Shown piece by piece: positions 1 through 64,000 of a stretch of DNA of 64,000 nt. Below the pieces are notes generated by a model, which made no database searches, was not told the origin of the DNA, and worked only from the letters and a program-made list of their open reading frames with translations. A program made the translations under genes and the position numbers. The first letter of the stretch is position 1. Each line of letters opens with the position of its first letter. Source of the DNA: an uncultured Bryobacterales bacterium (lineage in GTDB: Bacteria; Acidobacteriota; Terriglobia; Bryobacterales; UBA6623); contig OX638379.1 of the NCBI GenBank assembly GCA_951813605.1, positions 816,471 through 880,470 of the forward strand, in the 5' to 3' direction.

Positions 1-1252
1 CCATCGGGGCGTCGTTCAAGCTGGCCATCCCGAATCCGGCTGGAGCGCCCTTGTACAGGCTGCCCTCCATCTCGATCAGTTCCACGACCAACCGATCGAA
101 GGAATAGCCGTCCGAAAAGGCCTGATGGAGATACCAGCGAAAGGGGCCGGTGTTGTTCAGGTCCGGCTTGAGGATGCCGGGATTCTCTGCTAGGATGTCC
201 TGCCAAATTGGCACCCAGGCATCGGCCCAGTCCGGGCCGTTGAGAAAGCGGTCGATTGCAGCGGTGCGTCGCTTGTCCGGGGATTGGTCCAGGTACCAGT
301 CGACTTGCTCGGTCGTGGGCACCACGCCGGCCGTGTCTAACGCCAGCCGCCGCAGAAACTCGAGATCCCCGATCAAGGGGTTCGGAGCAATCGATGCCTT
401 GTCCAGCTTCGCGTTGACGAAGCGGTCGATGTCATTGTGAATCAAGCTAGGATCACCGCCGGCGGGCGCCTCCAGCCTCGGGCGCGAAGCCATCCAGTCA
501 CGAACTTTGCGATGCCGTAGGCGCCATGCCGCCTCAACATCGTCATCGGAGGTCCGGCGTCGCTCAATGTCCTCGCGATGGTGCCTCCGCTTGGAGGATT
601 CCGCGTACTGTTGCCAGTCGGCATCGGTCAACAGCGGTGCATCGGCGCCTCCGATCACTCGATCCATCTCGCCTGGACGCGCCATGCTGACTGACAGCTC
701 CCCTGGGAACGGAGCCAAGCCCTTTCCTCCGATGACGGCCACTAGCCGGAAATGATGCTCTCCCGACTCCAGCGAGACCGATCGGACGGCGTCCTGGTGA
801 GCCGGCGGAGCGGCACGGATTGATCCGTCCCCGTTCGATTCTTCCGGCAGCTCATCATGCGATGCCGTATTGGGCTGTTGAGCGCTTGTACTTAGCAAGA
901 GCTTGCCGTCAACTAGGAACGCGGCCAATCCCTTCGATCGCAGGCGGAATTGATAATCGCCCTGTTCTAGGGTTCGGGCCATCGTCGCTTCGAGTGAGAA
1001 CGGCGTGGAGCGATCTAGCGGAAGGGCGTTCGGGCTGAACCGCCCCGGGATTCGTACAAAAGCGAATGCAGGCTCGGCATACTCCGAAGTCGGCACGCCC
1101 TGCGGGTTCAGCCATGCTTCTTCCAGCTGGTTCTCGAAGATACGCACTCGCACGGCCTGATCCTCTGTGTTTATGGACCCTGCAATGCCAGCTGCCATGA
1201 TCGCGACCGTGATCAGCCGCACAATGCGCTGCATCCTTCTCTCGGTACTCAT
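1..1252 (-). CDS. DUF1549 (PSD1-type) protein, 3' end outside window
   Basis: This gene runs off the left edge, so only the first 417 residues are visible. I read the frame through with no stop. The ATG at 1252 has GGAGG 13 nt upstream; a second in-frame ATG lies at 1234. A short hydrophobic leader follows (roughly residues 8-27). Residues about 40-150 look like a PA14-type beta domain (GDYQFRLRSKG, FLVDGKLLLS). From about residue 245 there is a DUF1549/PSCyt2 segment: IDRFVNAKLD, FLRRLALDTAGVVPT, then WYLHQAFSDGYSFDRLVVEL. A DUF1553 half would be expected beyond the edge. I see no CxxCH in the visible part, unlike the two complete PSD1 proteins in this window, which carry an N-terminal heme motif. 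The biochemical function of the family is unknown. The gene is divergent from the sulfatase at 2095, with a transposase relic between them. Confidence 0.75.
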   Translation of the reverse strand, partial: MSTERRMQRIVRLITVAIMAAGIAGSINTEDQAVRVRIFENQLEEAWLNPQGVPTSEYAEPAFAFVRIPGRFSPNALPLDRSTPFSLEATMARTLEQGDYQFRLRSKGLAAFLVDGKLLLSTSAQQPNTASHDELPEESNGDGSIRAAPPAHQDAVRSVSLESGEHHFRLVAVIGGKGLAPFPGELSVSMARPGEMDRVIGGADAPLLTDADWQQYAESSKRRHHREDIERRRTSDDDVEAAWRLRHRKVRDWMASRPRLEAPAGGDPSLIHNDIDRFVNAKLDKASIAPNPLIGDLEFLRRLALDTAGVVPTTEQVDWYLDQSPDKRRTAAIDRFLNGPDWADAWVPIWQDILAENPGILKPDLNNTGPFRWYLHQAFSDGYSFDRLVVELIEMEGSLYKGAPAGFGMASLNDAPM

Positions 1253-1445
1253 TCCGCTCTGCGTCCTCCGCTCATCGCCGTTGGTCGACTACAAGTGTAT
1301 TGCATTTCGTCGAATTATGGCCCTCTGTTTCGGCACTTTCTGCCAGCGGTCAGAGCGAAAATGCTGCGTGTTTGATTGTTTGTTGTTGGCTCAGTTCGCG
1401 AAACGTATGCATGGCGCGGCCGCGCGGACGCGTGGGGTCAATCCG

Positions 1446-2008
1446 GGATGCGGCTTCACGCAGACCGCGCTCGATCACGAGGGCCGTCCCGTGCGCGCCG
1501 ACCGCCAGGTCGTGCTGGGCGATGGCGCCGCCTGGATTTGGGGACTTGTGCAAATGCACTTCCCCGACGCCATCGAGATCGTCGACATCTACCACTCCCG
1601 CGAGCACCTCTGGGACCTGGGCCGGCACCTGTTCCCCCGGACCGCCAGCAGCGCCGCCGCTGGGTGCGGCGGCGCAAGAAGCAACTCGACGAAGGGCGCA
1701 TCGAGCACTTGGTCCAGTCCTTGCGCCGCACCCCAGCCGACACGCCCGAGGTGGCCGATCAGCTGCGCCTCGGCGCCGCCTATTTCGAAACCCATGCCGA
1801 ACGCATGCGCTATGCCCAGTTCCGCCGCCAAGGACTGTTCGTCGGCTCCGGCGTAATCGAAGCCGGATGCCGCTGTGTGATCGCCGGTCGCCTCAAGCTC
1901 TCGGGGATGTTCTGGACCGTCCCGGGTGCGAATTCGATCATCGCCCTGCGCTGTGCCCAGCTCTCCAACCGCTTTGACGACTACTGGGAGGACCGTGCCG
2001 CAGCCTAG
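1446..2008 (+). pseudogene. ISKra4-family transposase remnant
   Basis: Two frames must be joined to recover transposase homology. The first (to about 1660) has a GCGFTQT...EGRPVR block, then VVLGDGAAWIW and EIVDIYHSREHLWDLGRHLFP. The second (about 1660-2008) has RRRWVRRRKKQLDEGRIEHL, LFVGSGVIEAGC, RLKLSGMFWTVPGAN and ending NRFDDYWED. These are typical blocks of the C-terminal half of ISKra4 transposases. Three lesions are visible: the N-terminal half is missing, an internal deletion near 1495-1510 joins GRPVR directly to the VVLGDG block (about 30 residues normally lie between), and a frameshift sits near 1660. I see no terminal inverted repeats. It is a dead relic between two divergent genes. 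Confidence 0.82.
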
Positions 2009-2094
2009 GATTCACAGATTTGTCGCGCACCCCGTTCCGCTCTCGTAGCCGTCGGCTCGGACGGACCGGCGGCACCGCTCGTCGCCAGCGCTCG

Positions 2095-3489
2095 ATGCAG
2101 GCCCTCGATCCGCGTTGCTATGATCGGCTTGCCGTTGGATCCTGGACCGTGCCAGATCGAACTCCGAACATTCTTTTCCTGCACGTCGATCAGATGCATG
2201 CGGATGCTGTTTCTGCGTATGGCTCGGAATACTGCACCACGCCGGCGATTGACCGCTTGGCAGCGGAGGGCGTCTCGTTCCGCCGCGCCTATGCAGCTCA
2301 GCCAGTCTGCTGCCCTGCGCGGGCAAGCTGGTTCACAGGACGAACGCCCCTGGAACATGGGGTCCTGACCAACGCTGTTCCGATTAATCCCGAATTGCCC
2401 GATCTAGGCCAATGGTTGCGTGAGCACGGCGACTACGAAACCGTCTACGCCGGCAAATGGCACATTCCTGGACGAAACGTAGCCGACAGCTTCGACTACC
2501 TGCACCCCGGCACCGGCATGGGAGAGATCGGCGACGGCGATGTGGGACGTGCCGCTGCGGCCTTCCTGCGCCACAGGACGTCCCAGCGACCGTTCTTCCT
2601 GTCGGTCGGCTTTCTGAACCCGCACGACTGCTGCTACACCTGCGGCGCGAGTGGCGGCGTGGGAAAGTTTGACTACGCGCCCGCGATCGAACGCGAGCTG
2701 CCGCCGCTGCCCGACAACTTCGATCCGGAGCTGCCCTGGCTTTCGGGCGAGCAGCGGAGCCGCGTGGGGCACTGGAGTGAACGGGACTGGCGCTATTACA
2801 TCTATTCCTGCTACCGCCAGACTGAAATGGCAGACGCCCATGTCGGCTTGGTCTACGACGCGCTGCGCCGTTCGCGCTTTACCGAGGACACGCTCGTGAT
2901 ATTCGCAGCGGACCATGGCGAGGGCATGGGTCATCACGGGCGCATCCTCAAGAATTTCCTGGAGGAGGAGTCTTGGCGCGTCCCGACGATCCTGGTCCCG
3001 CCAGGTGGCGGCCGGGAACACGACGAAGACAACCGGCTCGTTTCCAGCCTCGATATCCCGGCTACGATTTGCGACTACGCCGGTGTTCCGCCGCTCCCCG
3101 ACGCCGACGTGGGTTGCAGCTTGCGCTCGCTTGTCGACGGCGAGACGTCGCCATGGCGAACCCACGTGTTTGGTGAAACCGAGCATTCTGCAGCGGTTCA
3201 AGACGGCCGCTGGAAGGCAATTTTCTATCCCGGCTCTCCCACGCGGATGTTCGATCTAGTGGACGATCCCCTCGAGACTCGCAATCTCGCGGCAGCACCC
3301 GCGCGCAAGACCGAGCTCAGCCGGTTGGCGGACAGCCTGCGCGGCTACGTCCGCGACCGAGCGGTCTACCACAGACTCGGCGAGGACGCGCCTGGCGTAG
3401 ACCGCAGCGGCGAGGCCCGCAAGGAGCGGTTGCGGAAGGCCCGGATCTGGTACGAGAGGATTGCGGAAGGGTCGGGGTTGGCAGTATGA
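2095..3489 (+). CDS. Sulfatase (formylglycine type), no obvious leader
   Basis: This is an arylsulfatase/alkaline-phosphatase-fold hydrolase of about 464 residues, which would remove sulfate esters from an unknown substrate. With the ATG at 2095, NILFLHVDQMH supplies the N-terminal metal-ligand strand and C72-C-P-A-R76 is the CxPxR motif whose first Cys is converted to formylglycine. AGKWHIPG and AADHGEGMGHHG are further family blocks. The frame is open back to a TTG at 2020, and a GTG also exists at about 2149. No signal peptide is visible from any start, unlike the other sulfatases here. The transposase relic ends only 86 nt upstream, so an original leader may have been lost. The stop overlaps the next start (ATGA), implying translational coupling with the Tat-leader protein at 3486. 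Confidence 0.88.
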   Translation: MQALDPRCYDRLAVGSWTVPDRTPNILFLHVDQMHADAVSAYGSEYCTTPAIDRLAAEGVSFRRAYAAQPVCCPARASWFTGRTPLEHGVLTNAVPINPELPDLGQWLREHGDYETVYAGKWHIPGRNVADSFDYLHPGTGMGEIGDGDVGRAAAAFLRHRTSQRPFFLSVGFLNPHDCCYTCGASGGVGKFDYAPAIERELPPLPDNFDPELPWLSGEQRSRVGHWSERDWRYYIYSCYRQTEMADAHVGLVYDALRRSRFTEDTLVIFAADHGEGMGHHGRILKNFLEEESWRVPTILVPPGGGREHDEDNRLVSSLDIPATICDYAGVPPLPDADVGCSLRSLVDGETSPWRTHVFGETEHSAAVQDGRWKAIFYPGSPTRMFDLVDDPLETRNLAAAPARKTELSRLADSLRGYVRDRAVYHRLGEDAPGVDRSGEARKERLRKARIWYERIAEGSGLAV

Positions 3490-4277
3490 TCGGGCCGACG
3501 AGGCGAGACGCGCTGGGCCTGGCTGGAGCAGTCGCCGGATTCGCGACCGCGGGCCGGCTGCCCATGCTGGGCGCTGGCGAGGACGTGCCGGTCGGGCTAT
3601 CGCCCATCCAGGGTTACTTGCGACAACATGCACCGGCCAGCCAAGTCTCCCGGGGCTCCTCGCAAGAGTACGTGATCTTGCGCTGGCGAACGACAGATCC
3701 GGGCAGCGGCGAAACCACGAATCAAGAGATTGGTCGGCTGGAACTGCGGCTGCAGCGCCTAGTGGATCAGGTAGTTGTGAACGTAATCCAGACCACGCGC
3801 TACTCCCAGCCTCGAAACCGCGTCGAAGCCGAAGTCGTTTGCAGCCCCGACCCGCTTCTGTCGCTTAGGACGTGGAAACTCGACAGCATGCTGGGCGGGC
3901 GCGACGACTGCCGCTACGCAATATCGGGCCGACGCGACGGAGACGTGGTCCGCATCGAGGATGGCATGGCCGAGCGGGTCTTCAATGTCGCGGGACCCTT
4001 GGTTTCGCAATGGACGTTAGCGCTCGCAACTGCTGCAGATCCACCCCCGCGGGGTCGTTTCGGTCTGCTCGAGGATCTCCTCTTGTACAAGCCAGGCCAA
4101 CGCTTGGTCGCGGAATCAACCGTCAACGTGCCATTCCGGGACAAATCGCATCAGCTCAGCTGTTGTTCCCAGCACGGCCCGGGCGTACTGCCAATCCACT
4201 ACTTCGCGGATGGGCTGGGGCGCACGCAACTTGTCACGCAAGGAGCCTTGGCATGGGCCTTGGCTGAATCGCCGTAG
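3486..4277 (+). CDS. Tat-leader protein of unknown function
   Basis: This 263-residue protein begins with a twin-arginine leader (TRRDALGLAGAVAGF, residues 5-19), so it is probably exported folded. I do not recognise the mature part. It is predicted beta-rich, with alternating charged and hydrophobic strands, and has a C-terminal block CCSQHGPGVLPIHYFADGLGRTQLV with two adjacent Cys. Its ATG overlaps the sulfatase stop by 4 nt (ATGA), so it is made together with that enzyme and is likely a periplasmic partner or a substrate-binding companion; that role is inference. It converges with the alpha/beta hydrolase gene, whose stop is only 17 nt away. Confidence 0.7.
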   Translation: MIGPTRRDALGLAGAVAGFATAGRLPMLGAGEDVPVGLSPIQGYLRQHAPASQVSRGSSQEYVILRWRTTDPGSGETTNQEIGRLELRLQRLVDQVVVNVIQTTRYSQPRNRVEAEVVCSPDPLLSLRTWKLDSMLGGRDDCRYAISGRRDGDVVRIEDGMAERVFNVAGPLVSQWTLALATAADPPPRGRFGLLEDLLLYKPGQRLVAESTVNVPFRDKSHQLSCCSQHGPGVLPIHYFADGLGRTQLVTQGALAWALAESP

Positions 4278-4294
4278 GATCCCGGGAAGCAGTC

Positions 4295-5200
4295 TCAGAG
4301 CGAGGAGAGGAAACCCCGCAGAGCTGCGAGCAGTGCTGCTTTTTCCTCCCTGCGGACGTTGTGTCCGGCATCGTCGATATGCACGATCCTGCCGTTCCTC
4401 AACGCGGCTGCGACCTCTTCGTTCTTCTTCCGCTTGTCTTCGTCGGCGTCCGCCTTGAGAATCAGCGTCGGAACCCCGATCTTCGCGAACAGCTCGGTCA
4501 TCGGCGGCCGTTCCCCGAACGTGCGGTACCGATAGGCATTGCTTGGATGGTGCAGCCGCTTCGAGGGCGCCCAGATGCGGCACTCCTCAAGTCCCCACTT
4601 GGGTGACGATTCGACGCACCCCTTGACGAGGTCGTCGTAACTCGTCTGGTTGCGTGCCAGGATGCGTGCGTGCACTTGCTCCACGTTCATCGCGGCGCGA
4701 CCCGCGGTCGCGGCGCGCCCTGTGCGAGGCAGCAACCCGGGGTCCTCAAGCACAATCGCCCGCGCCATGTCGGGGTACTTCGCCCCGAACCAAGCCGCGG
4801 ACGAGGCGCCCATTGAATGGCCCATCACGATCGGCTTGTCGAGCCCTAGCTCGCGGATCAACGCGGCTACGTCTTCGGCTTGCGCATCGGCTGGGTCCGA
4901 TGCCGCGGCGGGGTCGGACAAGCCGTGGCCGCGTGCGTCCGGCAGGATCACGTCGTAGTCGGAGGTCAACTCCCTGGCAAGGCTGGTCCAGCACAATCCG
5001 TCGTCCGATGATCCATGCAACATGACCAGCGCGGGCTTCTCGCCGCCCGTTCTCCAGTAGTGGATCCGAATTCCGTTGGCCATTACGAAACTGTCCGTCC
5101 AGCCCGACGGAGGCTCGGGCGGCTGTGCCCCATGCAAGGCCGTGCTGGCAGCCATAGCCACCAGCAACAGGAACATCGTTCGTCTCGGTGTATTCCGCAT
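4295..5200 (-). CDS. Secreted alpha/beta hydrolase
   Basis: This is a 301-residue alpha/beta-hydrolase-fold enzyme with a Sec leader (residues 1-25, cleavage near HGA-QP). LHGSSDDG forms the oxyanion region, GHSMGAS carries the nucleophile Ser129, the acid is Asp251 or Asp253 (ILKADADED), and His280 lies in DDAGHN. The length matches single-domain esterases and epoxide- or haloalkane-hydrolase-like members; substrate cannot be told from sequence. It sits alone on the minus strand. The 3' end is convergent with the Tat-leader gene, and about 270 nt upstream lies the 3' end of the broken photolyase. Confidence 0.85.
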   Translation of the reverse strand: MRNTPRRTMFLLLVAMAASTALHGAQPPEPPSGWTDSFVMANGIRIHYWRTGGEKPALVMLHGSSDDGLCWTSLARELTSDYDVILPDARGHGLSDPAAASDPADAQAEDVAALIRELGLDKPIVMGHSMGASSAAWFGAKYPDMARAIVLEDPGLLPRTGRAATAGRAAMNVEQVHARILARNQTSYDDLVKGCVESSPKWGLEECRIWAPSKRLHHPSNAYRYRTFGERPPMTELFAKIGVPTLILKADADEDKRKKNEEVAAALRNGRIVHIDDAGHNVRREEKAALLAALRGFLSSL

Positions 5201-5469
5201 GGGGGTTTGCCTCGCTAGTTTGGCAGTCTAGCACTCGCTGGCAACGGTCTGGAACCCGTTGTCTTTCCGGATGATGCTCAATCCGGGACACCGTACCGGT
5301 GGACTGGCTCCTTTCCACGATTCCTGCGGAACCCGCAATTGCGCCGACGCCAACATCCCCAAACCCAATTCGCTCTTTCCGCTGGCTATCGAGTTCGGCG
5401 ACCTCGCCCTGAGCGACGCTGTGTCCAGCCCGACGGGGTGCGGGAACGTTGGCGAGCGACTGGCTGGGG

Positions 5470-6374
5470 TCATGGGCGGTCCGCGCCTGTGACTGCTCGA
5501 ACATGGGTTCGGTACGCTTCCAATGCCCGGGCCCGGGCCGCGGCGTGGTCCACCATCGGGCGAGGGTAGTCCACGCCGAGCTGGATCGCTGCATCCGCCA
5601 ATGCTGACACGGGCGCTTGCCACGGAGCATGGATCCCGCTACTCCGCAGCCGCCGCAGCTCCGGCAGCCACGCGCGCAGGTAGCGTCCGGCGGGATCGAA
5701 GCGCCTTGACTGCGCGATTGGATTGAAGATCCGGAAGTACGGGGCGGCATCAGTCCCAGAGCCAGCGACCCATTGCCAGTTTGCACTGTTGTTGGCCCAA
5801 TCCGCGTCGACAAGGGTGTCCCAGAACCAGTCGGCGCCCAGCCGCCAATCAATCAGCAAGTGCTTCGTCAGGAACGAGGAGACGATCATCCGGACCCGTT
5901 TGTGCATCCAGCCCGTGGTCCAGAGCTCCCGCATTCCCGCATCGACAATGGGATAGCCCGTCCTGCCTCGCTGCCAGCGGCGTAGGTCGTCCGGAGCGTC
6001 GCGCCAAGGCATCGAATCGAACTCCGGCCGGAGACTGACTATCCCCACGCCGGGGTTGTCATGCAGGAGATGGTGACTGAATTCCCGCCACCCGATCTGG
6101 CGCAGGAAGGCGGCCTGGCCCGGGCCGGGCTCAGCTGCGTTGAGCGCGGCGACGATCTGGCGCGGGCCGATCTCGCCGAAGTGCAGATGCGGCGAGAGCA
6201 TGCTCGTGCCGTCCGTTCCGGGCCTGTCTCGATGCTGGCCGTAGCGCTCGATCCCCCCTCGCAGGAACCGGTCGAGCCTCGGAGCTCAATCGCCATCGGA
6301 ACTTCGTTGCTGAGCGCGCTCACGCTTTCCGAGAAAACGAAGTGCGCGGTGACGGCGAATCCACCAATCGACAT
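5470..6374 (-). pseudogene. Deoxyribodipyrimidine photolyase, internally deleted
   Basis: The C-terminal FAD-binding half of a class I photolyase/cryptochrome is intact in one frame: LSPHLHFGEIGPRQI, GWREFSHHLLHDNP, GRTGYPIVDAGMRELW, WMHKRVRMIVSSFLTKHL, and DADWANNSANWQWVAGSGTD. Homology continues upstream of the first Met in that frame (RLDRFLRGGIERYGQHRDRPG) and then meets a TGA at about 6286-6288. Further upstream, at about 6310-6374, a different frame shows WWIRRHRALR. This resembles the start of the N-terminal antenna domain (WFRRDLRL), but most of that domain, about 180 residues, is absent. So the gene has an N-terminal deletion plus a frameshift or stop. The C-terminal fragment could be translated from 6201 but would lack the alpha/beta domain. 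The original role was light-driven repair of UV dimers. Confidence 0.8.
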
Positions 6375-6440
6375 TCGGACTAGCCGCTAACGATAGAGGG
6401 AATTTATTCGGGGCTTCAGGAGGAAGGGGATTTGGCAGGG

Positions 6441-8051
6441 CTAGCCTTTGAGACGAGCGCTGAGCATCTGCAGGATCTCGCGCGTTTCCGCAATCTGGCT
6501 TCGAAGCCTTTCGGCATGACGCCATGCCTCGCTGTCGAGCCGATTCCCTGGGTTCTTGATCTCCTGCTCCAGGTCAGCTAGATCCCGTTCACAACGCTCG
6601 AGATTGCGCTCGAGGGTCTTCGGGTTGTGGAACCCTCCGCCATTGACGGTGACGTAAACGGGCGTCGAGTGGGCGACAAAGCCGGGCCCGGCCGAGGCGC
6701 GCGCAGCGATCCAAAGCCCGTGGTCGACGTTCAGATCGAGTTCGACAGACAGCTGTTCGGCTCTGCTACCCGTAGCGCGCTTGAGGACCTCGCCATGACC
6801 GACGATCTCCAAGTCAGTCAACCCGATTCGAGATTCGTCGCCATAGGCGCTCGCCACAACCCTTGCAGTCGAACCCTTTGCAACGTCTACCGAGTCACCG
6901 GGCAACTCGCCGTTCACTGTGAGCTCGAGGATTGGTCCGGTCGTCGCGTAGGTGCGTCCGGCCTTGACCGCCGCGAGCCAGTTGTCAAACGAGAAGTCTT
7001 CCCCGACGTATGTATAGAAGCGCGCATCGCCGATCTGGCTGAAACGGTTCGGGTCCCCGCGCGCTCCGCGGCCACACCAACGAAAGTCCGAGCCGGCCAG
7101 CGCGGTCAAGCGGAAGCCGAGGTCAAGGAAGCGGTAGTAGTGCTCGGTGTGAATCGGGCCGTCGGGAACGCAGAACTGGGCTAGTTCCAAGAAATTGAGC
7201 TTTCCGGCAAGGACGGTCACCGTCATTCCCCGGTAGCCATGGAACGACACGCCTTGATGAGCGAAGCCGCTGATCCCGCCTAATTCGCGCACGCGGTCGA
7301 ACACGCGCCCATAGGAATAGTAATCGTCTCGAAACCGCACGAAGTCATCTGCTCCGAGCGAAATGGTATGCCCGAACTCCGGGGTGCGCGGCTCCTCCTG
7401 GCCCGAGGAAAGGATCGTGTGACCCTCGCGGTAGCGGCCTGTCTCGCCCCAACCGTATTGCGAAAAGACGAAATGCCAGAAGTCACCCATCTGCAAGAGG
7501 TTTCCGACGTGGATATCCTCAGCCGCAATCCAACGCAGGATCGACGGGTCTTCGCGAGGCGAACGGCGGATGTGTATGTGATCATCCGAGGAATACCAGC
7601 CGCGCTCTGGCATGTTCACCCAGCGCTCCAAGTCAAAATTTCGCTTCGTGCGTTTGCCGGCCTTCAATGTGATCTCGTGACTTTGAGATACGTATTCGTA
7701 TCCTTTTGAAAGTTCGACTCGGTAGTTGCCAGCCGGCAGTCGGGCCTCGAAGGAACCGTCGACGTAAAAAGAGCCGTCTGGCTGGAGGACGTATCCATCA
7801 GCCTGATCCGAGCGACCCCACATGACGGCGATCGCTTGCGGGGGCGGAGCGAACGACGATTCGATATCCTTCGAAGCGCCTAGCGTATCCGGCGGATTGC
7901 CCTCCGCGTCGGTAAGGCGCACGCGTACGGGAGTCGGCCCTCCGGTTCCGGAATCGCGTATGGTCACCGACAGCGAAGCTTGTCGGCTCACTTGGGCCGT
8001 GATGATCAGCGCCACCAAAAAGAGAGACAATGCCAATGCTCGCGATTTCAC
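6441..8051 (-). CDS. CehA/McbA-family PHP-type metallohydrolase, secreted
   Basis: This 536-residue protein has a Sec leader (residues 1-25). Residues about 27-145 form a beta-rich region with a carboxypeptidase-regulatory-like pattern (LPAGNYRVEL). The PHP-like catalytic domain starts near GWYSSDDHIHIRRS, which gives the first metal His residues. It continues through HVGNLLQMGDFWH, GGISGFAHQG and ALAGSDFRWCGRG to a region typical of CehA/McbA proteins (AAVKAGRTYATTGP). The C-terminal 60 residues are an alpha-helical, charged coiled-coil-like tail (NLERCERDLADLEQEI). CehA/McbA members hydrolyse carbamate or phosphoester bonds; the substrate here is unknown. The gene is divergent from the PSD1 gene at 8567. 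Confidence 0.82.
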   Translation of the reverse strand: MKSRALALSLFLVALIITAQVSRQASLSVTIRDSGTGGPTPVRVRLTDAEGNPPDTLGASKDIESSFAPPPQAIAVMWGRSDQADGYVLQPDGSFYVDGSFEARLPAGNYRVELSKGYEYVSQSHEITLKAGKRTKRNFDLERWVNMPERGWYSSDDHIHIRRSPREDPSILRWIAAEDIHVGNLLQMGDFWHFVFSQYGWGETGRYREGHTILSSGQEEPRTPEFGHTISLGADDFVRFRDDYYSYGRVFDRVRELGGISGFAHQGVSFHGYRGMTVTVLAGKLNFLELAQFCVPDGPIHTEHYYRFLDLGFRLTALAGSDFRWCGRGARGDPNRFSQIGDARFYTYVGEDFSFDNWLAAVKAGRTYATTGPILELTVNGELPGDSVDVAKGSTARVVASAYGDESRIGLTDLEIVGHGEVLKRATGSRAEQLSVELDLNVDHGLWIAARASAGPGFVAHSTPVYVTVNGGGFHNPKTLERNLERCERDLADLEQEIKNPGNRLDSEAWRHAERLRSQIAETREILQMLSARLKG

Positions 8052-8566
8052 GGGTCCACCTGCTGCTACACAGTATGCCTACGATCGCTTCCCACGGCGA
8101 CGATCTTGCAAGACTAACCGGCGGCGGCTGCCTTTGACGGGCAAGAAGCGAGTGATTCCGTTGGCTCGCTTTCGCTCCGCTAACGGTGTCCGATTGGCTG
8201 GGGTCCGTAATCACTGGCAGAAACATTGACGCATCGCTCGCTGGCGGGACATTCGGGTGGCGTTGGAGGAGCCGTAGGCTTGGGTCGGGAGAGCATTGAT
8301 TGCGCCTTTTTGAACAACCCGGGCACGATTGCAATTGCCATTTCGCATGTCGGCTGACCCGGTTGGCCAGCACCTCGCCTGAGATGGAATCCTGCGAACG
8401 CTAGACGGTACAATCAACCGGGCGGATGAGCCTCGCTCGATGCAGCTCAGACTCGATCACTCGTTCTAGAGGCAAGGGCGATTGCAGAGAAGTAGTGCGC
8501 AATTCTAGGGGACTTGGCGCGTTCGCAGCCCAGCAAGGCGTCAGAGGGTCGCCGTTTTACAAGGGA
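8052..8566. other. Divergent intergenic region
   Basis: This holds the promoters for the CehA/McbA gene (minus) and the PSD1-DUF1501 operon (plus). One imperfect hairpin is visible at 8158-8186: 8-nt arms CCGTTGGC and GCTAACGG with one G-T pair, and a 13-nt loop. The frame of the PSD1 gene is open from an ATG at 8426, but that extension is Arg/Ser-rich and has no leader, so I treat it as noncoding. I can support no other gene. Confidence 0.4.
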
Positions 8567-11032
8567 ATGGTGCTACTCAATGGGCTACGAAGTCTTCTAG
8601 CCATTGGAGTCATCGCGACCGCGGTTGCCGAGGTCCCAGGTCGGTTTAAGGCCGAGATCGGGCCGTTGCTCGAGCAGAATTGCTTGCCCTGCCATGGCGC
8701 GGCCAGCCAAATGAGCGGCTTGGTAGTGACCTCCGTGGAGGGACTGCTGGCCGGCGGCGCTAGACACGGCCCTGCCTTTGTGCCTGGCCATCCGGAGGAA
8801 AGCGTTGTGGTGCGAGCACTAAGAGGCGAGCTCACGCCCCAAATGCCACTGGGAAAGCTCCCCCTCGCACCCGAGCAGATCGACGCGGTCTCGAGATGGA
8901 TCGAGCAGTTCCAGCCCGCCGAGGATGCATCGAGCGCCGCCTTTTGGGATCCATTCCATTCGCCTGAGCGCCCAGCGCTGCCCGACGTGCAACGGCCCGC
9001 TTGGACACGAAATGAAATCGACCATTTTATCCTCGCCAGGCTCGAGGCAAAGGGGATCGATCCTGCTCGAACGGCTGACCGCCGCGTGCTCCTTCGGCGC
9101 GTCTACTTCGACTTGGTGGGCGAGCCTCCCAGCCTGGAGGAGGCGCAGGAATTCCTAGCCGACGAATCCGCCGATGCATACGGGAACCTAGTCGACCGCT
9201 TGCTGGCCGACGCGCGGTACGGCCAGCGCTGGGGGCGCCGATGGCTCGATGTAGCTCGCTACGCTGACTCCACCGGAGGCGAGGCTAACCGCGAGCTCTA
9301 CCACATCTGGCGTTACCGAGACTATGTGATCGATGCGTTCAACGACGACAAGCCTTACGACGAGTTCGTAATGGAACAGCTCGCCGGGGACGAGCTTGCA
9401 CCGAATGATCCGGACAAGATTGTTGCCACGGGCTTCTTGCGCTTGGGCTCGCCGCCACAGAGTCAGATTCGGCGCGTCGCCCGCCAACAGCATCTCAACG
9501 AGCTGACCTCTACTGTGGGCTCGGTCTTCTTGGGGCTGGGTCTCGGCTGCGCGCAATGCCATGACCACAAGTACGATCCGATACCTACCAAGGATTTCTA
9601 TCGGTTTCAAGCTTTCTTCTTGCCGATCGAGAACCGCGATATAGACGCCGAGTTTACGGAACCCTCGACGGGCACCCTGGCTGCCGACGGCCGCCGGCAG
9701 GCCGAGCGGCGTCTCGAACGAGCGCGAAATCGCTTCGAGATCTATGAGTCCGAGCTGTTGGGCAAGCTGCGCGGAGTCCTCGAAAAGGAGGGGAGCGACC
9801 CGGCCGATGCCACCGCTGCCGCGCTGCGGACTCGGTTGACCGACGCGGTTGCGAACGGTGTAGTTCCGCGCGACGAACCGAATTTCACCTTGGAGGAGAA
9901 GACGGAGTACATCCGGCTGCTGAGTTTTGTTGACGGCTTTCGCGGTGGTCGCGACATGGGTGTGTATCGCCGTCAAGTCGCACGACATCTGCCCAAGGTT
10001 CACGCGGTCGGAAACGCCCGGGAGGCCCCTTACAGCCCTGGCCTCCCAGTGCAATTCGTTCGCATCCGAGGCGACGTCGACAACCTCGGCGAGCTCGTTC
10101 AACCCGGTTTCCCAAGTGCGGTGACAGGCGGATTCGACGACGTTGAGATGCCAATTGATTCGTTAGGCAACATCAACCGCTGGCGGCTTCCGGTGGCGAA
10201 GTGGATCGCCAGCCCGGACAATCCCCTGACCGCGCGCGTAATGGTGAACCGCATTTGGCAGGGGCACTTCGGCCGAGGAATCGTGGCAACGCCGAGCGAC
10301 TTTGGGGCCAACGGCATCCGGCCTACGCATCCCGGCTTGCTGGACTGGCTGGCTCTCGAGTTCGTCGAGAGCGGCTGGAGCGTGAAAGCTATGCATCGAT
10401 TGATGTTGAACTCCGCGACCTATCGGCAGGGTTCAATGCGATTCTCCCAGCGGGCTGTCGATTTCGATGCCGCCAACACGTTGCTCTCTCGCATGCCCCG
10501 GCGCCGATTGGAAGGCGAGGTGATCCGCGACGGCATTCTGGCGGTCAGCGGGCGGCTGAATCGGGTGATGCGAGGTCCCGGTGTCTACCCGCGGCTCCCG
10601 GATTCGATGAAGGATCAGATGTTCGTCAAGAACTGGCCGGCTTGGGAGCCCAGCGACGGCCCGGATTCCCGTCGACGGTCGATCTACGTCTTCCAACGGC
10701 GCCAACTGCCACTGCCCTTGCTCGAGATGCTTGACGCGCCGGTTCCGCAAACCTCGTTCGAACGGCGTAATGTTTCAACTACGGCGATTCAGTCGCTGAC
10801 CTTGCTCAATGGGCGCCTTGTGGCCGAGGAATCCCAGCACTTCGCGGCGCGCTTGCGCCAGGAGGCCGGGGACAATCGGCGCTCGCAAATCGTACGTGCG
10901 TTCGAGCTGGCATTCGCGCGTGGGCCGTCAGGCGAGGAGCTAAAGCGCTACGATGAATTCGCCCGGCGCGAAGGGCTTGTGTCAGTTTGCCGGGTTCTGC
11001 TCAACGCAAACGAGTTTGTCTATGTTGATTGA
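8567..11032 (+). CDS. PSD1-type protein: PSCyt1 + DUF1549 + DUF1553
   Basis: This is an exported planctomycete-cytochrome-type protein of about 821 residues. I chose the ATG at 8567 because a Sec leader follows at once (LLNGLRSLLAIGVIATAVAEV). The N-terminal PSCyt1 domain has a CLPCH heme motif near residues 39-43. Next come DUF1549 (DHFILARLEAKGIDPA, LLRRVYFDLVGEPPS, RWGRRWLDVARYADS), the conserved GCAQCHDHKYDPI with a second CxxCH, and a C-terminal DUF1553 domain (MVNRIWQGHFGRGIV, PSDFGANG, PTHPGLLDWLALEF). The protein is about 260 residues shorter than its paralogue at 52269, mainly in the region between DUF1549 and DUF1553. The family function is undetermined; proposals include electron transfer linked to polymer degradation. 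The 3' end overlaps the DUF1501 start by 11 nt, so the two are translationally coupled. Confidence 0.9.
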   Translation: MVLLNGLRSLLAIGVIATAVAEVPGRFKAEIGPLLEQNCLPCHGAASQMSGLVVTSVEGLLAGGARHGPAFVPGHPEESVVVRALRGELTPQMPLGKLPLAPEQIDAVSRWIEQFQPAEDASSAAFWDPFHSPERPALPDVQRPAWTRNEIDHFILARLEAKGIDPARTADRRVLLRRVYFDLVGEPPSLEEAQEFLADESADAYGNLVDRLLADARYGQRWGRRWLDVARYADSTGGEANRELYHIWRYRDYVIDAFNDDKPYDEFVMEQLAGDELAPNDPDKIVATGFLRLGSPPQSQIRRVARQQHLNELTSTVGSVFLGLGLGCAQCHDHKYDPIPTKDFYRFQAFFLPIENRDIDAEFTEPSTGTLAADGRRQAERRLERARNRFEIYESELLGKLRGVLEKEGSDPADATAAALRTRLTDAVANGVVPRDEPNFTLEEKTEYIRLLSFVDGFRGGRDMGVYRRQVARHLPKVHAVGNAREAPYSPGLPVQFVRIRGDVDNLGELVQPGFPSAVTGGFDDVEMPIDSLGNINRWRLPVAKWIASPDNPLTARVMVNRIWQGHFGRGIVATPSDFGANGIRPTHPGLLDWLALEFVESGWSVKAMHRLMLNSATYRQGSMRFSQRAVDFDAANTLLSRMPRRRLEGEVIRDGILAVSGRLNRVMRGPGVYPRLPDSMKDQMFVKNWPAWEPSDGPDSRRRSIYVFQRRQLPLPLLEMLDAPVPQTSFERRNVSTTAIQSLTLLNGRLVAEESQHFAARLRQEAGDNRRSQIVRAFELAFARGPSGEELKRYDEFARREGLVSVCRVLLNANEFVYVD

Positions 11033-12467
11033 TTTGCAGACAGGGAATCTAACGTCGCGGAGGCGGATGCTGCGGACGAGTTTCAACGGCCTAGGTGCTG
11101 TCGCGCTTGCCTCATTGCTCTCCAAGGACGCTGCGAAATCGAATCCGCTCGAGCCCAAGAAACCACACCACACGCCGAAGGCGAAGAACTGCATCTTCCT
11201 GTTCATGTCCGGCGGTGTCAGCCAAGTCGACACGTTCGAGAACAAGCCCGAATTGACCAAGCTTGATGGCGAGCGAATGCCCGTGCTCCCCGGCTTGGCG
11301 ACTCAGCTCGACGCCTACGTAAAGTCAGACGTCGTCGCAGTAGGCAGCCCGTTCGAGTTTCGACGCTACGGCGAGTCGGGGCGCGAGATGGCGACGATGT
11401 TTGAGAATCTCGGCGGCGTCGCGGACCGGTTGGCCTTCGTTCACGGGATCGAGGTCGATTCTCCGTTGCACTCAGCGGCGACTCTTCATGTAACGACGGG
11501 GTCGGTCTTCGCCGGCAACCCGTCTGTAGGTGCCTGGGTTGCCTACGGTCTTGGCAGCTCGAACGAGAACTTGCCCGGATACATGGTTCTTCACGACCGC
11601 CGCGGCGGGCCGGTCAATGGAAGCGCTGTATGGCAGAGCGGATACCTTCCCGCCTCCTTTCAAGGGACCCTTCTGCGGAGCTCGGGCGCGCCGATTCAGA
11701 ATCTCCGTTCAGCGCCAGGTGTTTCGCTGCAGCGGGCGCGCCGCGAACTCGACTTGCTCAAGTGGACGAACGAACGACATGCCGAGCGGCGCGGGCCTGC
11801 GGACGAGCTCGAAGCCCGCATCGCGGCCTACGAGCTGGCCTACCGCATGCAGACGCATGCTCCAGAGATCGTTGATCTGTCGGACGAGCCGTCGTCGATC
11901 CGCAAGTTATACGGCTTGGACGATCCCGTTACGGAACCGTTCGGCAGGCAGTGCCTGCTCGCTCGCCGGCTGGTCGAGAAAGGAGTGCGCTACTCGCTGC
12001 TGGTTCACGGCTGGGAGAACGGAGTCTACAGCTGGGACCACCACAAGGAGATCCGCGATTGGCTGCCTGCTCGCGCTAGAGAAGTCGACCTTCCTATCGC
12101 GGGGCTGATCCGGGACCTGGAGGTCCGCGGCCTGCTGGACGAAACGCTAATCGTTTTCACTACGGAAATGAGCCGCACCCCTTTCATCGCGCGACGGGCC
12201 TACGGAAGGAGCGTCGGGCGCGACCACCATCGCCATTCCATGGTCAGCTGGCTCGCTGGCGCGGGAGTGAAGGGCGGCGCAACGGTCGGCGCAACGGATG
12301 AGTTTAGCCTGAGCTGTGCCGACGAGCCAATTTTCGTACGCGATTTGCACGCGACCCTGCTGCATCTCATGGGCTTGGATCCGGAGGCTCTCACTTATCT
12401 TCACGAGGGGCGACACAAGCGGCTCACCGATACCGGTGGCCGCGTCTTGACCGAAATCCTCGGCTAG
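11022..12467 (+). CDS. DUF1501 protein, Tat-exported
   Basis: This DUF1501 protein of about 481 residues has a sulfatase/alkaline-phosphatase-like fold. The ATG at 11022 lies inside the end of the PSD1 gene and precedes a twin-arginine leader (TSRRRMLRTSFNGLGAVALASLL). Family blocks present: CIFLFMSGGVSQVDTFENKP, LHSAATLHVTTGS, GSWVAYGLG-like VGAWVAYGLG, LLARRLVEKGVRYSLL, WDHHKEIRDW, LIVFTTEMSRTP, GRDHHRHSMVSWLAGAGVKGG, and DLHATLLHLMGLD. The frame extends further upstream, but that is just the overlapping coding sequence of the upstream gene. DUF1501 and PSD1 proteins are consistently neighbours in several phyla, which suggests a shared complex or pathway; the reaction is not known. Confidence 0.9.
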   Translation: MLIDLQTGNLTSRRRMLRTSFNGLGAVALASLLSKDAAKSNPLEPKKPHHTPKAKNCIFLFMSGGVSQVDTFENKPELTKLDGERMPVLPGLATQLDAYVKSDVVAVGSPFEFRRYGESGREMATMFENLGGVADRLAFVHGIEVDSPLHSAATLHVTTGSVFAGNPSVGAWVAYGLGSSNENLPGYMVLHDRRGGPVNGSAVWQSGYLPASFQGTLLRSSGAPIQNLRSAPGVSLQRARRELDLLKWTNERHAERRGPADELEARIAAYELAYRMQTHAPEIVDLSDEPSSIRKLYGLDDPVTEPFGRQCLLARRLVEKGVRYSLLVHGWENGVYSWDHHKEIRDWLPARAREVDLPIAGLIRDLEVRGLLDETLIVFTTEMSRTPFIARRAYGRSVGRDHHRHSMVSWLAGAGVKGGATVGATDEFSLSCADEPIFVRDLHATLLHLMGLDPEALTYLHEGRHKRLTDTGGRVLTEILG

Positions 12468-12877
12468 GGCGATACGGAAACCGACCCTGCGAAGGCCACA
12501 TTTGTGGTTGGCGAGAACGACAAGGCTCGGGAATACGCGGAGGCTGCCCTGCAAGCCAAGGGCAGAGGGCGGAATCAAGGCAATCGCCCGCACTGCGGTC
12601 ATGTCGTGCTTCGCTAGTGACCGGACTTCGCAAGGCAGGCGGACAGGCACGGTATCTTCGAATCCGATTTGAGAAAGGCCTGACAAATCCTCTCGGTGCG
12701 GGCCGCTCGCCTCCTGCTGGCCCCATGACAGCATCGGCAAGATCTCAAAGCAGCGACCCCAGACCCGACGGCTCTGGGATTCCGAGGTCGCATTCTTCCC
12801 ATTTCCTTGCATCCGATAGCTGTCGCCAATCCGACGGCTCTGATAGATTGACGTCGGGACTACCTGTGCAGGAGGCG
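12468..12877. other. Intergenic stretch without a supported gene
   Basis: About 410 nt separate the DUF1501 gene from the bicupin. A long minus-strand open frame crosses it (12147-12812), but most of it is antisense to DUF1501 and matches nothing I know. The bicupin frame is open from 12617, but that extension has no leader and is low in complexity. It probably contains the bicupin promoter; I see no clear -35/-10 pair. Confidence 0.35.
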
Positions 12878-13750
12878 ATGAAATCTCTGCTTCTCGGAAT
12901 CTTGTTGGCGCTCGCCTTTCCAGCGGAGTCCGCCACGGGTCAGATTCGCGACGTTTTGAAGAGTGCCGAGATTGATGCGATGTTCGCTCGCACCGGCGAG
13001 TCGCTTGTCGCGCACGATACGTCGGAATACTCAGTCGTCTTCAACGTTGTGGGCGACGATCGGGGCTCGCCGACGATGAACTCGTCCGCCGACGAAATCT
13101 GGTTCGTACGGAGCGGCCGTGCCGGGCTTTCCGTGGGCGAAAGCCTAGTCGACCCGAGACCGGCGAAGTCCGGCAGCTTCCTGGGATCGGGCATCAAGGG
13201 GTCCCGTCACTACGAGATCGGTGCCGGGGATGTTGTCAATCTTCCGCGAAACACGGCGTATCAAGTGACCGCAACCGACGGGAGATTGGCATACGTTGCG
13301 GTCAGGGTGCTCCCCGAGACAGCGCACCCTGATCGAAGGCTGTCCGAACCCGCTCCAATGGCCGACGTGCTCAAGAGCGCGACGCGAGACGCTGTGTTCG
13401 CTGAGAACGACAGCAACCAGCCGCTGCATTCGGTGCGCAACTTGAATGTGAACTACGTAATCTACAAGGGTCGTCCCGGCCCGTGGGAGTCACACCGCGG
13501 CTGCGTCGACATCTACTTCGTGCATACCGGCAGCGGAATTGCTCATCTGGGCGGGGAGATCGCAGATCCAGTTGAAGAGGCTCCCGGCGAGATTCGCGGG
13601 ACTGGAGTCAGCGGGGCCCGAACGAACGAAATCAGCCGTGGCGACATCGTATTGATTCCCCACAACACGGCGCACTATATGGTTCCCACGGCGGACAAGC
13701 TCGGCTACAACCTAGTCAAAGTCTGGGCCCAGGAGTCGGCGGGCCCGTAA
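12878..13750 (+). CDS. Secreted bicupin
   Basis: This 290-residue protein has a Sec leader (MKSLLLGILLALAFPAESATG) and two repeated cupin units. The ATG at 12878 follows AGGAGG by only 2 nt, and it is the only start that gives a leader. Unit 1 (about 25-150) begins DVLKSAEIDAMF and contains DEIWFVRSGRAGLSVG and the closing GAGDVVNLPRNTAYQV. Unit 2 (about 165-290) begins DVLKSATRDAVF and contains SHRGCVDIYFVHTGSG and SRGDIVLIPHNTAHYMV. The classic cupin metal His residues are incomplete in unit 1 (N and R where H is usual) and better kept in unit 2 (His in NTAHYM). It precedes the dehydrogenase and amidohydrolase on the same strand, so a sugar-acid or aromatic-acid context is possible. The exact reaction is unknown. 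Confidence 0.8.
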   Translation: MKSLLLGILLALAFPAESATGQIRDVLKSAEIDAMFARTGESLVAHDTSEYSVVFNVVGDDRGSPTMNSSADEIWFVRSGRAGLSVGESLVDPRPAKSGSFLGSGIKGSRHYEIGAGDVVNLPRNTAYQVTATDGRLAYVAVRVLPETAHPDRRLSEPAPMADVLKSATRDAVFAENDSNQPLHSVRNLNVNYVIYKGRPGPWESHRGCVDIYFVHTGSGIAHLGGEIADPVEEAPGEIRGTGVSGARTNEISRGDIVLIPHNTAHYMVPTADKLGYNLVKVWAQESAGP

Positions 13751-13829
13751 GTGGAGCTCCAGACGGGCTGTACACCTTGCGGCGCCGCCCTATCAGTGCT
13801 AGCGTGCTTGTGGACGCTGGAGATCGGTC

Positions 13830-14855
13830 ATGAATCGAATTCGCTTGGCTTGGCTTGCCCCGTGCTTGTTGGTGTTGACTTCGGCGGCTTGGCCGCAGAC
13901 AAAGCCCAAGATTGTTGTCACTGGCCTTACGCCGGCTGAAGTCACGGAACTCGCGCAGGCAGCGGCGGCGGACTTCATCCCGGTGGCGGATGCCGACGAG
14001 GCTCTTGGGGAGATATCGGATGCGGATGCGCTGCTGGGGATTTGCAGCCAAGAGCTGGTACGGGCTGGAAAGGAGCTGCGCTGGATCCAGGTCTACAGCG
14101 CCGGCGTGGATCGCTACAGATTTCCCGAGCTTCTCTCCAGCGACATCACGCTCACCAATCTCAAGATCCTGCAAGGGCCGGAGATCGCAGACCACGCGCT
14201 CGCCCTCCTGCTAGCACTCACCCGAAGGCTGAATGACATCATTCCTCGTCGGGCGGCTCAGGAGTGGCCAATCGAGGAGTTTCGAACAACTCGTCGTCCA
14301 ATCGAGCTCCATGGCAAAACGGCTGTTGTCATCGGGTTCGGGGGCATCGGCACGCAAATAGGGCAGCGAGCCGCTGCCTTCGGCATGAAGGTGATCGCTG
14401 TCGACCCCAAGGACATTCCGTTTCTCTTCTTCATGGATCGCGCCGTGCGCCCGGATCAGCTCCACGAAGTGCTGCCCCAAGCTGATGTAGTCTTCATGGC
14501 CGTGCCGCATACTCCTGAAAGCGAGCGAATGATGGGGAACGCAGAGTTTGAGCTGATGAAGCAGGGATCGCACTTCATCGCCGTTTCGAGAGGCAAGACG
14601 TATGACAAGGGCGCATTGGTGAAGGCGCTGGATGAACAGCGCCTCGCGGGTGCAGGCCTTGATGTCACGGATCCCGAGCCCCTACCTAAGGGAGATCCGC
14701 TGTGGGAATTTGAGAATGTCGTGATTACTCCGCACATTGCGGGCCAGTCGGATCACATTCGGGACCGCCGTCAAGCGCTGCTCAAGGAGAACGCGAGGCG
14801 TTTCGTAGACGGGAAGCCATTGCTCAACATCGTGGACAAGCAGAAGGGGTACTGA
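13830..14855 (+). CDS. D-2-hydroxyacid dehydrogenase with N-terminal leader
   Basis: This 341-residue member of the NAD(P)-dependent D-isomer-specific 2-hydroxyacid dehydrogenase family reduces 2-oxoacids to D-2-hydroxyacids or the reverse. The Rossmann motif GFGGIG is at 169-174, and the catalytic triad is Arg254 (SRGKTY), Glu283 (TDPEPLP) and His302 (ITPHIAGQS). Unusually, residues 1-23 look like a Sec signal peptide: basic MNRIR, a hydrophobic core LAWLAPCLLVLTSAA, then WPQTK before the first beta strand KIVVTGL. Trimming the leader leaves a normal-length enzyme. A nicotinamide-dependent enzyme outside the cytoplasm would need a bound or recycled cofactor, as in GFOR. The start ATG is GATCGGTC-ATG, without a strong SD. 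It lies between the bicupin and an amidohydrolase (13 nt downstream). Confidence 0.88.
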   Translation: MNRIRLAWLAPCLLVLTSAAWPQTKPKIVVTGLTPAEVTELAQAAAADFIPVADADEALGEISDADALLGICSQELVRAGKELRWIQVYSAGVDRYRFPELLSSDITLTNLKILQGPEIADHALALLLALTRRLNDIIPRRAAQEWPIEEFRTTRRPIELHGKTAVVIGFGGIGTQIGQRAAAFGMKVIAVDPKDIPFLFFMDRAVRPDQLHEVLPQADVVFMAVPHTPESERMMGNAEFELMKQGSHFIAVSRGKTYDKGALVKALDEQRLAGAGLDVTDPEPLPKGDPLWEFENVVITPHIAGQSDHIRDRRQALLKENARRFVDGKPLLNIVDKQKGY

Positions 14856-14868
14856 ACGGGTAGGAGCC

Positions 14869-16233
14869 ATGTCAATCGGTCGGCGCACGTTCTTCGGTTC
14901 CGTCTCAGCCCTCGCCGCGCCACAAGCAGCCGCACCGCAGCGTGGATCGCTCGAGGGCGACTTGCTCGACGAGATCGCCGAGATCTCGCTCGTCAACACA
15001 CACGAACACATCATTCCGGAACAAGAGCGCACATCTTCCCGAATCGACTTCTTCACCCTCGCCAGCCACTACCTGATCAGCGACGCAATTTCCGCAGGAT
15101 TGGCGGGGCGGCAGCTGGCGATTGTTCGGGATCCCGAAGCCTCCCCACTACGACGTTGGCAGGCTTTCGAGCCCTTCTGGGAATCGGCCCGCCTGACCGG
15201 CTACGGCCAAGCGCTGCGCATCGCCATCCACGACATCTACGGTGTCGAGCAGATTTCGGCAGATGCCCTAGGGGAGATCAATCGCCGTATCGCAGCTCGC
15301 AACGAGGCCGGGCTATACGAAGACATCCTGATTCGACGGTCGAACATCGAATACTCGGTTCTCGATGACTATTGGAACGCAGCACCGGTCCGCCCCGATC
15401 CGAAATTCTTCGTGCCAGCGCGCAAGTTCGATCGATTCGTGGCGCCTCAATCGGCCACCAACGTCCGAGAACTCGAGGAACTCACCAATTCCTCCATCAC
15501 CACCCTAGCCGGCCTCGAGCGGGCTATGGAGACAAGCTTCGAACAGAGCCTCGATGCCGGGATGGTGACGGTCAAGTCGACGCTGGCCTACAATCGCGAA
15601 ATTCACTACACCGAGGTTTCGCCGCAGGAAGCAGAGTCGGACCTCAGTGCGCTGCTCGGCTCCAGGCGGACTTCGCCAGCAGGCTTCCGCTCCCGCGTCG
15701 AGCGTCCGTATCGTCGGATGGAAGACTATATGTTTCACCACCTGATGAGCCTAGCCGAGACCCACGATGTCCCGGTGCAGATTCACACGGGACTCCACGC
15801 TGGCAACGGCAACTTCATCGAGAACTCCAAGCCCACTCACTTAACCAACTTGTTCTTCCTGTACCCGCGAGTGAAATTCGACTTGTTCCACATGAGCTAT
15901 CCGTACCAGGGCGAGGCAGCCGCGATCGCGAAGGTCTTCCCCAACGTTCACATCGACCTCTGCTGGGCGCATATCATTTCACCTAGTGCGACGCGACGCG
16001 CGATTCACGAGATGCTGGAGACCGTGCCGGCCAACAAGATATTCGGATTCGGGGGCGACTACCGCTACCCCGAACTAAGTTATGCGCATGCAAAGATTGC
16101 GCGACGCAACGTGGCACAGGTGCTTGCCCAGAAGGTGAAAGAGGGCTTCTGCACCGAATCCGAGAGCTTGGAGCTGGCGCGCATGATTCTGCACGACAAC
16201 CCCGACAGTCTCTTCGGAAGGGGGCGTCGCTAG
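14869..16233 (+). CDS. Amidohydrolase-superfamily protein, Tat-type leader
   Basis: This 454-residue TIM-barrel metal-dependent hydrolase belongs to the amidohydrolase_2 / uronate-isomerase-like branch. The N-terminus (SIGRRTFFGSVSALAAP) is a short Tat-type leader. Metal-site motifs: NTHEHII near residue 43 (first His pair), QIHTGLHAGNG in mid-barrel, DLCWAHIISP, and GFGGDYRYPE as the late Asp. The family includes uronate isomerases, decarboxylases and lactonases, so the activity is not fixed by sequence. It starts 13 nt after the leader-bearing dehydrogenase and is probably co-transcribed with it, which suits a periplasmic sugar-acid or lactone route. It ends convergent with the sulfatase at 16468. 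Confidence 0.85.
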   Translation: MSIGRRTFFGSVSALAAPQAAAPQRGSLEGDLLDEIAEISLVNTHEHIIPEQERTSSRIDFFTLASHYLISDAISAGLAGRQLAIVRDPEASPLRRWQAFEPFWESARLTGYGQALRIAIHDIYGVEQISADALGEINRRIAARNEAGLYEDILIRRSNIEYSVLDDYWNAAPVRPDPKFFVPARKFDRFVAPQSATNVRELEELTNSSITTLAGLERAMETSFEQSLDAGMVTVKSTLAYNREIHYTEVSPQEAESDLSALLGSRRTSPAGFRSRVERPYRRMEDYMFHHLMSLAETHDVPVQIHTGLHAGNGNFIENSKPTHLTNLFFLYPRVKFDLFHMSYPYQGEAAAIAKVFPNVHIDLCWAHIISPSATRRAIHEMLETVPANKIFGFGGDYRYPELSYAHAKIARRNVAQVLAQKVKEGFCTESESLELARMILHDNPDSLFGRGRR

Positions 16234-16467
16234 CGCCCTGCTACTTCGGTCGCGGGCAGCCAGGCCTGAATGCCAGCCGACGGCCGCCACTGCCCCGCAC
16301 GCTCGTGCCGCGGAAGTCGTGGCATCCAGCTGATCGAATTCGCGCGGCGCCTTCCCGGTGCAGATCGCAACATGGGGCGGCCATGTAACGCACGGCCTTT
16401 ACTAGCGGCGCCAGCAGTGGCCCTCATAGGTTTCGGACCTGCGCTAAACGTGACCGTCGGATCGGCT

Positions 16468-18291
16468 TCACTCCAGAACCCGAATCCTGCCGTAGTAAGC
16501 ACCTGCCAGATCGTTGCCGGATGCGTCCCGGAACCAGCCCTGCAACGTGCTGCGGCCTTGTCGAAGGGTCATCTCGAAAGCGACCGAAGTTGCGTCCGGC
16601 TCCGCGCTCGCTTGCTCCGGCTTCGCACCGTTCAGACTCAAGCTGGCTGACGTTACCGGCAAGGCCTTTCCGGTGACTATCTGGGAGCCTCCGATCGTCG
16701 CCCCGGGGCCTTTCACCGTCAGGCTGCGGTCGAGGTGAAACGGCCATCGGCTCAATTCGACGCGGTATTCGCCATCTTCCTCGACCTCGATCTGCCAAAC
16801 GCCTCCCCGCGCGGGGCCGCAGGCTTCGGCAACGCGAGTGCGGTTGTCGCAGTCCACTTCGATCCAGCTATTCGACGTCAAGTCGGTAAAGACTGAAAGG
16901 TCCGCCCGGACCAGCAAGGGCTCGACATCGTCCACCGAGGCCTCGACAGATGCCCAGAATTCGTCGTAGTGGGCCTTCATCGCCTCGGCGGTCTCGGGAT
17001 GCTGGTCCGCCACATTGGTTTGTTGCCCCGGATCGCTCGCGATGTCGTAGAGCTCGCGCTCGCCGACTAGCCTCCAGTCGTTCCAGACCACGCTGCTCCG
17101 GACGTATTTCTGGGGTCGGATTCGACCGCCATACTGGACGACGATCTTCCGGTCAGGGCCGTTCGCGCCTTCCGATCGCAGGATCGGGAGAAGGCTCGCC
17201 CCGTCGAACTCGGCAGGATCGGGAATGCTCAATCCGGCCATGTCGGCGAGAGTGGGAAGGATGTCGGTTACATGCGATGCGTAATGCACGGGCCGCGGCT
17301 CGCCCAGCTGGCCGCGCGGCCAGCGGATAAAGCAGATCGCTCGGTGTCCGCCGTCGTATGCGCTGCCCTTCTTGCCGCGCATTCCCGCGTTGAAGACCGT
17401 CTCGCCCTTCGATGTCCCGTTGTCGTTCATGAAGACAACGAGAGTGTTTTCAAGAAGATCTCTCTCTTCCAGCCACCGGTCGAGGCGCGCGAAGTTCTCG
17501 TCGATGTTGTGTATTAGGCCGAAGAAATGAGCGAGGGAAGGATCGGCCACTTTGTCCCCGTATCCAGCGTAATCCTTGGCGAGGGCGTGAAATGGGCTGT
17601 GGGGCGTGTTCAGAGAGATGTAGGCGAAGAACGGCTGGCTTGCAGCGGACTGCTCGCCCATCCATTCCATAGCCTTGTCGAACCACAGGTTCGCGCAGAA
17701 TCGGTCGGAAAAGCTAGTCTCGGTCTGGTCAAGGTATCGCGTGTAGTAGTAGTCGTTGTCGTATTCGATCTCGGAGGCGAGGCCCCATCCCTTGTGCCAG
17801 ACGGCGCGTTGGAAGCCTCGGTCCAACGGGCGGTGGGGAAACGTGTCGCCGAGGTGCCACTTGCCGAAGAGTCCGGTCGCGTAGCCGTTCAATGCGAAGA
17901 CTTCGGGCATGGTCGGGATGTCGCGCCGCATTAGGTTGCGCGCCGCTGGAACCATCCCGGCCTTGTTGCGCAAGGCGTACATGCCGGTCATCAGCTCTCC
18001 GCGAGTCGGCGTGCAGACGGGAGCGACGTGGAAGTTGGTGAGCCGGACGCTCTCGTCGTGGAGCCTGTCGAGGTTCGGAGTCTTCAAGATCGAATTGCCG
18101 TGCGCGGAAAGGTCGCCGTATCCTTGGTCGTCCGTCAGGATCACGATCACGTTCGGCGGCGCGCCGACTTCGATTCGACTGCCCGTGCAACCCTGGAACG
18201 GACCAAGCAGAGTCGGGATGAGAGCGAATGCGATTCCAGGGAAGCGCGTTGACCGGTTTCTGTTCATATGCTGCATCGCGGCATTCTTCAC
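16468..18291 (-). CDS. Sulfatase with C-terminal beta domain
   Basis: This is a 607-residue exported sulfatase. IVILTDDQGYGDL supplies the metal Asp pair and C93-T-P-T-R97 is the formylglycine motif; GLFGKWHLGD and VFMNDNGTSKGE follow. The N-terminus has a leader ending in a possible weak lipobox (FQGC, Cys35), so it may be a lipoprotein. After the catalytic domain (to about 450), about 130 residues form a beta-sandwich-like module (GVWQIEVEEDGEYRVELSRW) that is shared with the sulfatase at 43257. The ATG lies 2 nt after the stop of the GH29 fucosidase, so the two are translated as a unit. That pairing points to a sulfated fucose-containing glycan, such as fucoidan or a sulfated glycoprotein. 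Confidence 0.9.
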   Translation of the reverse strand: MKNAAMQHMNRNRSTRFPGIAFALIPTLLGPFQGCTGSRIEVGAPPNVIVILTDDQGYGDLSAHGNSILKTPNLDRLHDESVRLTNFHVAPVCTPTRGELMTGMYALRNKAGMVPAARNLMRRDIPTMPEVFALNGYATGLFGKWHLGDTFPHRPLDRGFQRAVWHKGWGLASEIEYDNDYYYTRYLDQTETSFSDRFCANLWFDKAMEWMGEQSAASQPFFAYISLNTPHSPFHALAKDYAGYGDKVADPSLAHFFGLIHNIDENFARLDRWLEERDLLENTLVVFMNDNGTSKGETVFNAGMRGKKGSAYDGGHRAICFIRWPRGQLGEPRPVHYASHVTDILPTLADMAGLSIPDPAEFDGASLLPILRSEGANGPDRKIVVQYGGRIRPQKYVRSSVVWNDWRLVGERELYDIASDPGQQTNVADQHPETAEAMKAHYDEFWASVEASVDDVEPLLVRADLSVFTDLTSNSWIEVDCDNRTRVAEACGPARGGVWQIEVEEDGEYRVELSRWPFHLDRSLTVKGPGATIGGSQIVTGKALPVTSASLSLNGAKPEQASAEPDATSVAFEMTLRQGRSTLQGWFRDASGNDLAGAYYGRIRVLE

Positions 18292-18293
18292 TC

Positions 18294-19856
18294 CTATTTC
18301 AGCTGGGCGATCTTGAAGACACGAGGCCCCTTGAGTGCGCTAGGCCGGCCGGGGACCAGACGAGCGATGGGGATCACCACGTTTCCTTCGGCATCGCTTG
18401 ACGGGATTACCCAAGCATCTTGACCCAGCAATTGGACGGTTGCGCCTTCTCTCAACTCGCTTGCCTTGAGAGATTGGACGATGATGTCGTCATCCAATGC
18501 TCCTATCGCGAAGACATACAGAACCTTCCCGTCCTTCGACCGCGTGAATCGAAGGTCGTTCGAATCGAACTTCGCGAACACGGTGTTGCGTCCCCTGCCG
18601 TGGGCGTAGAAATGCGGTTGGTCGCCCTGATGATGGACCTTCCACGGCCGCGACCCGTAGATGGCTTCTTCGTTCACTCGCATCCACGCGCCGATATCGC
18701 GAAGCAATTCCTGCTGCCGCAAGGGAATCGAGCCGTCCGCGCGAGGTGGGATGTTCAGCAGAAGAACTCCGTTCTTGCTGACGATGTCCGCGAGCAGCGG
18801 AACGGCCCAATCGGCTCCCTTGAATTCCATGGCTTCGATATACATCCAAGGACCCGAGCTATCGTCAGTCTGCCAAGTGCGTGGCAAGGTCTCGCGCGCT
18901 CCGCCTCGCTCGTAATCTAGGATGGACACCCTTCGCGGAATCTGGTCGTTCTCTTGGGAAATGATGCCTTGCACGCCCTCCCGGTCGCAGAAGTCGTAGT
19001 AGAACTGCGTCAGGTCGAACAGGACCTGCTCGCTCAGCCAGCGGAGGCCGCCGTCGAACCAGAGCTGCTCGGGCCGATACTTGACGATGTATTCCTTTCG
19101 CACGTCCAACCAATAGCGCTCAGCGTCCTCTTGCGTCGCGAACTTCCCGTAGAGCTTGGCAAGCTTGGGGTCGTTGAGTTCCGAATCGAAATCGATCGGA
19201 AAGTCCCGCGGGTTGTCCGGACGACCTCCGTAGTACTGGCCACAGATGCTGTGCGCGTGGTGGTGACTGGAAACGATTCGCAGACCGCGCTTGCGCAACT
19301 CGGTGATCAAATCCCCGGCGATGTCGCGTTTCGCCGCGGAGGTCATCAAGTTCCATGGAACTAGGGCACTGTTCCACATCGCGAATCCATCATGATGCAT
19401 CGCTATGGGTCCGGCGTACCTTGCGCCTGCGTCGACGATCAGGTCGGCCCATTCCTCGGGATCGAACTTAGGAATCGAGAACCTCTTGAAGTAATCCGTG
19501 TACGCCGTCTGCGCGATCGGGCCGAACTTCTTGATGTGATGGAGGTTATATGGGTGCCCCTTCACGAACATGAATTTCGGGTACCAGCTGTTCAGGCCGC
19601 CGGTATAGCCGGAGTCCTCCATGCCAAGGTTGTAAGGCCCCCCGTGAGCGTAGATGCCAAACTTCCCGTCGGCGAGCCAATCCGGGACCCCACGCTCGTA
19701 GCGATCCCACATGGCCTCGGCAATGTCTCTCGGCTCTCTCGGAATGCGCTCGCGCCAGCGAGCAGCCTCTAGCCCAGCGCTTGTCTGCGCCCATAACCCC
19801 GCCGCGAACGCAAGCTTGGCCGCGATGGCGAGTGCCCCGATGATCTTTGCCATCAC
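18294..19856 (-). CDS. GH29 alpha-L-fucosidase, secreted
   Basis: This 520-residue protein is a glycoside hydrolase family 29 enzyme, which releases alpha-L-fucose. Residues 1-24 are a Sec leader (start MM; either Met could be used). The TIM-barrel hallmarks are present: FGIYAHGGPYN, KRFSIPKFDPEEWADL, GARYAGPIAMHHDGFAMW, IVSSHHHAHSICG, and QLWFDGGLRW with the nucleophile Asp in FDGG. SKNGVLLLNIPPRADGSIP follows, then a C-terminal beta domain (LYVFAIG, VQLLGQD). It is the first gene of a two-gene operon with the sulfatase at 16468. It lacks the canonical W of FxxHWG (HGGP here), a variant seen in some GH29 groups. Confidence 0.9.
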   Translation of the reverse strand: MMAKIIGALAIAAKLAFAAGLWAQTSAGLEAARWRERIPREPRDIAEAMWDRYERGVPDWLADGKFGIYAHGGPYNLGMEDSGYTGGLNSWYPKFMFVKGHPYNLHHIKKFGPIAQTAYTDYFKRFSIPKFDPEEWADLIVDAGARYAGPIAMHHDGFAMWNSALVPWNLMTSAAKRDIAGDLITELRKRGLRIVSSHHHAHSICGQYYGGRPDNPRDFPIDFDSELNDPKLAKLYGKFATQEDAERYWLDVRKEYIVKYRPEQLWFDGGLRWLSEQVLFDLTQFYYDFCDREGVQGIISQENDQIPRRVSILDYERGGARETLPRTWQTDDSSGPWMYIEAMEFKGADWAVPLLADIVSKNGVLLLNIPPRADGSIPLRQQELLRDIGAWMRVNEEAIYGSRPWKVHHQGDQPHFYAHGRGRNTVFAKFDSNDLRFTRSKDGKVLYVFAIGALDDDIIVQSLKASELREGATVQLLGQDAWVIPSSDAEGNVVIPIARLVPGRPSALKGPRVFKIAQLK

Positions 19857-20586
19857 ACCGAATTATCTAGGATGCAGCCGACGGGAATGAAGCGATCGCG
19901 CCCCCTGCCAAGGTGAGAGGATCGCCTCGGCAGGGCATATTGACCATGATTGGCTGCGAGTGCCGGCTGCCAAGGGTCAATATCTTAGCTCGTTTGGAAT
20001 CCGCTGACCGCGGCACCGAGGTTCGCCGACCGAGGCTTCAGCGAAGCCTGTCAGGTCCCGTTTGCTGTTTCACTAGGCTTTAAACGGCTTGTGAGGGTGC
20101 GGTCCAGGAAGGTCGTTCGGCCGCATTAGCGTGCGGGAGGATGGAGAGATAGCGGCACAGCGTCAAGAATTGTCGCAATCAAGACCAGCTTCAGGAAGTC
20201 GGCGAAACCTGTGCCGAGGCAGCAGTGCGTGCCAATGCCGCGGTGCGCGAGCGCGCCGAGCCTCCTTCGCGTGCTGCGAGTCTCGGTTTGGCCATAAGTG
20301 TCAAACCGGCCTAGATCGGGGAAGCACTAGGACAAGTGACCAAGATCCGCGAGAAATAAGAACGCTTCCTTGCGTTGGCTAGGACATGCAGACGGGTGTC
20401 TTGGCCGACCCGCGAACGCACGAATTCCCATGGCCGAAACACCGGCCCATTTTGACGATGACGCTTCAAGAAGAACGCACGCAACCTTCCGGCCGCAACG
20501 ACCGGGCCGAGGATCGGGATATTGGGGACTCGCGCATTCTCGTTTTGAGTCGCGTGTTCCAATCCAAGAATGAGCATGAGCGGAAG
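19857..20586. other. 730-nt stretch without a supported gene
   Basis: Several short open frames exist on both strands, but none has a leader, a motif or a recognisable block. The minus-strand frame 20311-20577 directly downstream of the ABC permease remnant is not permease-like. This is probably decayed sequence plus the fucosidase promoter. Confidence 0.35.
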
Positions 20587-21262
20587 TCAGACAGCTGCGG
20601 CCCGAGTACGCGTATAGCGGCTGCGGACAAGGTGCGTCGGACGGCTTCCGAACTGCAGGAGGCCGGTGTGCTCCAACGCTTCCTGCGACAGCATCGCGCG
20701 AGGCCCGAAATTCATCGCTCCCGTCATCCGGTCGGGTTCGATCTGCACGATCGCGGCGAGGCGGAAATCGGCCTCTCCCAGCTTCACCGGGTCACCCACC
20801 TCAGCCCCCAGGCGCACGAGCAGGTCCTGCGATGCTAGCGCTGCGCCATCCACGAGCACTTCCTGCAGCGGCTGCGCTGTCGAGAGTGCAACTTCGCCAT
20901 AGAACGGGTACTCCGAGGGATCGACCGCCTTTAGATTCACTGCGAGGGGGCCAGGCAGGGAGTGCCCGCCCATCATGGTCATCAGTTCCGTGACCTGCGT
21001 CACCGTGGCGCCGCGCACGGCGAGCCCGGAGAGAACGGCCAGTTCGTCGTCCTCCGGCTCGTGGCTGATCGACGCGCTGGCGTCAGCCGCGAGCAGCATG
21101 CGGGCGTTGCGCAACAGCAGTTCCTGGAACGCGGCACAGTAGTCCCGCACGCCGCTGAGGGCCGCGACGCCGACACTTTCCGCAAGGATTGCGAAGAGGA
21201 ACTTCACCTTGGCCGCGCATACGTCGCTCCAAGCCAGCTTGGCGGAATGCCGCTATTCCTTC
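20587..21262 (-). pseudogene. ABC transporter permease (FtsX/MacB type), N-terminal remnant
   Basis: The frame contains LAWSDVCAAKVKFLFAILAESVGVAALSGVRDY-type sequence split over 21150-21250, matching the first membrane segment of lipoprotein-releasing/antimicrobial-type ABC permeases. It continues with the periplasmic MacB_PCD region (LLLRNARMLLAADASASIS, AVDPSEYPFYGEV, DLLVRLGAEVGDPVKLG, VQIEPDRMTGAMNFGPRAM). Homology stops after GLLQFGSRPTH, about a quarter of the usual length, and the three C-terminal membrane segments are missing. Upstream, a TAG cuts the frame before any start codon, so the only available start is an internal GTG at 21207. It cannot make a working permease. No ATPase partner is nearby. 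Confidence 0.75.
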
Positions 21263-21631
21263 AGGTCCAGCAAGTCTCAGCGGAAGCAATAGACGTTATG
21301 GCGCTCGCAGAAGTAGAATGCCCCACCCGTGCAGCGTGCGGGGCAGATCTTTGGACAAGCCGGAAGCCCTCCGCAGCTTGTCCTTCAATGCTGGCTCGCG
21401 GGTCGGTCGGCGGCGGTGCTTTCTTCGAGATCCCGAGGACCGAGGCTTCGATCGTCAGCATCAGGAGCGAGACCGTGGGCTCGGGTTGCAAGGCGGTCTG
21501 CGTGACCCTGGTCAGATCGATGATTCCCGCGTCACCGCTTGACTTGGCAAGCTTGCCGGTCTTACGAGCGGAGACGCCTTGGAACTGAAGTAATGCTGTG
21601 TTCCGGTCGGGTCCCGCAGAGCACTGGGCGC
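21263..21631. other. Intergenic stretch with an unassigned minus-strand frame
   Basis: A minus-strand frame across 21261-21600 reads GIIDLTRVTQTALQPEPTV and LLMLTIEASVLGISKK, which has protein-like character, but it lacks a plausible start and I recognise no family. It may be a gene remnant associated with the neighbouring permease relic. Confidence 0.25.
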
Positions 21632-22030
21632 TTACTTGCGATAAGCGGCTTCGAGGCCCTCGAACATCGGGTAGTGCTTGATATTCAGGGTCTTTAGCTC
21701 GGCGTCGGAAGAAACGGCCGTTGCTGCGATGACAGCGTCCGCCAGACCGACCCCGGGCGACCCCGCGTAGTCTCGGCGGTAAAGGCCGCCAGCCTTGGCG
21801 ATGTCCGCACTGACCGGGACGATCGGAAACAATTCGAGGAAGTTCGCAAGTGCCAGCTGCTCCGAGTTGCGAGCTTGGCCCCGGACGCCGGCGTATAATT
21901 CCGCGACCGACATAGCGGACACAACGAGACGGTCCGCATGGTCGGTGACGAAACGGATCGCAGTCGGGCGCCCGCGCAGGTAGTCGATCAGAATGTCGGT
22001 GTCGACCAGGAACCGCTTGGGCACGCTCAA
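21632..22030 (-). CDS. vapC: PIN-domain ribonuclease toxin, VapC-like
   Basis: This 132-residue PIN-domain protein is a toxin of a type II VapBC module. VapC toxins cleave specific RNAs, often initiator tRNA or the sarcin-ricin loop. The acidic Mg2+-binding set is visible: Asp10 in FLVDTDILIDYL, Glu44 in SVAELYAG and Asp98 in GLADAVIAATA. The length is typical. Its ATG overlaps the upstream antitoxin stop by 4 nt (ATGA), the usual coupling in these operons. Confidence 0.88.
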   Translation of the reverse strand: MSVPKRFLVDTDILIDYLRGRPTAIRFVTDHADRLVVSAMSVAELYAGVRGQARNSEQLALANFLELFPIVPVSADIAKAGGLYRRDYAGSPGVGLADAVIAATAVSSDAELKTLNIKHYPMFEGLEAAYRK

Positions 22031-22260
22031 TCCCTGTTCCAGGTGTCGCGTAAGACGCGCAGCGACGGTAGGTCGGCTCGGTCCTTCCAGATGCCGGCGG
22101 CTGCGCGCAGAACCGACTGGCGCCGGTCGCGGCCGTATTGTTCGATGAACCGATCGACGGCCTCCCGGATCACTTCGCTCTGTCGCTTGTTACCGGAGCT
22201 GGCGATTGCGGCGAGCTGGTCACGCTGCCGACCGGTGAGATAGATCTGCGTTCTAATCAC
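22027..22260 (-). CDS. vapB: Ribbon-helix-helix antitoxin, VapB-like
   Basis: This 77-residue protein is the antitoxin partner of the PIN toxin. The N-terminal half is a ribbon-helix-helix DNA-binding unit: RTQIYLTGRQRDQLAAIA (strand and helix 1), then KRQSEVIREAVDRFIEQYG (helix 2). The C-terminal part (LRAAAGIWKDRADLPSLRVL) would wrap the toxin. A near-perfect inverted repeat lies 17-41 nt upstream and is a good candidate operator for autorepression. The gene overlaps vapC by 4 nt. Confidence 0.87.
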   Translation of the reverse strand: MIRTQIYLTGRQRDQLAAIASSGNKRQSEVIREAVDRFIEQYGRDRRQSVLRAAAGIWKDRADLPSLRVLRDTWNRD

Positions 22261-22276
22261 TTGACAGGGCCCCTAG

Positions 22277-22301
22277 GGTATATACATCAGGAGTATACAC
22301 C
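22277..22301 (-). promoter_or_regulatory. Palindromic operator of the vapBC operon
   Basis: The 9-nt arms GGTATATAC and GTATACACC are inverted repeats with one mismatch, separated by ATCAGGA. The centre is about 29 nt upstream of the vapB start. On the minus strand it also contains TATACT, a good -10-like hexamer, so a bound antitoxin would block RNA polymerase. I found no convincing -35. Confidence 0.65.
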
Positions 22302-22674
22302 ATTCGTCGAACGCATCGCGGCGAGTTGACCCGGCGGAAAGAGCCGGCCCTCGCTTCAGCCCAGAGCCGGCTCCTGCTCGTGGACTCTTCCAGCAAGGCT
22401 TACACTGGCATACCTCTAGCCAAGTTATCTCCGTCGATAGCAACATCCGATTGCACCGGGCAAAGCTCGCTAGAGGAGGAAATCAGGTCAGCCAACCGCC
22501 CCCGGCATTCCGCGGCGCCGCGCAAGAGACCCTCTTCACTTTGCGCCGAGCGCTTCGATCCGTGCTCCGGGCCGGTCGACTGTACTGCGTCAGCTTTGAA
22601 CTGAAGACGCGACATCACGGCAGGAAACTCATCCCGACGCCCGCGGGCTAGCGCCTGTGTTCCGGGCAAGGAGT
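22302..22674. other. Intergenic stretch without a supported gene
   Basis: This stretch lies between the vapBC operator and the 3' end of a minus-strand TonB receptor gene. Short frames on both strands show no recognisable blocks and no hairpin with a T-run. Confidence 0.3.
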
Positions 22675-25473
22675 CTAGAAGCTGAATTGCAGCAGGAAAC
22701 GGAAGGTACGGCCGTCATTGAGTGTGTTCGTGATCTGACCGAAATTTGGGGCGGTAAGATTGCGGCCCGGCTCCGCGAATTGCGGCGAATTAAAGAAGTT
22801 GATCGATTCGGCACGGAAGTCGATTGCCTTGTCGGCGCCCAGCGGCCATGAACGCGACAGGCTCAAGTTGATGTTGTTGATGGCGTCCTTGCGCAGGACG
22901 TGGCGGCCAAGCGTGCCAGACGCCTGCCCCAGTGCGAGGAAGCCAAAGGCCGAGAACGGCATCATGACGCGCGACGTGTCAGGGTCATCGATGGCCCGGC
23001 CTAGGACGGATGGATCGAGGAGATTCGGCCGGTCCCGGCCCGTGCCATCGACGTTGCCGAATCCCGGTCCGTCAGAACCCGTGTCGATAACGAACGGAGT
23101 GCCCGATTTGAGAAGCACAACACCAGACATCTGCCATCCGCCAACTACATTCCCCATCCATCCAGTCCGCGAAAGTCTAGGTAGCTCATAGCTGACACGC
23201 GTGAGGAATGAGTGGGGTTGGTGGAACGAGCTCAGCCCCCGCATCGTTCCGTGCACATTGAGTTCGGATGGGCTTTGCCCCCACCAGGCGTCAGTGCCTG
23301 AAGCCGTGTTGACAATGTCTCCGCCCAGATCGATAGCCTTGCTGAACCAGTAAGACATATCGAGTGTCAGACCGCGCCAGCGAGGAATCACGAGCCGGAC
23401 TTTAGCCGCATCGTAGTATCCGCGGGAGCTGTTGAGCACACGCCGCACCTCAAAGTATCGCGGGTCTGCGCGGCGTTCGTTGATAGTGTCCGTTGTCAGA
23501 GGGATCCCAGAAACGGGGTGCCCCCGGTTCGTGTTCCAGAGATTGAGTAGCCGGATCGAGCGGCTGCCAACATAGCCGATCTCGAGGCTCCAGTCGCTTG
23601 CCAGGTCCAGTTCCCATTGGAAGTTGTACTGGTGGGCGTAGGGCAGCGCCAGGTCCGGGTCCAACTCGACGACGGTGCTGCGGGCTCTAGGGTCCAAAGC
23701 CCCCGGCTCCAAACGGGAAAGAGGATCAACCAATCTTGGCGCTGAGATCACGACATTGATGTTGTCCGGGGGATTGAACCGAGCCTGACTGAATGTGACG
23801 GGAAAGATTTCGCCGTAGTGGAGACCGTATGCCCCGCGCACGACGCCCCAGTTTCCACGGAGGCGGTAAGCAAACCCGAGGCGAGGTGCCAAGTTGTTGC
23901 AATCGCAATCGAACGGAATCTGACTCCGGTGGTTTACCTCCGAGGGTGCGAATGCGGGCTGGTAGCGCAGCCCGAGCGTGAGCGTCAGATCAGACGAGAC
24001 CTGCCACTGGTCTCCCGCATAGAATGCCGCATCCCAGCTGCGGAAGCCACGCCTGATGTCTCCGATAGCCTGCACGTACTGACTGGGCCGACCGAGACGG
24101 ACATTCCTGATGGTGTCATTCCCGAAATTGTTGTTGAAGATGTACTCGCCACGGTGGCCGGAGCTTTCAAAACCGTTGATTTGCCTGCGAACCGCTACCA
24201 CGCCTGCAGTCAGGTCGTGCTCCCCTCGGCGACGACGCGCTTGGATTGCGTACCGGAATGTATTTCGGGAACGGTCAATTGGGATGATCGGGCCGGGTCC
24301 GAGAAAGTGCAGCGCCGAAGAGATCCAGATTAGGGGACCAACCGCCGAATCATCTGGAACCAGAAGCGACCCGACGCGGTCGTAGCCCGCAGACGTGTCC
24401 ATCGTAGTGAACGGGGACCAAGTCCGGCTCCAAGTGGCGCGTGCCCTGTGGTTCTTGGTGGTGGTGTTCGGGTTCTGCCCGCCTACGAGTTGAAACGCCC
24501 GCACCTGCTGTGCGGTGAACTGGTAGCCGAGCACAAAGCGGTCACGGTCTCCGGCACTGACATCCAGGCGAGGTGCCAGCGACTCGTTGTCGATCGACTG
24601 CGGCGAATTCGTATTTAGAGCGCGCGGGTCGATATCGGGACGGTTAGGTAACTCGTCCGGATAGGCCGCAAGCATCCGGCTGACGAAGTCCCGCGTCCCT
24701 TGATCTACCGGCTCGCCCGTGACAGGGTCGCGATCGAGCGGCGTTCTTTCATCCGCCTGCGGTACAAGCACGTTCCCATTGACGTTGCCTCGAATTCTGT
24801 TCTGGCTCCCGTCGAGACTAAGATTCAACCCTCGTCCTACAGGTATCAGGACTTGGAAGCCATAGTCATTCGAACGAGCCGGCTTGACGCTTCCAACCTG
24901 GAAAAACGAGCGTGCGGTGAAGGCGCTGTTGTTGTGCGTTTCGTAAATTCTGCCATGCACCGCGGACGTTGCCACGTGCGCCTGGTGCAACGTCGAAGAC
25001 GGCGAGCTACCGATCTCGGCGCCGAAGTAGTTGATCTCAGGCTTGAACTCCTTGGTGATCGTTGCCGAGGCACCAAGCCGCTCATTGAGTTCCCGCTGCA
25101 CCGCGTTGTCGACCAACGTGATCCTGACGTTCTCGTTACGGCGGCTCTCACCCGCCGAGGCGTCCGTCTGGCCGAGGAGATTGAGTTCCGTACGGTCCGG
25201 CCCGGAGTTGCTCCTTTGAACGGGGTCTGCACCCGGGTTTTCTGCGGTGGGAACTGACGCAGGCGCGTCCCTCTCGGCCGACGCTGAGCCGGCTTGGAGC
25301 GTAGCGCCACCTGCAAAGACGGGGAATGGTGAAAGCAGTCCAGCGGTCCAGACCAGAAACCAGCGCCTGCTCAACAAGCCCGCTATGGCATTCTTCGCAC
25401 GCCGTCTCGGAGAGTCGGCACTTCGTTTCCACCGCGCGTAGGAACTCGATTTGCAGGGAATTTTAGACCTCAC
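22675..25473 (-). CDS. TonB-dependent receptor, Oar-like, lacking the N-terminal regulatory domain
   Basis: This is an outer-membrane beta-barrel protein of about 932 residues. I chose the GTG at 25473 because GGAGG lies 5 nt upstream (CCTCC at 25479-25483). The frame is open further upstream, to a TTG at 25557, without a start signal. A leader follows (RRWFLVWTAGLLSPFPVFAGG). Barrel blocks include DQWQVSSDLTLTLGLRYQP, NNLAPRLGFAYRLRG, GVVRGAYGLHYGE, WSLEIGYVGSRSIRL, GGWQMSGVVLLKSGTPF and an aromatic C-terminal strand ending FLLQFSF, the signal for BAM insertion. The CarboxypepD_reg-like module and the classic plug motif of the receptor at 36282 are not evident. Import substrate unknown. Confidence 0.88.
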   Translation of the reverse strand: MRSKIPCKSSSYARWKRSADSPRRRAKNAIAGLLSRRWFLVWTAGLLSPFPVFAGGATLQAGSASAERDAPASVPTAENPGADPVQRSNSGPDRTELNLLGQTDASAGESRRNENVRITLVDNAVQRELNERLGASATITKEFKPEINYFGAEIGSSPSSTLHQAHVATSAVHGRIYETHNNSAFTARSFFQVGSVKPARSNDYGFQVLIPVGRGLNLSLDGSQNRIRGNVNGNVLVPQADERTPLDRDPVTGEPVDQGTRDFVSRMLAAYPDELPNRPDIDPRALNTNSPQSIDNESLAPRLDVSAGDRDRFVLGYQFTAQQVRAFQLVGGQNPNTTTKNHRARATWSRTWSPFTTMDTSAGYDRVGSLLVPDDSAVGPLIWISSALHFLGPGPIIPIDRSRNTFRYAIQARRRRGEHDLTAGVVAVRRQINGFESSGHRGEYIFNNNFGNDTIRNVRLGRPSQYVQAIGDIRRGFRSWDAAFYAGDQWQVSSDLTLTLGLRYQPAFAPSEVNHRSQIPFDCDCNNLAPRLGFAYRLRGNWGVVRGAYGLHYGEIFPVTFSQARFNPPDNINVVISAPRLVDPLSRLEPGALDPRARSTVVELDPDLALPYAHQYNFQWELDLASDWSLEIGYVGSRSIRLLNLWNTNRGHPVSGIPLTTDTINERRADPRYFEVRRVLNSSRGYYDAAKVRLVIPRWRGLTLDMSYWFSKAIDLGGDIVNTASGTDAWWGQSPSELNVHGTMRGLSSFHQPHSFLTRVSYELPRLSRTGWMGNVVGGWQMSGVVLLKSGTPFVIDTGSDGPGFGNVDGTGRDRPNLLDPSVLGRAIDDPDTSRVMMPFSAFGFLALGQASGTLGRHVLRKDAINNINLSLSRSWPLGADKAIDFRAESINFFNSPQFAEPGRNLTAPNFGQITNTLNDGRTFRFLLQFSF

Positions 25474-25478
25474 CCATT

Positions 25479-25483
25479 CCTCC
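25479..25483 (-). promoter_or_regulatory. Ribosome binding site deciding the receptor start
   Basis: GGAGG on the minus strand, 5 nt before the GTG at 25473. It supports that non-ATG start over upstream TTG codons in the same frame. Confidence 0.6.
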
Positions 25484-25557
25484 AGAGCCAACGCTCCGAG
25501 AATCTTGTAAGGGCTGATCGTAGAGCCTTTCAATAATACGTCGATTCTACCGCCCAA

Positions 25558-25856
25558 GCGGCCGCACCTGTTTCGGTGGCGGGAGCAAGCGCTGCCACGA
25601 ATTCTTTATCGAGAGCACGTCAAGACCACCGCCGGTGGCTCCCCAGCCGCGACCACGGCTCTACGGCAAGCGAATCCCCGTAGCTACGATGATGAAGTCT
25701 CTCTAATCACGAACACCAAGACCGAATTTGCAGAATTCTCTTGACACAACTCGAGTTCGGAGGTTCGCCCGATAACCTGCTCCCGCATGCGCGAGCGAGC
25801 AGCGACGGCCGAGCCGATGAGCGACGCCTGCGCGGATCATCGTTGTTGGAGACGGC
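25558..25856. other. Divergent intergenic region
   Basis: This lies between the TonB receptor (minus) and the short plus-strand frame at 25857. No gene or clear promoter elements are recognised. Confidence 0.3.
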
Positions 25857-26057
25857 GTGAATGGCGGACACTGTGTATGGGCCACCAACCAAATCCGCGA
25901 GACCACTCTCGAGGCAGTACATCCCGTGCGGGACGCTCGCTTGTTTGTCCTGCGTCGGCACGGCCTCGACGACGACGGATTGACCCGCTTCCATCGAGGG
26001 CTTTTAGAGCAGTTCTCGTGCCCAGCAGGTTCGGTCAAATGGACAATCGTCAAGTAG
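25857..26057 (+). CDS. Possible small ORF or gene remnant upstream of the isomerase
   Basis: The frame is open from a TGA near 25818 and reads PARIIVVGDGVNGGHCVWATNQ before a Ser-poor, Leu/Arg-rich tail ending SVKWTIVK. A GTG at 25857 is the only likely start, giving 66 residues. Its stop lies 13 nt before the ATG of the Tat-leader isomerase, as expected for an upstream operon member or the 3' end of a degraded gene. I do not recognise a family. It may be a chance frame. Confidence 0.25.
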   Translation: MNGGHCVWATNQIRETTLEAVHPVRDARLFVLRRHGLDDDGLTRFHRGLLEQFSCPAGSVKWTIVK

Positions 26058-26070
26058 AGGGCATTCACGA

Positions 26071-26985
26071 ATGAACAGAAGAGAACTCCTGCGGTTGGGA
26101 GGCGGGGCCGTGCTAGCCGGCGGCGCTTGGCCTCGCATGTCTCCAGCGCAAACCGCCTACCCGCAACCGGGCCGACGTTTCGGCCCGGTGATCACGTTCG
26201 GCAAACACCTTCAGTGGCTCACCTTTGACGAAGTCGCCGCGTTTCTTGAAGAGAACGACCTCGACGGCATCGAGGCCACTGTCCGGAAGGGCGGCCAAGT
26301 CGAGCCCGAAAACGTCGAACGAGACCTGCCTCTGATGGTCGACTCTCTAAAGAAGAGGGGGCGCAAGGTCGTGATGATCACTACCGACATCAGCGACGCG
26401 GAGGATCTGACTGCCCAACGTGTGATTAAGACGGCGGAAGGCTTGGGCATCCGCTACTTCCGCATGGCTTACTACCGCTACGACTTGGAACGCCCCATCA
26501 TCCAGCAGTTGGAATCTCATCGGGAGACCGTGCTCCGCTTGAGTGAGTATCTCGACGACTTTCAGATCATGGGCGTGTACCAGAACCATGCGGGAAGGAA
26601 CCTCGTCGGCGCATCTGTCTGGGATCTATATCGCTTGCTGGAAGGCGTTCCTGAAGAGCGAGTCTCAGCGGTCTTCGACGTTCGTCACGCCACGGTCGAA
26701 GCCGGGTTGGCCTGGCCCTTGCTTTGGCGGCTGATGCGCGACCGCACTCGGGTCGTGTACGTGAAGGACTTTCGATGGGAAGGGCGGAAAGCGGTCAACG
26801 TCCCGTTGGGAACCGGCCAGGTCGATCCCGCTCTTCTGGAAATGGTGCGAGCCGAGGTAGCTCCCGGAACACCGATCTGTCTCCACATGGAATATGTCGA
26901 CCATCGCGATCCTGAGCAGCAGGCGGAGAACATGAGGGCTATCGTCCGTGATCGACAGACGCTCCGGCAAATGACGGGCGTTTGA
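26071..26985 (+). CDS. Sugar phosphate isomerase/epimerase-like protein, Tat-exported
   Basis: This 304-residue xylose-isomerase-like TIM-barrel (AP_endonuc_2) protein has a twin-arginine leader (MNRRELLRLGGGAVLAGGAW) and a GAGG 9-10 nt before the ATG. Barrel blocks: NDLDGIEATVRKGGQVEPE (first Glu), GIRYFRMAYYRYD, MGVYQNHAGRN, VSAVFDVRHATVE (Asp/His), VVYVKDFRW and ICLHMEYVDHRDP (late Glu). The family comprises isomerases and epimerases of hexoses, inositols or hydroxypyruvate. Export by Tat implies that it folds with metal in the cytoplasm and then acts on free sugars in the periplasm. An Nramp-like transporter follows about 100 nt downstream. Confidence 0.86.
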   Translation: MNRRELLRLGGGAVLAGGAWPRMSPAQTAYPQPGRRFGPVITFGKHLQWLTFDEVAAFLEENDLDGIEATVRKGGQVEPENVERDLPLMVDSLKKRGRKVVMITTDISDAEDLTAQRVIKTAEGLGIRYFRMAYYRYDLERPIIQQLESHRETVLRLSEYLDDFQIMGVYQNHAGRNLVGASVWDLYRLLEGVPEERVSAVFDVRHATVEAGLAWPLLWRLMRDRTRVVYVKDFRWEGRKAVNVPLGTGQVDPALLEMVRAEVAPGTPICLHMEYVDHRDPEQQAENMRAIVRDRQTLRQMTGV

Positions 26986-27085
26986 TCCGGAATGCCGGCA
27001 AGCCAGGCGGGGCGTATCGGTCACGCCCTAATGCAGAGCCCCGATTGCCTGGACCACGGCAGTGAGTTCGATTGGGTCGGGTTGG

Positions 27086-28420
27086 ATGCTGCGCATGGAT
27101 GAGCGTCCCGGAATACGCGAGCCACCGCAATCCGTTTTCGACTCCCTTAAGAGCATCGGGCCGTCGCTAATTCTCACTGCCAACATCGTTGGCTCCGGGG
27201 AATTGATCATGACGACGGCCTTGGGTGCTTCGGCGGGCTTTGTCGCCCTGTGGGTGATTCTTGTCAGTTGCGCTGTCAAGGTTGTCGTGCAGCTTGAGTT
27301 TGGCAAGCATGCCATCGCTACGGGCGAGACGACTCTGCTCGCCTTCAACCGCCTCCCTGGGCCGAGATGGGGCACCGCATCCTGGTCCTTGACCGTCTGG
27401 CTGGCGGTGAAGCTGATCCAGCTCGTCCAATACGGCGGGATCGTTGGCGCGGTGGCTCTTGCCCTGAATCTCGCCTTCCCGTGGGCGAGTCCCAGCAGCT
27501 GGGCCTGGATCTGTGCACTGACCGCGTCGCTTCTGGTTTGGCGGGGCCGGTATCGTTTCATCGAGCGCACAGCGGTGGCGCTTACAGCTACCTTCTCGCT
27601 CGTCACACTGGCTTGCGCGACATTGTTGCAGTGGACGCCGTATCGGGTCAGCTGGTCAATGCTGGCCGAAGGCTTGGCGTTCGATCTGCCCGCTTCCGCG
27701 GTTGGAGTCGCATTGGCAGCATTCGGCCTAACGGGTGTAAGCGCCGACGAAATCATCTCCTATCCGTACTGGTGCCTCGAGAAGGGCTACGCAGCCCACA
27801 CCGGGCCGCGGGACGGGTCCGACGAGTGGACGAAGCGAGCGCGCGGCTGGATCCGCGTCATGTACTTCGACGCGATCGCTTCAATGGTTATCTATACGGC
27901 CACGACAGCGGCGTTCTACCTGCTCGGAGCGGCAGTGCTTCACACGCGCGGCGAGGTGCCGCAGGGTTCACAGATCATCGCGGCTTTGTCGGGAATCTAC
28001 ACCCAGACACTTGGTCCCGGCGCAATGGGGTTGTTTCTGACGGGCGCCGTGAGCGCTCTGTTTTCGACACTATTCGTGGCCTGCGCGTCGAGCACGCGCA
28101 TGTTCACAGACGCCTTCTCTCAATTCGGCTGTCTCAATTACGAAGATGATCCAACAAGGCAGCGCTGGTTCGCTGTCCTAGCGTGGGCTCTGCCGGCGAC
28201 TTGGACGACGTTGTTCCTCTACGTCCGTGCCCCTCTAATTATGGTCGCGGCCGGGGGAGTCGCACTAGCTGTCCTGCTGTTGGTGGTGGTCTTCGCTGCA
28301 CATCACTTCCGTTATCGCCGCCTGCCCGCTACACTGCGCCCGACGAAGGTCTACGACGTATTACTCTGGGCCAGCATTCTGGCGATCGCCGGACTCGGGC
28401 TCAAGGCCTTGGTTGCCTAG
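27086..28420 (+). CDS. Divergent Nramp-family membrane transporter
   Basis: This polytopic inner-membrane protein of about 444 residues has 11-12 hydrophobic segments, similar in length to MntH. I chose the ATG at 27086; a GTG at 27062 and an ATG at 27095 are alternatives, and none has a good SD. The overall arrangement and segments such as GPSLILTANIVGSGELIMTT are Nramp-like. However, the helix-1 metal motif DPGN is replaced by NIVGSGEL, and the helix-6 MPH motif by GVSADEIISYPYW. Canonical Mn/Fe coordination is therefore lost, and the substrate may be another cation or something else. It follows the Tat-leader isomerase on the same strand. Confidence 0.8.
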   Translation: MLRMDERPGIREPPQSVFDSLKSIGPSLILTANIVGSGELIMTTALGASAGFVALWVILVSCAVKVVVQLEFGKHAIATGETTLLAFNRLPGPRWGTASWSLTVWLAVKLIQLVQYGGIVGAVALALNLAFPWASPSSWAWICALTASLLVWRGRYRFIERTAVALTATFSLVTLACATLLQWTPYRVSWSMLAEGLAFDLPASAVGVALAAFGLTGVSADEIISYPYWCLEKGYAAHTGPRDGSDEWTKRARGWIRVMYFDAIASMVIYTATTAAFYLLGAAVLHTRGEVPQGSQIIAALSGIYTQTLGPGAMGLFLTGAVSALFSTLFVACASSTRMFTDAFSQFGCLNYEDDPTRQRWFAVLAWALPATWTTLFLYVRAPLIMVAAGGVALAVLLLVVVFAAHHFRYRRLPATLRPTKVYDVLLWASILAIAGLGLKALVA

Positions 28421-28465
28421 CTTCGGAACGACCCAACGTTCCAAGATGACTCCTCGGCGATCCAG

Positions 28466-28715
28466 TTAGCGGTCGCCGGGAGGTGGCTGCCCAGTGGGCT
28501 CATTCATGCCGTACGCCAGGTTGGCCGAGGGAATGTTCGCATCGACTTGCTGCAGCTCCGCATCGAGCCGCTGCTCCAGGCCTTCGCTCGCGCCCAGGTT
28601 TAATCTCGTCAGGTTGTAGCGCTCATCGGGGTTGTTGACCGAGAGATAGAATTTCGCGGCTCCGTCTTCGCGCCAGTTGATCAACTTCCATTCACCGGGA
28701 CTGATTGCGGCGCTT
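28466..28715 (-). pseudogene. Sulfatase C-terminal remnant
   Basis: The frame reads AISPGEWKLINWREDGAAKF, then YLSVNNPDERYNLTRLN, then LEQRLDAELQQVDANIPSAN. This matches the final strand-helix region of sulfatases, where the enzyme ends with a GRWKLI...LYDLENDPGE-type block. Everything upstream, including the CxPxR site, is missing. The upstream continuation (to 28909) is not sulfatase-like. It is a 3' fragment left by deletion. Confidence 0.65.
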
Positions 28716-29099
28716 GGAGCACTGCTATCGATTTGGCAGGCGCCAATCATTCTTGGAGCAATCCGCTCCGCGGCATTGGAGTCGCGGCGACAAGGGCAGG
28801 CGTCTTTTGCAGCGAGATCGATCCATTCGGTCCGAACCTCGAACGTCTGCGCCTTGTCGGGGAGCCCCTCCTGCGGAAACATGGACCTGCAGCTCGTAGC
28901 GCAATCCATCCCCGTTATCGGAACACTGTTCAGCTAACTCGAGGCCGGTCTCTTTGGCTGCGGGCCGCAGATCATTCTCCGTCCGCATTCAGCAGATCAG
29001 GCTGACCACCTCGAAGGATCCGTCTCTACGCCCTGCAAGTAGCTACAATCGGGATGATTTTCGGGGGCTCGATCGGCTGCCAGAAGGATAGGAGGGCTC
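28716..29099. other. Intergenic stretch before the amidohydrolase
   Basis: No gene is supported. The end holds the strong ribosome binding site of the amidohydrolase (AGGAGGG at 29090-29095, 4 nt before the ATG). Confidence 0.35.
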
Positions 29100-30353
29100 A
29101 TGAGACGTTCCGGACTAATCGCCGCATTATTGCTTGCCAGCGGCGTCGCGGCACAGGGCCAGACATACGACTTGCTGCTCAAGGGCGGGCACGTCATCGA
29201 CCCCAGGAACAACGTGGACGATTTGCGAGATGTCGCGATTCGAGGAGACCGTATCGCAGCTGTTCAGCCTGAGATCGCGGCGGACGAAGCCATGAAGGTG
29301 ATCGATGTCTCGGGGCTGTACGTCACTCCCGGCCTAGTGGATATCCATACTCATTTCTACGTTTTCCCCGCGCCAGGCACGGTCTACGGTGGCAGCTCGA
29401 GCGTCCATCCTGACACGACCTGCCCGAGAACCTGCGTGACAACCGGGGTCGACGTGGGTACGGTAGGCTGGCGAGCATTTCCCGATTTCCGCCGCCGCAT
29501 AATCGACACTTCCAAGAAGACCCGTGTGCTCGCGATGCTCAACATTGTCGGCATGGGCATGGTCAATTATGACGTCGAGCAGAATCCCGTCGATATGGAG
29601 CCCGATAAGACCGCCGAGATGGCGAGAGCCCATGCGGACGTAGTTGTGGGAATCAAGTCGGCGCACTGGCGGCAGCCCGACTTTGTGTCTGTCGAGCGAG
29701 CTGTCGAAGCGGGCGAGCTTGCCGACATTCCAGTCATGGTCGACTTCGGGTTCTTCCTCTCGGAGCGACCGTACCAGACGATGGTGCTCGACAAGCTGAG
29801 GCGAGGCGACATGAGCACGCATTTCTTCCGTTGGCCCGCGCCATTGATGGACGAGAACGAAAAGAAGCTCGCCTACTTGGAACTAGCCCGGACGCGCGGC
29901 GTGAAATTCGACGTCGGCCACGGCGCGGGAAGCTTCCATTTCCGCCAAGCCGAGCCACTCGTCAAGCAGGGCTTCTGGCCGGACTCCATCTCGACCGACC
30001 TGCATATCAATTCGCACAACGGAGCGATGATCGACATGGTCACCGTCATGTCGAAGTTCTATGTAATGGGCGTGCCACTAGCCGAAGTGGTGCGCCAATC
30101 GACGACCAACCCGGCGACGCAGATCAAACGTCCCGAATTAGGCCAGATCGCGGTCGGTGCGGAGGCTGATGTTGCCGTGTTACGCGTGGACCGGGGAGCA
30201 TTCGGCTACGTTGACGTGAAAGGAGGACGCATCACCGGCGACCGGCGCATTGGTTGCGAAATGACATTGCGGGCGGGAAGCATTGTCTTTGACTACAACG
30301 GTCGTGCGGGCACCGGATGGCGCGTGGCTGATATCGACTATCCCACGCAGTAA
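29100..30353 (+). CDS. Amidohydrolase/deacetylase-family metallohydrolase, secreted
   Basis: This 417-residue cyclic amidohydrolase has a Sec leader (MRRSGLIAALLLASGVAAQGQ) and a strong SD (AGGAGGG, 4 nt before the ATG). Family blocks: YDLLLKGGHVIDPRN, GDRIAAV, YVTPGLVDIHTHFY (first metal His pair), VVGIKSAHW (candidate carboxylated Lys), DVGHGAGSFHF (His), SISTDLHINSHNG (late Asp), then TTNPATQIKRPELGQIAVGAEADVAVL. Relatives hydrolyse N-acyl amino acids or lactone/amide rings; the substrate here is unknown. It is flanked by relics of a sulfatase and a TonB receptor. Confidence 0.88.
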   Translation: MRRSGLIAALLLASGVAAQGQTYDLLLKGGHVIDPRNNVDDLRDVAIRGDRIAAVQPEIAADEAMKVIDVSGLYVTPGLVDIHTHFYVFPAPGTVYGGSSSVHPDTTCPRTCVTTGVDVGTVGWRAFPDFRRRIIDTSKKTRVLAMLNIVGMGMVNYDVEQNPVDMEPDKTAEMARAHADVVVGIKSAHWRQPDFVSVERAVEAGELADIPVMVDFGFFLSERPYQTMVLDKLRRGDMSTHFFRWPAPLMDENEKKLAYLELARTRGVKFDVGHGAGSFHFRQAEPLVKQGFWPDSISTDLHINSHNGAMIDMVTVMSKFYVMGVPLAEVVRQSTTNPATQIKRPELGQIAVGAEADVAVLRVDRGAFGYVDVKGGRITGDRRIGCEMTLRAGSIVFDYNGRAGTGWRVADIDYPTQ

Positions 30354-30744
30354 GACGAGAGGACGCAAGCGATCGGGACCCGTCAGCCTTGGGTTCGGTG
30401 CTCTCGAAGGGCGTGCAGCGCGGTCCGGAGGCACATCTGCTAATGCAGCCGCGCTGATTATCTCGGCCAGTCTTGTCTACAGAACTACCGGCCGCAAGAT
30501 GTTTGGCGCGTTGATCCGAATTTGGCTGCAAGTGACAGGGCAGGTTCCCGAACGTGATGCCGTAGGCGCCACGGAAGCCACCCTGGCGGGCACCGACGCT
30601 GCAGGCAAAGCCGAAGGGCGGCGCAAAGTTGTTGGAGGCGCAATTGTTCGGCGGCGTCTCGAACTCGTTCGTCTCGATAAGCGAAGGCCGCCCCAAGAAA
30701 CAACGCGGTCGTATGTATCTTGCGGCTCCGCCTCAGGGCTCCAG
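30354..30744. other. Gene-poor stretch containing a receptor relic
   Basis: Convergent gap between the amidohydrolase and the large esterase. Apart from the TonB-receptor relic at 30520-30651 I see nothing supported. Confidence 0.4.
30520..30651 (-). pseudogene. TonB-dependent receptor relic
   Basis: A short frame reads NNFAPPFGFACSVGARQGGF and then RGAYGITFGNL. This is closely similar in pattern to the mid-barrel block of the Oar-like receptors here (NNLAPRLGFAYRLRG...GAYGLHYGE at 22675-25473). The preceding residues (RPSLIETNEFETPP) also fit. The rest of the roughly 1,000-residue receptor is missing. It is a small fossil of a former receptor gene. Confidence 0.6.
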
Positions 30745-32661
30745 TCAGGGCCCAACCATCTCCACAGGCCGCGGGTCCACGAGCGCCCGGATGTCCTCTA
30801 GCTCAAACGCCTCCAGCAATCCGAAGCAATATAGCTCTGGCGCCTGCCGTGCGTCCAGGTCGTGCTCGATGATCTCGGCCAAGCTGCCGAACGATTCCTC
30901 CAGCCGCACGCCCGAGATTGCATCCGTCTCCAGTGCCGCGGCGATGAGCGCCGACAGACTGGTCCGTGGCCCCACCGCGTGGACCTCGACGGCGTGACCG
31001 TGACGCTCTTCGGCCCAGCGCGCCGCTGCAGCGATCTGCCCGGCTTGGATTCCCAAGGGGCGTTCTCCCAGCGCGGCGATTAACAGGCTCCAGAGCCAAT
31101 CCTTGGTCTCGATATGCGATTCCCCGAAATAGAACGGATCCAGCGCGATCACTCGGCGGCCCTGCCTCAGGCGAGCCCGCGCTTCCCCGGCGGCGCTGCG
31201 CCGTCCGCCGTCCGCCACCAGGATTACTGTGCCGCCCGCCGCGTCCGGCTCGATCTCCACGGCCGGGACCGTCCAGTCGTTGTCCATGCGCAACCGCCAG
31301 CGGGTCGCCTTGATTCTGCCGTCTGGGGACGCCCCAGCCACCTTCGCTTGAACGTCGTAGCGCGGTGCCTTAGTCACGGCTCTCAGTCCCGCCCGGGTTC
31401 CGCCCTTCCGTCTGGGAGCAGCCTTCGCCAGCGCCAGCGCTAGCTTGTGGAAGTCAAGATTCCCGTCCGGGAGCGGAACCTGAAGATCCAGCGCGGTCTT
31501 CAACTCGGCTTCCACGTCAATCTCTCTAACCGAAAACTCATCGTTCCCGCTGAAGAAGAAGTCCCCCAGCATCCGGTAGAACGCCTCGCGATTATCTCGG
31601 GCGTAGTTATGGCCCGGATCTTGATTGACGTGGTACCGCAACCCGTCCGGTCGGTCGTACAGTTCGAAGATCGGTCGCGCCGCCTGAATGAGCGGGCCCA
31701 AGGCGTATTCCGCTCGGAAGCAGCAGGTATCGTGTGCGTTATTCGTCAGGAGCGTCGGCCGCGGAGCGCGCATCGCGGTCAGGTGCGTATAGTCCGCGAC
31801 TGTCGCCAGATCGCTTGGTGTCTGCTCGGAATCGCCTAAGTCAGGCGAAGGGAACTGCGCGCGCGTCACAAAGCTCGAATACCCTGCAACGGGATTCGCC
31901 ATGGCAACCCTCGTGTCAAGCGAGCTGATGAAGATCGTCTGCCATCCTCCGCCTGAAAGGCCCGTTACCGCGACCCGTTCGGGGTCGGCGTTCGGATGTT
32001 CGAGCATGAGGTCGATAGCCCGGCTCTGAGCTAGGTAGTGCAGCGCAATGCCGCTTGTCCCAAGCAGATCGAGCTGATTGATCTTGGAGTGACTGAATCC
32101 CGGAGTGTTCAGCTGCCCCATCCCCACCCACTCCAGGTTCAACGCCAGAAGTCCGCGCTTCGCCTGATTGATGCAACGGATCTGCTTGTAGTCCGCCGCC
32201 TTACCGATTTCCCGGTCGTGGCCGTTGACGTTGATCACTACGGGGGTCTTCCCGTCGAGGCTCTCCGGCTCGTAGAGCAGCGCCGGAATCCAAAGCCCGG
32301 GGATTGCCTCGTACCGCAGCTTCTTGATTCGATAGCCGGGGCCGCCTGGAATGGATTCGAGCCACTCCACGCGGGTCCGTGCATCACGCCATGCCCTCGC
32401 TTCACCGCGGAAGACCACCTCGTCAAGCACCCGTCTGCGCGTCTCGGCTGCAATTTCTTCCCACTCGTTCCGAGAGGACGGAATCCGAACCGCCGGCACA
32501 AGGGAAGATGTAAAGACCTTCGCCTCAATCTCCGGCTGGTTCCGCGCGAGAATCGGCTCCGCAAGGATCTTGTAAAGCCCCAGTTCTTGCGGCCATGCTC
32601 CAGGGGCCGCCACGAGCGAGACACAAGCAACGAGCCAGCTCAAGCCGTAGGACGTCGACAT
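30745..32661 (-). CDS. Large secreted alpha/beta hydrolase (acetylxylan-esterase-like)
   Basis: This 638-residue exported protein has two alpha/beta-hydrolase-like halves. The start at 32661 is set by AGGAGG at 32671-32676, 9 nt upstream, followed by a leader (MSTSYGLSWLVACVSLVAAPGAWPQ). The first half (about 100-400) has PVVINVNGHDRE, LNLEWVGMGQLN, and GLSGGGW with the nucleophile Ser236. The acid and His lie later in TLLTNNAHDTCC and QDPGHNYAR. The second half (about 440-638) keeps the fold pattern (TVILVADGGRRS, VIALDPFYFGES) but lacks a GxSxG, so it is probably non-catalytic. Relatives are acetylxylan esterases and glucuronoyl-type esterases, so removal of acyl groups from polysaccharides is plausible. 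The frame is also open upstream through an unrelated NHL relic. Confidence 0.85.
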   Translation of the reverse strand: MSTSYGLSWLVACVSLVAAPGAWPQELGLYKILAEPILARNQPEIEAKVFTSSLVPAVRIPSSRNEWEEIAAETRRRVLDEVVFRGEARAWRDARTRVEWLESIPGGPGYRIKKLRYEAIPGLWIPALLYEPESLDGKTPVVINVNGHDREIGKAADYKQIRCINQAKRGLLALNLEWVGMGQLNTPGFSHSKINQLDLLGTSGIALHYLAQSRAIDLMLEHPNADPERVAVTGLSGGGWQTIFISSLDTRVAMANPVAGYSSFVTRAQFPSPDLGDSEQTPSDLATVADYTHLTAMRAPRPTLLTNNAHDTCCFRAEYALGPLIQAARPIFELYDRPDGLRYHVNQDPGHNYARDNREAFYRMLGDFFFSGNDEFSVREIDVEAELKTALDLQVPLPDGNLDFHKLALALAKAAPRRKGGTRAGLRAVTKAPRYDVQAKVAGASPDGRIKATRWRLRMDNDWTVPAVEIEPDAAGGTVILVADGGRRSAAGEARARLRQGRRVIALDPFYFGESHIETKDWLWSLLIAALGERPLGIQAGQIAAAARWAEERHGHAVEVHAVGPRTSLSALIAAALETDAISGVRLEESFGSLAEIIEHDLDARQAPELYCFGLLEAFELEDIRALVDPRPVEMVGP

Positions 32662-32670
32662 TGCTAATAG

Positions 32671-32676
32671 CCTCCT
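32671..32676 (-). promoter_or_regulatory. Ribosome binding site deciding the esterase start
   Basis: AGGAGG on the minus strand, 9 nt before the ATG at 32661. It argues against the longer frame that reads in from an NHL-like relic. Confidence 0.65.
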
Positions 32677-32695
32677 CGACAATTCGTATGTCTGC

Positions 32696-32835
32696 GTGAG
32701 CTTCATCACGCGCCGGTTCCCGATCTGGACGACATACACGTTATCACGCGGACCGACCGAGATGTGTTCCATGAAGTCGAGTTGCACCGCAGTCTCGCCG
32801 TCGGTCCGAGTCCGATCCTTGAGCCCCCGGCAAGC
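32696..32835 (-). pseudogene. NHL-repeat protein 3'-terminal remnant
   Basis: In frame with the esterase but upstream of its true start, the DNA reads MEHISVGPRDNVYVVQIGNR then RVMKL. This is the consensus of a single NHL beta-propeller blade (ISVGPDGNVYVAD.GNRRVQKL). An in-frame TGA lies at about 32836-32838. It looks like the last blade of a deleted NHL-repeat gene whose stop has been lost by fusion into the esterase leader region. Confidence 0.5.
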
Positions 32836-33068
32836 TCATTCTGAACCCTCAGTATCTTCGCTTTCCCAATAGCATCGCTGAAGCACGATATCGGCGATCC
32901 CGCCTGTGCGGAAGGCGATTCATCTTGCTGGCACGGCCGGGACCACTGAGCGACGCCCCAAGGCGGCTTAGAGGCGCATTAAGGGAATAGGATCGCCGGG
33001 TCGACCGACCAAACTCGAACCGCATCGTCTTGGCTAGTGCTCTTGCCAGCGGCTAAAGTACGAATCAG
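32836..33068. other. Divergent promoter region
   Basis: This lies between the esterase/NHL relic (minus) and the CRTAC1 gene (plus). No convincing -35/-10 pair or hairpin is seen. Confidence 0.3.
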
Positions 33069-34928
33069 ATGTTCGGCCAGTGTCTAAACTCAGACCTCCT
33101 GGCCGTGGCGCGGTTCGACATGTACGCAGGCCTGGTCCGAACCAGACAAGGGTTTCAGGCCGGCCTTCCGAGCACGGTCGCGGGCGCTGCGCTTTCCATT
33201 GCGGCCATAGCCGGGTTCCCTTCCACTGTTGCTGCGCAGGGCATGGCCGGAGGCGGCCGTACCGCTGCGCTGCCAGGTTTCCGGTTCGAAGGGGCTCTGC
33301 CGGTAATTCAATACCATGACGTTGCCAACGATGCAGGCCTCTCATTCCGGCATGTTGCAGCAGATCCCGTCCACAAGCAATACATCATCGAGACGACTGG
33401 CAGCGGCGTCGCACTTATCGACTTTGACCAAGACGCCCTGCTCGACATATTTCTCGTCAACGGCAGTCGCTGGGAGGCGGACTCTTCCAAACCTCTCTCA
33501 TCCAACCGACTCTTTCGCAACCTAGGGGGCCTCAAATTTGAGGACGTCACCGAATCCGCAGGCTTGATCCGCAGCGGCTGGGGACAAGGTGCATGCGTTG
33601 GCGACTACGACAACGACGGCAAGCCCGATTTGTTCGTTACCGCCTACGGTGCCAACGTTCTCTACCGCAACCGGGGAGACGGATCGTTTGAGGACGTCAG
33701 CGAGAGGGCCCGCCTCGCGACCGATGATAGGCGCTGGAGCACCGGCTGCGCCTTCCTCGACTACGACCGTGACGGTTTGTTGGATCTCGCGCTGGCCAAC
33801 TACATTGAGTTCGACCGCGCCACGGTCCCCAAACCCGGGGAGAACGAACTATGCGTGCATCTCGGGCGGCCTGTCGTTTGCGGGCCGCGCGGACTGCCCG
33901 GCGGCCGGAATGCGCTCTATCGTCAGCTCCCGTCAAGGAGGTTCGTCGATGTTTCCAGCCAAAGCGGGTTCGACCAGCCGAGCGGCTACTACTGTTTCTC
34001 CGTCTTGACGGTAGACTTCGACGAGGACGGCTGGACCGACGTGTACATCGCTTGCGACTCCACTCCGAGCATCCTTTTCCGAAACAACCACGACGGAACG
34101 TTCTCGGACGAAGGTCTCCTGTCCGGTACCGCGCTCAACGCTGATGGCCGGGAGCAAGGGGGCATGGGTGCGGATGCCGGCGACTTCGACGGGGACGGCC
34201 GCATGGACCTTGTGAAGACCAATTTCGCCGACGACATCCCCTCGCTCTATCGCAATGAAGGCGACGGGCTGTTCGCCGATCTGACCATCCCGGCGGGCCT
34301 AGGGGTCAACACGCATTTCGTGGGCTGGGGAGTGGCTTTCTTGGATGTCGATCACGACGGGCGTCAAGACCTGTTCATGGTGAACGGGCATGTTTACCCT
34401 GAAGTGGACAAAGTCGGCGGAAAGAGCCGGTTTCGGCAGACAAAGAATGTCTACTGGAACACCGGCCAGGGGGGATTCGTCGACGTTTCCGAACAGTCGG
34501 GCCCCGGCGTCAACGCGCCGGAGTCGGCGCGCGGAGCGGCTTTTGGGGACCTGGACAATGACGGAGACATCGAAGTCGTGGTCAACAACCTTGATGCGTC
34601 TCCCAGCTTGCTCGTCAATCGCGCCCGGAAGGCCCGCTGGCTTCAAGTGAGGCTGCGTGGAGTTGAATCGAACAGGGACGGCCTGGGATCCGTCGTTCGA
34701 CTGCGCGCGGGAGAGCTCAGCTTGGTACGGGAAGCTCGAAGCGGCGGCAGCTTCCTGTCGAGCAACGACCAACGCCTGCACTTCGGGCTCGGCAACAACG
34801 AACGCGTGAATCAAGTCGAAGTACGCTGGCCCACCGGAAAAACGGAGGTTTACGGCTCGACGCGTGCTGATCGGCAGATCACGCTGGTGGAAGGTCAGGG
34901 TTCTCCCGTCTCGGAGGACGAGCATTGA
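33069..34928 (+). CDS. CRTAC1-family protein (FG-GAP/VCBS propeller + ASPIC/UnbV)
   Basis: This exported 619-residue protein has many calcium-binding FG-GAP repeats: IDFDQDALLDIFLVNG, GDYDNDGKPDLFVTAYG, LDYDRDGLLDLALANY, VDFDEDGWTDVYIACD, GDFDGDGRMDLVKTNF, LDVDHDGRQDLFMVNG and GDLDNDGDIEVVVNNLD. Seven such DxDxDG-type loops suggest a seven-bladed beta propeller. The C-terminus is the ASPIC/UnbV domain (NRDGLGSVVRLRAG, SFLSSNDQRLHFGLG, QVEVRWPTGKTE). The leader is best from Met18 at 33120 (PSTVAGAALSIAAIAG); either start is possible and neither has an SD. The stop overlaps the start of the next gene by TTGA. The role is probably cell-surface adhesion or sugar recognition; that is inference. 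Confidence 0.88.
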   Translation: MFGQCLNSDLLAVARFDMYAGLVRTRQGFQAGLPSTVAGAALSIAAIAGFPSTVAAQGMAGGGRTAALPGFRFEGALPVIQYHDVANDAGLSFRHVAADPVHKQYIIETTGSGVALIDFDQDALLDIFLVNGSRWEADSSKPLSSNRLFRNLGGLKFEDVTESAGLIRSGWGQGACVGDYDNDGKPDLFVTAYGANVLYRNRGDGSFEDVSERARLATDDRRWSTGCAFLDYDRDGLLDLALANYIEFDRATVPKPGENELCVHLGRPVVCGPRGLPGGRNALYRQLPSRRFVDVSSQSGFDQPSGYYCFSVLTVDFDEDGWTDVYIACDSTPSILFRNNHDGTFSDEGLLSGTALNADGREQGGMGADAGDFDGDGRMDLVKTNFADDIPSLYRNEGDGLFADLTIPAGLGVNTHFVGWGVAFLDVDHDGRQDLFMVNGHVYPEVDKVGGKSRFRQTKNVYWNTGQGGFVDVSEQSGPGVNAPESARGAAFGDLDNDGDIEVVVNNLDASPSLLVNRARKARWLQVRLRGVESNRDGLGSVVRLRAGELSLVREARSGGSFLSSNDQRLHFGLGNNERVNQVEVRWPTGKTEVYGSTRADRQITLVEGQGSPVSEDEH

Positions 34929-36001
34929 TCCGCGCGGCATCGAAGCTGGCATGCCTTGCGGTGCTTGCGATGCAGGCATCGTCGCAGGAGTCCGCCTACG
35001 TAGGTGCGGCTGCCTGCGGCGGTTGCCATCCGCGACAGTTCGAGAGCCAGTCGGCAAGCGGTCATGCTCAAACTCTCCACCGCCCGGAAGAGCATCCTCT
35101 CCATGAGCACTTCCAGCCGCGGCGACCGCTAAGGCTGGAACCCCGCTATCGCTTCGTCTATTCGCTTGGCGCGGAGGGATTGCACGTCTCGGCCGACGAC
35201 GGCGAGTACCTCTTGGACCTGCCGCTCGAGTGGGCCTTCGGCGCAGGCGCGCATGGCGTTACGTTCGTGAGTCAATCGGATGAACGCAATTACGTTGAGC
35301 ATAGGTTCAGCTTCTATGCCAGGGCAAACGGACTGGCCGTAACGACCGGCCACGAATCGCTTCGGCCGGAGACCCTGCACCAAGCGGTTGGCCTGGCTTA
35401 CCCGGCCGCCGCCGAGGGGATCGGGCGCTGTTTTGCGTGTCATTCGACAGGAGGGGTTTCCTTCGGCCGCAGGGGCGAGGTGAACGTGCGAGAACGCGGC
35501 GTGCAATGCGAAACTTGCCACGGACCGGGTGCCGACCACATCGCCGCCATCGCTGTCGAGGATCGGACGGGCGCGCGGCTCGCCATCAACAATCCCAAGC
35601 GCTTGAGCCCCTCGGAATTGAACGAATTCTGCGGAGCCTGCCATCGCCGCCCCAAGACCCCCTCCGCCGATTTCGACTATCGGGAAGCCTGGAATGTGCG
35701 TCACCAGCCCCCGTACCTGGCCCGTAGCCGCTGCTTCATCGAAGGCGCGGATCTATCTTGCCTGAGCTGCCACGATCCGCACGAAGACATTCGACGAGAG
35801 AACGCCGCGTATTACCGCAAGAAATGTCTGAACTGCCACCTCGACGGCGGCCCGGAGCCGGCTTCCGCCTGCGGCCCCGCCGCACGAGCCGACTGCGTCG
35901 AATGTCACATGCCGGCGGTCAGCGTGGGGGACCATCTAGCGTTCCGCAACCACTGGATCGGCGTGTATGGCGAGTTCGACAAGACCATTCCCTCCCGATA
36001 A
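34925..36001 (+). CDS. Seven-heme c-type cytochrome, secreted
   Basis: This 358-residue protein begins with a TTG at 34925 that overlaps the upstream stop (TTGA). The leader is SKLACLAVLAMQASS. Seven CxxCH heme motifs are visible in order: CGGCH (31-35), CFACH, CETCH, CGACH, CLSCH, CLNCH and CVECH. It resembles multiheme cytochromes with a DmsE/cytochrome-c554-like arrangement. Extra His residues (for example GHAQTLHRPEEHPLHEHF) can serve as distal ligands. It would carry electrons in the periplasm. Coupling to the CRTAC1 protein suggests a common assembly. Confidence 0.9.
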   Translation: MIRAASKLACLAVLAMQASSQESAYVGAAACGGCHPRQFESQSASGHAQTLHRPEEHPLHEHFQPRRPLRLEPRYRFVYSLGAEGLHVSADDGEYLLDLPLEWAFGAGAHGVTFVSQSDERNYVEHRFSFYARANGLAVTTGHESLRPETLHQAVGLAYPAAAEGIGRCFACHSTGGVSFGRRGEVNVRERGVQCETCHGPGADHIAAIAVEDRTGARLAINNPKRLSPSELNEFCGACHRRPKTPSADFDYREAWNVRHQPPYLARSRCFIEGADLSCLSCHDPHEDIRRENAAYYRKKCLNCHLDGGPEPASACGPAARADCVECHMPAVSVGDHLAFRNHWIGVYGEFDKTIPSR

Positions 36002-36281
36002 CCCGAATGCCCGGGGCAACCCCTGAGTCGCTTTAGAAACCGAGTAACATCCGGGCTGTCGTTCTCGCCTTGCACAGTAGGCAGGGGACGATGGCTTCCG
36101 TGCGACTAAGCAGTCCCGGCCAAGCCTCTGAGTGGGGACCGGGGTCAGCTAGCCAAGCTTGAAGATGTGCTGTGGATTTCTTGGGATGGGCCGTGATCCG
36201 CTCAAGGCTCGCAGCCGACACTCGCAGGACGATGGTCTTGTCAAGTTCTGCGGGAATGCAACAACAATCGGGAGGATTTCA
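36002..36281. other. Intergenic region before the large receptor
   Basis: The receptor frame is open from about 36159, but the SD-backed start lies at 36282, so the extension is treated as leader. No other gene is supported. Confidence 0.4.
36270..36275 (+). promoter_or_regulatory. Ribosome binding site of the large TonB receptor
   Basis: GGGAGG ends 6 nt before the ATG at 36282. It decides this start over the upstream in-frame ATG at 36159. Confidence 0.7.
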
Positions 36282-39200
36282 ATGAGAGAACGATCCGGAG
36301 ACTACCAGCGTATCTTCTGGTGTGTCGTGGCCTTGACGTGTTTCTCGTCAATGGCATTCGCGCAAGGCATCAGCCGCGGCACGATCACTGGAACCGTATC
36401 CGATGCAACCGGCGCGGTGATTCCGGGCGTCGCCGTGACCGCGACGCACACCCAAACCGGCACCACGCGTATTGTGGAAACCAACGAGAATGGCGTCTAT
36501 GCGATTTCCTCAACTCCCGCAGGCGCCTATGACGTGGTCGCCGAAGCAAGCGGCTTCCAGCGCAAGGCCCTCCGAGGCATCAATCTGCAAGCCGAAGAAC
36601 GCGTCGGCGTCGACATTGCCCTCGAGATCGGCGAGATCACCACGACCGTTGAAGTCACTGGTGCGGCGCCGGTGCTCGAGACCGAGAGCGGCGAGGTGAG
36701 CACGCTGGTCAGCCAGGTTCAAGTCGCCGAGATGCCGATCAACGGTCGCAACTGGTCTCAGTTCGGGCGCTTGGGGGCCGGTGTCATCGCACAGAACACT
36801 GACTCACGCGGACTCGGGCAAGAAGGCAACCCGCTGCTAGCGGTGCATGGCGGCCGCACCGACAAGGTGCGCTACGCCATTGACGGGATTCAGAACATGG
36901 ACACTGGCGGCCAACGCGGCATCAACAATTTTCCGCCGCCCGAAGCCATCGCGGAAGTCAAGTTCCTGACCAGTAACTTCCGCGCCGAATCGGGAAGCTA
37001 CGGATCCGGCGTCGGCAACATCGTGATCAAGGGAGGGGGCCAACAGTACCACGGCACGCTTTACGACTTCTTGCGCAACGACAGGATGGATTCCGCGAAC
37101 TTCTTTGCTACCGAAGCGGCCCCGCTCAAGCTGAATCACTACGGCTTCACCGTCGGCGGACCCGTTTCCCTGGGCGGCTACAACCGCGCCAAGACCAAGA
37201 CCTTCTTCTTCTACTCGCAGTCCTTCTACGCTCGGCGAGGCCCGTCATTCGTGGGCGCAACCCTTCTCGCGCGGACGCCTACCGCTGCCATGCGGCAGGG
37301 TGACTTCAGCGGCCAGTCGGCGATCAGAGACCCCGACACCGGCGACGACTTCGCGAACAACCAGATTCCAGCGAGCAGGATCGACCCCAACGCAACGATC
37401 CTGCTAGACAAATTCTTCCCAATGCCTAACCGCGTGGGCAACCAAAACTGGATCGCGCAACCCAGCCAGCCAACCGACTACCACGAAGAACTCGTTCGCG
37501 GGGATCACAATTTCTCCGATAACGTGCGCCTGATGACCCGCTACATGCAGGATGACTGGTCACAGAGCCAAGCCAAGGCTCTGTGGTCGGCGCAGTCGTT
37601 CGATACGATCCCGTCAATGTATTCGAAGCCGGGGAAGAATCTGGTTTCCAGTCTGACGAACATCATCAGTCCGACCTTGGTCAACGAGTTCACCTTCGGT
37701 TTCTCATGGAACACCATCCACCGGCCGCCGCTGGGAGTCGAGGAGCGGCCCGCCGGATTGAACATACCCGAGCTGTTCCCGGGGAACCCGGCCAACAAGA
37801 TTCCCGACATCCGTCTAACGCAGGGCTGGGGCAGCATCAGCGGATCCAACGTGCCCTATGACAATGGGAATCCGATGCTCACGTTTCGCAACGACCTTTC
37901 CAGGCAAAAGGGGAATCACAGCCTCAAGTTCGGCATGGAGATTCTGCGTATTCGCAAATGGATCGACAATTCCACAAGACCGCAAGGGGACTTCCAATTC
38001 AACGGCGGCAAGACACGGCATGCCGTTGCTGATTTCATCCTGGGGCGTGCTCGCACGTACTCCGAGCAGGAGGGGGAAAACGTTCCCACGAACTGGGTTG
38101 CATGGCAATATGACTTCTATGCCCAGGACGACTGGAAGGCCACTCAGAACCTCACCATCAACTACGGCGTACGCTGGTCCTCGTTCCAGGGAGTTCTCGG
38201 AACCGAGACAAGCGGCCTCTTCTCATCGTTTCAACCGGAACTCTACGATCCCGCGCAAAGCGTGACCGTGCAACCCAACGGGCAGATCGTGGCGGGAAGC
38301 GGAAACCTGCTCAATGGGATGCTGACGCCGACTGACTCGCGGGCTGCCGCTTTCGGTGGTGACGATCTCTACCGCCGCCACTACAATGACTTTGGTCCGC
38401 GCCTCGGCATCGCCTACAAACTTGGGGACAAGACCGTGTTCCGCACTGGTATGGGCGTTTACTACGGTCCAGGCCACATAGGGCGAAGCAGCTTCCAGCC
38501 GCCGATTCTCCAGCGCCCCCTGATTTTCGACCCATTCCTCAGCAACCCTGCCGGCGGAAACGCCGACATCCTGCTTCCGAGCAACGTGAACGGTCATGAC
38601 GCCGAGGGGGATGCAACGCCTAGCTACCAGTGGAGCTTTGGCATTCAGCAGGAAATAGCCCGGGATACGGTGGTGGACATCACCTACGTAGGGAACCGGG
38701 CCACCCACCTTGGTATTCGGCCGAACCTCAACCGACCGGCGCCTCGTGCCGACCGCGGCAACATCAACGCCGACAGGCCTTTTCCGGGCTTCGGCAACAT
38801 CCTCTGGCAGCAGCCCGCGGCGACTTCGAAATACCATGGTCTCGAGCTAACCTTGAAGCGCCGTTTCGCGCAAGGCTTAATGTACGAAATGGCCTACACT
38901 TTCTCCGAGAACTTGAGCCACGGTGACAACGTGGGGGACACGGTCCAGGATCCGCGCAACATCGCGGCCGAGTGGGGCCTTTCCGACCTCGACCGAACCC
39001 ACCTGTTCATCTCGAATTTTCTCTACGAGCTGCCGTTCGGCCGCGTGCAGAACACGGCCGCGAAAAAGATTCTCGGGGGCTGGGCACTAGCCGGTATCGT
39101 CACTTTCCAGAGCGGCATGATGGGGTCGGCCTCGCTGGCAGGCGACAATGGCCGCGTGGGTGGAGGTGGGCCGCAGCGCCCGAACCTCGTTGACGATCCC

Positions 39201-39512
39201 AACAATGGCCCAAAAAGCCTCGCCAAGTGGTTCAATACCGCTGCATTCGCGCAGCCGACACGTGGGACATTCGGCAATTCGGCACGGGCGAACATCCGCC
39301 TGCCCGGGCTGGCCAACTTCGATCTCACGCTCGCCAAGAGCGTGGAGATTAACGAGCGCCTCGAGGTTCAGATTCGCGGCGAGTTCTTCAATGCCTTCAA
39401 CCACCCGCAATGGAAGGGCGTCGCTTTGGGCTTCAACAACGCCGCCTTCGGCCGTGTAACGAGCGCGCACGACCCGCGCATCATGCAGATAGGGCTGAAG
39501 CTTACGTTCTAG
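36282..39512 (+). CDS. TonB-dependent receptor with CarboxypepD_reg-like N-terminus
   Basis: This 1,076-residue Oar-type outer-membrane receptor has GGGAGG 6 nt before its ATG. The leader (RIFWCVVALTCFSSMAFAQG) is followed by a carboxypeptidase-regulatory-like beta domain (SRGTITGTVSDATGAVIPGV, residues about 29-115). The plug region (about 130-240) contains VEVTGAAPVLETESGEVST and LPINGRN-like MPINGRNWSQF. The barrel follows, with DDWKATQNLTINYGVRWSSF, NDFGPRLGIAYKLGDKT and TYVGNRATHLG, and a C-terminal strand ending IGLKLTF. It likely imports an oligosaccharide or other large solute. It lies 281 nt downstream of the cytochrome gene and 73 nt upstream of the TPR gene. Confidence 0.92.
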   Translation: MRERSGDYQRIFWCVVALTCFSSMAFAQGISRGTITGTVSDATGAVIPGVAVTATHTQTGTTRIVETNENGVYAISSTPAGAYDVVAEASGFQRKALRGINLQAEERVGVDIALEIGEITTTVEVTGAAPVLETESGEVSTLVSQVQVAEMPINGRNWSQFGRLGAGVIAQNTDSRGLGQEGNPLLAVHGGRTDKVRYAIDGIQNMDTGGQRGINNFPPPEAIAEVKFLTSNFRAESGSYGSGVGNIVIKGGGQQYHGTLYDFLRNDRMDSANFFATEAAPLKLNHYGFTVGGPVSLGGYNRAKTKTFFFYSQSFYARRGPSFVGATLLARTPTAAMRQGDFSGQSAIRDPDTGDDFANNQIPASRIDPNATILLDKFFPMPNRVGNQNWIAQPSQPTDYHEELVRGDHNFSDNVRLMTRYMQDDWSQSQAKALWSAQSFDTIPSMYSKPGKNLVSSLTNIISPTLVNEFTFGFSWNTIHRPPLGVEERPAGLNIPELFPGNPANKIPDIRLTQGWGSISGSNVPYDNGNPMLTFRNDLSRQKGNHSLKFGMEILRIRKWIDNSTRPQGDFQFNGGKTRHAVADFILGRARTYSEQEGENVPTNWVAWQYDFYAQDDWKATQNLTINYGVRWSSFQGVLGTETSGLFSSFQPELYDPAQSVTVQPNGQIVAGSGNLLNGMLTPTDSRAAAFGGDDLYRRHYNDFGPRLGIAYKLGDKTVFRTGMGVYYGPGHIGRSSFQPPILQRPLIFDPFLSNPAGGNADILLPSNVNGHDAEGDATPSYQWSFGIQQEIARDTVVDITYVGNRATHLGIRPNLNRPAPRADRGNINADRPFPGFGNILWQQPAATSKYHGLELTLKRRFAQGLMYEMAYTFSENLSHGDNVGDTVQDPRNIAAEWGLSDLDRTHLFISNFLYELPFGRVQNTAAKKILGGWALAGIVTFQSGMMGSASLAGDNGRVGGGGPQRPNLVDDPNNGPKSLAKWFNTAAFAQPTRGTFGNSARANIRLPGLANFDLTLAKSVEINERLEVQIRGEFFNAFNHPQWKGVALGFNNAAFGRVTSAHDPRIMQIGLKLTF

Positions 39513-39585
39513 GTCGGCGGCTCGCCATGCGCCTTCCACGCCGGCTCACGGAAACGGGGGCCGGCGTTCTCCACGGGGGCCTAGA

Positions 39586-40734
39586 ATGAGAGCGATGCGC
39601 CCGTCTGCCAAAGCCCTGGCGTGCGTGGCGGTCTTTACGTGGGCGGCGATCGGGGACGCTCAGTCCCCGGCGGCACCTGAAGCGCTCGCCAAACGGGCCT
39701 ACCAAGCGATGCAGTCGGGCGACGCGTCGAAGGCTGTCGCCGCCTTTGCGGATGCGCTCATGGCGGACCCCGAGAACGCGCGTCTGCACAACGACCTTGG
39801 CTCGGCGTTGCTGCGGCTTGACCGCCACGACGAAGCGCTTTCCCACTTCGAGGTCGCGGCCGAGCTGCTGCCGGAAGTCCCAGAGATCCGGCGCAATATC
39901 GCACAGGCTCACTTTCGCTCAGGGCGGTATCCGGAAGCCTCGAACGTTCTGGAGCAATACCTCGCAGCCCGGCCGCAGGACGGCGGGGCGCGACATCTGC
40001 TTGCGTTGGTGTATTCCCTGGCAGGCGATCCTCAAGCGGCGATTCGACAGCTTGAGCGCCTCCGCGCCGACGGTAGCGACGAACTGGCAGTGCTCTACGC
40101 CCTGTCCTCGGCTTACACGCAAGCCGGGCGCCTTGAAGACGCGCAGGGCGTGGTCAAGGAGATGTTCCGAAGGTACCCGGATGCCCCGGAGTTGCGGTTC
40201 ATCTTGTCAAAGGCGCTGGAGGCACAAGGCCAGAACGAACGCTCGCTTGAAGAAGTAGACCGCGCTTTGGCTGCAAAGCCCGAGCTACCCTCGGCGCGAT
40301 TCCACAGGGGTAAACTGCTGTGGAACCTGCTGCGAGACGAGGAAGCCGAAGCGGACTTCGACCTAGCAATCGCGACCACTCCCGAAAACGCCGAAATCTA
40401 TATCTACCGCGGTTCGGTTCGTGAAAGACGCGGCAGGGGAAAAGAGGCCGGGGCCGATTTTCGCCGAGCGATGGAACTCGCACCGGAAGATTACCGTTCC
40501 TATCATCAACTTGGGCGGTTGCTATATAGACAAGGAAACGCAGCCGATGCACTGCCGCTCCTGGAAAAGGCCCTAGAGCTCAAATCGGACCATACGGAGA
40601 GCCACTATCTTCTGGGACGCACCCTCCTGCAGTTAGGACGGAGAGACGAGGCGCGAAAATACTTGGGCAGGGTACGTAAGCTACAAGATGACGAGCGCAA
40701 CGAACTCGAATCTCAGGTCACTAGAAGGAAGTAG
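39586..40734 (+). CDS. Secreted TPR-repeat protein
   Basis: This 382-residue protein has a Sec leader (RPSAKALACVAVFTWAAIGDAQS) and about nine tetratricopeptide repeats covering residues 32-375. Examples are AYQAMQSGDASKAVAAFADAL, NDLGSALLRLDRHDEALSHF and HYLLGRTLLQLGRRDEARKYL, showing the W/L-G-Y-A-F pattern of TPRs. It is a protein-protein scaffold in the periplasm. It follows the TonB receptor on the same strand, and in Acidobacteria such genes commonly accompany CRTAC1 proteins and receptors. No catalytic domain is seen. Confidence 0.85.
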   Translation: MRAMRPSAKALACVAVFTWAAIGDAQSPAAPEALAKRAYQAMQSGDASKAVAAFADALMADPENARLHNDLGSALLRLDRHDEALSHFEVAAELLPEVPEIRRNIAQAHFRSGRYPEASNVLEQYLAARPQDGGARHLLALVYSLAGDPQAAIRQLERLRADGSDELAVLYALSSAYTQAGRLEDAQGVVKEMFRRYPDAPELRFILSKALEAQGQNERSLEEVDRALAAKPELPSARFHRGKLLWNLLRDEEAEADFDLAIATTPENAEIYIYRGSVRERRGRGKEAGADFRRAMELAPEDYRSYHQLGRLLYRQGNAADALPLLEKALELKSDHTESHYLLGRTLLQLGRRDEARKYLGRVRKLQDDERNELESQVTRRK

Positions 40735-41283
40735 CCCGACACGCTCTACAGTGACGCAAGAATGTCCTCGGCCTAGGTAATCTAGGCGACCTCGCGAAGA
40801 CCCGCTTGATCGTTCGCCAAGGACCCTGGAATTGCGAGGCGTCTGCGACGCAAGCCATTTTCCGGAAGGACTCCCTTCCGTGCTGTCCGACCAGACCCAA
40901 GAACAGGGTGCTAGGCAACCGCAATCATGGTGTGTCCACCAGCAAGCGTTCGGACGGGCCGTGGGAGGCCGTGACCGTGGAACGAGACAGCGGGCTTTCC
41001 TGGGGTGGCGCAAGATGTGCGAGCCGCTGTGGCTTGCAGCGGACTGGCAGCGATTGGAACGGAGCGGATTGCGCGGTGGCCGGAGTCTCTGCCCAAGCAG
41101 GAGCGTCCCTAGGCTCTCGGCCGAGCGGGTCGGACGGCGCGCATCCGAGACCCGACCCGGCTCGGATAGCCGAGACCGCCACTTTACTGGTCAAGATGCC
41201 CAATCGCGATCCGGAAAGCCGCGCAGACATCTGCCCTCCGGCTCCAGCCCAGCGGCGCCGCGATCTCGCGACGGCTGGGGGCG
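40735..41283. other. 549-nt stretch without a supported gene
   Basis: Two overlapping plus-strand open frames of 150-160 codons (40806-41291 and 40832-41287) are low in hydrophobic residues and match no family. There is no leader and no SD. It is a convergent gap between the TPR gene and the enolase-superfamily gene; I treat it as noncoding. Confidence 0.35.
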
Positions 41284-42561
41284 CTAGATGAACGCCACGG
41301 ACCCGTCAGCCCGGAAGTCGGTCGTCCTTTTCCACGGGCGGGGCGGGTAGTGCCTGAACGCCTCTTCGTTCAGTTCGACACCCCAACCGGGCTTGTTCGG
41401 GATTTCCGCATAGCCGTCTTTTACCATCGGCGGCTCGTCAAGGACGTCGCGACGCGCGTCGTCGACGGGAGCTCTGTATTCGAGGATCAAGAAGTTCGGC
41501 GTTGACGCTGCAAAGTGGATGTTGACCATAGTTGCGAGCGGGCTCATCGGATTGTGAGGCGCGACCATCATGTACTGGGCCTCGGCCATCGCCGCGATCT
41601 TCTTCATTTCCATGATCCCGCCACAAATGCAGACATCGGGTTGCACGATATCTAGCGCTTGGATGTTGATCAAATCGCGGAACTCGAACTTCGTGTAGTT
41701 GCATTCGCCGGACGCCAGCGGGATGTTCACGTGGTCCGCGAGCTTTTTCATGGCGTCTGGATTTTCCGGTCGCATCGGCTCCTCCAACCAAAACGGATAG
41801 TAGGGCTCGATCTCTTTGGCGACTCGAATTGCACGCTGGACCTCGAAGAAACGGGCGTGAATATCCACCGCGATATCGTGGTCGGGGCCCATGGCCTCGC
41901 GAACTGCTCGGACGCGCTCGCCGGCGATGCGCGTCACTTCGTTGTACGGCATCCGGTTGTCGCCGGGGTTGTGCGGAGCCATCTTGCAAGCGCTGTAGCC
42001 GAAGCGTTCCCGCAGGTCGACGGCATTCTCCGCTGCTGCCTGCGGGGTGGAGCCTCCAATCGACTGGTAGAGCCGTACCTTGTCGCGTACGCGGCCGCCC
42101 AGCAGAGCCCAAACCGGCAAGCCAGCTGCTTTGCCCGCAATATCCCAGAGCGCGTGCTCGATTCCGCTGATCGCTGAGTTGACGACGGATCCTCCGGGAA
42201 ACCGCGTGGTGTTGTACATGTAGTCCCAAAGGAATTGGATATTTCGCGGATCTTGACCGACCAGCCATCGTCCGTAGTCCTCGACAACCTTGACCGTCGC
42301 CTCGTCGGGACCGCAGGAATAGGCCTCACCGATCCCGTGGATCCCTTGATCGGTTTGGATCTTGACGTAAACCCAGTTGCGGCCGCTGATGTTGCCGGAA
42401 CCGCCTTGCTCTCCTCGCGTGCTTCCGACGAGAAAGGTCTGGATGTCGGTGATCTTCATGGCGGGCTGGTCTCCGATCTGCGCTGGAGCTTGGAAAGGTG
42501 CCGCTGCGGCGGCGGCGGCCAGCCCGCTACGACGGAGGAAAGAGCGACGTTGCACAACCAA
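41284..42561 (-). CDS. Enolase-superfamily dehydratase (galactonate-dehydratase-like), Tat-exported
   Basis: This 425-residue mandelate racemase/muconate lactonizing enzyme family member has a twin-arginine leader (QRRSFLRRSGLAAAAAAA). The metal ligands line up with D-galactonate dehydratase: Asp233 (VDIHARF), Glu260 (WLEEP), Glu286 (SGE). The acid-base residues are His235 (DIH) and His336 (APHNP). The His pair with that spacing is typical of acid-sugar dehydratases (D-galactonate, D-mannonate). It would convert a hexonate to a 2-keto-3-deoxy acid. Tat export places the reaction outside the cytoplasm, unlike the usual cytoplasmic family members. Confidence 0.88.
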   Translation of the reverse strand: MVVQRRSFLRRSGLAAAAAAAPFQAPAQIGDQPAMKITDIQTFLVGSTRGEQGGSGNISGRNWVYVKIQTDQGIHGIGEAYSCGPDEATVKVVEDYGRWLVGQDPRNIQFLWDYMYNTTRFPGGSVVNSAISGIEHALWDIAGKAAGLPVWALLGGRVRDKVRLYQSIGGSTPQAAAENAVDLRERFGYSACKMAPHNPGDNRMPYNEVTRIAGERVRAVREAMGPDHDIAVDIHARFFEVQRAIRVAKEIEPYYPFWLEEPMRPENPDAMKKLADHVNIPLASGECNYTKFEFRDLINIQALDIVQPDVCICGGIMEMKKIAAMAEAQYMMVAPHNPMSPLATMVNIHFAASTPNFLILEYRAPVDDARRDVLDEPPMVKDGYAEIPNKPGWGVELNEEAFRHYPPRPWKRTTDFRADGSVAFI

Positions 42562-43256
42562 GGAGTTTGTCGAAATTGGAGGGCACTGTCAACGCCTGCA
42601 AGTCTTCAGGCTTCACCACCTGTGCAGGCGCCCTCTTTGGACCGTGTCCCTACAGCAAGCGCACTGAGGTTTCGGCGAGACTCCGTTGAGCCCCGCCCGA
42701 GCGATGTCGATTGGATCAAGAGCGGGACCTGTCAATCTGTGCGAATCCCGATTGCGCCGAATGCGCAATTCTCTTTCGTGATCCTTGCGCGGTCGGCAAG
42801 GTCCGCTAAACGGCGAACAGGGATTGCTGGCACTGGCGCGAGCCGCCGAGACATTCTCGAGGAGGCAGGATTCAGCTCGACGGGCCGACACGAAATTGAG
42901 GGGGTGATCGAGGTAAGGCCTGTCGAAGTGGAACTGGAGCGCAAGGCTCTGCGGCTGCGACGCGAGTGAGGCGGCGATCCGTCAGTGGGACAACGGGGTC
43001 TGCCACAAAGCGTCCGAACAGTCCGGTGGCCTAGCTTCGGATTCGATTGTTCGGAGCTTTGGGGACTCAGCTGCTCCGATCCCTTCGATTGGACGGCAGG
43101 GCCCCAAAGACTGGAATAGATGCTGCTGTCGAGAGTTCAGGTGCTGTTTCACCCGGTCAATCCCAGACTACGAACCAGATAGCCATCCGATCCATCCTGG
43201 GTGCGAATCGCGGCTTTCGCTGGCTGCGGAGCGCTCTTTGACGCCAGGCTTCCGGA
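42562..43256. other. 695-nt stretch without a supported gene
   Basis: A plus-strand frame to 42969 (tail RPVEVELERKALRLRRE) and several minus-strand frames cross this gap; none has a motif or a start signal. It lies between the promoter of the enolase-superfamily gene and the 3' end of the sulfatase. Confidence 0.35.
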
Positions 43257-45005
43257 TTAACCGTGACCGTTCAGGCGTTCGACATAGACGAAATACGCGC
43301 CTCGCCGTCCCAAGCCGGGCTTCCAGAATGATGCCCGCATCGTCGTCTTGCCCTGTTCCAAGTCGATCTCGATCGCGACGCTGGTAGCACCCTCTGGAAT
43401 TTGCTGCTCGGCCTGTCGATCACCGACCTGGAGGTGCCCGGTCTTGCCGTCAATCGGATAGTCCGCTTCCGGCGGGCGCTCTCGCAGCGTCATCCGGTAC
43501 CGTCCCGGACGAGCGACTTCAATGGCCCAGAAGCCGTCCACCCAGGGGCCTTCCGATGGCGCGTCTTGGATGACGCGCTGGTTGGGAGGGCCTCCCGTAT
43601 ACCAGTCAAAGCTGGTTAGGCGAACGGGATTCGCGTCCGCCGCGCCGACCGGGATCTCCAAGTACTCGTCGAATCTTTGCGTGACGTCGCTCCACCAGCG
43701 CTCGTACTCTCTGCGAAGCCGTGACACGATCTCTGGATGCTGCGAGGCGACGTCGTTCTGCTGCCCGGGGTCAGCCTTGATGTCGTACAGTTCCGCCCCG
43801 CTAACGAGCCGCCAGCGATTCGTGAGTACCGAGGAATGGTAGAACGGCCTCGGAGACTCCATTTGGTATTCGCCGTCTCGCAGGACCTGCTGGTGCTGAA
43901 TGAAGTGCGTTCTACCTTCAGGGAAAGCACCCTGGCCGGTCAGGACAGGCACCAAGCTCGTGCCATCGAACTCGATTGGCGGACTTGACACGCCGGTCAA
44001 ATCGATCAGCGTCGGCACCACGTCAATGTGGGCCGCGAGGCTGCCGACGTCGCGTCCGCCATCGATACCCCCGGCCGGCCAGCGGACGAAGAATGGAACG
44101 CGGTGCCCGCCATCGTAGTTGGAGCCCTTGCCAGAGCGCATGCCGGCGTTGTGGCCGTTGCGCCATCCCGCCGACGAACCGTTATCGGTCATGAAAATGA
44201 GGATCGTGTTGTCTTCCAAGCCCAGTTCGCTTAGCTTGGCCCGGAGCCGTGCGAAGTTGTCGTCAATGTTCTCGATCATTCCGTAAAACGACGCTCGCGG
44301 CTCTTCGACTCCCATCGCGACGTACGGCTGACTGTATTTCTCGTGCACCCAGTACGGCGCGTGCGGCGCGTTCGTGGGGAGGAAGAGAAAGAACGGCCGG
44401 TCCGCGTTCTCCTCAATGAACCGCATGCCTTCATCGAAGAACACGTCCGTGCAGTAACCTTGGAATTCCTCAGGCACGTTATTGCGGTAGTAGGTGTCGT
44501 CGAAATAGTCGTTGCCCCACCAGTCCGCGGCTTGAGTCACGCCGCCGCTCCAGCAGGCGACCGTTTCGTCGAATCCCCGCTCGTTCGGACGGTACGGCCA
44601 ATTGTCTCCGAGGTGCCACTTGCCGAATAGGCCCGTCCGGTACCCGCCGGCGGAGAGCATGTTCGCCACGGTGATCTCGTCATGCCTGAGGATCGACCTG
44701 CCCGCATAGGCCGCTGTCACCCCGGTGCGATATGCATACCTGCCCGTCAACAGAGCCGCCCGCGTCGGCGCACAGAGTGGATCAACGTGGAAGTCCGTGA
44801 ATCTAACGCTCTCGCCATGGAACTTATCGAGATTGGGCGTGCGCAGCGCCGTATTCCCGTGGCATGCTAGATCGCCGTACCCTTGGTCGTCGGTGATCAC
44901 CAGGACTACGTTCGGAGACCTGCTAAGCGACCCTCCGCAGGCCGCGGCCGCGATGGTCGCCGAAGCACCGAGGAAAGAACGCCTGCTGAGACCTTGCTCC
45001 GCCAT
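43257..45005 (-). CDS. Sulfatase, Tat-type lipoprotein leader, C-terminal beta domain
   Basis: This 582-residue sulfatase starts at 45005, where the ATG precedes SRRSFLGASATIAAAACGGS, a twin-arginine leader ending in a lipobox-like AAAC. The frame is open back to 45053 without a leader advantage. Active-site blocks: VLVITDDQGYGDLACHGN, formylglycine motif C78-A-P-T-R82, GLFGKWHLGDNWP, FLPTNAPHAPYW and MTDNGSSAGW. Residues about 450-582 form a beta module (FWAIEVARPGRYRMTLRERP) homologous to that of the sulfatase at 16468, so the two are paralogues. It acts outside the cytoplasm on a sulfated glycan. Confidence 0.9.
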   Translation of the reverse strand: MAEQGLSRRSFLGASATIAAAACGGSLSRSPNVVLVITDDQGYGDLACHGNTALRTPNLDKFHGESVRFTDFHVDPLCAPTRAALLTGRYAYRTGVTAAYAGRSILRHDEITVANMLSAGGYRTGLFGKWHLGDNWPYRPNERGFDETVACWSGGVTQAADWWGNDYFDDTYYRNNVPEEFQGYCTDVFFDEGMRFIEENADRPFFLFLPTNAPHAPYWVHEKYSQPYVAMGVEEPRASFYGMIENIDDNFARLRAKLSELGLEDNTILIFMTDNGSSAGWRNGHNAGMRSGKGSNYDGGHRVPFFVRWPAGGIDGGRDVGSLAAHIDVVPTLIDLTGVSSPPIEFDGTSLVPVLTGQGAFPEGRTHFIQHQQVLRDGEYQMESPRPFYHSSVLTNRWRLVSGAELYDIKADPGQQNDVASQHPEIVSRLRREYERWWSDVTQRFDEYLEIPVGAADANPVRLTSFDWYTGGPPNQRVIQDAPSEGPWVDGFWAIEVARPGRYRMTLRERPPEADYPIDGKTGHLQVGDRQAEQQIPEGATSVAIEIDLEQGKTTMRASFWKPGLGRRGAYFVYVERLNGHG

Positions 45006-45533
45006 GCCTTCAAACTCTCGACAGGCGCCCGAACTCGCTGATCCTTGAAGCACGGGGGAATTCTATCGCGCCGGGCTGTCTTGGCGTCGATGCAGTTCGC
45101 TTTGAGATCGCAGTTGTTCTCACGTGTTCGTGTTTCCGTGGGCCAAAGCCCTGTAGTTGGGCAACGGGCCCCGGCAATTGTCGGGGGGAAGTTGCCTCGC
45201 GACCTAGCGCTATGTGCGGCAAGAGCCATGTCGGGAACGCTCGATCTGCATGAATTCAATTCTTGTCGCGTCGGACCGCTCCGCGCGGACGGGGCCTTGC
45301 GACAACAGCCTTGAGCGCCTCGACACCCAGCAGGGCTTACTCTGTCTCCTGCAACGCAATTCGTGTTCGGGCTCGCATCGTCGGGCGGTGAATTCTCATG
45401 CACGGAGTTCGCAGAAAAAGAGTTTGAGGCGGTACAGCAATGCAGCAATCGCAATCTTGCCGGAAAGAAGGATTTGCTATGCTGCAACCATTGCATCGAG
45501 CCGTCTAGTGCTGTCTGCGATGAGTTCCATTCG
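45006..45533. other. Divergent 528-nt intergenic region
   Basis: This lies between the sulfatase (minus) and the Gly-rich TPR gene (plus). The TPR frame is open from 45363 but without a leader until the ATG at 45534. No other gene is supported. Confidence 0.35.
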
Positions 45534-46925
45534 ATGACCGCAATCAGATGCGCATTTCCCTGTTTTCTGATTGCATCCCTTGCGCTTTGGGGTCAGACGC
45601 AAGACAGAGGCGCAACGCCCTCTAGCGGCAACGACGCTGGGCCCGGCATTCCTGGCGGAGGATACGGCAACTCTGGCGGTCCTTATGGAGGCTCCGGCGG
45701 GGCATACGGAAGTTCCAATGTCCCGGCCGGCGGGAGCACATCACGTGCACCAAGTGCTGGCGGTGGCACAAGGACGTCTCGATCCGTTCCGGGCGGTCGT
45801 CAGACAACCACGCAAGGCCGTACTCGCGACACGACCCGTCAGGACACCTACAGCAACTCCGACCGATCGAACCGCAATAGCGGGCTTCGCCAGATGGGCA
45901 CACCCATCTACTTGCACGGCCGCGTGGTTACGGATGGCGGCGAGCCACCGCCCGAGCCAGTTGTCGTCAGGATGAACTGCGGAACCAGATCCACGCCGCA
46001 GGGATACACCGACAGCAAGGGACACTTCAGCTTTCAGCCGGGCGGGAACTCAGCTCTAGTCCTCGCGGATGCGAGCGTCAGCAATTTGGGCCATGGAGGA
46101 CGAAGCACAGGCCTCACCACAGGGTCGTTCGGGTCGGCCAATCTTTCGCAATGCCATCTGGAGGCCGGGTTGCCGGGCTACCGGACGGATCGCCTGGCAT
46201 TGGGCATGGTTCGCATGGGCTCGAACGATGTCGGACTTATCGTGGTGCACCGTCTGGAAGGCTTGATCGGAGACACGGTTAGCATAACGACACTGACCGC
46301 GCCGGCTAACGCCAGGAAGGCGTACCAGAAGGGGATCAAGGCGTTGCGAAAGAGGAGCCCGAACCGCGAGCGAGCCGCTCGGCACCTCGAGAGCGCGGTC
46401 GAAGCCTATCCTGAATACGCAGCCGCGTGGCTGGCACTAGGCAAAGCTCGCGAGGGCCTTGACGATCCGGACGGCGCGCGGCAAGCGTACAGCCGTTCAA
46501 TTGAGGCCGATCCGAAATTCCTCTGGCCTTACGAACCGTTGATTGAATTGGCGGCGGACCGAAATGACTGGATCAAAGTCGAGTCGCTGACCGAGCTTTA
46601 CCTCAAGCTCTCGCCGAGATCTTCCAAGATGAGGTTCCTGAGCGCGCTGGCGTCAGTGAGGCTCAAGAACCTGGAACGTGCGGAGGCGATGGTCCAGTCG
46701 ATGGACGAACTGAACGAGAAGGACGATTGGCCGCTCAGCTACGCCATCATGGCAGCGGTTCATGAGGACCGGGCCGAGTGGGAGAAAGCGGCTAGCGAAT
46801 ACGAGATGTATATCGGTCGATCACCAGACCACAAGACTGTGGACGAGGCCAAGAGAAGGCTCTACGAGTGGGAAATGCTTCGGATCATCGAGCCCCGCGG
46901 AAAGATGCTCGCCCGGTCTCCATGA
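45534..46925 (+). CDS. Secreted Gly/Ser-rich TPR protein
   Basis: This 463-residue protein has a leader (TAIRCAFPCFLIASLALWGQ), then a low-complexity Gly/Ser/Tyr-rich stretch (residues about 25-110; GGGYGNSGGPYGGSGGAYGS). A carboxypeptidase-regulatory-like beta segment follows (about 120-200; TPIYLHGRVVTDGGEPPPEP, YTDSKGHFSFQPGG). C-terminal TPRs cover about 250-460 (AYQKGIKALRKRSPNRERAA, WLALGKAREGLDDPDGARQA). This architecture suggests a periplasmic or surface scaffold. Co-regulated partners are not evident. Upstream is a divergent sulfatase. Confidence 0.82.
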   Translation: MTAIRCAFPCFLIASLALWGQTQDRGATPSSGNDAGPGIPGGGYGNSGGPYGGSGGAYGSSNVPAGGSTSRAPSAGGGTRTSRSVPGGRQTTTQGRTRDTTRQDTYSNSDRSNRNSGLRQMGTPIYLHGRVVTDGGEPPPEPVVVRMNCGTRSTPQGYTDSKGHFSFQPGGNSALVLADASVSNLGHGGRSTGLTTGSFGSANLSQCHLEAGLPGYRTDRLALGMVRMGSNDVGLIVVHRLEGLIGDTVSITTLTAPANARKAYQKGIKALRKRSPNRERAARHLESAVEAYPEYAAAWLALGKAREGLDDPDGARQAYSRSIEADPKFLWPYEPLIELAADRNDWIKVESLTELYLKLSPRSSKMRFLSALASVRLKNLERAEAMVQSMDELNEKDDWPLSYAIMAAVHEDRAEWEKAASEYEMYIGRSPDHKTVDEAKRRLYEWEMLRIIEPRGKMLARSP

Positions 46926-47143
46926 ATTAGGCGAACCGAAGTCTTCCGTTGCAAAGGTTGGCGGTGCAGGCGGTCTTACTGGAAAGCGCATGAAGCGTTT
47001 GCAAGGGCTGGACTAGTTCGAGTGACGGATCCGGACAGGCGTCGAAGGCCAAGCGTTTGCCCGTCCGCGCTATGGGAAACGTTCCCTATGCCCCGCTGCC
47101 CGCTCTCGTGATGAGGTAGCCGCGAAGAGTATCGATCGTCTCT
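46926..47143. other. Convergent gap
   Basis: Gap between the TPR gene and the tandem hydrolase, with no gene and no hairpin carrying a T-run. Confidence 0.35.
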
Positions 47144-48913
47144 TCAGTTGGGCAAGTGTCGGTCGAACCATTCGACGGTAGCCTTCACGTAGTCAGGGGA
47201 ATCAGGGGACTTGCCGGGGAACGTCGAGCCGTGGCCGCCGCCAGGGATTATCAGGACCTCCACCGCAACGCCCGTTTCCAGCATTCGGTGCGCAAGGAGT
47301 TCCGCATGTTGGATCGGCACCACGGCGTCCGTGTCGCCGTGAATGATCAGCGTTGGCGGGTCGTCATGGGATACGTAGTGAATGGGCGACGCGTCGCGGT
47401 AGGCGATGTACTGAGGCGATGTCTTGGGATCCCTCGCCATGAGCCGCATGCCAAATAGCGATGCGAACGTGCCGGAACCGTACGTGCCGTTATGCAGGAT
47501 CAGGTCCGTTGGGGGCGCCCACGGCACGATCGTTTGCAGTTTGGCGCTTTCCCGGTTGACCGGGTCGGGGTCGTGCGGAGTGCCCGGGGAAGGTTTCAGT
47601 CCGAGCATCAGTGTCAGATGGCCGCCCGAGGAGCCGCCCACCCCTCCGATCCTCTCAGGATCTATTCCCCATCGCGAGGCATGGTGTCGGATGAACCGCA
47701 CGGCCCGCTCAACATCTTCGATTTGCGCAGGGTACTTGTTGAGTGGGGCTGTTCGGTGGTTCACGGCGAACACCGTATAGCCGGCCTCCACCAGAGGCAG
47801 CCCGAAGACTTCCAATTGCCGGCTGGCCTTTTGCTGGGGTGCGCTAGCCGCCAGTGGCGAATGCCAGCCACTGCCGGTGATGTGCAGAATTCCATATCCA
47901 TTGGGGCGCTCGGGCCTATAGACGTCCAAAAGCAGAGCCCCGCCAGAAACCATGCCGAATGTGACATCTCGCTCGATGCGCTCGGCTTTGCTGCTCTCCG
48001 CTGGCGGGGGTTTCTCCGCTGGCGCCCCGCCGGAAAGATGTTCCTTGAAGAAACCCACGATCGCTCCCAGATAGTCGGGTGGATCCTTGGCTCCGGGGAA
48101 CGAAGCCCCGTGTCCTCCGCCTTGAATTGTCACTAGTGCGGCCTCGATGCCGTCCCCTTCTAGCCGGGACAGAAACTCCTGGGATCGAGCATGAGGCACC
48201 CGGTCGTCGGCCGTTCCGTGCATGAGAAGAAAGGGAGGGTCATCGGGCGTCACATGCGCTGCCGGTGACGCATCCCGATAGATCCGGTATGCGGTCGAGG
48301 ATGGCGGGTCACGCTGACCAAGCCGCATGCCGAGCAGCGATGACACGGACGCACTGGAGAAGCGACCTTCGAATCGCGTCAGGTCCGTCGGGGCCGCTCG
48401 GGCGAACACGGCCTGCAGCTTCGCGCTCTCGCGCTCGACAGGGTCCGCGTTCCGGTCGTCGCCGTCGCCATCAAGGACCCCCAGCATGCTGATCAGGTGC
48501 CCCCCCGAAGACCCCCCGACGCCGCCGATTCGGTCGGCGTGGATCCCCAAGCGGGCGGCGTGGCGGCGCACGAATCGAACCGCCCTTTGCGCGTCCTCAA
48601 CGGGTGCCGGATACGAGTACCGCGGAGCCGCGCGATGGTTGATCACAAATACCGTGAAGCCTGCGCCGGTCAGTGGCGGAACGTAGAGCTTCGCGAATCC
48701 GGATTCTTTGAGGGGAGTAGCGTCGTACGTCAGCGGCGCATGCCACCCGCTGCCGGGGATGAACACGATGCCGAACCCATTTGACCGCTCGGGGTAATGC
48801 ACGTCCATCAACATCGCGAGACCGCCCCGCATCGCGTAGATGACGTCCTTGTCTACGCGTGCTTGTAAAGCGGCAGAGCACAGCGCCAAGAGGAGGAAAA
48901 AGCGGAGGAACAT
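47144..48913 (-). CDS. Tandem-repeat secreted alpha/beta hydrolase (BD-FAE-like)
   Basis: This 589-residue protein has two homologous alpha/beta-hydrolase units of about 280 residues in one chain. The start at 48913 precedes a leader (MFLRFFLLLALCSAALQA). Unit 1 (about 20-295): FIPGSGWHAPL, VINHRAAPRYSYPAPVEDA, GGVGGSSGGHL with Ser136, MHGTADDRVP (Asp), GGGHGASFPGA (His). Unit 2 (about 305-589): HITGSGWHSPL, AVNHRTAPLNKYPAQIEDV, GGVGGSSGGHL with Ser429, IHGDTDAVVP, GGGHGSTFPGK. Both triads are intact. The units resemble bifunctional feruloyl/acetyl xylan esterase (BD-FAE) type proteins. Short Pro-rich linker AEKPPPAESSK. Confidence 0.9.
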   Translation of the reverse strand: MFLRFFLLLALCSAALQARVDKDVIYAMRGGLAMLMDVHYPERSNGFGIVFIPGSGWHAPLTYDATPLKESGFAKLYVPPLTGAGFTVFVINHRAAPRYSYPAPVEDAQRAVRFVRRHAARLGIHADRIGGVGGSSGGHLISMLGVLDGDGDDRNADPVERESAKLQAVFARAAPTDLTRFEGRFSSASVSSLLGMRLGQRDPPSSTAYRIYRDASPAAHVTPDDPPFLLMHGTADDRVPHARSQEFLSRLEGDGIEAALVTIQGGGHGASFPGAKDPPDYLGAIVGFFKEHLSGGAPAEKPPPAESSKAERIERDVTFGMVSGGALLLDVYRPERPNGYGILHITGSGWHSPLAASAPQQKASRQLEVFGLPLVEAGYTVFAVNHRTAPLNKYPAQIEDVERAVRFIRHHASRWGIDPERIGGVGGSSGGHLTLMLGLKPSPGTPHDPDPVNRESAKLQTIVPWAPPTDLILHNGTYGSGTFASLFGMRLMARDPKTSPQYIAYRDASPIHYVSHDDPPTLIIHGDTDAVVPIQHAELLAHRMLETGVAVEVLIIPGGGHGSTFPGKSPDSPDYVKATVEWFDRHLPN

Positions 48914-49331
48914 ATCGCGAGAGAGTGTAGCGCACGCCAATGCCCGACCGCTCTCGACCTCGATGGATTCCGGATTGCCTGAGGGGCGACTGCCCGGAAG
49001 CGTCTGCAATCTGGCGGGGCGGCACGGGGGAAGCGCGACGAATTCCTTTCTCCGCTGGCGCCGCTTTGGACGTTCCCCCCACTTTGACCGTGTTTGTGGG
49101 ACATCGGATCGCCCCGCGTTCTCACCCTCCCAGTGTCGAGATAGGAGATTGTGAATCTCGCCTCCAGTGGTCTGTACCGCTAGGCGAGCACTTCTCGGTC
49201 ACCGCGTCTGGTCGTCTTTGACGCTAGCCGCCGTGAACGTTGATTCATTAGGGGGTACCCTGTGCGTATTCGGTACCGTCGCGCTAGGAGCGGAAGGATC
49301 CGCGCCAAGCCTTGGGGCGCGTGTCGGAATC
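48914..49331. other. Divergent intergenic region
   Basis: This lies between the tandem hydrolase (minus) and the sulfatase (plus). The sulfatase frame is open back to a GTG at 49167, but the intervening sequence lacks a signal peptide pattern, so its coding status is uncertain. Confidence 0.35.
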
Positions 49332-50750
49332 ATGCCAACACCGGCTGCCAGTGCTATCGCTTTCGCAGCGAATCGACCAATCGACTCACGGCCAAACATC
49401 GTTGTAGTCGTGCTGGACGACGCCCGGTTCGACGACTTCGGCTTTAGTGGCCACCCGTTTGTCCGCACCCCGAACTTCGATTGCATTGCTACAGAGGGCA
49501 TGCAGTTTTCCAACGCATTTGCCTCAGTCCCGCTCTGCTCGCCGAATCGGGCGTGCATCCTAACCGGCTTGTACGCCCATGCCCACGGGATCATCGACAA
49601 CACCGACCGCAGCGAGCGATCCCACCAACTTGTGACGTTCCCACTGCTGCTCAATCGCTGCGGCTACCAGACAGCGTTCATCGGGAAATGGCACATGGGC
49701 CTCGACGACACCCGCCGACCGGGCTTCGACGAATGGCTTTGCATGCGCGGTCAAGGCGACTATTTCGATCCCGAGGTCGACGACAACGGTGGGCGGCGCA
49801 AGCTTCGCGGATACGCCTCCGAAATATTCTCCACCAGAGCGGCTGACTTCATCCGTCGCCAGCGTGACCGGCCCTTCTTGGCCTACCTGTCGCACAAGGC
49901 TGTCCATCCGAATCTGTTCCAAGACGCGGACGGCAGCATCAAGTCGTTACCGGAGGATGGCGGGTTCACGCCGCCCGAGAGGCTTGCGCACATGTACGCG
50001 GACTGTGCGGTTCCGCGTCGCCCGAATGCGGCTTCTTTCGGGGAGGGCAAGCCGGCCCTGCAGAGACCGATCGAGGGTGTGCCGCCCTTGGGATCCGGCA
50101 CCGGCACGCCCGATCATGTGATTCGCAACCGGCTGCGCATCCTAACGGCCGCCGACGAGGCGTTTGGCAGAGTTCTCGAGGCGCTTGACGAGACCGGTCA
50201 GGCCGACAACACCGTTGTTGTCCTGACGAGCGATCACGGGTATTTCTACGGCGAGCATGGCTTGAACGAGGAACGACGTCTCGCCTACGAGGAGAGCATC
50301 CGGGTTCCCCTCGCAATTCGCTGGCCAGCGCGGATTGAGGCTGGAAGCGAATCGGAAGCTTTCGCGCTCAGCGTGGACTTGGCCCCCACCATCCTCGAGT
50401 TGGCGGGCGTGAGGGCGCCCATTGACACGCACGGTCGGTCGCTGGTGCCTCTGCTCGGCGGGGCGTTCCCTCGGGATTGGCGACGTTCAGTCTTGATCGA
50501 ATGCTTCTCCGATACCGTCTGGCCTCGGATGGTGGCGATGGGCTATCAGGCAGTCCGGACGGGTCGATGGAAACACATCCGGTATACCGATCTTGAGGGG
50601 ATGGACGAACTCTACGATTTGGAAGCTGATCCCTACGAGATGCACAACCTGCGGGCAAGTCGCGGCGTCGCTGCAAGAAGAGCTGAACTCGACGCCGAAC
50701 TGAATCGCCTGCTGAGAGAAACGGACGCCCAGTACCCCCCATCGATGTAG
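49332..50750 (+). CDS. Sulfatase (formylglycine type)
   Basis: This is a sulfatase of about 472 residues. I chose the ATG at 49332 because sulfatases usually have only 10-30 residues before the first strand, here PNIVVVVLDDARFDD. An alternative GTG at 49167 would add 55 residues. Formylglycine motif C69-S-P-N-R73 (Asn in place of the usual Ser/Thr/Ala), then GKWHMG, AYLSHKAVHPN, VVVLTSDHGYFYGEHGLNEER and ELYDLEADPYEMHNL. No convincing leader is visible from this start. The gene is convergent with the DUF1501 gene at 50797. It is not closely similar to the other three sulfatases here, so a separate subfamily is likely. Confidence 0.86.
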   Translation: MPTPAASAIAFAANRPIDSRPNIVVVVLDDARFDDFGFSGHPFVRTPNFDCIATEGMQFSNAFASVPLCSPNRACILTGLYAHAHGIIDNTDRSERSHQLVTFPLLLNRCGYQTAFIGKWHMGLDDTRRPGFDEWLCMRGQGDYFDPEVDDNGGRRKLRGYASEIFSTRAADFIRRQRDRPFLAYLSHKAVHPNLFQDADGSIKSLPEDGGFTPPERLAHMYADCAVPRRPNAASFGEGKPALQRPIEGVPPLGSGTGTPDHVIRNRLRILTAADEAFGRVLEALDETGQADNTVVVLTSDHGYFYGEHGLNEERRLAYEESIRVPLAIRWPARIEAGSESEAFALSVDLAPTILELAGVRAPIDTHGRSLVPLLGGAFPRDWRRSVLIECFSDTVWPRMVAMGYQAVRTGRWKHIRYTDLEGMDELYDLEADPYEMHNLRASRGVAARRAELDAELNRLLRETDAQYPPSM

Positions 50751-50796
50751 AACGACCTCTGCGGTCGGCCTTGGTCTGGACGCGCGGAGCCCTGGA

Positions 50797-52263
50797 TCAG
50801 GCCAGGATCGGCCGGATGACCTCCCCTGCGACGTCGGTTAGCCGATAGCGCCTGCCGTTGTAGTTGTACGTCAGCCGCTCGTGGTCCATTCCCAGCAGGT
50901 GCAGGATCGTGGCGTGGAAGTCATGGACCGATACCGGATCACTGCCGACCTTGAAACCAATGTCGTCGGACTCGCCGTACGACACCCCGCCCTTGATCCC
51001 GCCGCCGACCATCCAAGCGGTCAAGCAGTGCGGATTATGGTCCCGACCCGGCTTTGATGTGCCGACCTGGGCCACGGGCAGCCGTCCGAACTCTCCGCCC
51101 CAGATCACCAGTGTGTCGTCCAACAGTCCGCTCTGCTCCAGATCGGTGAGCAGTGCAGCGAAAGGCTGGTCGGTCTCCCCAGCGAATTGGGAGTGGTTGC
51201 CCACGATGTCGATGTGTCCGTCCCAGGCTCGCTGGTTTTCCATTCCGCCCGAGTAAATCTGGACGAAACGCACGCCTCGCTCTAAGAGCCTTCGGGCAGT
51301 GATGCACTGGCGGGCGACGTGACCGCACCTTTCGCTGTGAAGGCCGTAAAGTTCCTTGATGTGAGCCGGCTCGCTCTCGACGTCCAAGGCCTCCGGCGCG
51401 GCCGCCTGCATGCGGTAAGCGAGTTCGAAGCTCTCGATGCGGGCAGCCAGTTCCTGCTGTTGCGGATTCCCTTCTAGGTCGCGACGGTTGAGTTGCGCGA
51501 TCAGATCCAGCTGGGCGCGCTGTCGGGGGCCCGCCAATGCAGCCGGGGGCTTCAAGTTCCGGATCGGCTCGCCTTTAGGACGCAGCCAGGTTCCTTGGTA
51601 AGCGCCAGGCAGAAAGCCAGCGGACCAGTTCGCCGCGCTGCCCTTCGGCAACCCGCGATCCTTGGGATCCGACATGACGACGAATCCCGGCAGGTCGTTA
51701 CTCTCGCTTCCGAGACCGTAGGTTATCCATGACCCGAGGCAGGGGAAACCCATGCGCGGCTGCCCGCAGTTGACCATGAACAGGGCAGGCGAGTGATTGT
51801 TGGAATCCGAGTGCGCGGAGTGGATGAACGCGATCTTGTCGACGTGCTCTCCCAGATGGGGAAAGATCTCGGAAACCATCTTTCCGCTCTGCCCGCGCGG
51901 CGAGAACTTGAACGGCGACTGCATCAGAGCGCCGACCTCTTGCGAGAAGAATCCGGTGAACTTGTCGAATCCCTCGAGATCCTGCCCGTGGCGCTTGGCG
52001 AGTTCCGGCTTGTAGTCCCAGGTGTCGATGTGGCTCGGACCGCCGTTGATGAAGAGCCATATGACGCGCTTGGCTTTGGGGGCAAAATGGGGAGTCCGGG
52101 GGGCCATGGGATTCAGCGCGCGATCGGCAACGGAAGCCGCTTCCAGCAGGCCCTCGTCGGCAAGCAATCCGGCGAGTCCGATGACTCCGAATCCCATGCC
52201 GCAGCGCCCCAGCATCGAGCGACGCGAGAGGATTGGTTTGCGTTGGGTTTCTCTTGATGTCAT
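50797..52263 (-). CDS. DUF1501 protein, Tat-exported
   Basis: This 488-residue protein is the second DUF1501 protein in the window. The start at 52263 lies 5 nt after the PSD1 stop; a twin-arginine leader follows (SRRSMLGRCGMGFGVIGLAGLL). Family blocks: VIWLFINGGPSHIDTWDYKP, IHSAHSDSNNHSPALFMVN, GSWITYGLGSESNDLPGFVV, CITARRLLERGVRFVQIYSGG, WDGHIDIVGNHSQFA, LVIWGGEFGRLPVAQ, GRDHNPHCLTAWMVGGGIKG and DFHATILHLLGMDHERLTY. It is longer in the middle than the paralogue at 11022 and closer to the family consensus. Co-translation with the PSD1 protein suggests a functional pair; no reaction is established. Confidence 0.92.
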   Translation of the reverse strand: MTSRETQRKPILSRRSMLGRCGMGFGVIGLAGLLADEGLLEAASVADRALNPMAPRTPHFAPKAKRVIWLFINGGPSHIDTWDYKPELAKRHGQDLEGFDKFTGFFSQEVGALMQSPFKFSPRGQSGKMVSEIFPHLGEHVDKIAFIHSAHSDSNNHSPALFMVNCGQPRMGFPCLGSWITYGLGSESNDLPGFVVMSDPKDRGLPKGSAANWSAGFLPGAYQGTWLRPKGEPIRNLKPPAALAGPRQRAQLDLIAQLNRRDLEGNPQQQELAARIESFELAYRMQAAAPEALDVESEPAHIKELYGLHSERCGHVARQCITARRLLERGVRFVQIYSGGMENQRAWDGHIDIVGNHSQFAGETDQPFAALLTDLEQSGLLDDTLVIWGGEFGRLPVAQVGTSKPGRDHNPHCLTAWMVGGGIKGGVSYGESDDIGFKVGSDPVSVHDFHATILHLLGMDHERLTYNYNGRRYRLTDVAGEVIRPILA

Positions 52264-52268
52264 GGTGT

Positions 52269-55200
52269 TCACCGGATGTACAGGAATTCGTTGAGGCTGA
52301 GCAAGGATTGGCAATAGTCGACCATCGCGAGTCGGTCGGAGTCCGGCATTCCGTCCGCTGCGTACAGATTACGCTGGCTCTCGATAAACGCCAGCCCGGC
52401 AGAGATCTCAGCAGGGTTCGCCGGTCGCGACAAGGCCGCGCGATACGCCATGTCAACCGCCGCTTCCACGTCCTGCCCTTCCAGCCGTTGCGCGAATCCC
52501 TCTGCGTAGCGCCGCGCTTGCGGGCTGTTGAGGAATTGCAGCGCCTGGGGCGCGACGGTCGTTGACGGCCGCATTCCGATGCCCACCAAGTGCTCGGGCC
52601 AGTCGAAGAGCATCATCGACGGAATCAGCTCGCTGCGCTTCACGAAGAAATAGACGCTTCGCCGGCCACTTCCTTCGTTGAGCCTTCCCGGACCGTACAT
52701 CGAGGGATCGAGCATCCCTGAAACGCTCAGCAGCGAATCGCGAATCGCCTCGGCTTCAAGCCGCCTAGGCGTCCATCGCCAGCGAAGTCGGTTGGAGCGG
52801 TCCGCGTCGGACTTGGCATCATCGCTGGAGGAACTCGCCATGTATACGCTGCTCTTCATGATCATGCGGTGCAGCCGTTTCAGGCGCCAACCGCTCGAAA
52901 TCAAATCACGGGCTAGCCAGTCTAGGAGTTCGGGATGAGTGGGACGCGCGCCCATCGCTCCGAAATTGCTGGGCGTGGCGACGATTCCAGTGCCGAAATG
53001 GTAATGCCAGAGCCGGTTTACGATGACCCGTGCAAGCAACGCTCCCGCTCCCTGATCCGGATCCGTGATCCATCGGGCTAGGGATGTCCGGTGGAATCTG
53101 CTGCGGTCCCAGTCAGGCGGGGGCTTCGCCCGCCATCGCTGGTGGGCTGTGCCGCCTCGGATGAGCACCGGCAGGACGCCGGGTTGGGCTGGCGCCGCCT
53201 TCTGGCTGGGATCCCCTCGGCGAAGCAAGTGCGTTTGCTCGAAGAAATGCGGATAGCCCTTGCCTTCGGCGTTGTGCCGAGCCGGCTTGAAGCCTTCGGC
53301 TGACGCCTGGATTTTCGTCGCCGCGGGGATTGGCACCTGCGATTCGTGGTCGCGGATTGCCGCGGTCGCCGCGACCCACTCGGGGTCGTGCCTTGCGTAA
53401 TGGCGGAGCAGCGCCGCTTTGTGGTCAGCCGATAGAGCCTCGACCCCCTCCGTGCCCAGGACAGCAAGTCCGTCTGCCAACGGCTGTGGAGCGCCTTCAT
53501 CGATCAGGAACCCTGTCTCCCTTTCGGTGGAAACTGATAGTCTGACGCGGCCGAGGCTGAAATGCGGGTTGAAGCCGAAGCGCATCTTCACTGTCAGCCG
53601 CGTGCCGTCATCGAAGCCAAGAGGCTCTTCGAATTCGAGGATTGCTGCTTGGCTTGATCCGATCGCTCCGGGCCGGATGGTCCACCCGCTCTTGTCGCTG
53701 CCAGTCTGCACCGACGCCATGATCGAGGATGTGTTCTCGTCCACTTGGTCCGTCGCTAGCGCGCGCTGGAACTTGAGCTTCACGGGCTCTGCCGCCTCGT
53801 CGCCAGCTGGCCGCGCTTCCGCGGTCAGCACGCCTAGAAGGAATTGGCCGTCGTGGGACCTTCCCGGGCCATTGAACGGCAGCGACGGATGGGTCAGCGC
53901 CTCGAGCCGCAATGCCCGGACTCCTTTGGTAGCGAGATTCGCGGTGAAGGTGTAGGACTCGAAGTCGACGTTGTCCCCGCTGAAAAGGATCGAACCGTCG
54001 TCCAGAGCATCGGTCACGGCATTGCTTGCCGTGTCGATCCTCGCAATGTCAAGCACTTGCCAGGGCCCTGTCTCAGTGCCCCGAGCTCCCTCTTTCAGCC
54101 AATTGTGGAAGCCATCCTCGAGTTTCGCTTGTTCAATCGCTCGCCGTTCCTCGTACAGCTTCTTGCGCTTGCCGACCCAGAGTGCCTTCTCTCTCCGGTA
54201 TTCCCCCGGGTTCGGATCGTACTCGATCTCAGTGCGGGTCGTGCGCCCGAACACAGCGGCCATGTTGTAGTAATCGCGGGCCGAGATTGGATCGTGCTTG
54301 TGGTCGTGGCAGCGGGCGCAACCCACTGTGAGCCCGAGCATTGCGGTTCCCAACGTGCCAATCATGTCATCGAGTTCGTCGTAACGAGCCGTCTCGAATT
54401 CCGCCTCTGTGATCTGGGTCGGGAATGCTCCGGCCCCAAGAAAACCGGTGGCCATTAGTGCCAATGGATTCTCTGGCTCAAGTTCGTCGCCGGCTATCTG
54501 CAAGCGTACGAATCGGTCGAAGGGCATGTCGCGATTGAACGCCTTAATCAAGAAGTCTCTGTAGTGGTACGCATACGGGCGGTCGAAGTCTTCCTCGAAC
54601 CCGTGGCTCTCGGCGAATCGGGCGATGTCCATCCAATGGCGTGCCCAGCGCTCGCCGTAGTGGGGTGAATCGAGGAGATCGTCGATCAAGCGGTCGTACG
54701 CTCGAGGCTCGGTGTCGCGGACAAATGCCTCGACTTGCTCGGGGCTGGGCGGCAGACCTAGAAGATTCAGCCAAGCCCGTCGGATCAACGTGCGCCGGTC
54801 GGCAAGTGGATTCGGCTGGATGCCGGCCGCCTCCAGTTTCGCGAGGATGTAGCGGTCGACCGGTGTTTGCGCGGAGTCTTCGTCGGTGACTTGGGGTGGA
54901 GCCGCGTCTGCGAGCGGACGAAACGACCAGAATATAGTGTCGGCTTCCGCCTCTGACAGCACCGCCCCTGCGGGGCCGCCGAGCAATGGCTTGTCGTAAG
55001 GCGCTCCCAGTGCAATCCATCGAGCGACCCTGTCGATCTTCGATTCGGCAAGCTTGTCTTGTCCGAAAGGCATGAAAGGCTCTCGATCGCGTCGCAAGAC
55101 CGCGACGAGCCCACTGGACTCCGCCGTCTCGCCGATTTTGCCGCTGGCGAGCAATGAGCCGCGCGAGGAGAGGTCGAGGCCACCCATCGTCTGCCCGCCT

Positions 55201-55514
55201 CCGTGGCAGGCAAGGCAAGTCTCCACAAACAGCGGTCGGACTTCCTGCCGGAACAATGCGAGGCCTTCGGCCATGCGCGCCGCGTGCTGCTTGTCGACCT
55301 GCTGTGCAGAAGCGGGCATTGCCAGAATCCAGCAGACAGCCGCTAGTGCGCTGGCGCGAGCCCAGCCTCCTATGCCAGGCCCTAAGGCGGACCGTTTCTC
55401 AGCGGCGGCGTTTACATCCCGCGTTTGCCGGGCGCGCATCTCCACACGGCGGATCCATGCGGTCCGGGCGAACCGGCCTTGGCTGACATCCGAAACTGTG
55501 ATGGCATGACGCAT
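52269..55514 (-). CDS. PSD1-type protein: PSCyt1 + DUF1549 + DUF1553, with insert
   Basis: This is an exported protein of about 1,081 residues. The ATG at 55514 has GGAG 6 nt upstream (CTCC at 55521-55524); a later in-frame ATG is at 55439. The leader core is ARASALAAVCWILAMPASAQ. PSCyt1 contains CLACH (100-104); DUF1549 has DRYILAKLEAAGIQPNP, LIRRAWLNLLGLPPS and RWARHWMDIARFAES. The conserved GCARCHDHKHDPI gives a second CxxCH. A beta-rich insert (about 470-680) precedes DUF1553 (VIVNRLWHYHFGTGIV, PSNFGAMGARPTHPELLDWL). The DUF1501 gene follows after 5 nt. The gene diverges from the 1,598-residue diheme protein across 110 nt. Confidence 0.92.
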   Translation of the reverse strand: MRHAITVSDVSQGRFARTAWIRRVEMRARQTRDVNAAAEKRSALGPGIGGWARASALAAVCWILAMPASAQQVDKQHAARMAEGLALFRQEVRPLFVETCLACHGGGQTMGGLDLSSRGSLLASGKIGETAESSGLVAVLRRDREPFMPFGQDKLAESKIDRVARWIALGAPYDKPLLGGPAGAVLSEAEADTIFWSFRPLADAAPPQVTDEDSAQTPVDRYILAKLEAAGIQPNPLADRRTLIRRAWLNLLGLPPSPEQVEAFVRDTEPRAYDRLIDDLLDSPHYGERWARHWMDIARFAESHGFEEDFDRPYAYHYRDFLIKAFNRDMPFDRFVRLQIAGDELEPENPLALMATGFLGAGAFPTQITEAEFETARYDELDDMIGTLGTAMLGLTVGCARCHDHKHDPISARDYYNMAAVFGRTTRTEIEYDPNPGEYRREKALWVGKRKKLYEERRAIEQAKLEDGFHNWLKEGARGTETGPWQVLDIARIDTASNAVTDALDDGSILFSGDNVDFESYTFTANLATKGVRALRLEALTHPSLPFNGPGRSHDGQFLLGVLTAEARPAGDEAAEPVKLKFQRALATDQVDENTSSIMASVQTGSDKSGWTIRPGAIGSSQAAILEFEEPLGFDDGTRLTVKMRFGFNPHFSLGRVRLSVSTERETGFLIDEGAPQPLADGLAVLGTEGVEALSADHKAALLRHYARHDPEWVAATAAIRDHESQVPIPAATKIQASAEGFKPARHNAEGKGYPHFFEQTHLLRRGDPSQKAAPAQPGVLPVLIRGGTAHQRWRAKPPPDWDRSRFHRTSLARWITDPDQGAGALLARVIVNRLWHYHFGTGIVATPSNFGAMGARPTHPELLDWLARDLISSGWRLKRLHRMIMKSSVYMASSSSDDAKSDADRSNRLRWRWTPRRLEAEAIRDSLLSVSGMLDPSMYGPGRLNEGSGRRSVYFFVKRSELIPSMMLFDWPEHLVGIGMRPSTTVAPQALQFLNSPQARRYAEGFAQRLEGQDVEAAVDMAYRAALSRPANPAEISAGLAFIESQRNLYAADGMPDSDRLAMVDYCQSLLSLNEFLYIR

Positions 55515-55624
55515 CGGCGGCTCCAGTATACGAATCCGCAGCGCGACCCATCGGCGTCGGATGGGAATCAATCCGTGATCTTGCCGAGAAAGGTTCGATC
55601 GGGTACGATGGGGCGCGCGAGCAC
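55515..55624. promoter_or_regulatory. Short divergent promoter region between PSD1 and the giant diheme protein
   Basis: Only 110 nt separate the two start codons, so the two transcripts probably share regulation. On the minus strand GTATACT lies about 12 nt before the PSD1 ATG and could be a -10 element of a nearly leaderless transcript, but I see no matching -35. Confidence 0.4.
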
Positions 55625-58600
55625 GTGTCACGCCTAGGCTTCCTCCCCAACCGCGCGCGGACTTTCGCGGGCCGGTTGCTGCCTTCCCTCTCGCTATTGT
55701 TCTCGGTAACTATGGCGACGGCCTCCGTTCGGGAGTCTGCGGAGACGATTTCCTTCAATACGGAATGGAGCCGTACATGGGCCTTCGACGACGGTGATGC
55801 CTTCGAGTTGAGCGTTCGCATCGAGCGGCCGTCCACCTTACCGCCCAATGCCCGCATCGAAGTTTCCTGGGACGGCCCGGACCTGCGGGAACTTGCCTAC
55901 AAGGGCGACCGCGGTGACGCGGGCGTCGCGGCGACCTCCGATTGGGCCAAGATCCTCCACGCTTTGGACCCTGATTTGCACTTGGTCTACCGGGCACCGC
56001 GTTCCGGGGCTTACACGTTGCGACTCAGATCCGTGCAGCATGGTGCGCAGCCTCTTGGCGAGATTCCACACGACACCGGTCTCGCGCCGCTGGCAACCCC
56101 GCTTCCCAATGAGACTCCGGCCGTCCGGGGCGTCGATTTGGGAATCTCCTTGCGTCCCATCGATTCGCTCTCCAGTCGCGATTTGGTTCTGGAGGCGGAA
56201 CCGAATAACGCGCCGGAGCAGGCAACCAACCTCATCTTCCCTGCTTCCGACGGCGAGCAAGTCTTGTATGTCATCGGCGGCTCGGACGAAATCGAGTACT
56301 ACAACAACACCAAGCTCGGCAGCAACCCGGACGATTGGTACCGGATCGAATACAGGGGCAGCGAGCCGAAGTTCCTGAGCGCGAACCTGCAGATCGTCGA
56401 GCCAGTGGTCAGCGCTCGGATCCGTTTTTACAAGCAGGGCGAGCCGACTGCAGAGGAACTGCGAGAGCGTGCGGTGCCGAACAGCAACGACTTCTCGAAC
56501 TTCAACCCCATTCCCTACGTCCATCCGCCCGCGGCGGTCATCCCCGGTCCGGTTCCGGTCTACACGTACGAGGACGGTCGTGCCATCAACGAACGAGACC
56601 ATCAGCAAGATCGCACGTTCCGCACCTTCGTGACGAGGAAGCTCGAACCCGGACACACGTACTACTTGCGGGTCGAAGCGAACCAGCCTCACTACGAGAT
56701 GCAGGTGCGGCTTTTCGATCCCGCTCCGTACGACGATCCGGTTGAGGCGGTGCGACAGGCGGTCTACTACCACCTTGCGGAGATCGACGCGTGGCTGATT
56801 CACCGCCCGCGAAACATCGCGCCGCACCGCAGGATCCGGGACGCGACCGCGCTCTTCGGAGAGAACTGCATGAGCTGTCACACCCAGAGCGGCGTATGGG
56901 GCGTCGCGGACGCTTTCCGCAACGGCTACGGCCCCAACGGGGTCGAGCAGAACTACCGGCGGCTAGTCAACACCATGTACGAGTCCCTCCGGCTGACTAA
57001 CAAGCTCAAGGACGCGGCGGTCAACACGAGCGTCGCTCCGAATGACCTCGGGGACGGTCCGGCGGGCACGCGCGTGGCAGGCCGCAATATCGTGCTTCAC
57101 GAGCGCACCGCCCGGCCCAAGAAGCTTCATGCCCAGTGGCAGCGGCGCACGGCAAATTACGTGCTTCAAACGGCCGATCCGAAAGGCATCAATGCAGCCG
57201 GGCGCGGGTCGAATTTCGGCCCTAATGTAGTCTTCAAGTTCTCAGCGGAGGTCTTGGAACGGGCTTGGCGCGACACCGGGGAGCCACGCTATTTCTTCGG
57301 TCTCGAGGAAAAGGGCCGCAGGATTCTCGCCACTGGGGACAACATCCGAGTCACCGACGACTACGGGCACCGAATCGAGTTTGTTCATCGAATCTGGCCC
57401 GCGGACTACGTGGAGCAAGTTCGGAAGCTGACAAATTCCCCCAGGCGCGTGGCGCAGGCGCGCCGCTTGGATGACGATTTGCGGAAGCGCGCGACGAAAG
57501 ACCTGCAGCGCTTGCTTGCGCTGCAACGGGACGATGGCGGCTGGGGCTTCAATCCTGGCAAGGCCGGAGAAAACGGCAACTGGGTCAGGCCCGACGACCA
57601 CAGCTACCCGGCCGCCACCTCCGTGGCCCTCATTGCGCTCGAAGCCGCCGGTCGGCGTGCCGGCGACCCTGTTGTGGCGAAAGGCGTTCGATGGATGCTG
57701 CGAAACCAATACCCCTACGGCCTTTGGAATGCCGCTGCGGCCACTGGCTTCGTGACCAGCGCCTATGCGATCCGGGCGCTCAGCCGATTGCACCCCGCTT
57801 CGCCCGCGCCAGCGGTTCCCGATACTTCCTTCGATCCGAACGGCTCGTTCCTAGAGTCGCTCGGAAAGGTGCGCGCGGCGCAAGCGACCGGCGAGTCGCG
57901 CTATGTCGATTTGCTCTTGGCAGCGGTTCGGAGCCCGCGTCCCCAGGTCCGCCTCTACGGCCTGCTGGGCTTGGGCGGGGCATTGGCCCACGAGGCCGCG
58001 CCGACGCTCGTCGAACACTTGGGCGATCCAGTGAAAAGCTGCCGCGAGGCCGCGTTCTGGTCACTGCGTCAGCTTCTGCTCGACGGAGGCGCTTGGGATC
58101 TCATTGCCGCCGCGTATCGCGACGGCAACGACTTCGCTCGTCAGTCCGTTATGCAGGCTTTGGTAACGCGGGCACACTTGCCTGGCTCCGGGGTGGATGT
58201 CGACCTTTCGGAACTGGCGGGCGTGCTAACTGCCGGCATGGTCGATCCTCATCCCGCAGTGCGGGCCTTCGCGTTCAAAGCGGCGTGGCACTGGTGGGTT
58301 TGGAACCCGCCGATGAGAGAGCCCATCAACCGGGCATGGATCGACGCCTTGCTGCGCGAGGAGAGCGAGGCCCAGGTCGATATGGCGTTGCGATACTCGA
58401 CGATCTCCCTTTTCGTCGTCAACGGGCAGGTGAACAATATCACGGGCGGCAAGTATCTGGATCAGCAATACCCGGAGCTTGCCACCCTGTACAGCGAACT
58501 GGACGCATGGAGAGAGTCTGCGCCGGAGGAGCAGCGGCTGCTATTGGACCGCCGGCTGACCGCAATGGCCGCATCGCATTACATGGAGCGCGCGAACCAG

Positions 58601-60421
58601 CAGAGCCCCGGCCAATTCGCGTACAGCACGCCCGGTGCTACCGAACTCTTCGGCAAGGCCGTGCTCGCGGTTTACCGAGATGGTTCCGACGGGACGATTC
58701 CCTGGAAATCCATCGCGTTGGAAGGCGCGCGCAACATCACTCACAGGCCTCTGCAGGACACGATTCTCGAACTGCTGCACACAACGGATCCGGCAGTGGT
58801 TGCGATTGCGGCTCGCGCCCTGTCCAACCCCGGGGAATTGTCGCTGCCAGCCCGCCCGTACGCATTGGAGCCTTTGCTGCGAGTGCTCCGCTTGTATGCC
58901 CGTGACGGCCGGGAGAAGGACGCGGACGCGTTGGCGAACTTCCTTGCCCGCGTGAATTGGAACTTCGAAGGCGTCGGCGAGGACGAGGAGGCCGCGTTCT
59001 ACCGGCTGCTGCTCGGTCTTGGCGAGAGCGATCGCGCTTCTGCCGAAGGAGGTTCGGCGACGCTGCTTGGGAAGCCCATGCCGTCCGGGACCGTCTCCTT
59101 GGACGAGGATTCCTATTCCCCCCTGATCGCGCGGATATTGGGCGAGAATCGGACGCTGCATCGAAGGGAGGCGTTCCGGCACCTCTCAAGCGACCCGAGG
59201 CTATGGCTTGACTCGACAGAGTGGATGCTTGCCTTTCGCCAAGGGGCGGAAAGCTTGGACGAGGCGGTCGAGGGCGCGACCGAAGCGGAAGACTTGGAGG
59301 TGGCCGAACTCACGTTCGGGCGAACCACCGAACAAATGATCCCCGGAGGCGTCGCGAGCAACAACAGCGTTCTGATTTGGGAAGAGGGCAAGGTCGGCGC
59401 GCATATATCGTTCGCTCTCGACTCGCCCGCGCCGGGCCAATACGAATTGCTCGGCGCCTTCCTGTACGGGGCGTCGCATGGGATTGTAGAGGCCACGCTC
59501 GGCGGCGTGCCCGTCCTAGAGCAGACCGACTTCTACCGGCCTGACGTGAGCTCGACCGGGCCCATGCCACTTGGTGTATTCGACCTAAGCGAAGGGCGCA
59601 GCCTGTTCACAGTGAGAATGCTTGGAACCAACGCCGACGCCGAGCCCGAGTTCAAGTTCGGGCTGGACTACCTCAAGCTCTCTCCGCACGAGGGGGCCCA
59701 GTCCCTATTCACGAAAGACGCCCGTGGGGTCGACATCATCGATCCCGTCGCGTTGGCCAAGACCGAGGCTGTCGGAATGTTCGTCCGCTGGTTCTCGCCC
59801 GACGCCGCGAGAGATACTCGAGACCTCGCGTCGAGGCTAGCGGGGTTGCCTTCGCTGCGCCGGAATCCCGAGGTGCGGAAGGCCATCGCGGCCTACGTGG
59901 AGAGCGAGCCGGTCGCGAGCATTAGGACGCGCTTGAAGAACTTGCTCGCCAACGACGACGAGCGATTTGGCGCCGACCTCCGCCAACTCATCGAGGACGC
60001 CCGGAAATCCGGGGCTCCTCTTCATCGACCACTGGAACCGACGGACGCGTTCGTCGCCGACATTCTTCACTTCCGAGACTATGTCTTCGCGGAAATGAAC
60101 AGGCTCAGCGACCGGGACGACAAAGCTTGCATTTCCTGCCACGGAGTGCCCGGGCGGGTTCCGACCCTGTACTTGCATCCACCGGACGGTGCCGGCCACA
60201 TCGGTGCCGCGGAGGTCCTGGCGAACTATCGCAAGCTCCAAAACCGCGTGGATGTATCGGAACCAGAACTGAGCCTTCTCCTCCGGAAGCCCCTTAATGT
60301 CCAATCGGGCCAAGAGGAAGGGCACCAAGGCGGCCTTCGCTTCGAGACGGACGACCAAGGCTTCCAAATACTGCGCGATTGGGTGTTCAAGCAGGCCGAA
60401 CTGCAGTCTGGCTCGAACTGA
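55625..60421 (+). CDS. Giant diheme protein: beta domain, CxxCH, cyclase-like toroid, HEAT, beta-sandwich, CxxCH
   Basis: This 1,598-residue exported protein starts with GTG and has a leader (AGRLLPSLSLLFSVTMATASV). Residues about 40-400 are beta-rich, with PPC-like features (GAYTLRLRS, PGHTYYLRVEANQPHYEM). The first heme motif CMSCH is at 415-419. At about 620-720 a repeated alpha segment resembles prenyltransferase/squalene-cyclase toroids (LLALQRDDGGWGFNPGK, SYPAATSVALIALEAAGRR). About 770-900 are HEAT-like repeats (APTLVEHLGDPVKSCREAAF). At about 1225-1356 lies a beta-sandwich ending FGLDYLKLSP, like carbohydrate-binding modules. The C-terminus holds CISCH (1502-1506) in a cytochrome c-like region. 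I do not recognise the whole architecture. It faces the PSD1-DUF1501 operon. Confidence 0.85.
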   Translation: MSRLGFLPNRARTFAGRLLPSLSLLFSVTMATASVRESAETISFNTEWSRTWAFDDGDAFELSVRIERPSTLPPNARIEVSWDGPDLRELAYKGDRGDAGVAATSDWAKILHALDPDLHLVYRAPRSGAYTLRLRSVQHGAQPLGEIPHDTGLAPLATPLPNETPAVRGVDLGISLRPIDSLSSRDLVLEAEPNNAPEQATNLIFPASDGEQVLYVIGGSDEIEYYNNTKLGSNPDDWYRIEYRGSEPKFLSANLQIVEPVVSARIRFYKQGEPTAEELRERAVPNSNDFSNFNPIPYVHPPAAVIPGPVPVYTYEDGRAINERDHQQDRTFRTFVTRKLEPGHTYYLRVEANQPHYEMQVRLFDPAPYDDPVEAVRQAVYYHLAEIDAWLIHRPRNIAPHRRIRDATALFGENCMSCHTQSGVWGVADAFRNGYGPNGVEQNYRRLVNTMYESLRLTNKLKDAAVNTSVAPNDLGDGPAGTRVAGRNIVLHERTARPKKLHAQWQRRTANYVLQTADPKGINAAGRGSNFGPNVVFKFSAEVLERAWRDTGEPRYFFGLEEKGRRILATGDNIRVTDDYGHRIEFVHRIWPADYVEQVRKLTNSPRRVAQARRLDDDLRKRATKDLQRLLALQRDDGGWGFNPGKAGENGNWVRPDDHSYPAATSVALIALEAAGRRAGDPVVAKGVRWMLRNQYPYGLWNAAAATGFVTSAYAIRALSRLHPASPAPAVPDTSFDPNGSFLESLGKVRAAQATGESRYVDLLLAAVRSPRPQVRLYGLLGLGGALAHEAAPTLVEHLGDPVKSCREAAFWSLRQLLLDGGAWDLIAAAYRDGNDFARQSVMQALVTRAHLPGSGVDVDLSELAGVLTAGMVDPHPAVRAFAFKAAWHWWVWNPPMREPINRAWIDALLREESEAQVDMALRYSTISLFVVNGQVNNITGGKYLDQQYPELATLYSELDAWRESAPEEQRLLLDRRLTAMAASHYMERANQQSPGQFAYSTPGATELFGKAVLAVYRDGSDGTIPWKSIALEGARNITHRPLQDTILELLHTTDPAVVAIAARALSNPGELSLPARPYALEPLLRVLRLYARDGREKDADALANFLARVNWNFEGVGEDEEAAFYRLLLGLGESDRASAEGGSATLLGKPMPSGTVSLDEDSYSPLIARILGENRTLHRREAFRHLSSDPRLWLDSTEWMLAFRQGAESLDEAVEGATEAEDLEVAELTFGRTTEQMIPGGVASNNSVLIWEEGKVGAHISFALDSPAPGQYELLGAFLYGASHGIVEATLGGVPVLEQTDFYRPDVSSTGPMPLGVFDLSEGRSLFTVRMLGTNADAEPEFKFGLDYLKLSPHEGAQSLFTKDARGVDIIDPVALAKTEAVGMFVRWFSPDAARDTRDLASRLAGLPSLRRNPEVRKAIAAYVESEPVASIRTRLKNLLANDDERFGADLRQLIEDARKSGAPLHRPLEPTDAFVADILHFRDYVFAEMNRLSDRDDKACISCHGVPGRVPTLYLHPPDGAGHIGAAEVLANYRKLQNRVDVSEPELSLLLRKPLNVQSGQEEGHQGGLRFETDDQGFQILRDWVFKQAELQSGSN

Positions 60422-60754
60422 GCTCGACGGACTGCCGCGGGAACGGTGATTCCCGCGAGTTCTCCTCCCCATGCATCTCGTCCCGAGGCTATGGAGAGAT
60501 GGATGGAAGCGCCAATGAGAGAATTCCTGCGAGCCTGTTGCAGAGGTCGATGGTGCTCCAGTCCAGTGAACGGCGCTAAAAGAGCGTCTATTGGCCAGTG
60601 TCCGAGTCCTCGTCGCGGCCCTGTGCCGGGCATTGCATCAAGAGCCTAGGCAACCGATCGCAAGCGACGGCTGCGATCCTGTGGCCGCTCCGGGCCTGGC
60701 CCGCCTCGTTCGCCCGGGTCGCTTGGGCAATAGAGCAAGGTCCCGGGGCCGGGA
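60422..60754. other. Convergent gap
   Basis: Gap between the giant gene and the GyrI-like gene; no gene and no clear terminator recognised. Confidence 0.35.
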
Positions 60755-61363
60755 TCAGCAAACGGGTTGGCGAAGGACAGTCCTGAGCCTTTCCGGTGCC
60801 GTGCGGCGCGGGTCGGAGAGGTAAATCTGGTGATGCTTGCCGACCAACTCCAAGCCTTCCGACTCCGCGAAAGCATGCATCGACTTGACCGTCAGCCCCA
60901 TCCCGCAGTAAGGCCCGACATAAAGGACTTGTACCTCGCGTCCCTCTTCCAGCGAAGCCGTCCTGATCTCCTCGTGCATGGGAGTGGCCTTGCCTTTCTT
61001 CTCGAGCGCGGCCAGCGTTGCCGCGATGTCGGCTTCGGTAACGTGTTCCAATTGCATCAGCATCGCCGACCACTTCCATTCATCAAGCCGGTTCTCTTCG
61101 AAGGCTGCCGGGTCGTCAGACCACCAGAGCGTTTCCAACGGGGGCATCACGAAATCCATGCGGTCTTCGGCCTTCAACATGAACTTCATGGAATATACAG
61201 TCGAATACAAAACGCCGATCGCACCTTGAAACGCCTCGCTCTCCGGTACCCCTTGCCCGTCGACCAAGAGGTACCGGAACGTCGGCACTTCCACGAGATG
61301 CGGCACGCGCGTCGGCGCGAACAATGCCTTGTACTGTTTCTTGATGTCGATCTTGCCCGGCAT
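60755..61363 (-). CDS. GyrI-like small-molecule-binding protein
   Basis: This 202-residue cytoplasmic protein has the GyrI-like/SOUL-type fold. The start at 61363 (ATG) follows the family pattern; the frame is open to a TTG at 61444 with no homology. Blocks: MPGKIDIKKQYKALFAP, VEVPTFRYLLVDGQGVPESE, FQGAIGVLYSTVYSMKFML, DFVMPPLETLWW, KWSAMLMQLEHVTEADI, EVQVLYVGPYCGMGLTV, GKHHQIYLSDPRRTAPERL. Such proteins bind small hydrophobic ligands and act as stand-alone sensors. It has no leader and no operon partner in the same direction. Confidence 0.88.
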   Translation of the reverse strand: MPGKIDIKKQYKALFAPTRVPHLVEVPTFRYLLVDGQGVPESEAFQGAIGVLYSTVYSMKFMLKAEDRMDFVMPPLETLWWSDDPAAFEENRLDEWKWSAMLMQLEHVTEADIAATLAALEKKGKATPMHEEIRTASLEEGREVQVLYVGPYCGMGLTVKSMHAFAESEGLELVGKHHQIYLSDPRRTAPERLRTVLRQPVC

Positions 61364-61963
61364 GGGTTGTGGATTCCCGCTTTCGAATCCAATGCGCTGA
61401 GCCTTCTTGCCCACTTGCAAGATAGCAGCCGACTGGGATTGCAAAGCGCACGCTTTGAATTGCCGAGTTCAAGGCTGGATCGCTGATTCGGAATCCAAGA
61501 CTCGACAAGGCCCGGCTGGAGTGCGATCTAGAGAAAAAGCAAAGTGAAACCGGGGATGCCTCTTCGGTCAGAGGCGGTCAAGCCCTCATTGCAGAAGCTC
61601 GTCGGATTCCTTCGGTTCACGCAATCGGGGCATCCGCACTAGGCGGTGCATCGCAAGGCCGGGATCGAATTTGTCGCCTGCCAGGGGTCCCGCAGCCCGT
61701 GATCTGGTTGCGCGATTCCCTCGGCGTCTCGCAAACCGCGCAGAATTCTCAGGTCGACACCTCAAGCGATACTGCCTATGCAGCCACCTAGGCCCGGCTC
61801 ATGGCCAAGTGCACCCTCGATTGCGAGCTTAGAGCCGCCCGCCGCATCAAGCGGCGGGCGGACTCCGGAACTCAGCAAGATTCAAGAGGCGGATCCCCGG
61901 GGACTGCCGCATGGTCGGACGTTGCCCCGAAACATCGCTCTTTGGCTCCCGCTGCAGCGAGAC
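61364..61963. other. 600-nt stretch with a strong hairpin
   Basis: No gene is supported; short plus-strand frames here are antisense-like. It contains the perfect inverted repeat at 61835-61861 described separately. Confidence 0.4.
61835..61861. terminator. Perfect 11-bp GC hairpin downstream of the TonB receptor
   Basis: The arms CCGCCCGCCGC and GCGGCGGGCGG are exact inverted complements around the loop ATCAA. Three more pairs (GAG with CTC) can form outside across a bulged A. It lies about 100 nt beyond the stop of the minus-strand receptor gene. No T-run follows on either strand, so it may be a factor-dependent terminator, an mRNA-stabilising stem or a REP-like element. Confidence 0.5.
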
Positions 61964-64000
61964 TCAGAAGCGGTACTTCAGCGCGTACTGCCAAACGCGT
62001 GGTCCGCCGCCGCGGCCGACATTGCCGACCGCGCTGAGCAGGCCCGCTGTCGGTGCGTTGAACGGCTGCATCTCGCGCTGGATGATGAAATTCGTGCGAT
62101 TAGCGATGTTGAACGCCTCGATGCGAACTTGCAGGCGATGCCCCTCCGCCAGCACGAAATTCTTCGAAAGTGCTGTGTTGACCGAGACCAGCCCGGGACC
62201 GTCTAGGATATTGCGGCCGGAGTTGCCAAACGCGAACGGGGTGAAGCCTCCCTGGGGGCCGCAATCGAACGTGTCGGTCTCCAGTTCCACGCAAGTTGGG
62301 ACCGCTTCGAATGCGTTCAAGTCGTACCACGGGAAATCCACGCCCTTTTTCCCGGGCGCGCTGTCCGCGGCAACCTTGCCATCTGCGATCCGGTTGGGCC
62401 GCAGCGATTCACCGAGATTCACATCGGGATTGGCGGTTGTAACCGTCAGAGGCGAGCCGGAGTATGCCGCCGCTGTGCCGGACAACTGCCACCCACCGAG
62501 CACCGCGTCGAGGACGCCGCCCCAATTCTTCCCCCAGCGCTTGCGCTTTCCGAAGGGCAGCTGATAATTGCCCACCATGGTGGCGACGTGCCGACGGTCC
62601 CAATCCGAGCGCCCGCGGTCGAGGCGCAGGTTCCGCGAATCCAGCGCCTGGGCAAACCCGCCTTCCGAACGCCCGTTAGCTTGCGAAGCATCGTCGATTG
62701 TTTTCGAGAACGAATAGTTCACGCGCCAGAACAAGCCCCCGCGACTGCGCCTCCGCCACGAGACGTTGAAGGCGTTGTAGATCGAATTGGAGCCGGTGTC
62801 GAATATCTGGATCGCGTTCCAATCCGGGATTGGTCGGGTGAATCCCTCTCCTGCGACGAACGAGTCGGCCGTGCGGTACGGCTGGTTGAAGTCGTATCGC
62901 CGGATTAGGTGCGTACCCTTTGAACCGCGATAGTCCATTTCGATTGTGGTATTTTCGAAAATCGCGCGTTCGATCGTGAAGTTCCACGACTGCAAGTATC
63001 CGGTGCTCGGATTCAGGTCGTACCCGCGAACGGACGTCGTTCCGGCAAGCCTTTCGCGAGTGGTAGGGAACGGATTCTGCAGCGAGACCTCGTTCGGCCT
63101 TGCGTTGACTCCCGGAAAGTTTTGCACCACGGCGAACGGGAACTGGTTCGAGAGATTGTTCCTGAGATTGTTCAGGATGTCGCCGGCCAGGAAGACGCCG
63201 TAGCCGCCGCGCAAAACCGTGCTGTCGGTGACGCGGTAGGCAAATCCAATGCGGGGCGAGAAGTTGTTCCAATCGGTTCCAATCACCGACCTCGGGCGGC
63301 CAGCGGCCTGAGCGGTCGTGATCACGCTCGCCAGCCCTGTGTCGGCGAGCAGTTCCTGGTAGTTGCTCGGGACATTCTCGTCGCTGCCCAGAATCAACTT
63401 CCTCGAGTGCGTGTCGTAAACGCCAAGCCGGTCGTACTTGTCTGCCGGCGAGCGGTTGACCCCCCAGCGCAATCCAAGGTTGACAGTCAGGTTGCGAGTT
63501 GCCTTCCAGTCGTCATTAATGAATGCACCCATCGCATGCTGCCGCCAGTAGTTGCGATTGAACCCAAGTTGCCGGTTGACATTGTGCAGCCAGCCGAGCT
63601 GCAAGTCGGCGATTGGAGAGCCGGTTCGGCGACCGCGGAAACGGTACGTTCCGCGCTGGTTGTTGAAGAACGGCTGGTTGAATTGCACGTAATTGCTGTT
63701 GAATCCGAACTTCACTGTGTGGGTGCGGACGAGCCAGGAGAACTTGGTTCCCCACTGCCAGTCCGTCACGTGAAACTGGACGGGCTGGTTGGCTCCCGTG
63801 CCGACCTGCGCGCTGTTGTCAACCAGGAATCGCGGCCAGTCGAGCAACTCGGGCAGGTTTGCCGACTCGCTTTCGGGAATCAGGTTAGGCAGGCCAAGCT
63901 GTTCGGCAATGTTCTCGCCGGGATAGTAACCCCGGTTGTACGCCGAGTTGCGGCTGAATCCTCCGCGCACCTCCATGATCAGCCTGGGCGAGAACATGTG
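61964..64000 (-). CDS. TonB-dependent receptor, 5' end outside window
   Basis: The visible 678 residues are the C-terminal barrel of an Oar-like receptor, and the frame is open past the right edge (the Met at 63997 is internal). Blocks: MEVRGGFSRNSAYNRGYYPG, GAFINDDWKATRNLTVNLGL then RWGVNRSP, NNFSPRIGFAYRVTDSTVL, GGYGVFLAGDIL, TTIEMDYRGSKGTHLIRRYDF, GGLFWRVNYSFSKTIDDASQ, GGWQLSGTAAAYSGSPLTV and a final strand WQYALKYRF. The C-terminal Phe is the usual outer-membrane insertion signal. The N-terminal regulatory and plug domains must lie beyond the window. Substrate unknown. Confidence 0.9.
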   Translation of the reverse strand, partial: HMFSPRLIMEVRGGFSRNSAYNRGYYPGENIAEQLGLPNLIPESESANLPELLDWPRFLVDNSAQVGTGANQPVQFHVTDWQWGTKFSWLVRTHTVKFGFNSNYVQFNQPFFNNQRGTYRFRGRRTGSPIADLQLGWLHNVNRQLGFNRNYWRQHAMGAFINDDWKATRNLTVNLGLRWGVNRSPADKYDRLGVYDTHSRKLILGSDENVPSNYQELLADTGLASVITTAQAAGRPRSVIGTDWNNFSPRIGFAYRVTDSTVLRGGYGVFLAGDILNNLRNNLSNQFPFAVVQNFPGVNARPNEVSLQNPFPTTRERLAGTTSVRGYDLNPSTGYLQSWNFTIERAIFENTTIEMDYRGSKGTHLIRRYDFNQPYRTADSFVAGEGFTRPIPDWNAIQIFDTGSNSIYNAFNVSWRRRSRGGLFWRVNYSFSKTIDDASQANGRSEGGFAQALDSRNLRLDRGRSDWDRRHVATMVGNYQLPFGKRKRWGKNWGGVLDAVLGGWQLSGTAAAYSGSPLTVTTANPDVNLGESLRPNRIADGKVAADSAPGKKGVDFPWYDLNAFEAVPTCVELETDTFDCGPQGGFTPFAFGNSGRNILDGPGLVSVNTALSKNFVLAEGHRLQVRIEAFNIANRTNFIIQREMQPFNAPTAGLLSAVGNVGRGGGPRVWQYALKYRF

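Follow-up and report, generated by a model that had tools for sequence, protein, structure and literature searches.

Gene and distribution of the family

What might a single bacterial chain do that carries two c-type heme motifs together with a cyclase-like alpha/alpha toroid, HEAT repeats and a carbohydrate-binding module? The question is raised by a gene at positions 55625..60421 (+ strand) of the window, by which we mean the whole 64,000-nucleotide stretch analysed from an uncultured Bryobacterales bacterium. The gene has a GTG start and encodes 1,598 residues, and its open reading frame contains CxxCH at residues 415 and 1502, as the initial annotation had read it. Searches of the whole protein against Pfam and NCBIfam gave piecemeal matches only and no named family with the same order of parts, in agreement with that annotation. 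The window sits in a 6.19-Mb genome assembled as one contig, whose named relatives are Bryobacterales/Terriglobia MAGs of the Acidobacteriota; several of these are presumably sponge-associated, judging by their isolate names.

The gene has a full-length paralogue in the same genome, 54% identical to the window protein. Among 100 related genomes, 42 gave a match at E<=1e-10, a count that includes piecemeal matches to more distant cousins. Within the window's own taxonomic family a match was found in 16 of the 18 genomes (own genome counted), mostly with two copies each, and in a second Bryobacterales family the homologues are about 1,310-1,350 aa long. The distant cousins (1,010-1,412 aa) have their order of parts in common with the main family, and a profile comparison between the two groups gave E 1e-70 over 725 columns. 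Outside Bryobacterales, a homologue was detected in one of the 247 genomes drawn in a phylum survey, in which two candidates were scored per genome so that the count is a lower bound. This homologue has an open frame of 1,481 residues with both CxxCH motifs present. The diheme form thus occurs in two Bryobacterales families and beyond the order, and all parts except the carbohydrate-binding module are kept in every homologue read.

Heme motifs and export

Heme motif 1 reads CMSCH (residues 415-419; 56867..56881, + strand) and is unchanged in 31/31 homologues; 11/11 cousins keep it in the general form CxxCH. Heme motif 2 reads CISCH (residues 1502-1506; 60128..60142, + strand), and its CxxCH is invariant in all 42 members. 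With the non-Bryobacterales homologue added to the 31 aligned ones, both motifs are kept by all 32 homologues as well as by the 11 distant cousins. Homologues lacking either motif, named in the initial annotation as a ground for refutation, were thus not encountered. The two motifs lie about 1,080 residues apart, in different folds.

The stretch that contains heme motif 1 is nearly wholly conserved, with the invariant columns CMSCHTQS.VWG and then NTS..P.DLGD.PAG.R.AG.N. Such near-total conservation fits an active site better than a passive linker. A sub-threshold cytochrome match was found by Pfam at residues 404-451. As a candidate ligand of heme 1 within the toroid, no residue is invariant across both the main family and the cousins; the invariance of His502 is limited to the main family. 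For heme 2, the natural candidate for a second, axial ligand is the invariant His1567, in a GHxGG-type motif that follows KP (KPLN...GHQGG, residues 1555-1570; 60287..60334, + strand). We infer these iron-binding residues from the alignments.

Residues 1-35 (55625..55729, + strand) look like a cleavable leader, with a hydrophobic LLPSLSLLFSVTMATA followed by S; read by eye, the leader ends in ATA before that S, which bears out the leader that had been proposed. Export of the chain and heme attachment outside the cytoplasm are what these motifs lead us to infer, and cytochrome c assembly proteins are encoded in the genome. Next to the leader lies an N-terminal beta region of putative jelly-roll/PPC-like type (residues 37-365; 55733..56719, + strand). 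Its beta strands, claimed at the outset, are present in an AlphaFold2 (AF2) model, and a weak Foldseek match links it to the ColG collagen-binding tandem (5iku). It had no Pfam match, and a PDB profile search with it gave nothing above noise. K109, H112, D115 and D117 are invariant in the region, His112 in 42/42 members.

A toroid that may hold the first heme

The toroid with heme motif 1 spans residues 385-724 (56777..57796, + strand). Its last repeats match Pfam SQHop_cyclase_C at residues 624-709 (57494..57751, + strand; QRDDGGWGF...NQYPYGLWN...TGF) with 32.4 bits against a cut-off of 26.1, the DGGWGF motif lying inside the match. The family profile also matched squalene-hopene cyclase structures (2sqc) at E 1e-12 over profile positions 611-697. 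Because SQHop_cyclase_C (at E<=0.01) and HEAT_2 are both matched by 31/31 aligned homologues, in which both CxxCH motifs are invariant, the toroid and HEAT matches are not due to chance.

Two overlapping AF2 models were built from shallow alignments (14 rows: the window and related loci) and with heme absent from the prediction. Model 1 covers residues 36-1235 (pLDDT 65, pTM 0.65) and model 2 residues 399-1598 (pLDDT 66, pTM 0.47); confidence is below 50 across most of the heme 1 stretch in both. Model 1 matched 1sqc over window residues 529-724 (Z 11.1, rmsd 2.6, 152 aligned) and, together with the Pfam match, supports the toroid that had been proposed. The best fold match of the toroid came from the low-confidence model 2, which matched 8h1k, an AGE-type (alpha/alpha)6 epimerase, over residues 412-724 (Z 14.2, rmsd 3.7, 252 aligned), although Z scores of 13-14 are possible among helical folds without kinship. 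Whole-model Foldseek lists were dominated by HEAT solenoids and said little on the other parts. In model 2 the heme motif at 415 is placed in the toroid's first helix, a placing that is not secure. Since the 8h1k match spans residues 412-724 and, as independent evidence, a family of one-heme toroids shares this layout, CxxCH 415 is apparently part of the toroid and not of a separate cytochrome in front of it. This would refine the order of parts first proposed, in which CxxCH 415 was listed as an element of its own.

The one-heme toroids form a separate family of about 380 aa, found in 38 of the 151 Terriglobia genomes, with a leader, CxxCH and the same toroid repeats; CxxCH was present in all 30 members read. 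The window's genome encodes one of 402 aa with a leader (G000:C1:3163486-3164691; L070:8487-9695). When this family was compared by profile with the main family, the probability was 98.7% for the whole stretch from heme motif to repeats, and the heme segment alone gave E 2.8e-5 (pairwise, probability 74%). The same CxxCH-toroid order in these small proteins indicates that heme and toroid form a unit. A conserved operon was looked for around the one-heme genes and none was found. At three of their loci (L129, L137 and L141) they lie near an ABC transporter and recurring genes that resemble a peptide-product cluster.

HEAT repeats and a CBM84 module

A HEAT-repeat solenoid follows at residues 727-1112 (57803..58960, + strand). 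Pfam HEAT_2 matched residues 762-846 with 32.8 bits (cut-off 27.7), and an AF2 model matched alphaRep/HEAT structures with Z up to 15, so that the HEAT-like repeats first noted are supported by both profile and fold.

The beta-sandwich that had been likened to a carbohydrate-binding module can now be assigned to the CBM84 type (residues 1220-1353; 59282..59683, + strand). Its profile matched the CBM84 module MiXBM (7ehg) at E 2.1e-9 and xanthan lyase (6f2p) at E 1.6e-7. CBM84 comprises modules of xanthan-degrading enzymes (PMC10881899). The module occurs in no taxonomic family other than that of the window, and in the tree all 17 rows that have it fall on one side of a single branch, in keeping with one origin in that family; in the window's genome it is carried by the two paralogues only. 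Either the window's lineage gained it, or it is ancient and was lost a single time elsewhere. Its confinement to one branch and one family implies that it lies outside the core function.

The C-terminal cytochrome and its kinship

The C-terminal helical segment and PSCyt-type cytochrome occupy residues 1372-1598 (59738..60418, + strand). These residues had no Pfam match at E<=10, the PSCyt1 model (PF07635) included, and a PDB profile search with the cytochrome gave nothing above noise. Within the window's genome, the cytochrome profile matched six further places beyond the two paralogues, five of them in PSD1-holding ORFs (E 1e-9 to 4e-7). Four of these five were read directly and show CxxxCH, then S.L..KP....HGGG. 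The C-terminal cytochrome is thus of the type with which some PSD1 (DUF1553) proteins begin, and the link to PSD1 is one of homology. PSCyt-type proteins are abundant and have no known function, but a connection with carbohydrate use has been made for them, and a role in carbohydrate metabolism has been proposed for PSD1 proteins (PMC5615132).

Genomic neighbourhood

The divergent neighbour of the gene encodes a PSCyt1-PSCyt2-PSD1 protein (52269..55631, - strand; true start probably about 0.19 kb inside the frame), which is paired with a DUF1501 protein (50797..52314, - strand). The adjacency of these two genes is not conserved, and no conserved operon or fixed neighbour was found among the homologues of the main family. 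PSD1 matched above the cut-off at 85 places in the genome, two of which belong to one protein (about 84 PSD1 proteins), and nowhere in 14 control genomes. With so many PSD1 matches the adjacency is unremarkable. The suggestion that homologues lie beside PSD1-DUF1501 pairs was not upheld, and a link by position was rejected.

Other genes in the window include, close to the diheme gene, two sulfatases (43257-45053 and 49167-50750) with a BD-FAE esterase (47144-49009), and a TonB-type outer-membrane beta-barrel protein (OMP_b-brl_4; 61964-64000) that the end of the window truncates. The paralogue has conserved surroundings, in which a P-type ATPase carries a Band_7/SPFH match at residues 696-902 of the same chain (L042:3166-6207). 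Around the cousins, three loci (L060:6665-16357, L061:2262-11307 and L073:2445-12071) share a recurring set of a beta-propeller protein (~1,150 aa), a TPR protein (~775 aa), the cousin itself and a CAAX-type membrane protease (~220 aa).

Possible role of the protein

The reading that we favour, tentatively and with well under even confidence, is that of an exported diheme c-type oxidoreductase with heme 1 at a reaction site in the toroid and heme 2 as electron relay. The chain would be exported and its hemes attached outside the cytoplasm. The toroid would surround heme 1 and provide the site at which an organic substrate, perhaps one that contains sugar, reacts; heme 2 would receive the electrons and hand them to soluble cytochromes. 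The HEAT repeats and beta domains may act as a frame for the parts or as docking sites for partners, and in the window's own family CBM84 may tether the enzyme to an acidic polysaccharide. The substrate is speculative; the PSCyt link and CBM84 give a weak hint of polysaccharides. In favour of an oxidoreductase are the invariant CxxCH pair, the conserved heme 1 stretch, the 8h1k match, the one-heme toroids, the PSD1-type heme 2, CBM84 and the assembly proteins. Against it are the lack of a conserved operon that would indicate a pathway and the mean pLDDT of 65-66, with the placing of heme 1 not secure; a heme-only electron carrier fits the motifs equally well.

The chain could instead be a non-catalytic electron-transfer or binding scaffold, in which the two hemes relay electrons between partners while the toroid, HEAT repeats and CBM merely bind. 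Binding is the typical role of HEAT and PPC-like modules, a catalytic motif was not recognised (the DxDD of cyclases is absent) and the part with the second heme is similar to cytochromes that occur fused to other proteins. Against the scaffold, the toroid and the surroundings of heme 1 are very strongly conserved and one-heme toroids exist as free-standing proteins, both of which suggest that the toroid-heme unit has a function of its own; we regard the scaffold as somewhat unlikely. An accessory partner that accepts electrons from a PSD1-DUF1501 or PSD2-5-DUF1552 system would fit the homology of the C-terminal cytochrome to that of the PSD1 subtype, the adjacent pairs in the window and at cousin locus L063, and the PSD/DUF1552 pair upstream in L051. 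Yet with the PSD1 matches in this genome such neighbours are expected by chance, and the homologues have no fixed neighbour, so that we consider such a partnership improbable.

Two c-heme motifs in one chain predicted to be exported, a polymer-binding module and a weak CCP_MauG (PF03150) match (E 0.29) are also reminiscent of diheme peroxidases or oxygenases of the MauG/CCP/RoxA kind with a polymer as substrate. That match scores 12.2 bits, below the cut-off of 25.6, and the wide spacing of the heme motifs and their different folds argue further against this kind of enzyme, which appears distinctly improbable. The least credible reading, held to be very improbable, is that of a genuine terpenoid or squalene cyclase to which cytochromes were added. 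It is favoured by the above-threshold SQHop_cyclase_C match and the 1sqc fold, but the alignment is partial, TIGR01507 scores 38.9 bits against a cut-off of 431.1 and the NCBIfam cyclase models reach at most 39 bits against cut-offs above 320. D.DD occurs in the toroid of none of the 42 members, on which ground a terpene cyclase function was rejected, and a genuine squalene-hopene cyclase with DTDD is encoded elsewhere in the same genome.

Proteins with the toroid fold are known to cyclise cations, transfer prenyl groups and epimerise sugars. In the collection of papers that we searched, none combined the alpha/alpha toroid fold with covalent heme. A c-type heme built into this toroid might represent a new heme-enzyme scaffold, used alone (~380 aa) or in diheme form (~1,000-1,600 aa) to oxidise large or sugar-linked substrates outside the cytoplasm; we hold this idea to be possible but rather doubtful. 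If heme 1 does lie in the toroid cavity, then the fold also hosts covalent heme chemistry. The spread of the one-heme form across Terriglobia makes these small proteins an easy test of the heme-toroid idea, and the diheme oxidoreductase would give a first handle on PSCyt-type cytochromes.

Comparison with known systems

With squalene-hopene cyclase (PF13243, TIGR01507, PDB 1sqc/2sqc), the window protein shares the last toroid repeats (Q..DGGW, TG, NQ...G.W) and the fold over residues 529-724; it differs in the absent DxDD, the partial alignment, the heme motif and its predicted export. The AGE-type epimerase 8h1k is alike in overall toroid shape, with no sequence family match, so that the resemblance is one of fold alone. 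The one-heme toroids of Terriglobia have the leader, CxxCH and the toroid with SQHop_cyclase_C repeats, but neither HEAT nor CBM and a single heme motif. PSCyt-DUF1549-PSD1 (DUF1553) proteins have a similar cytochrome, with CxxCH or CxxxCH followed by S.L..KP.....HxGG.R, whereas in the window protein this cytochrome stands at the C-terminus of a toroid-HEAT protein without a DUF1549 or DUF1553 domain. The xanthan-binding CBM84 modules match the window module in profile, but the known ones are joined to xanthan lyase or xanthanase, while here the module, a putative glycan binder, is joined to a cytochrome.
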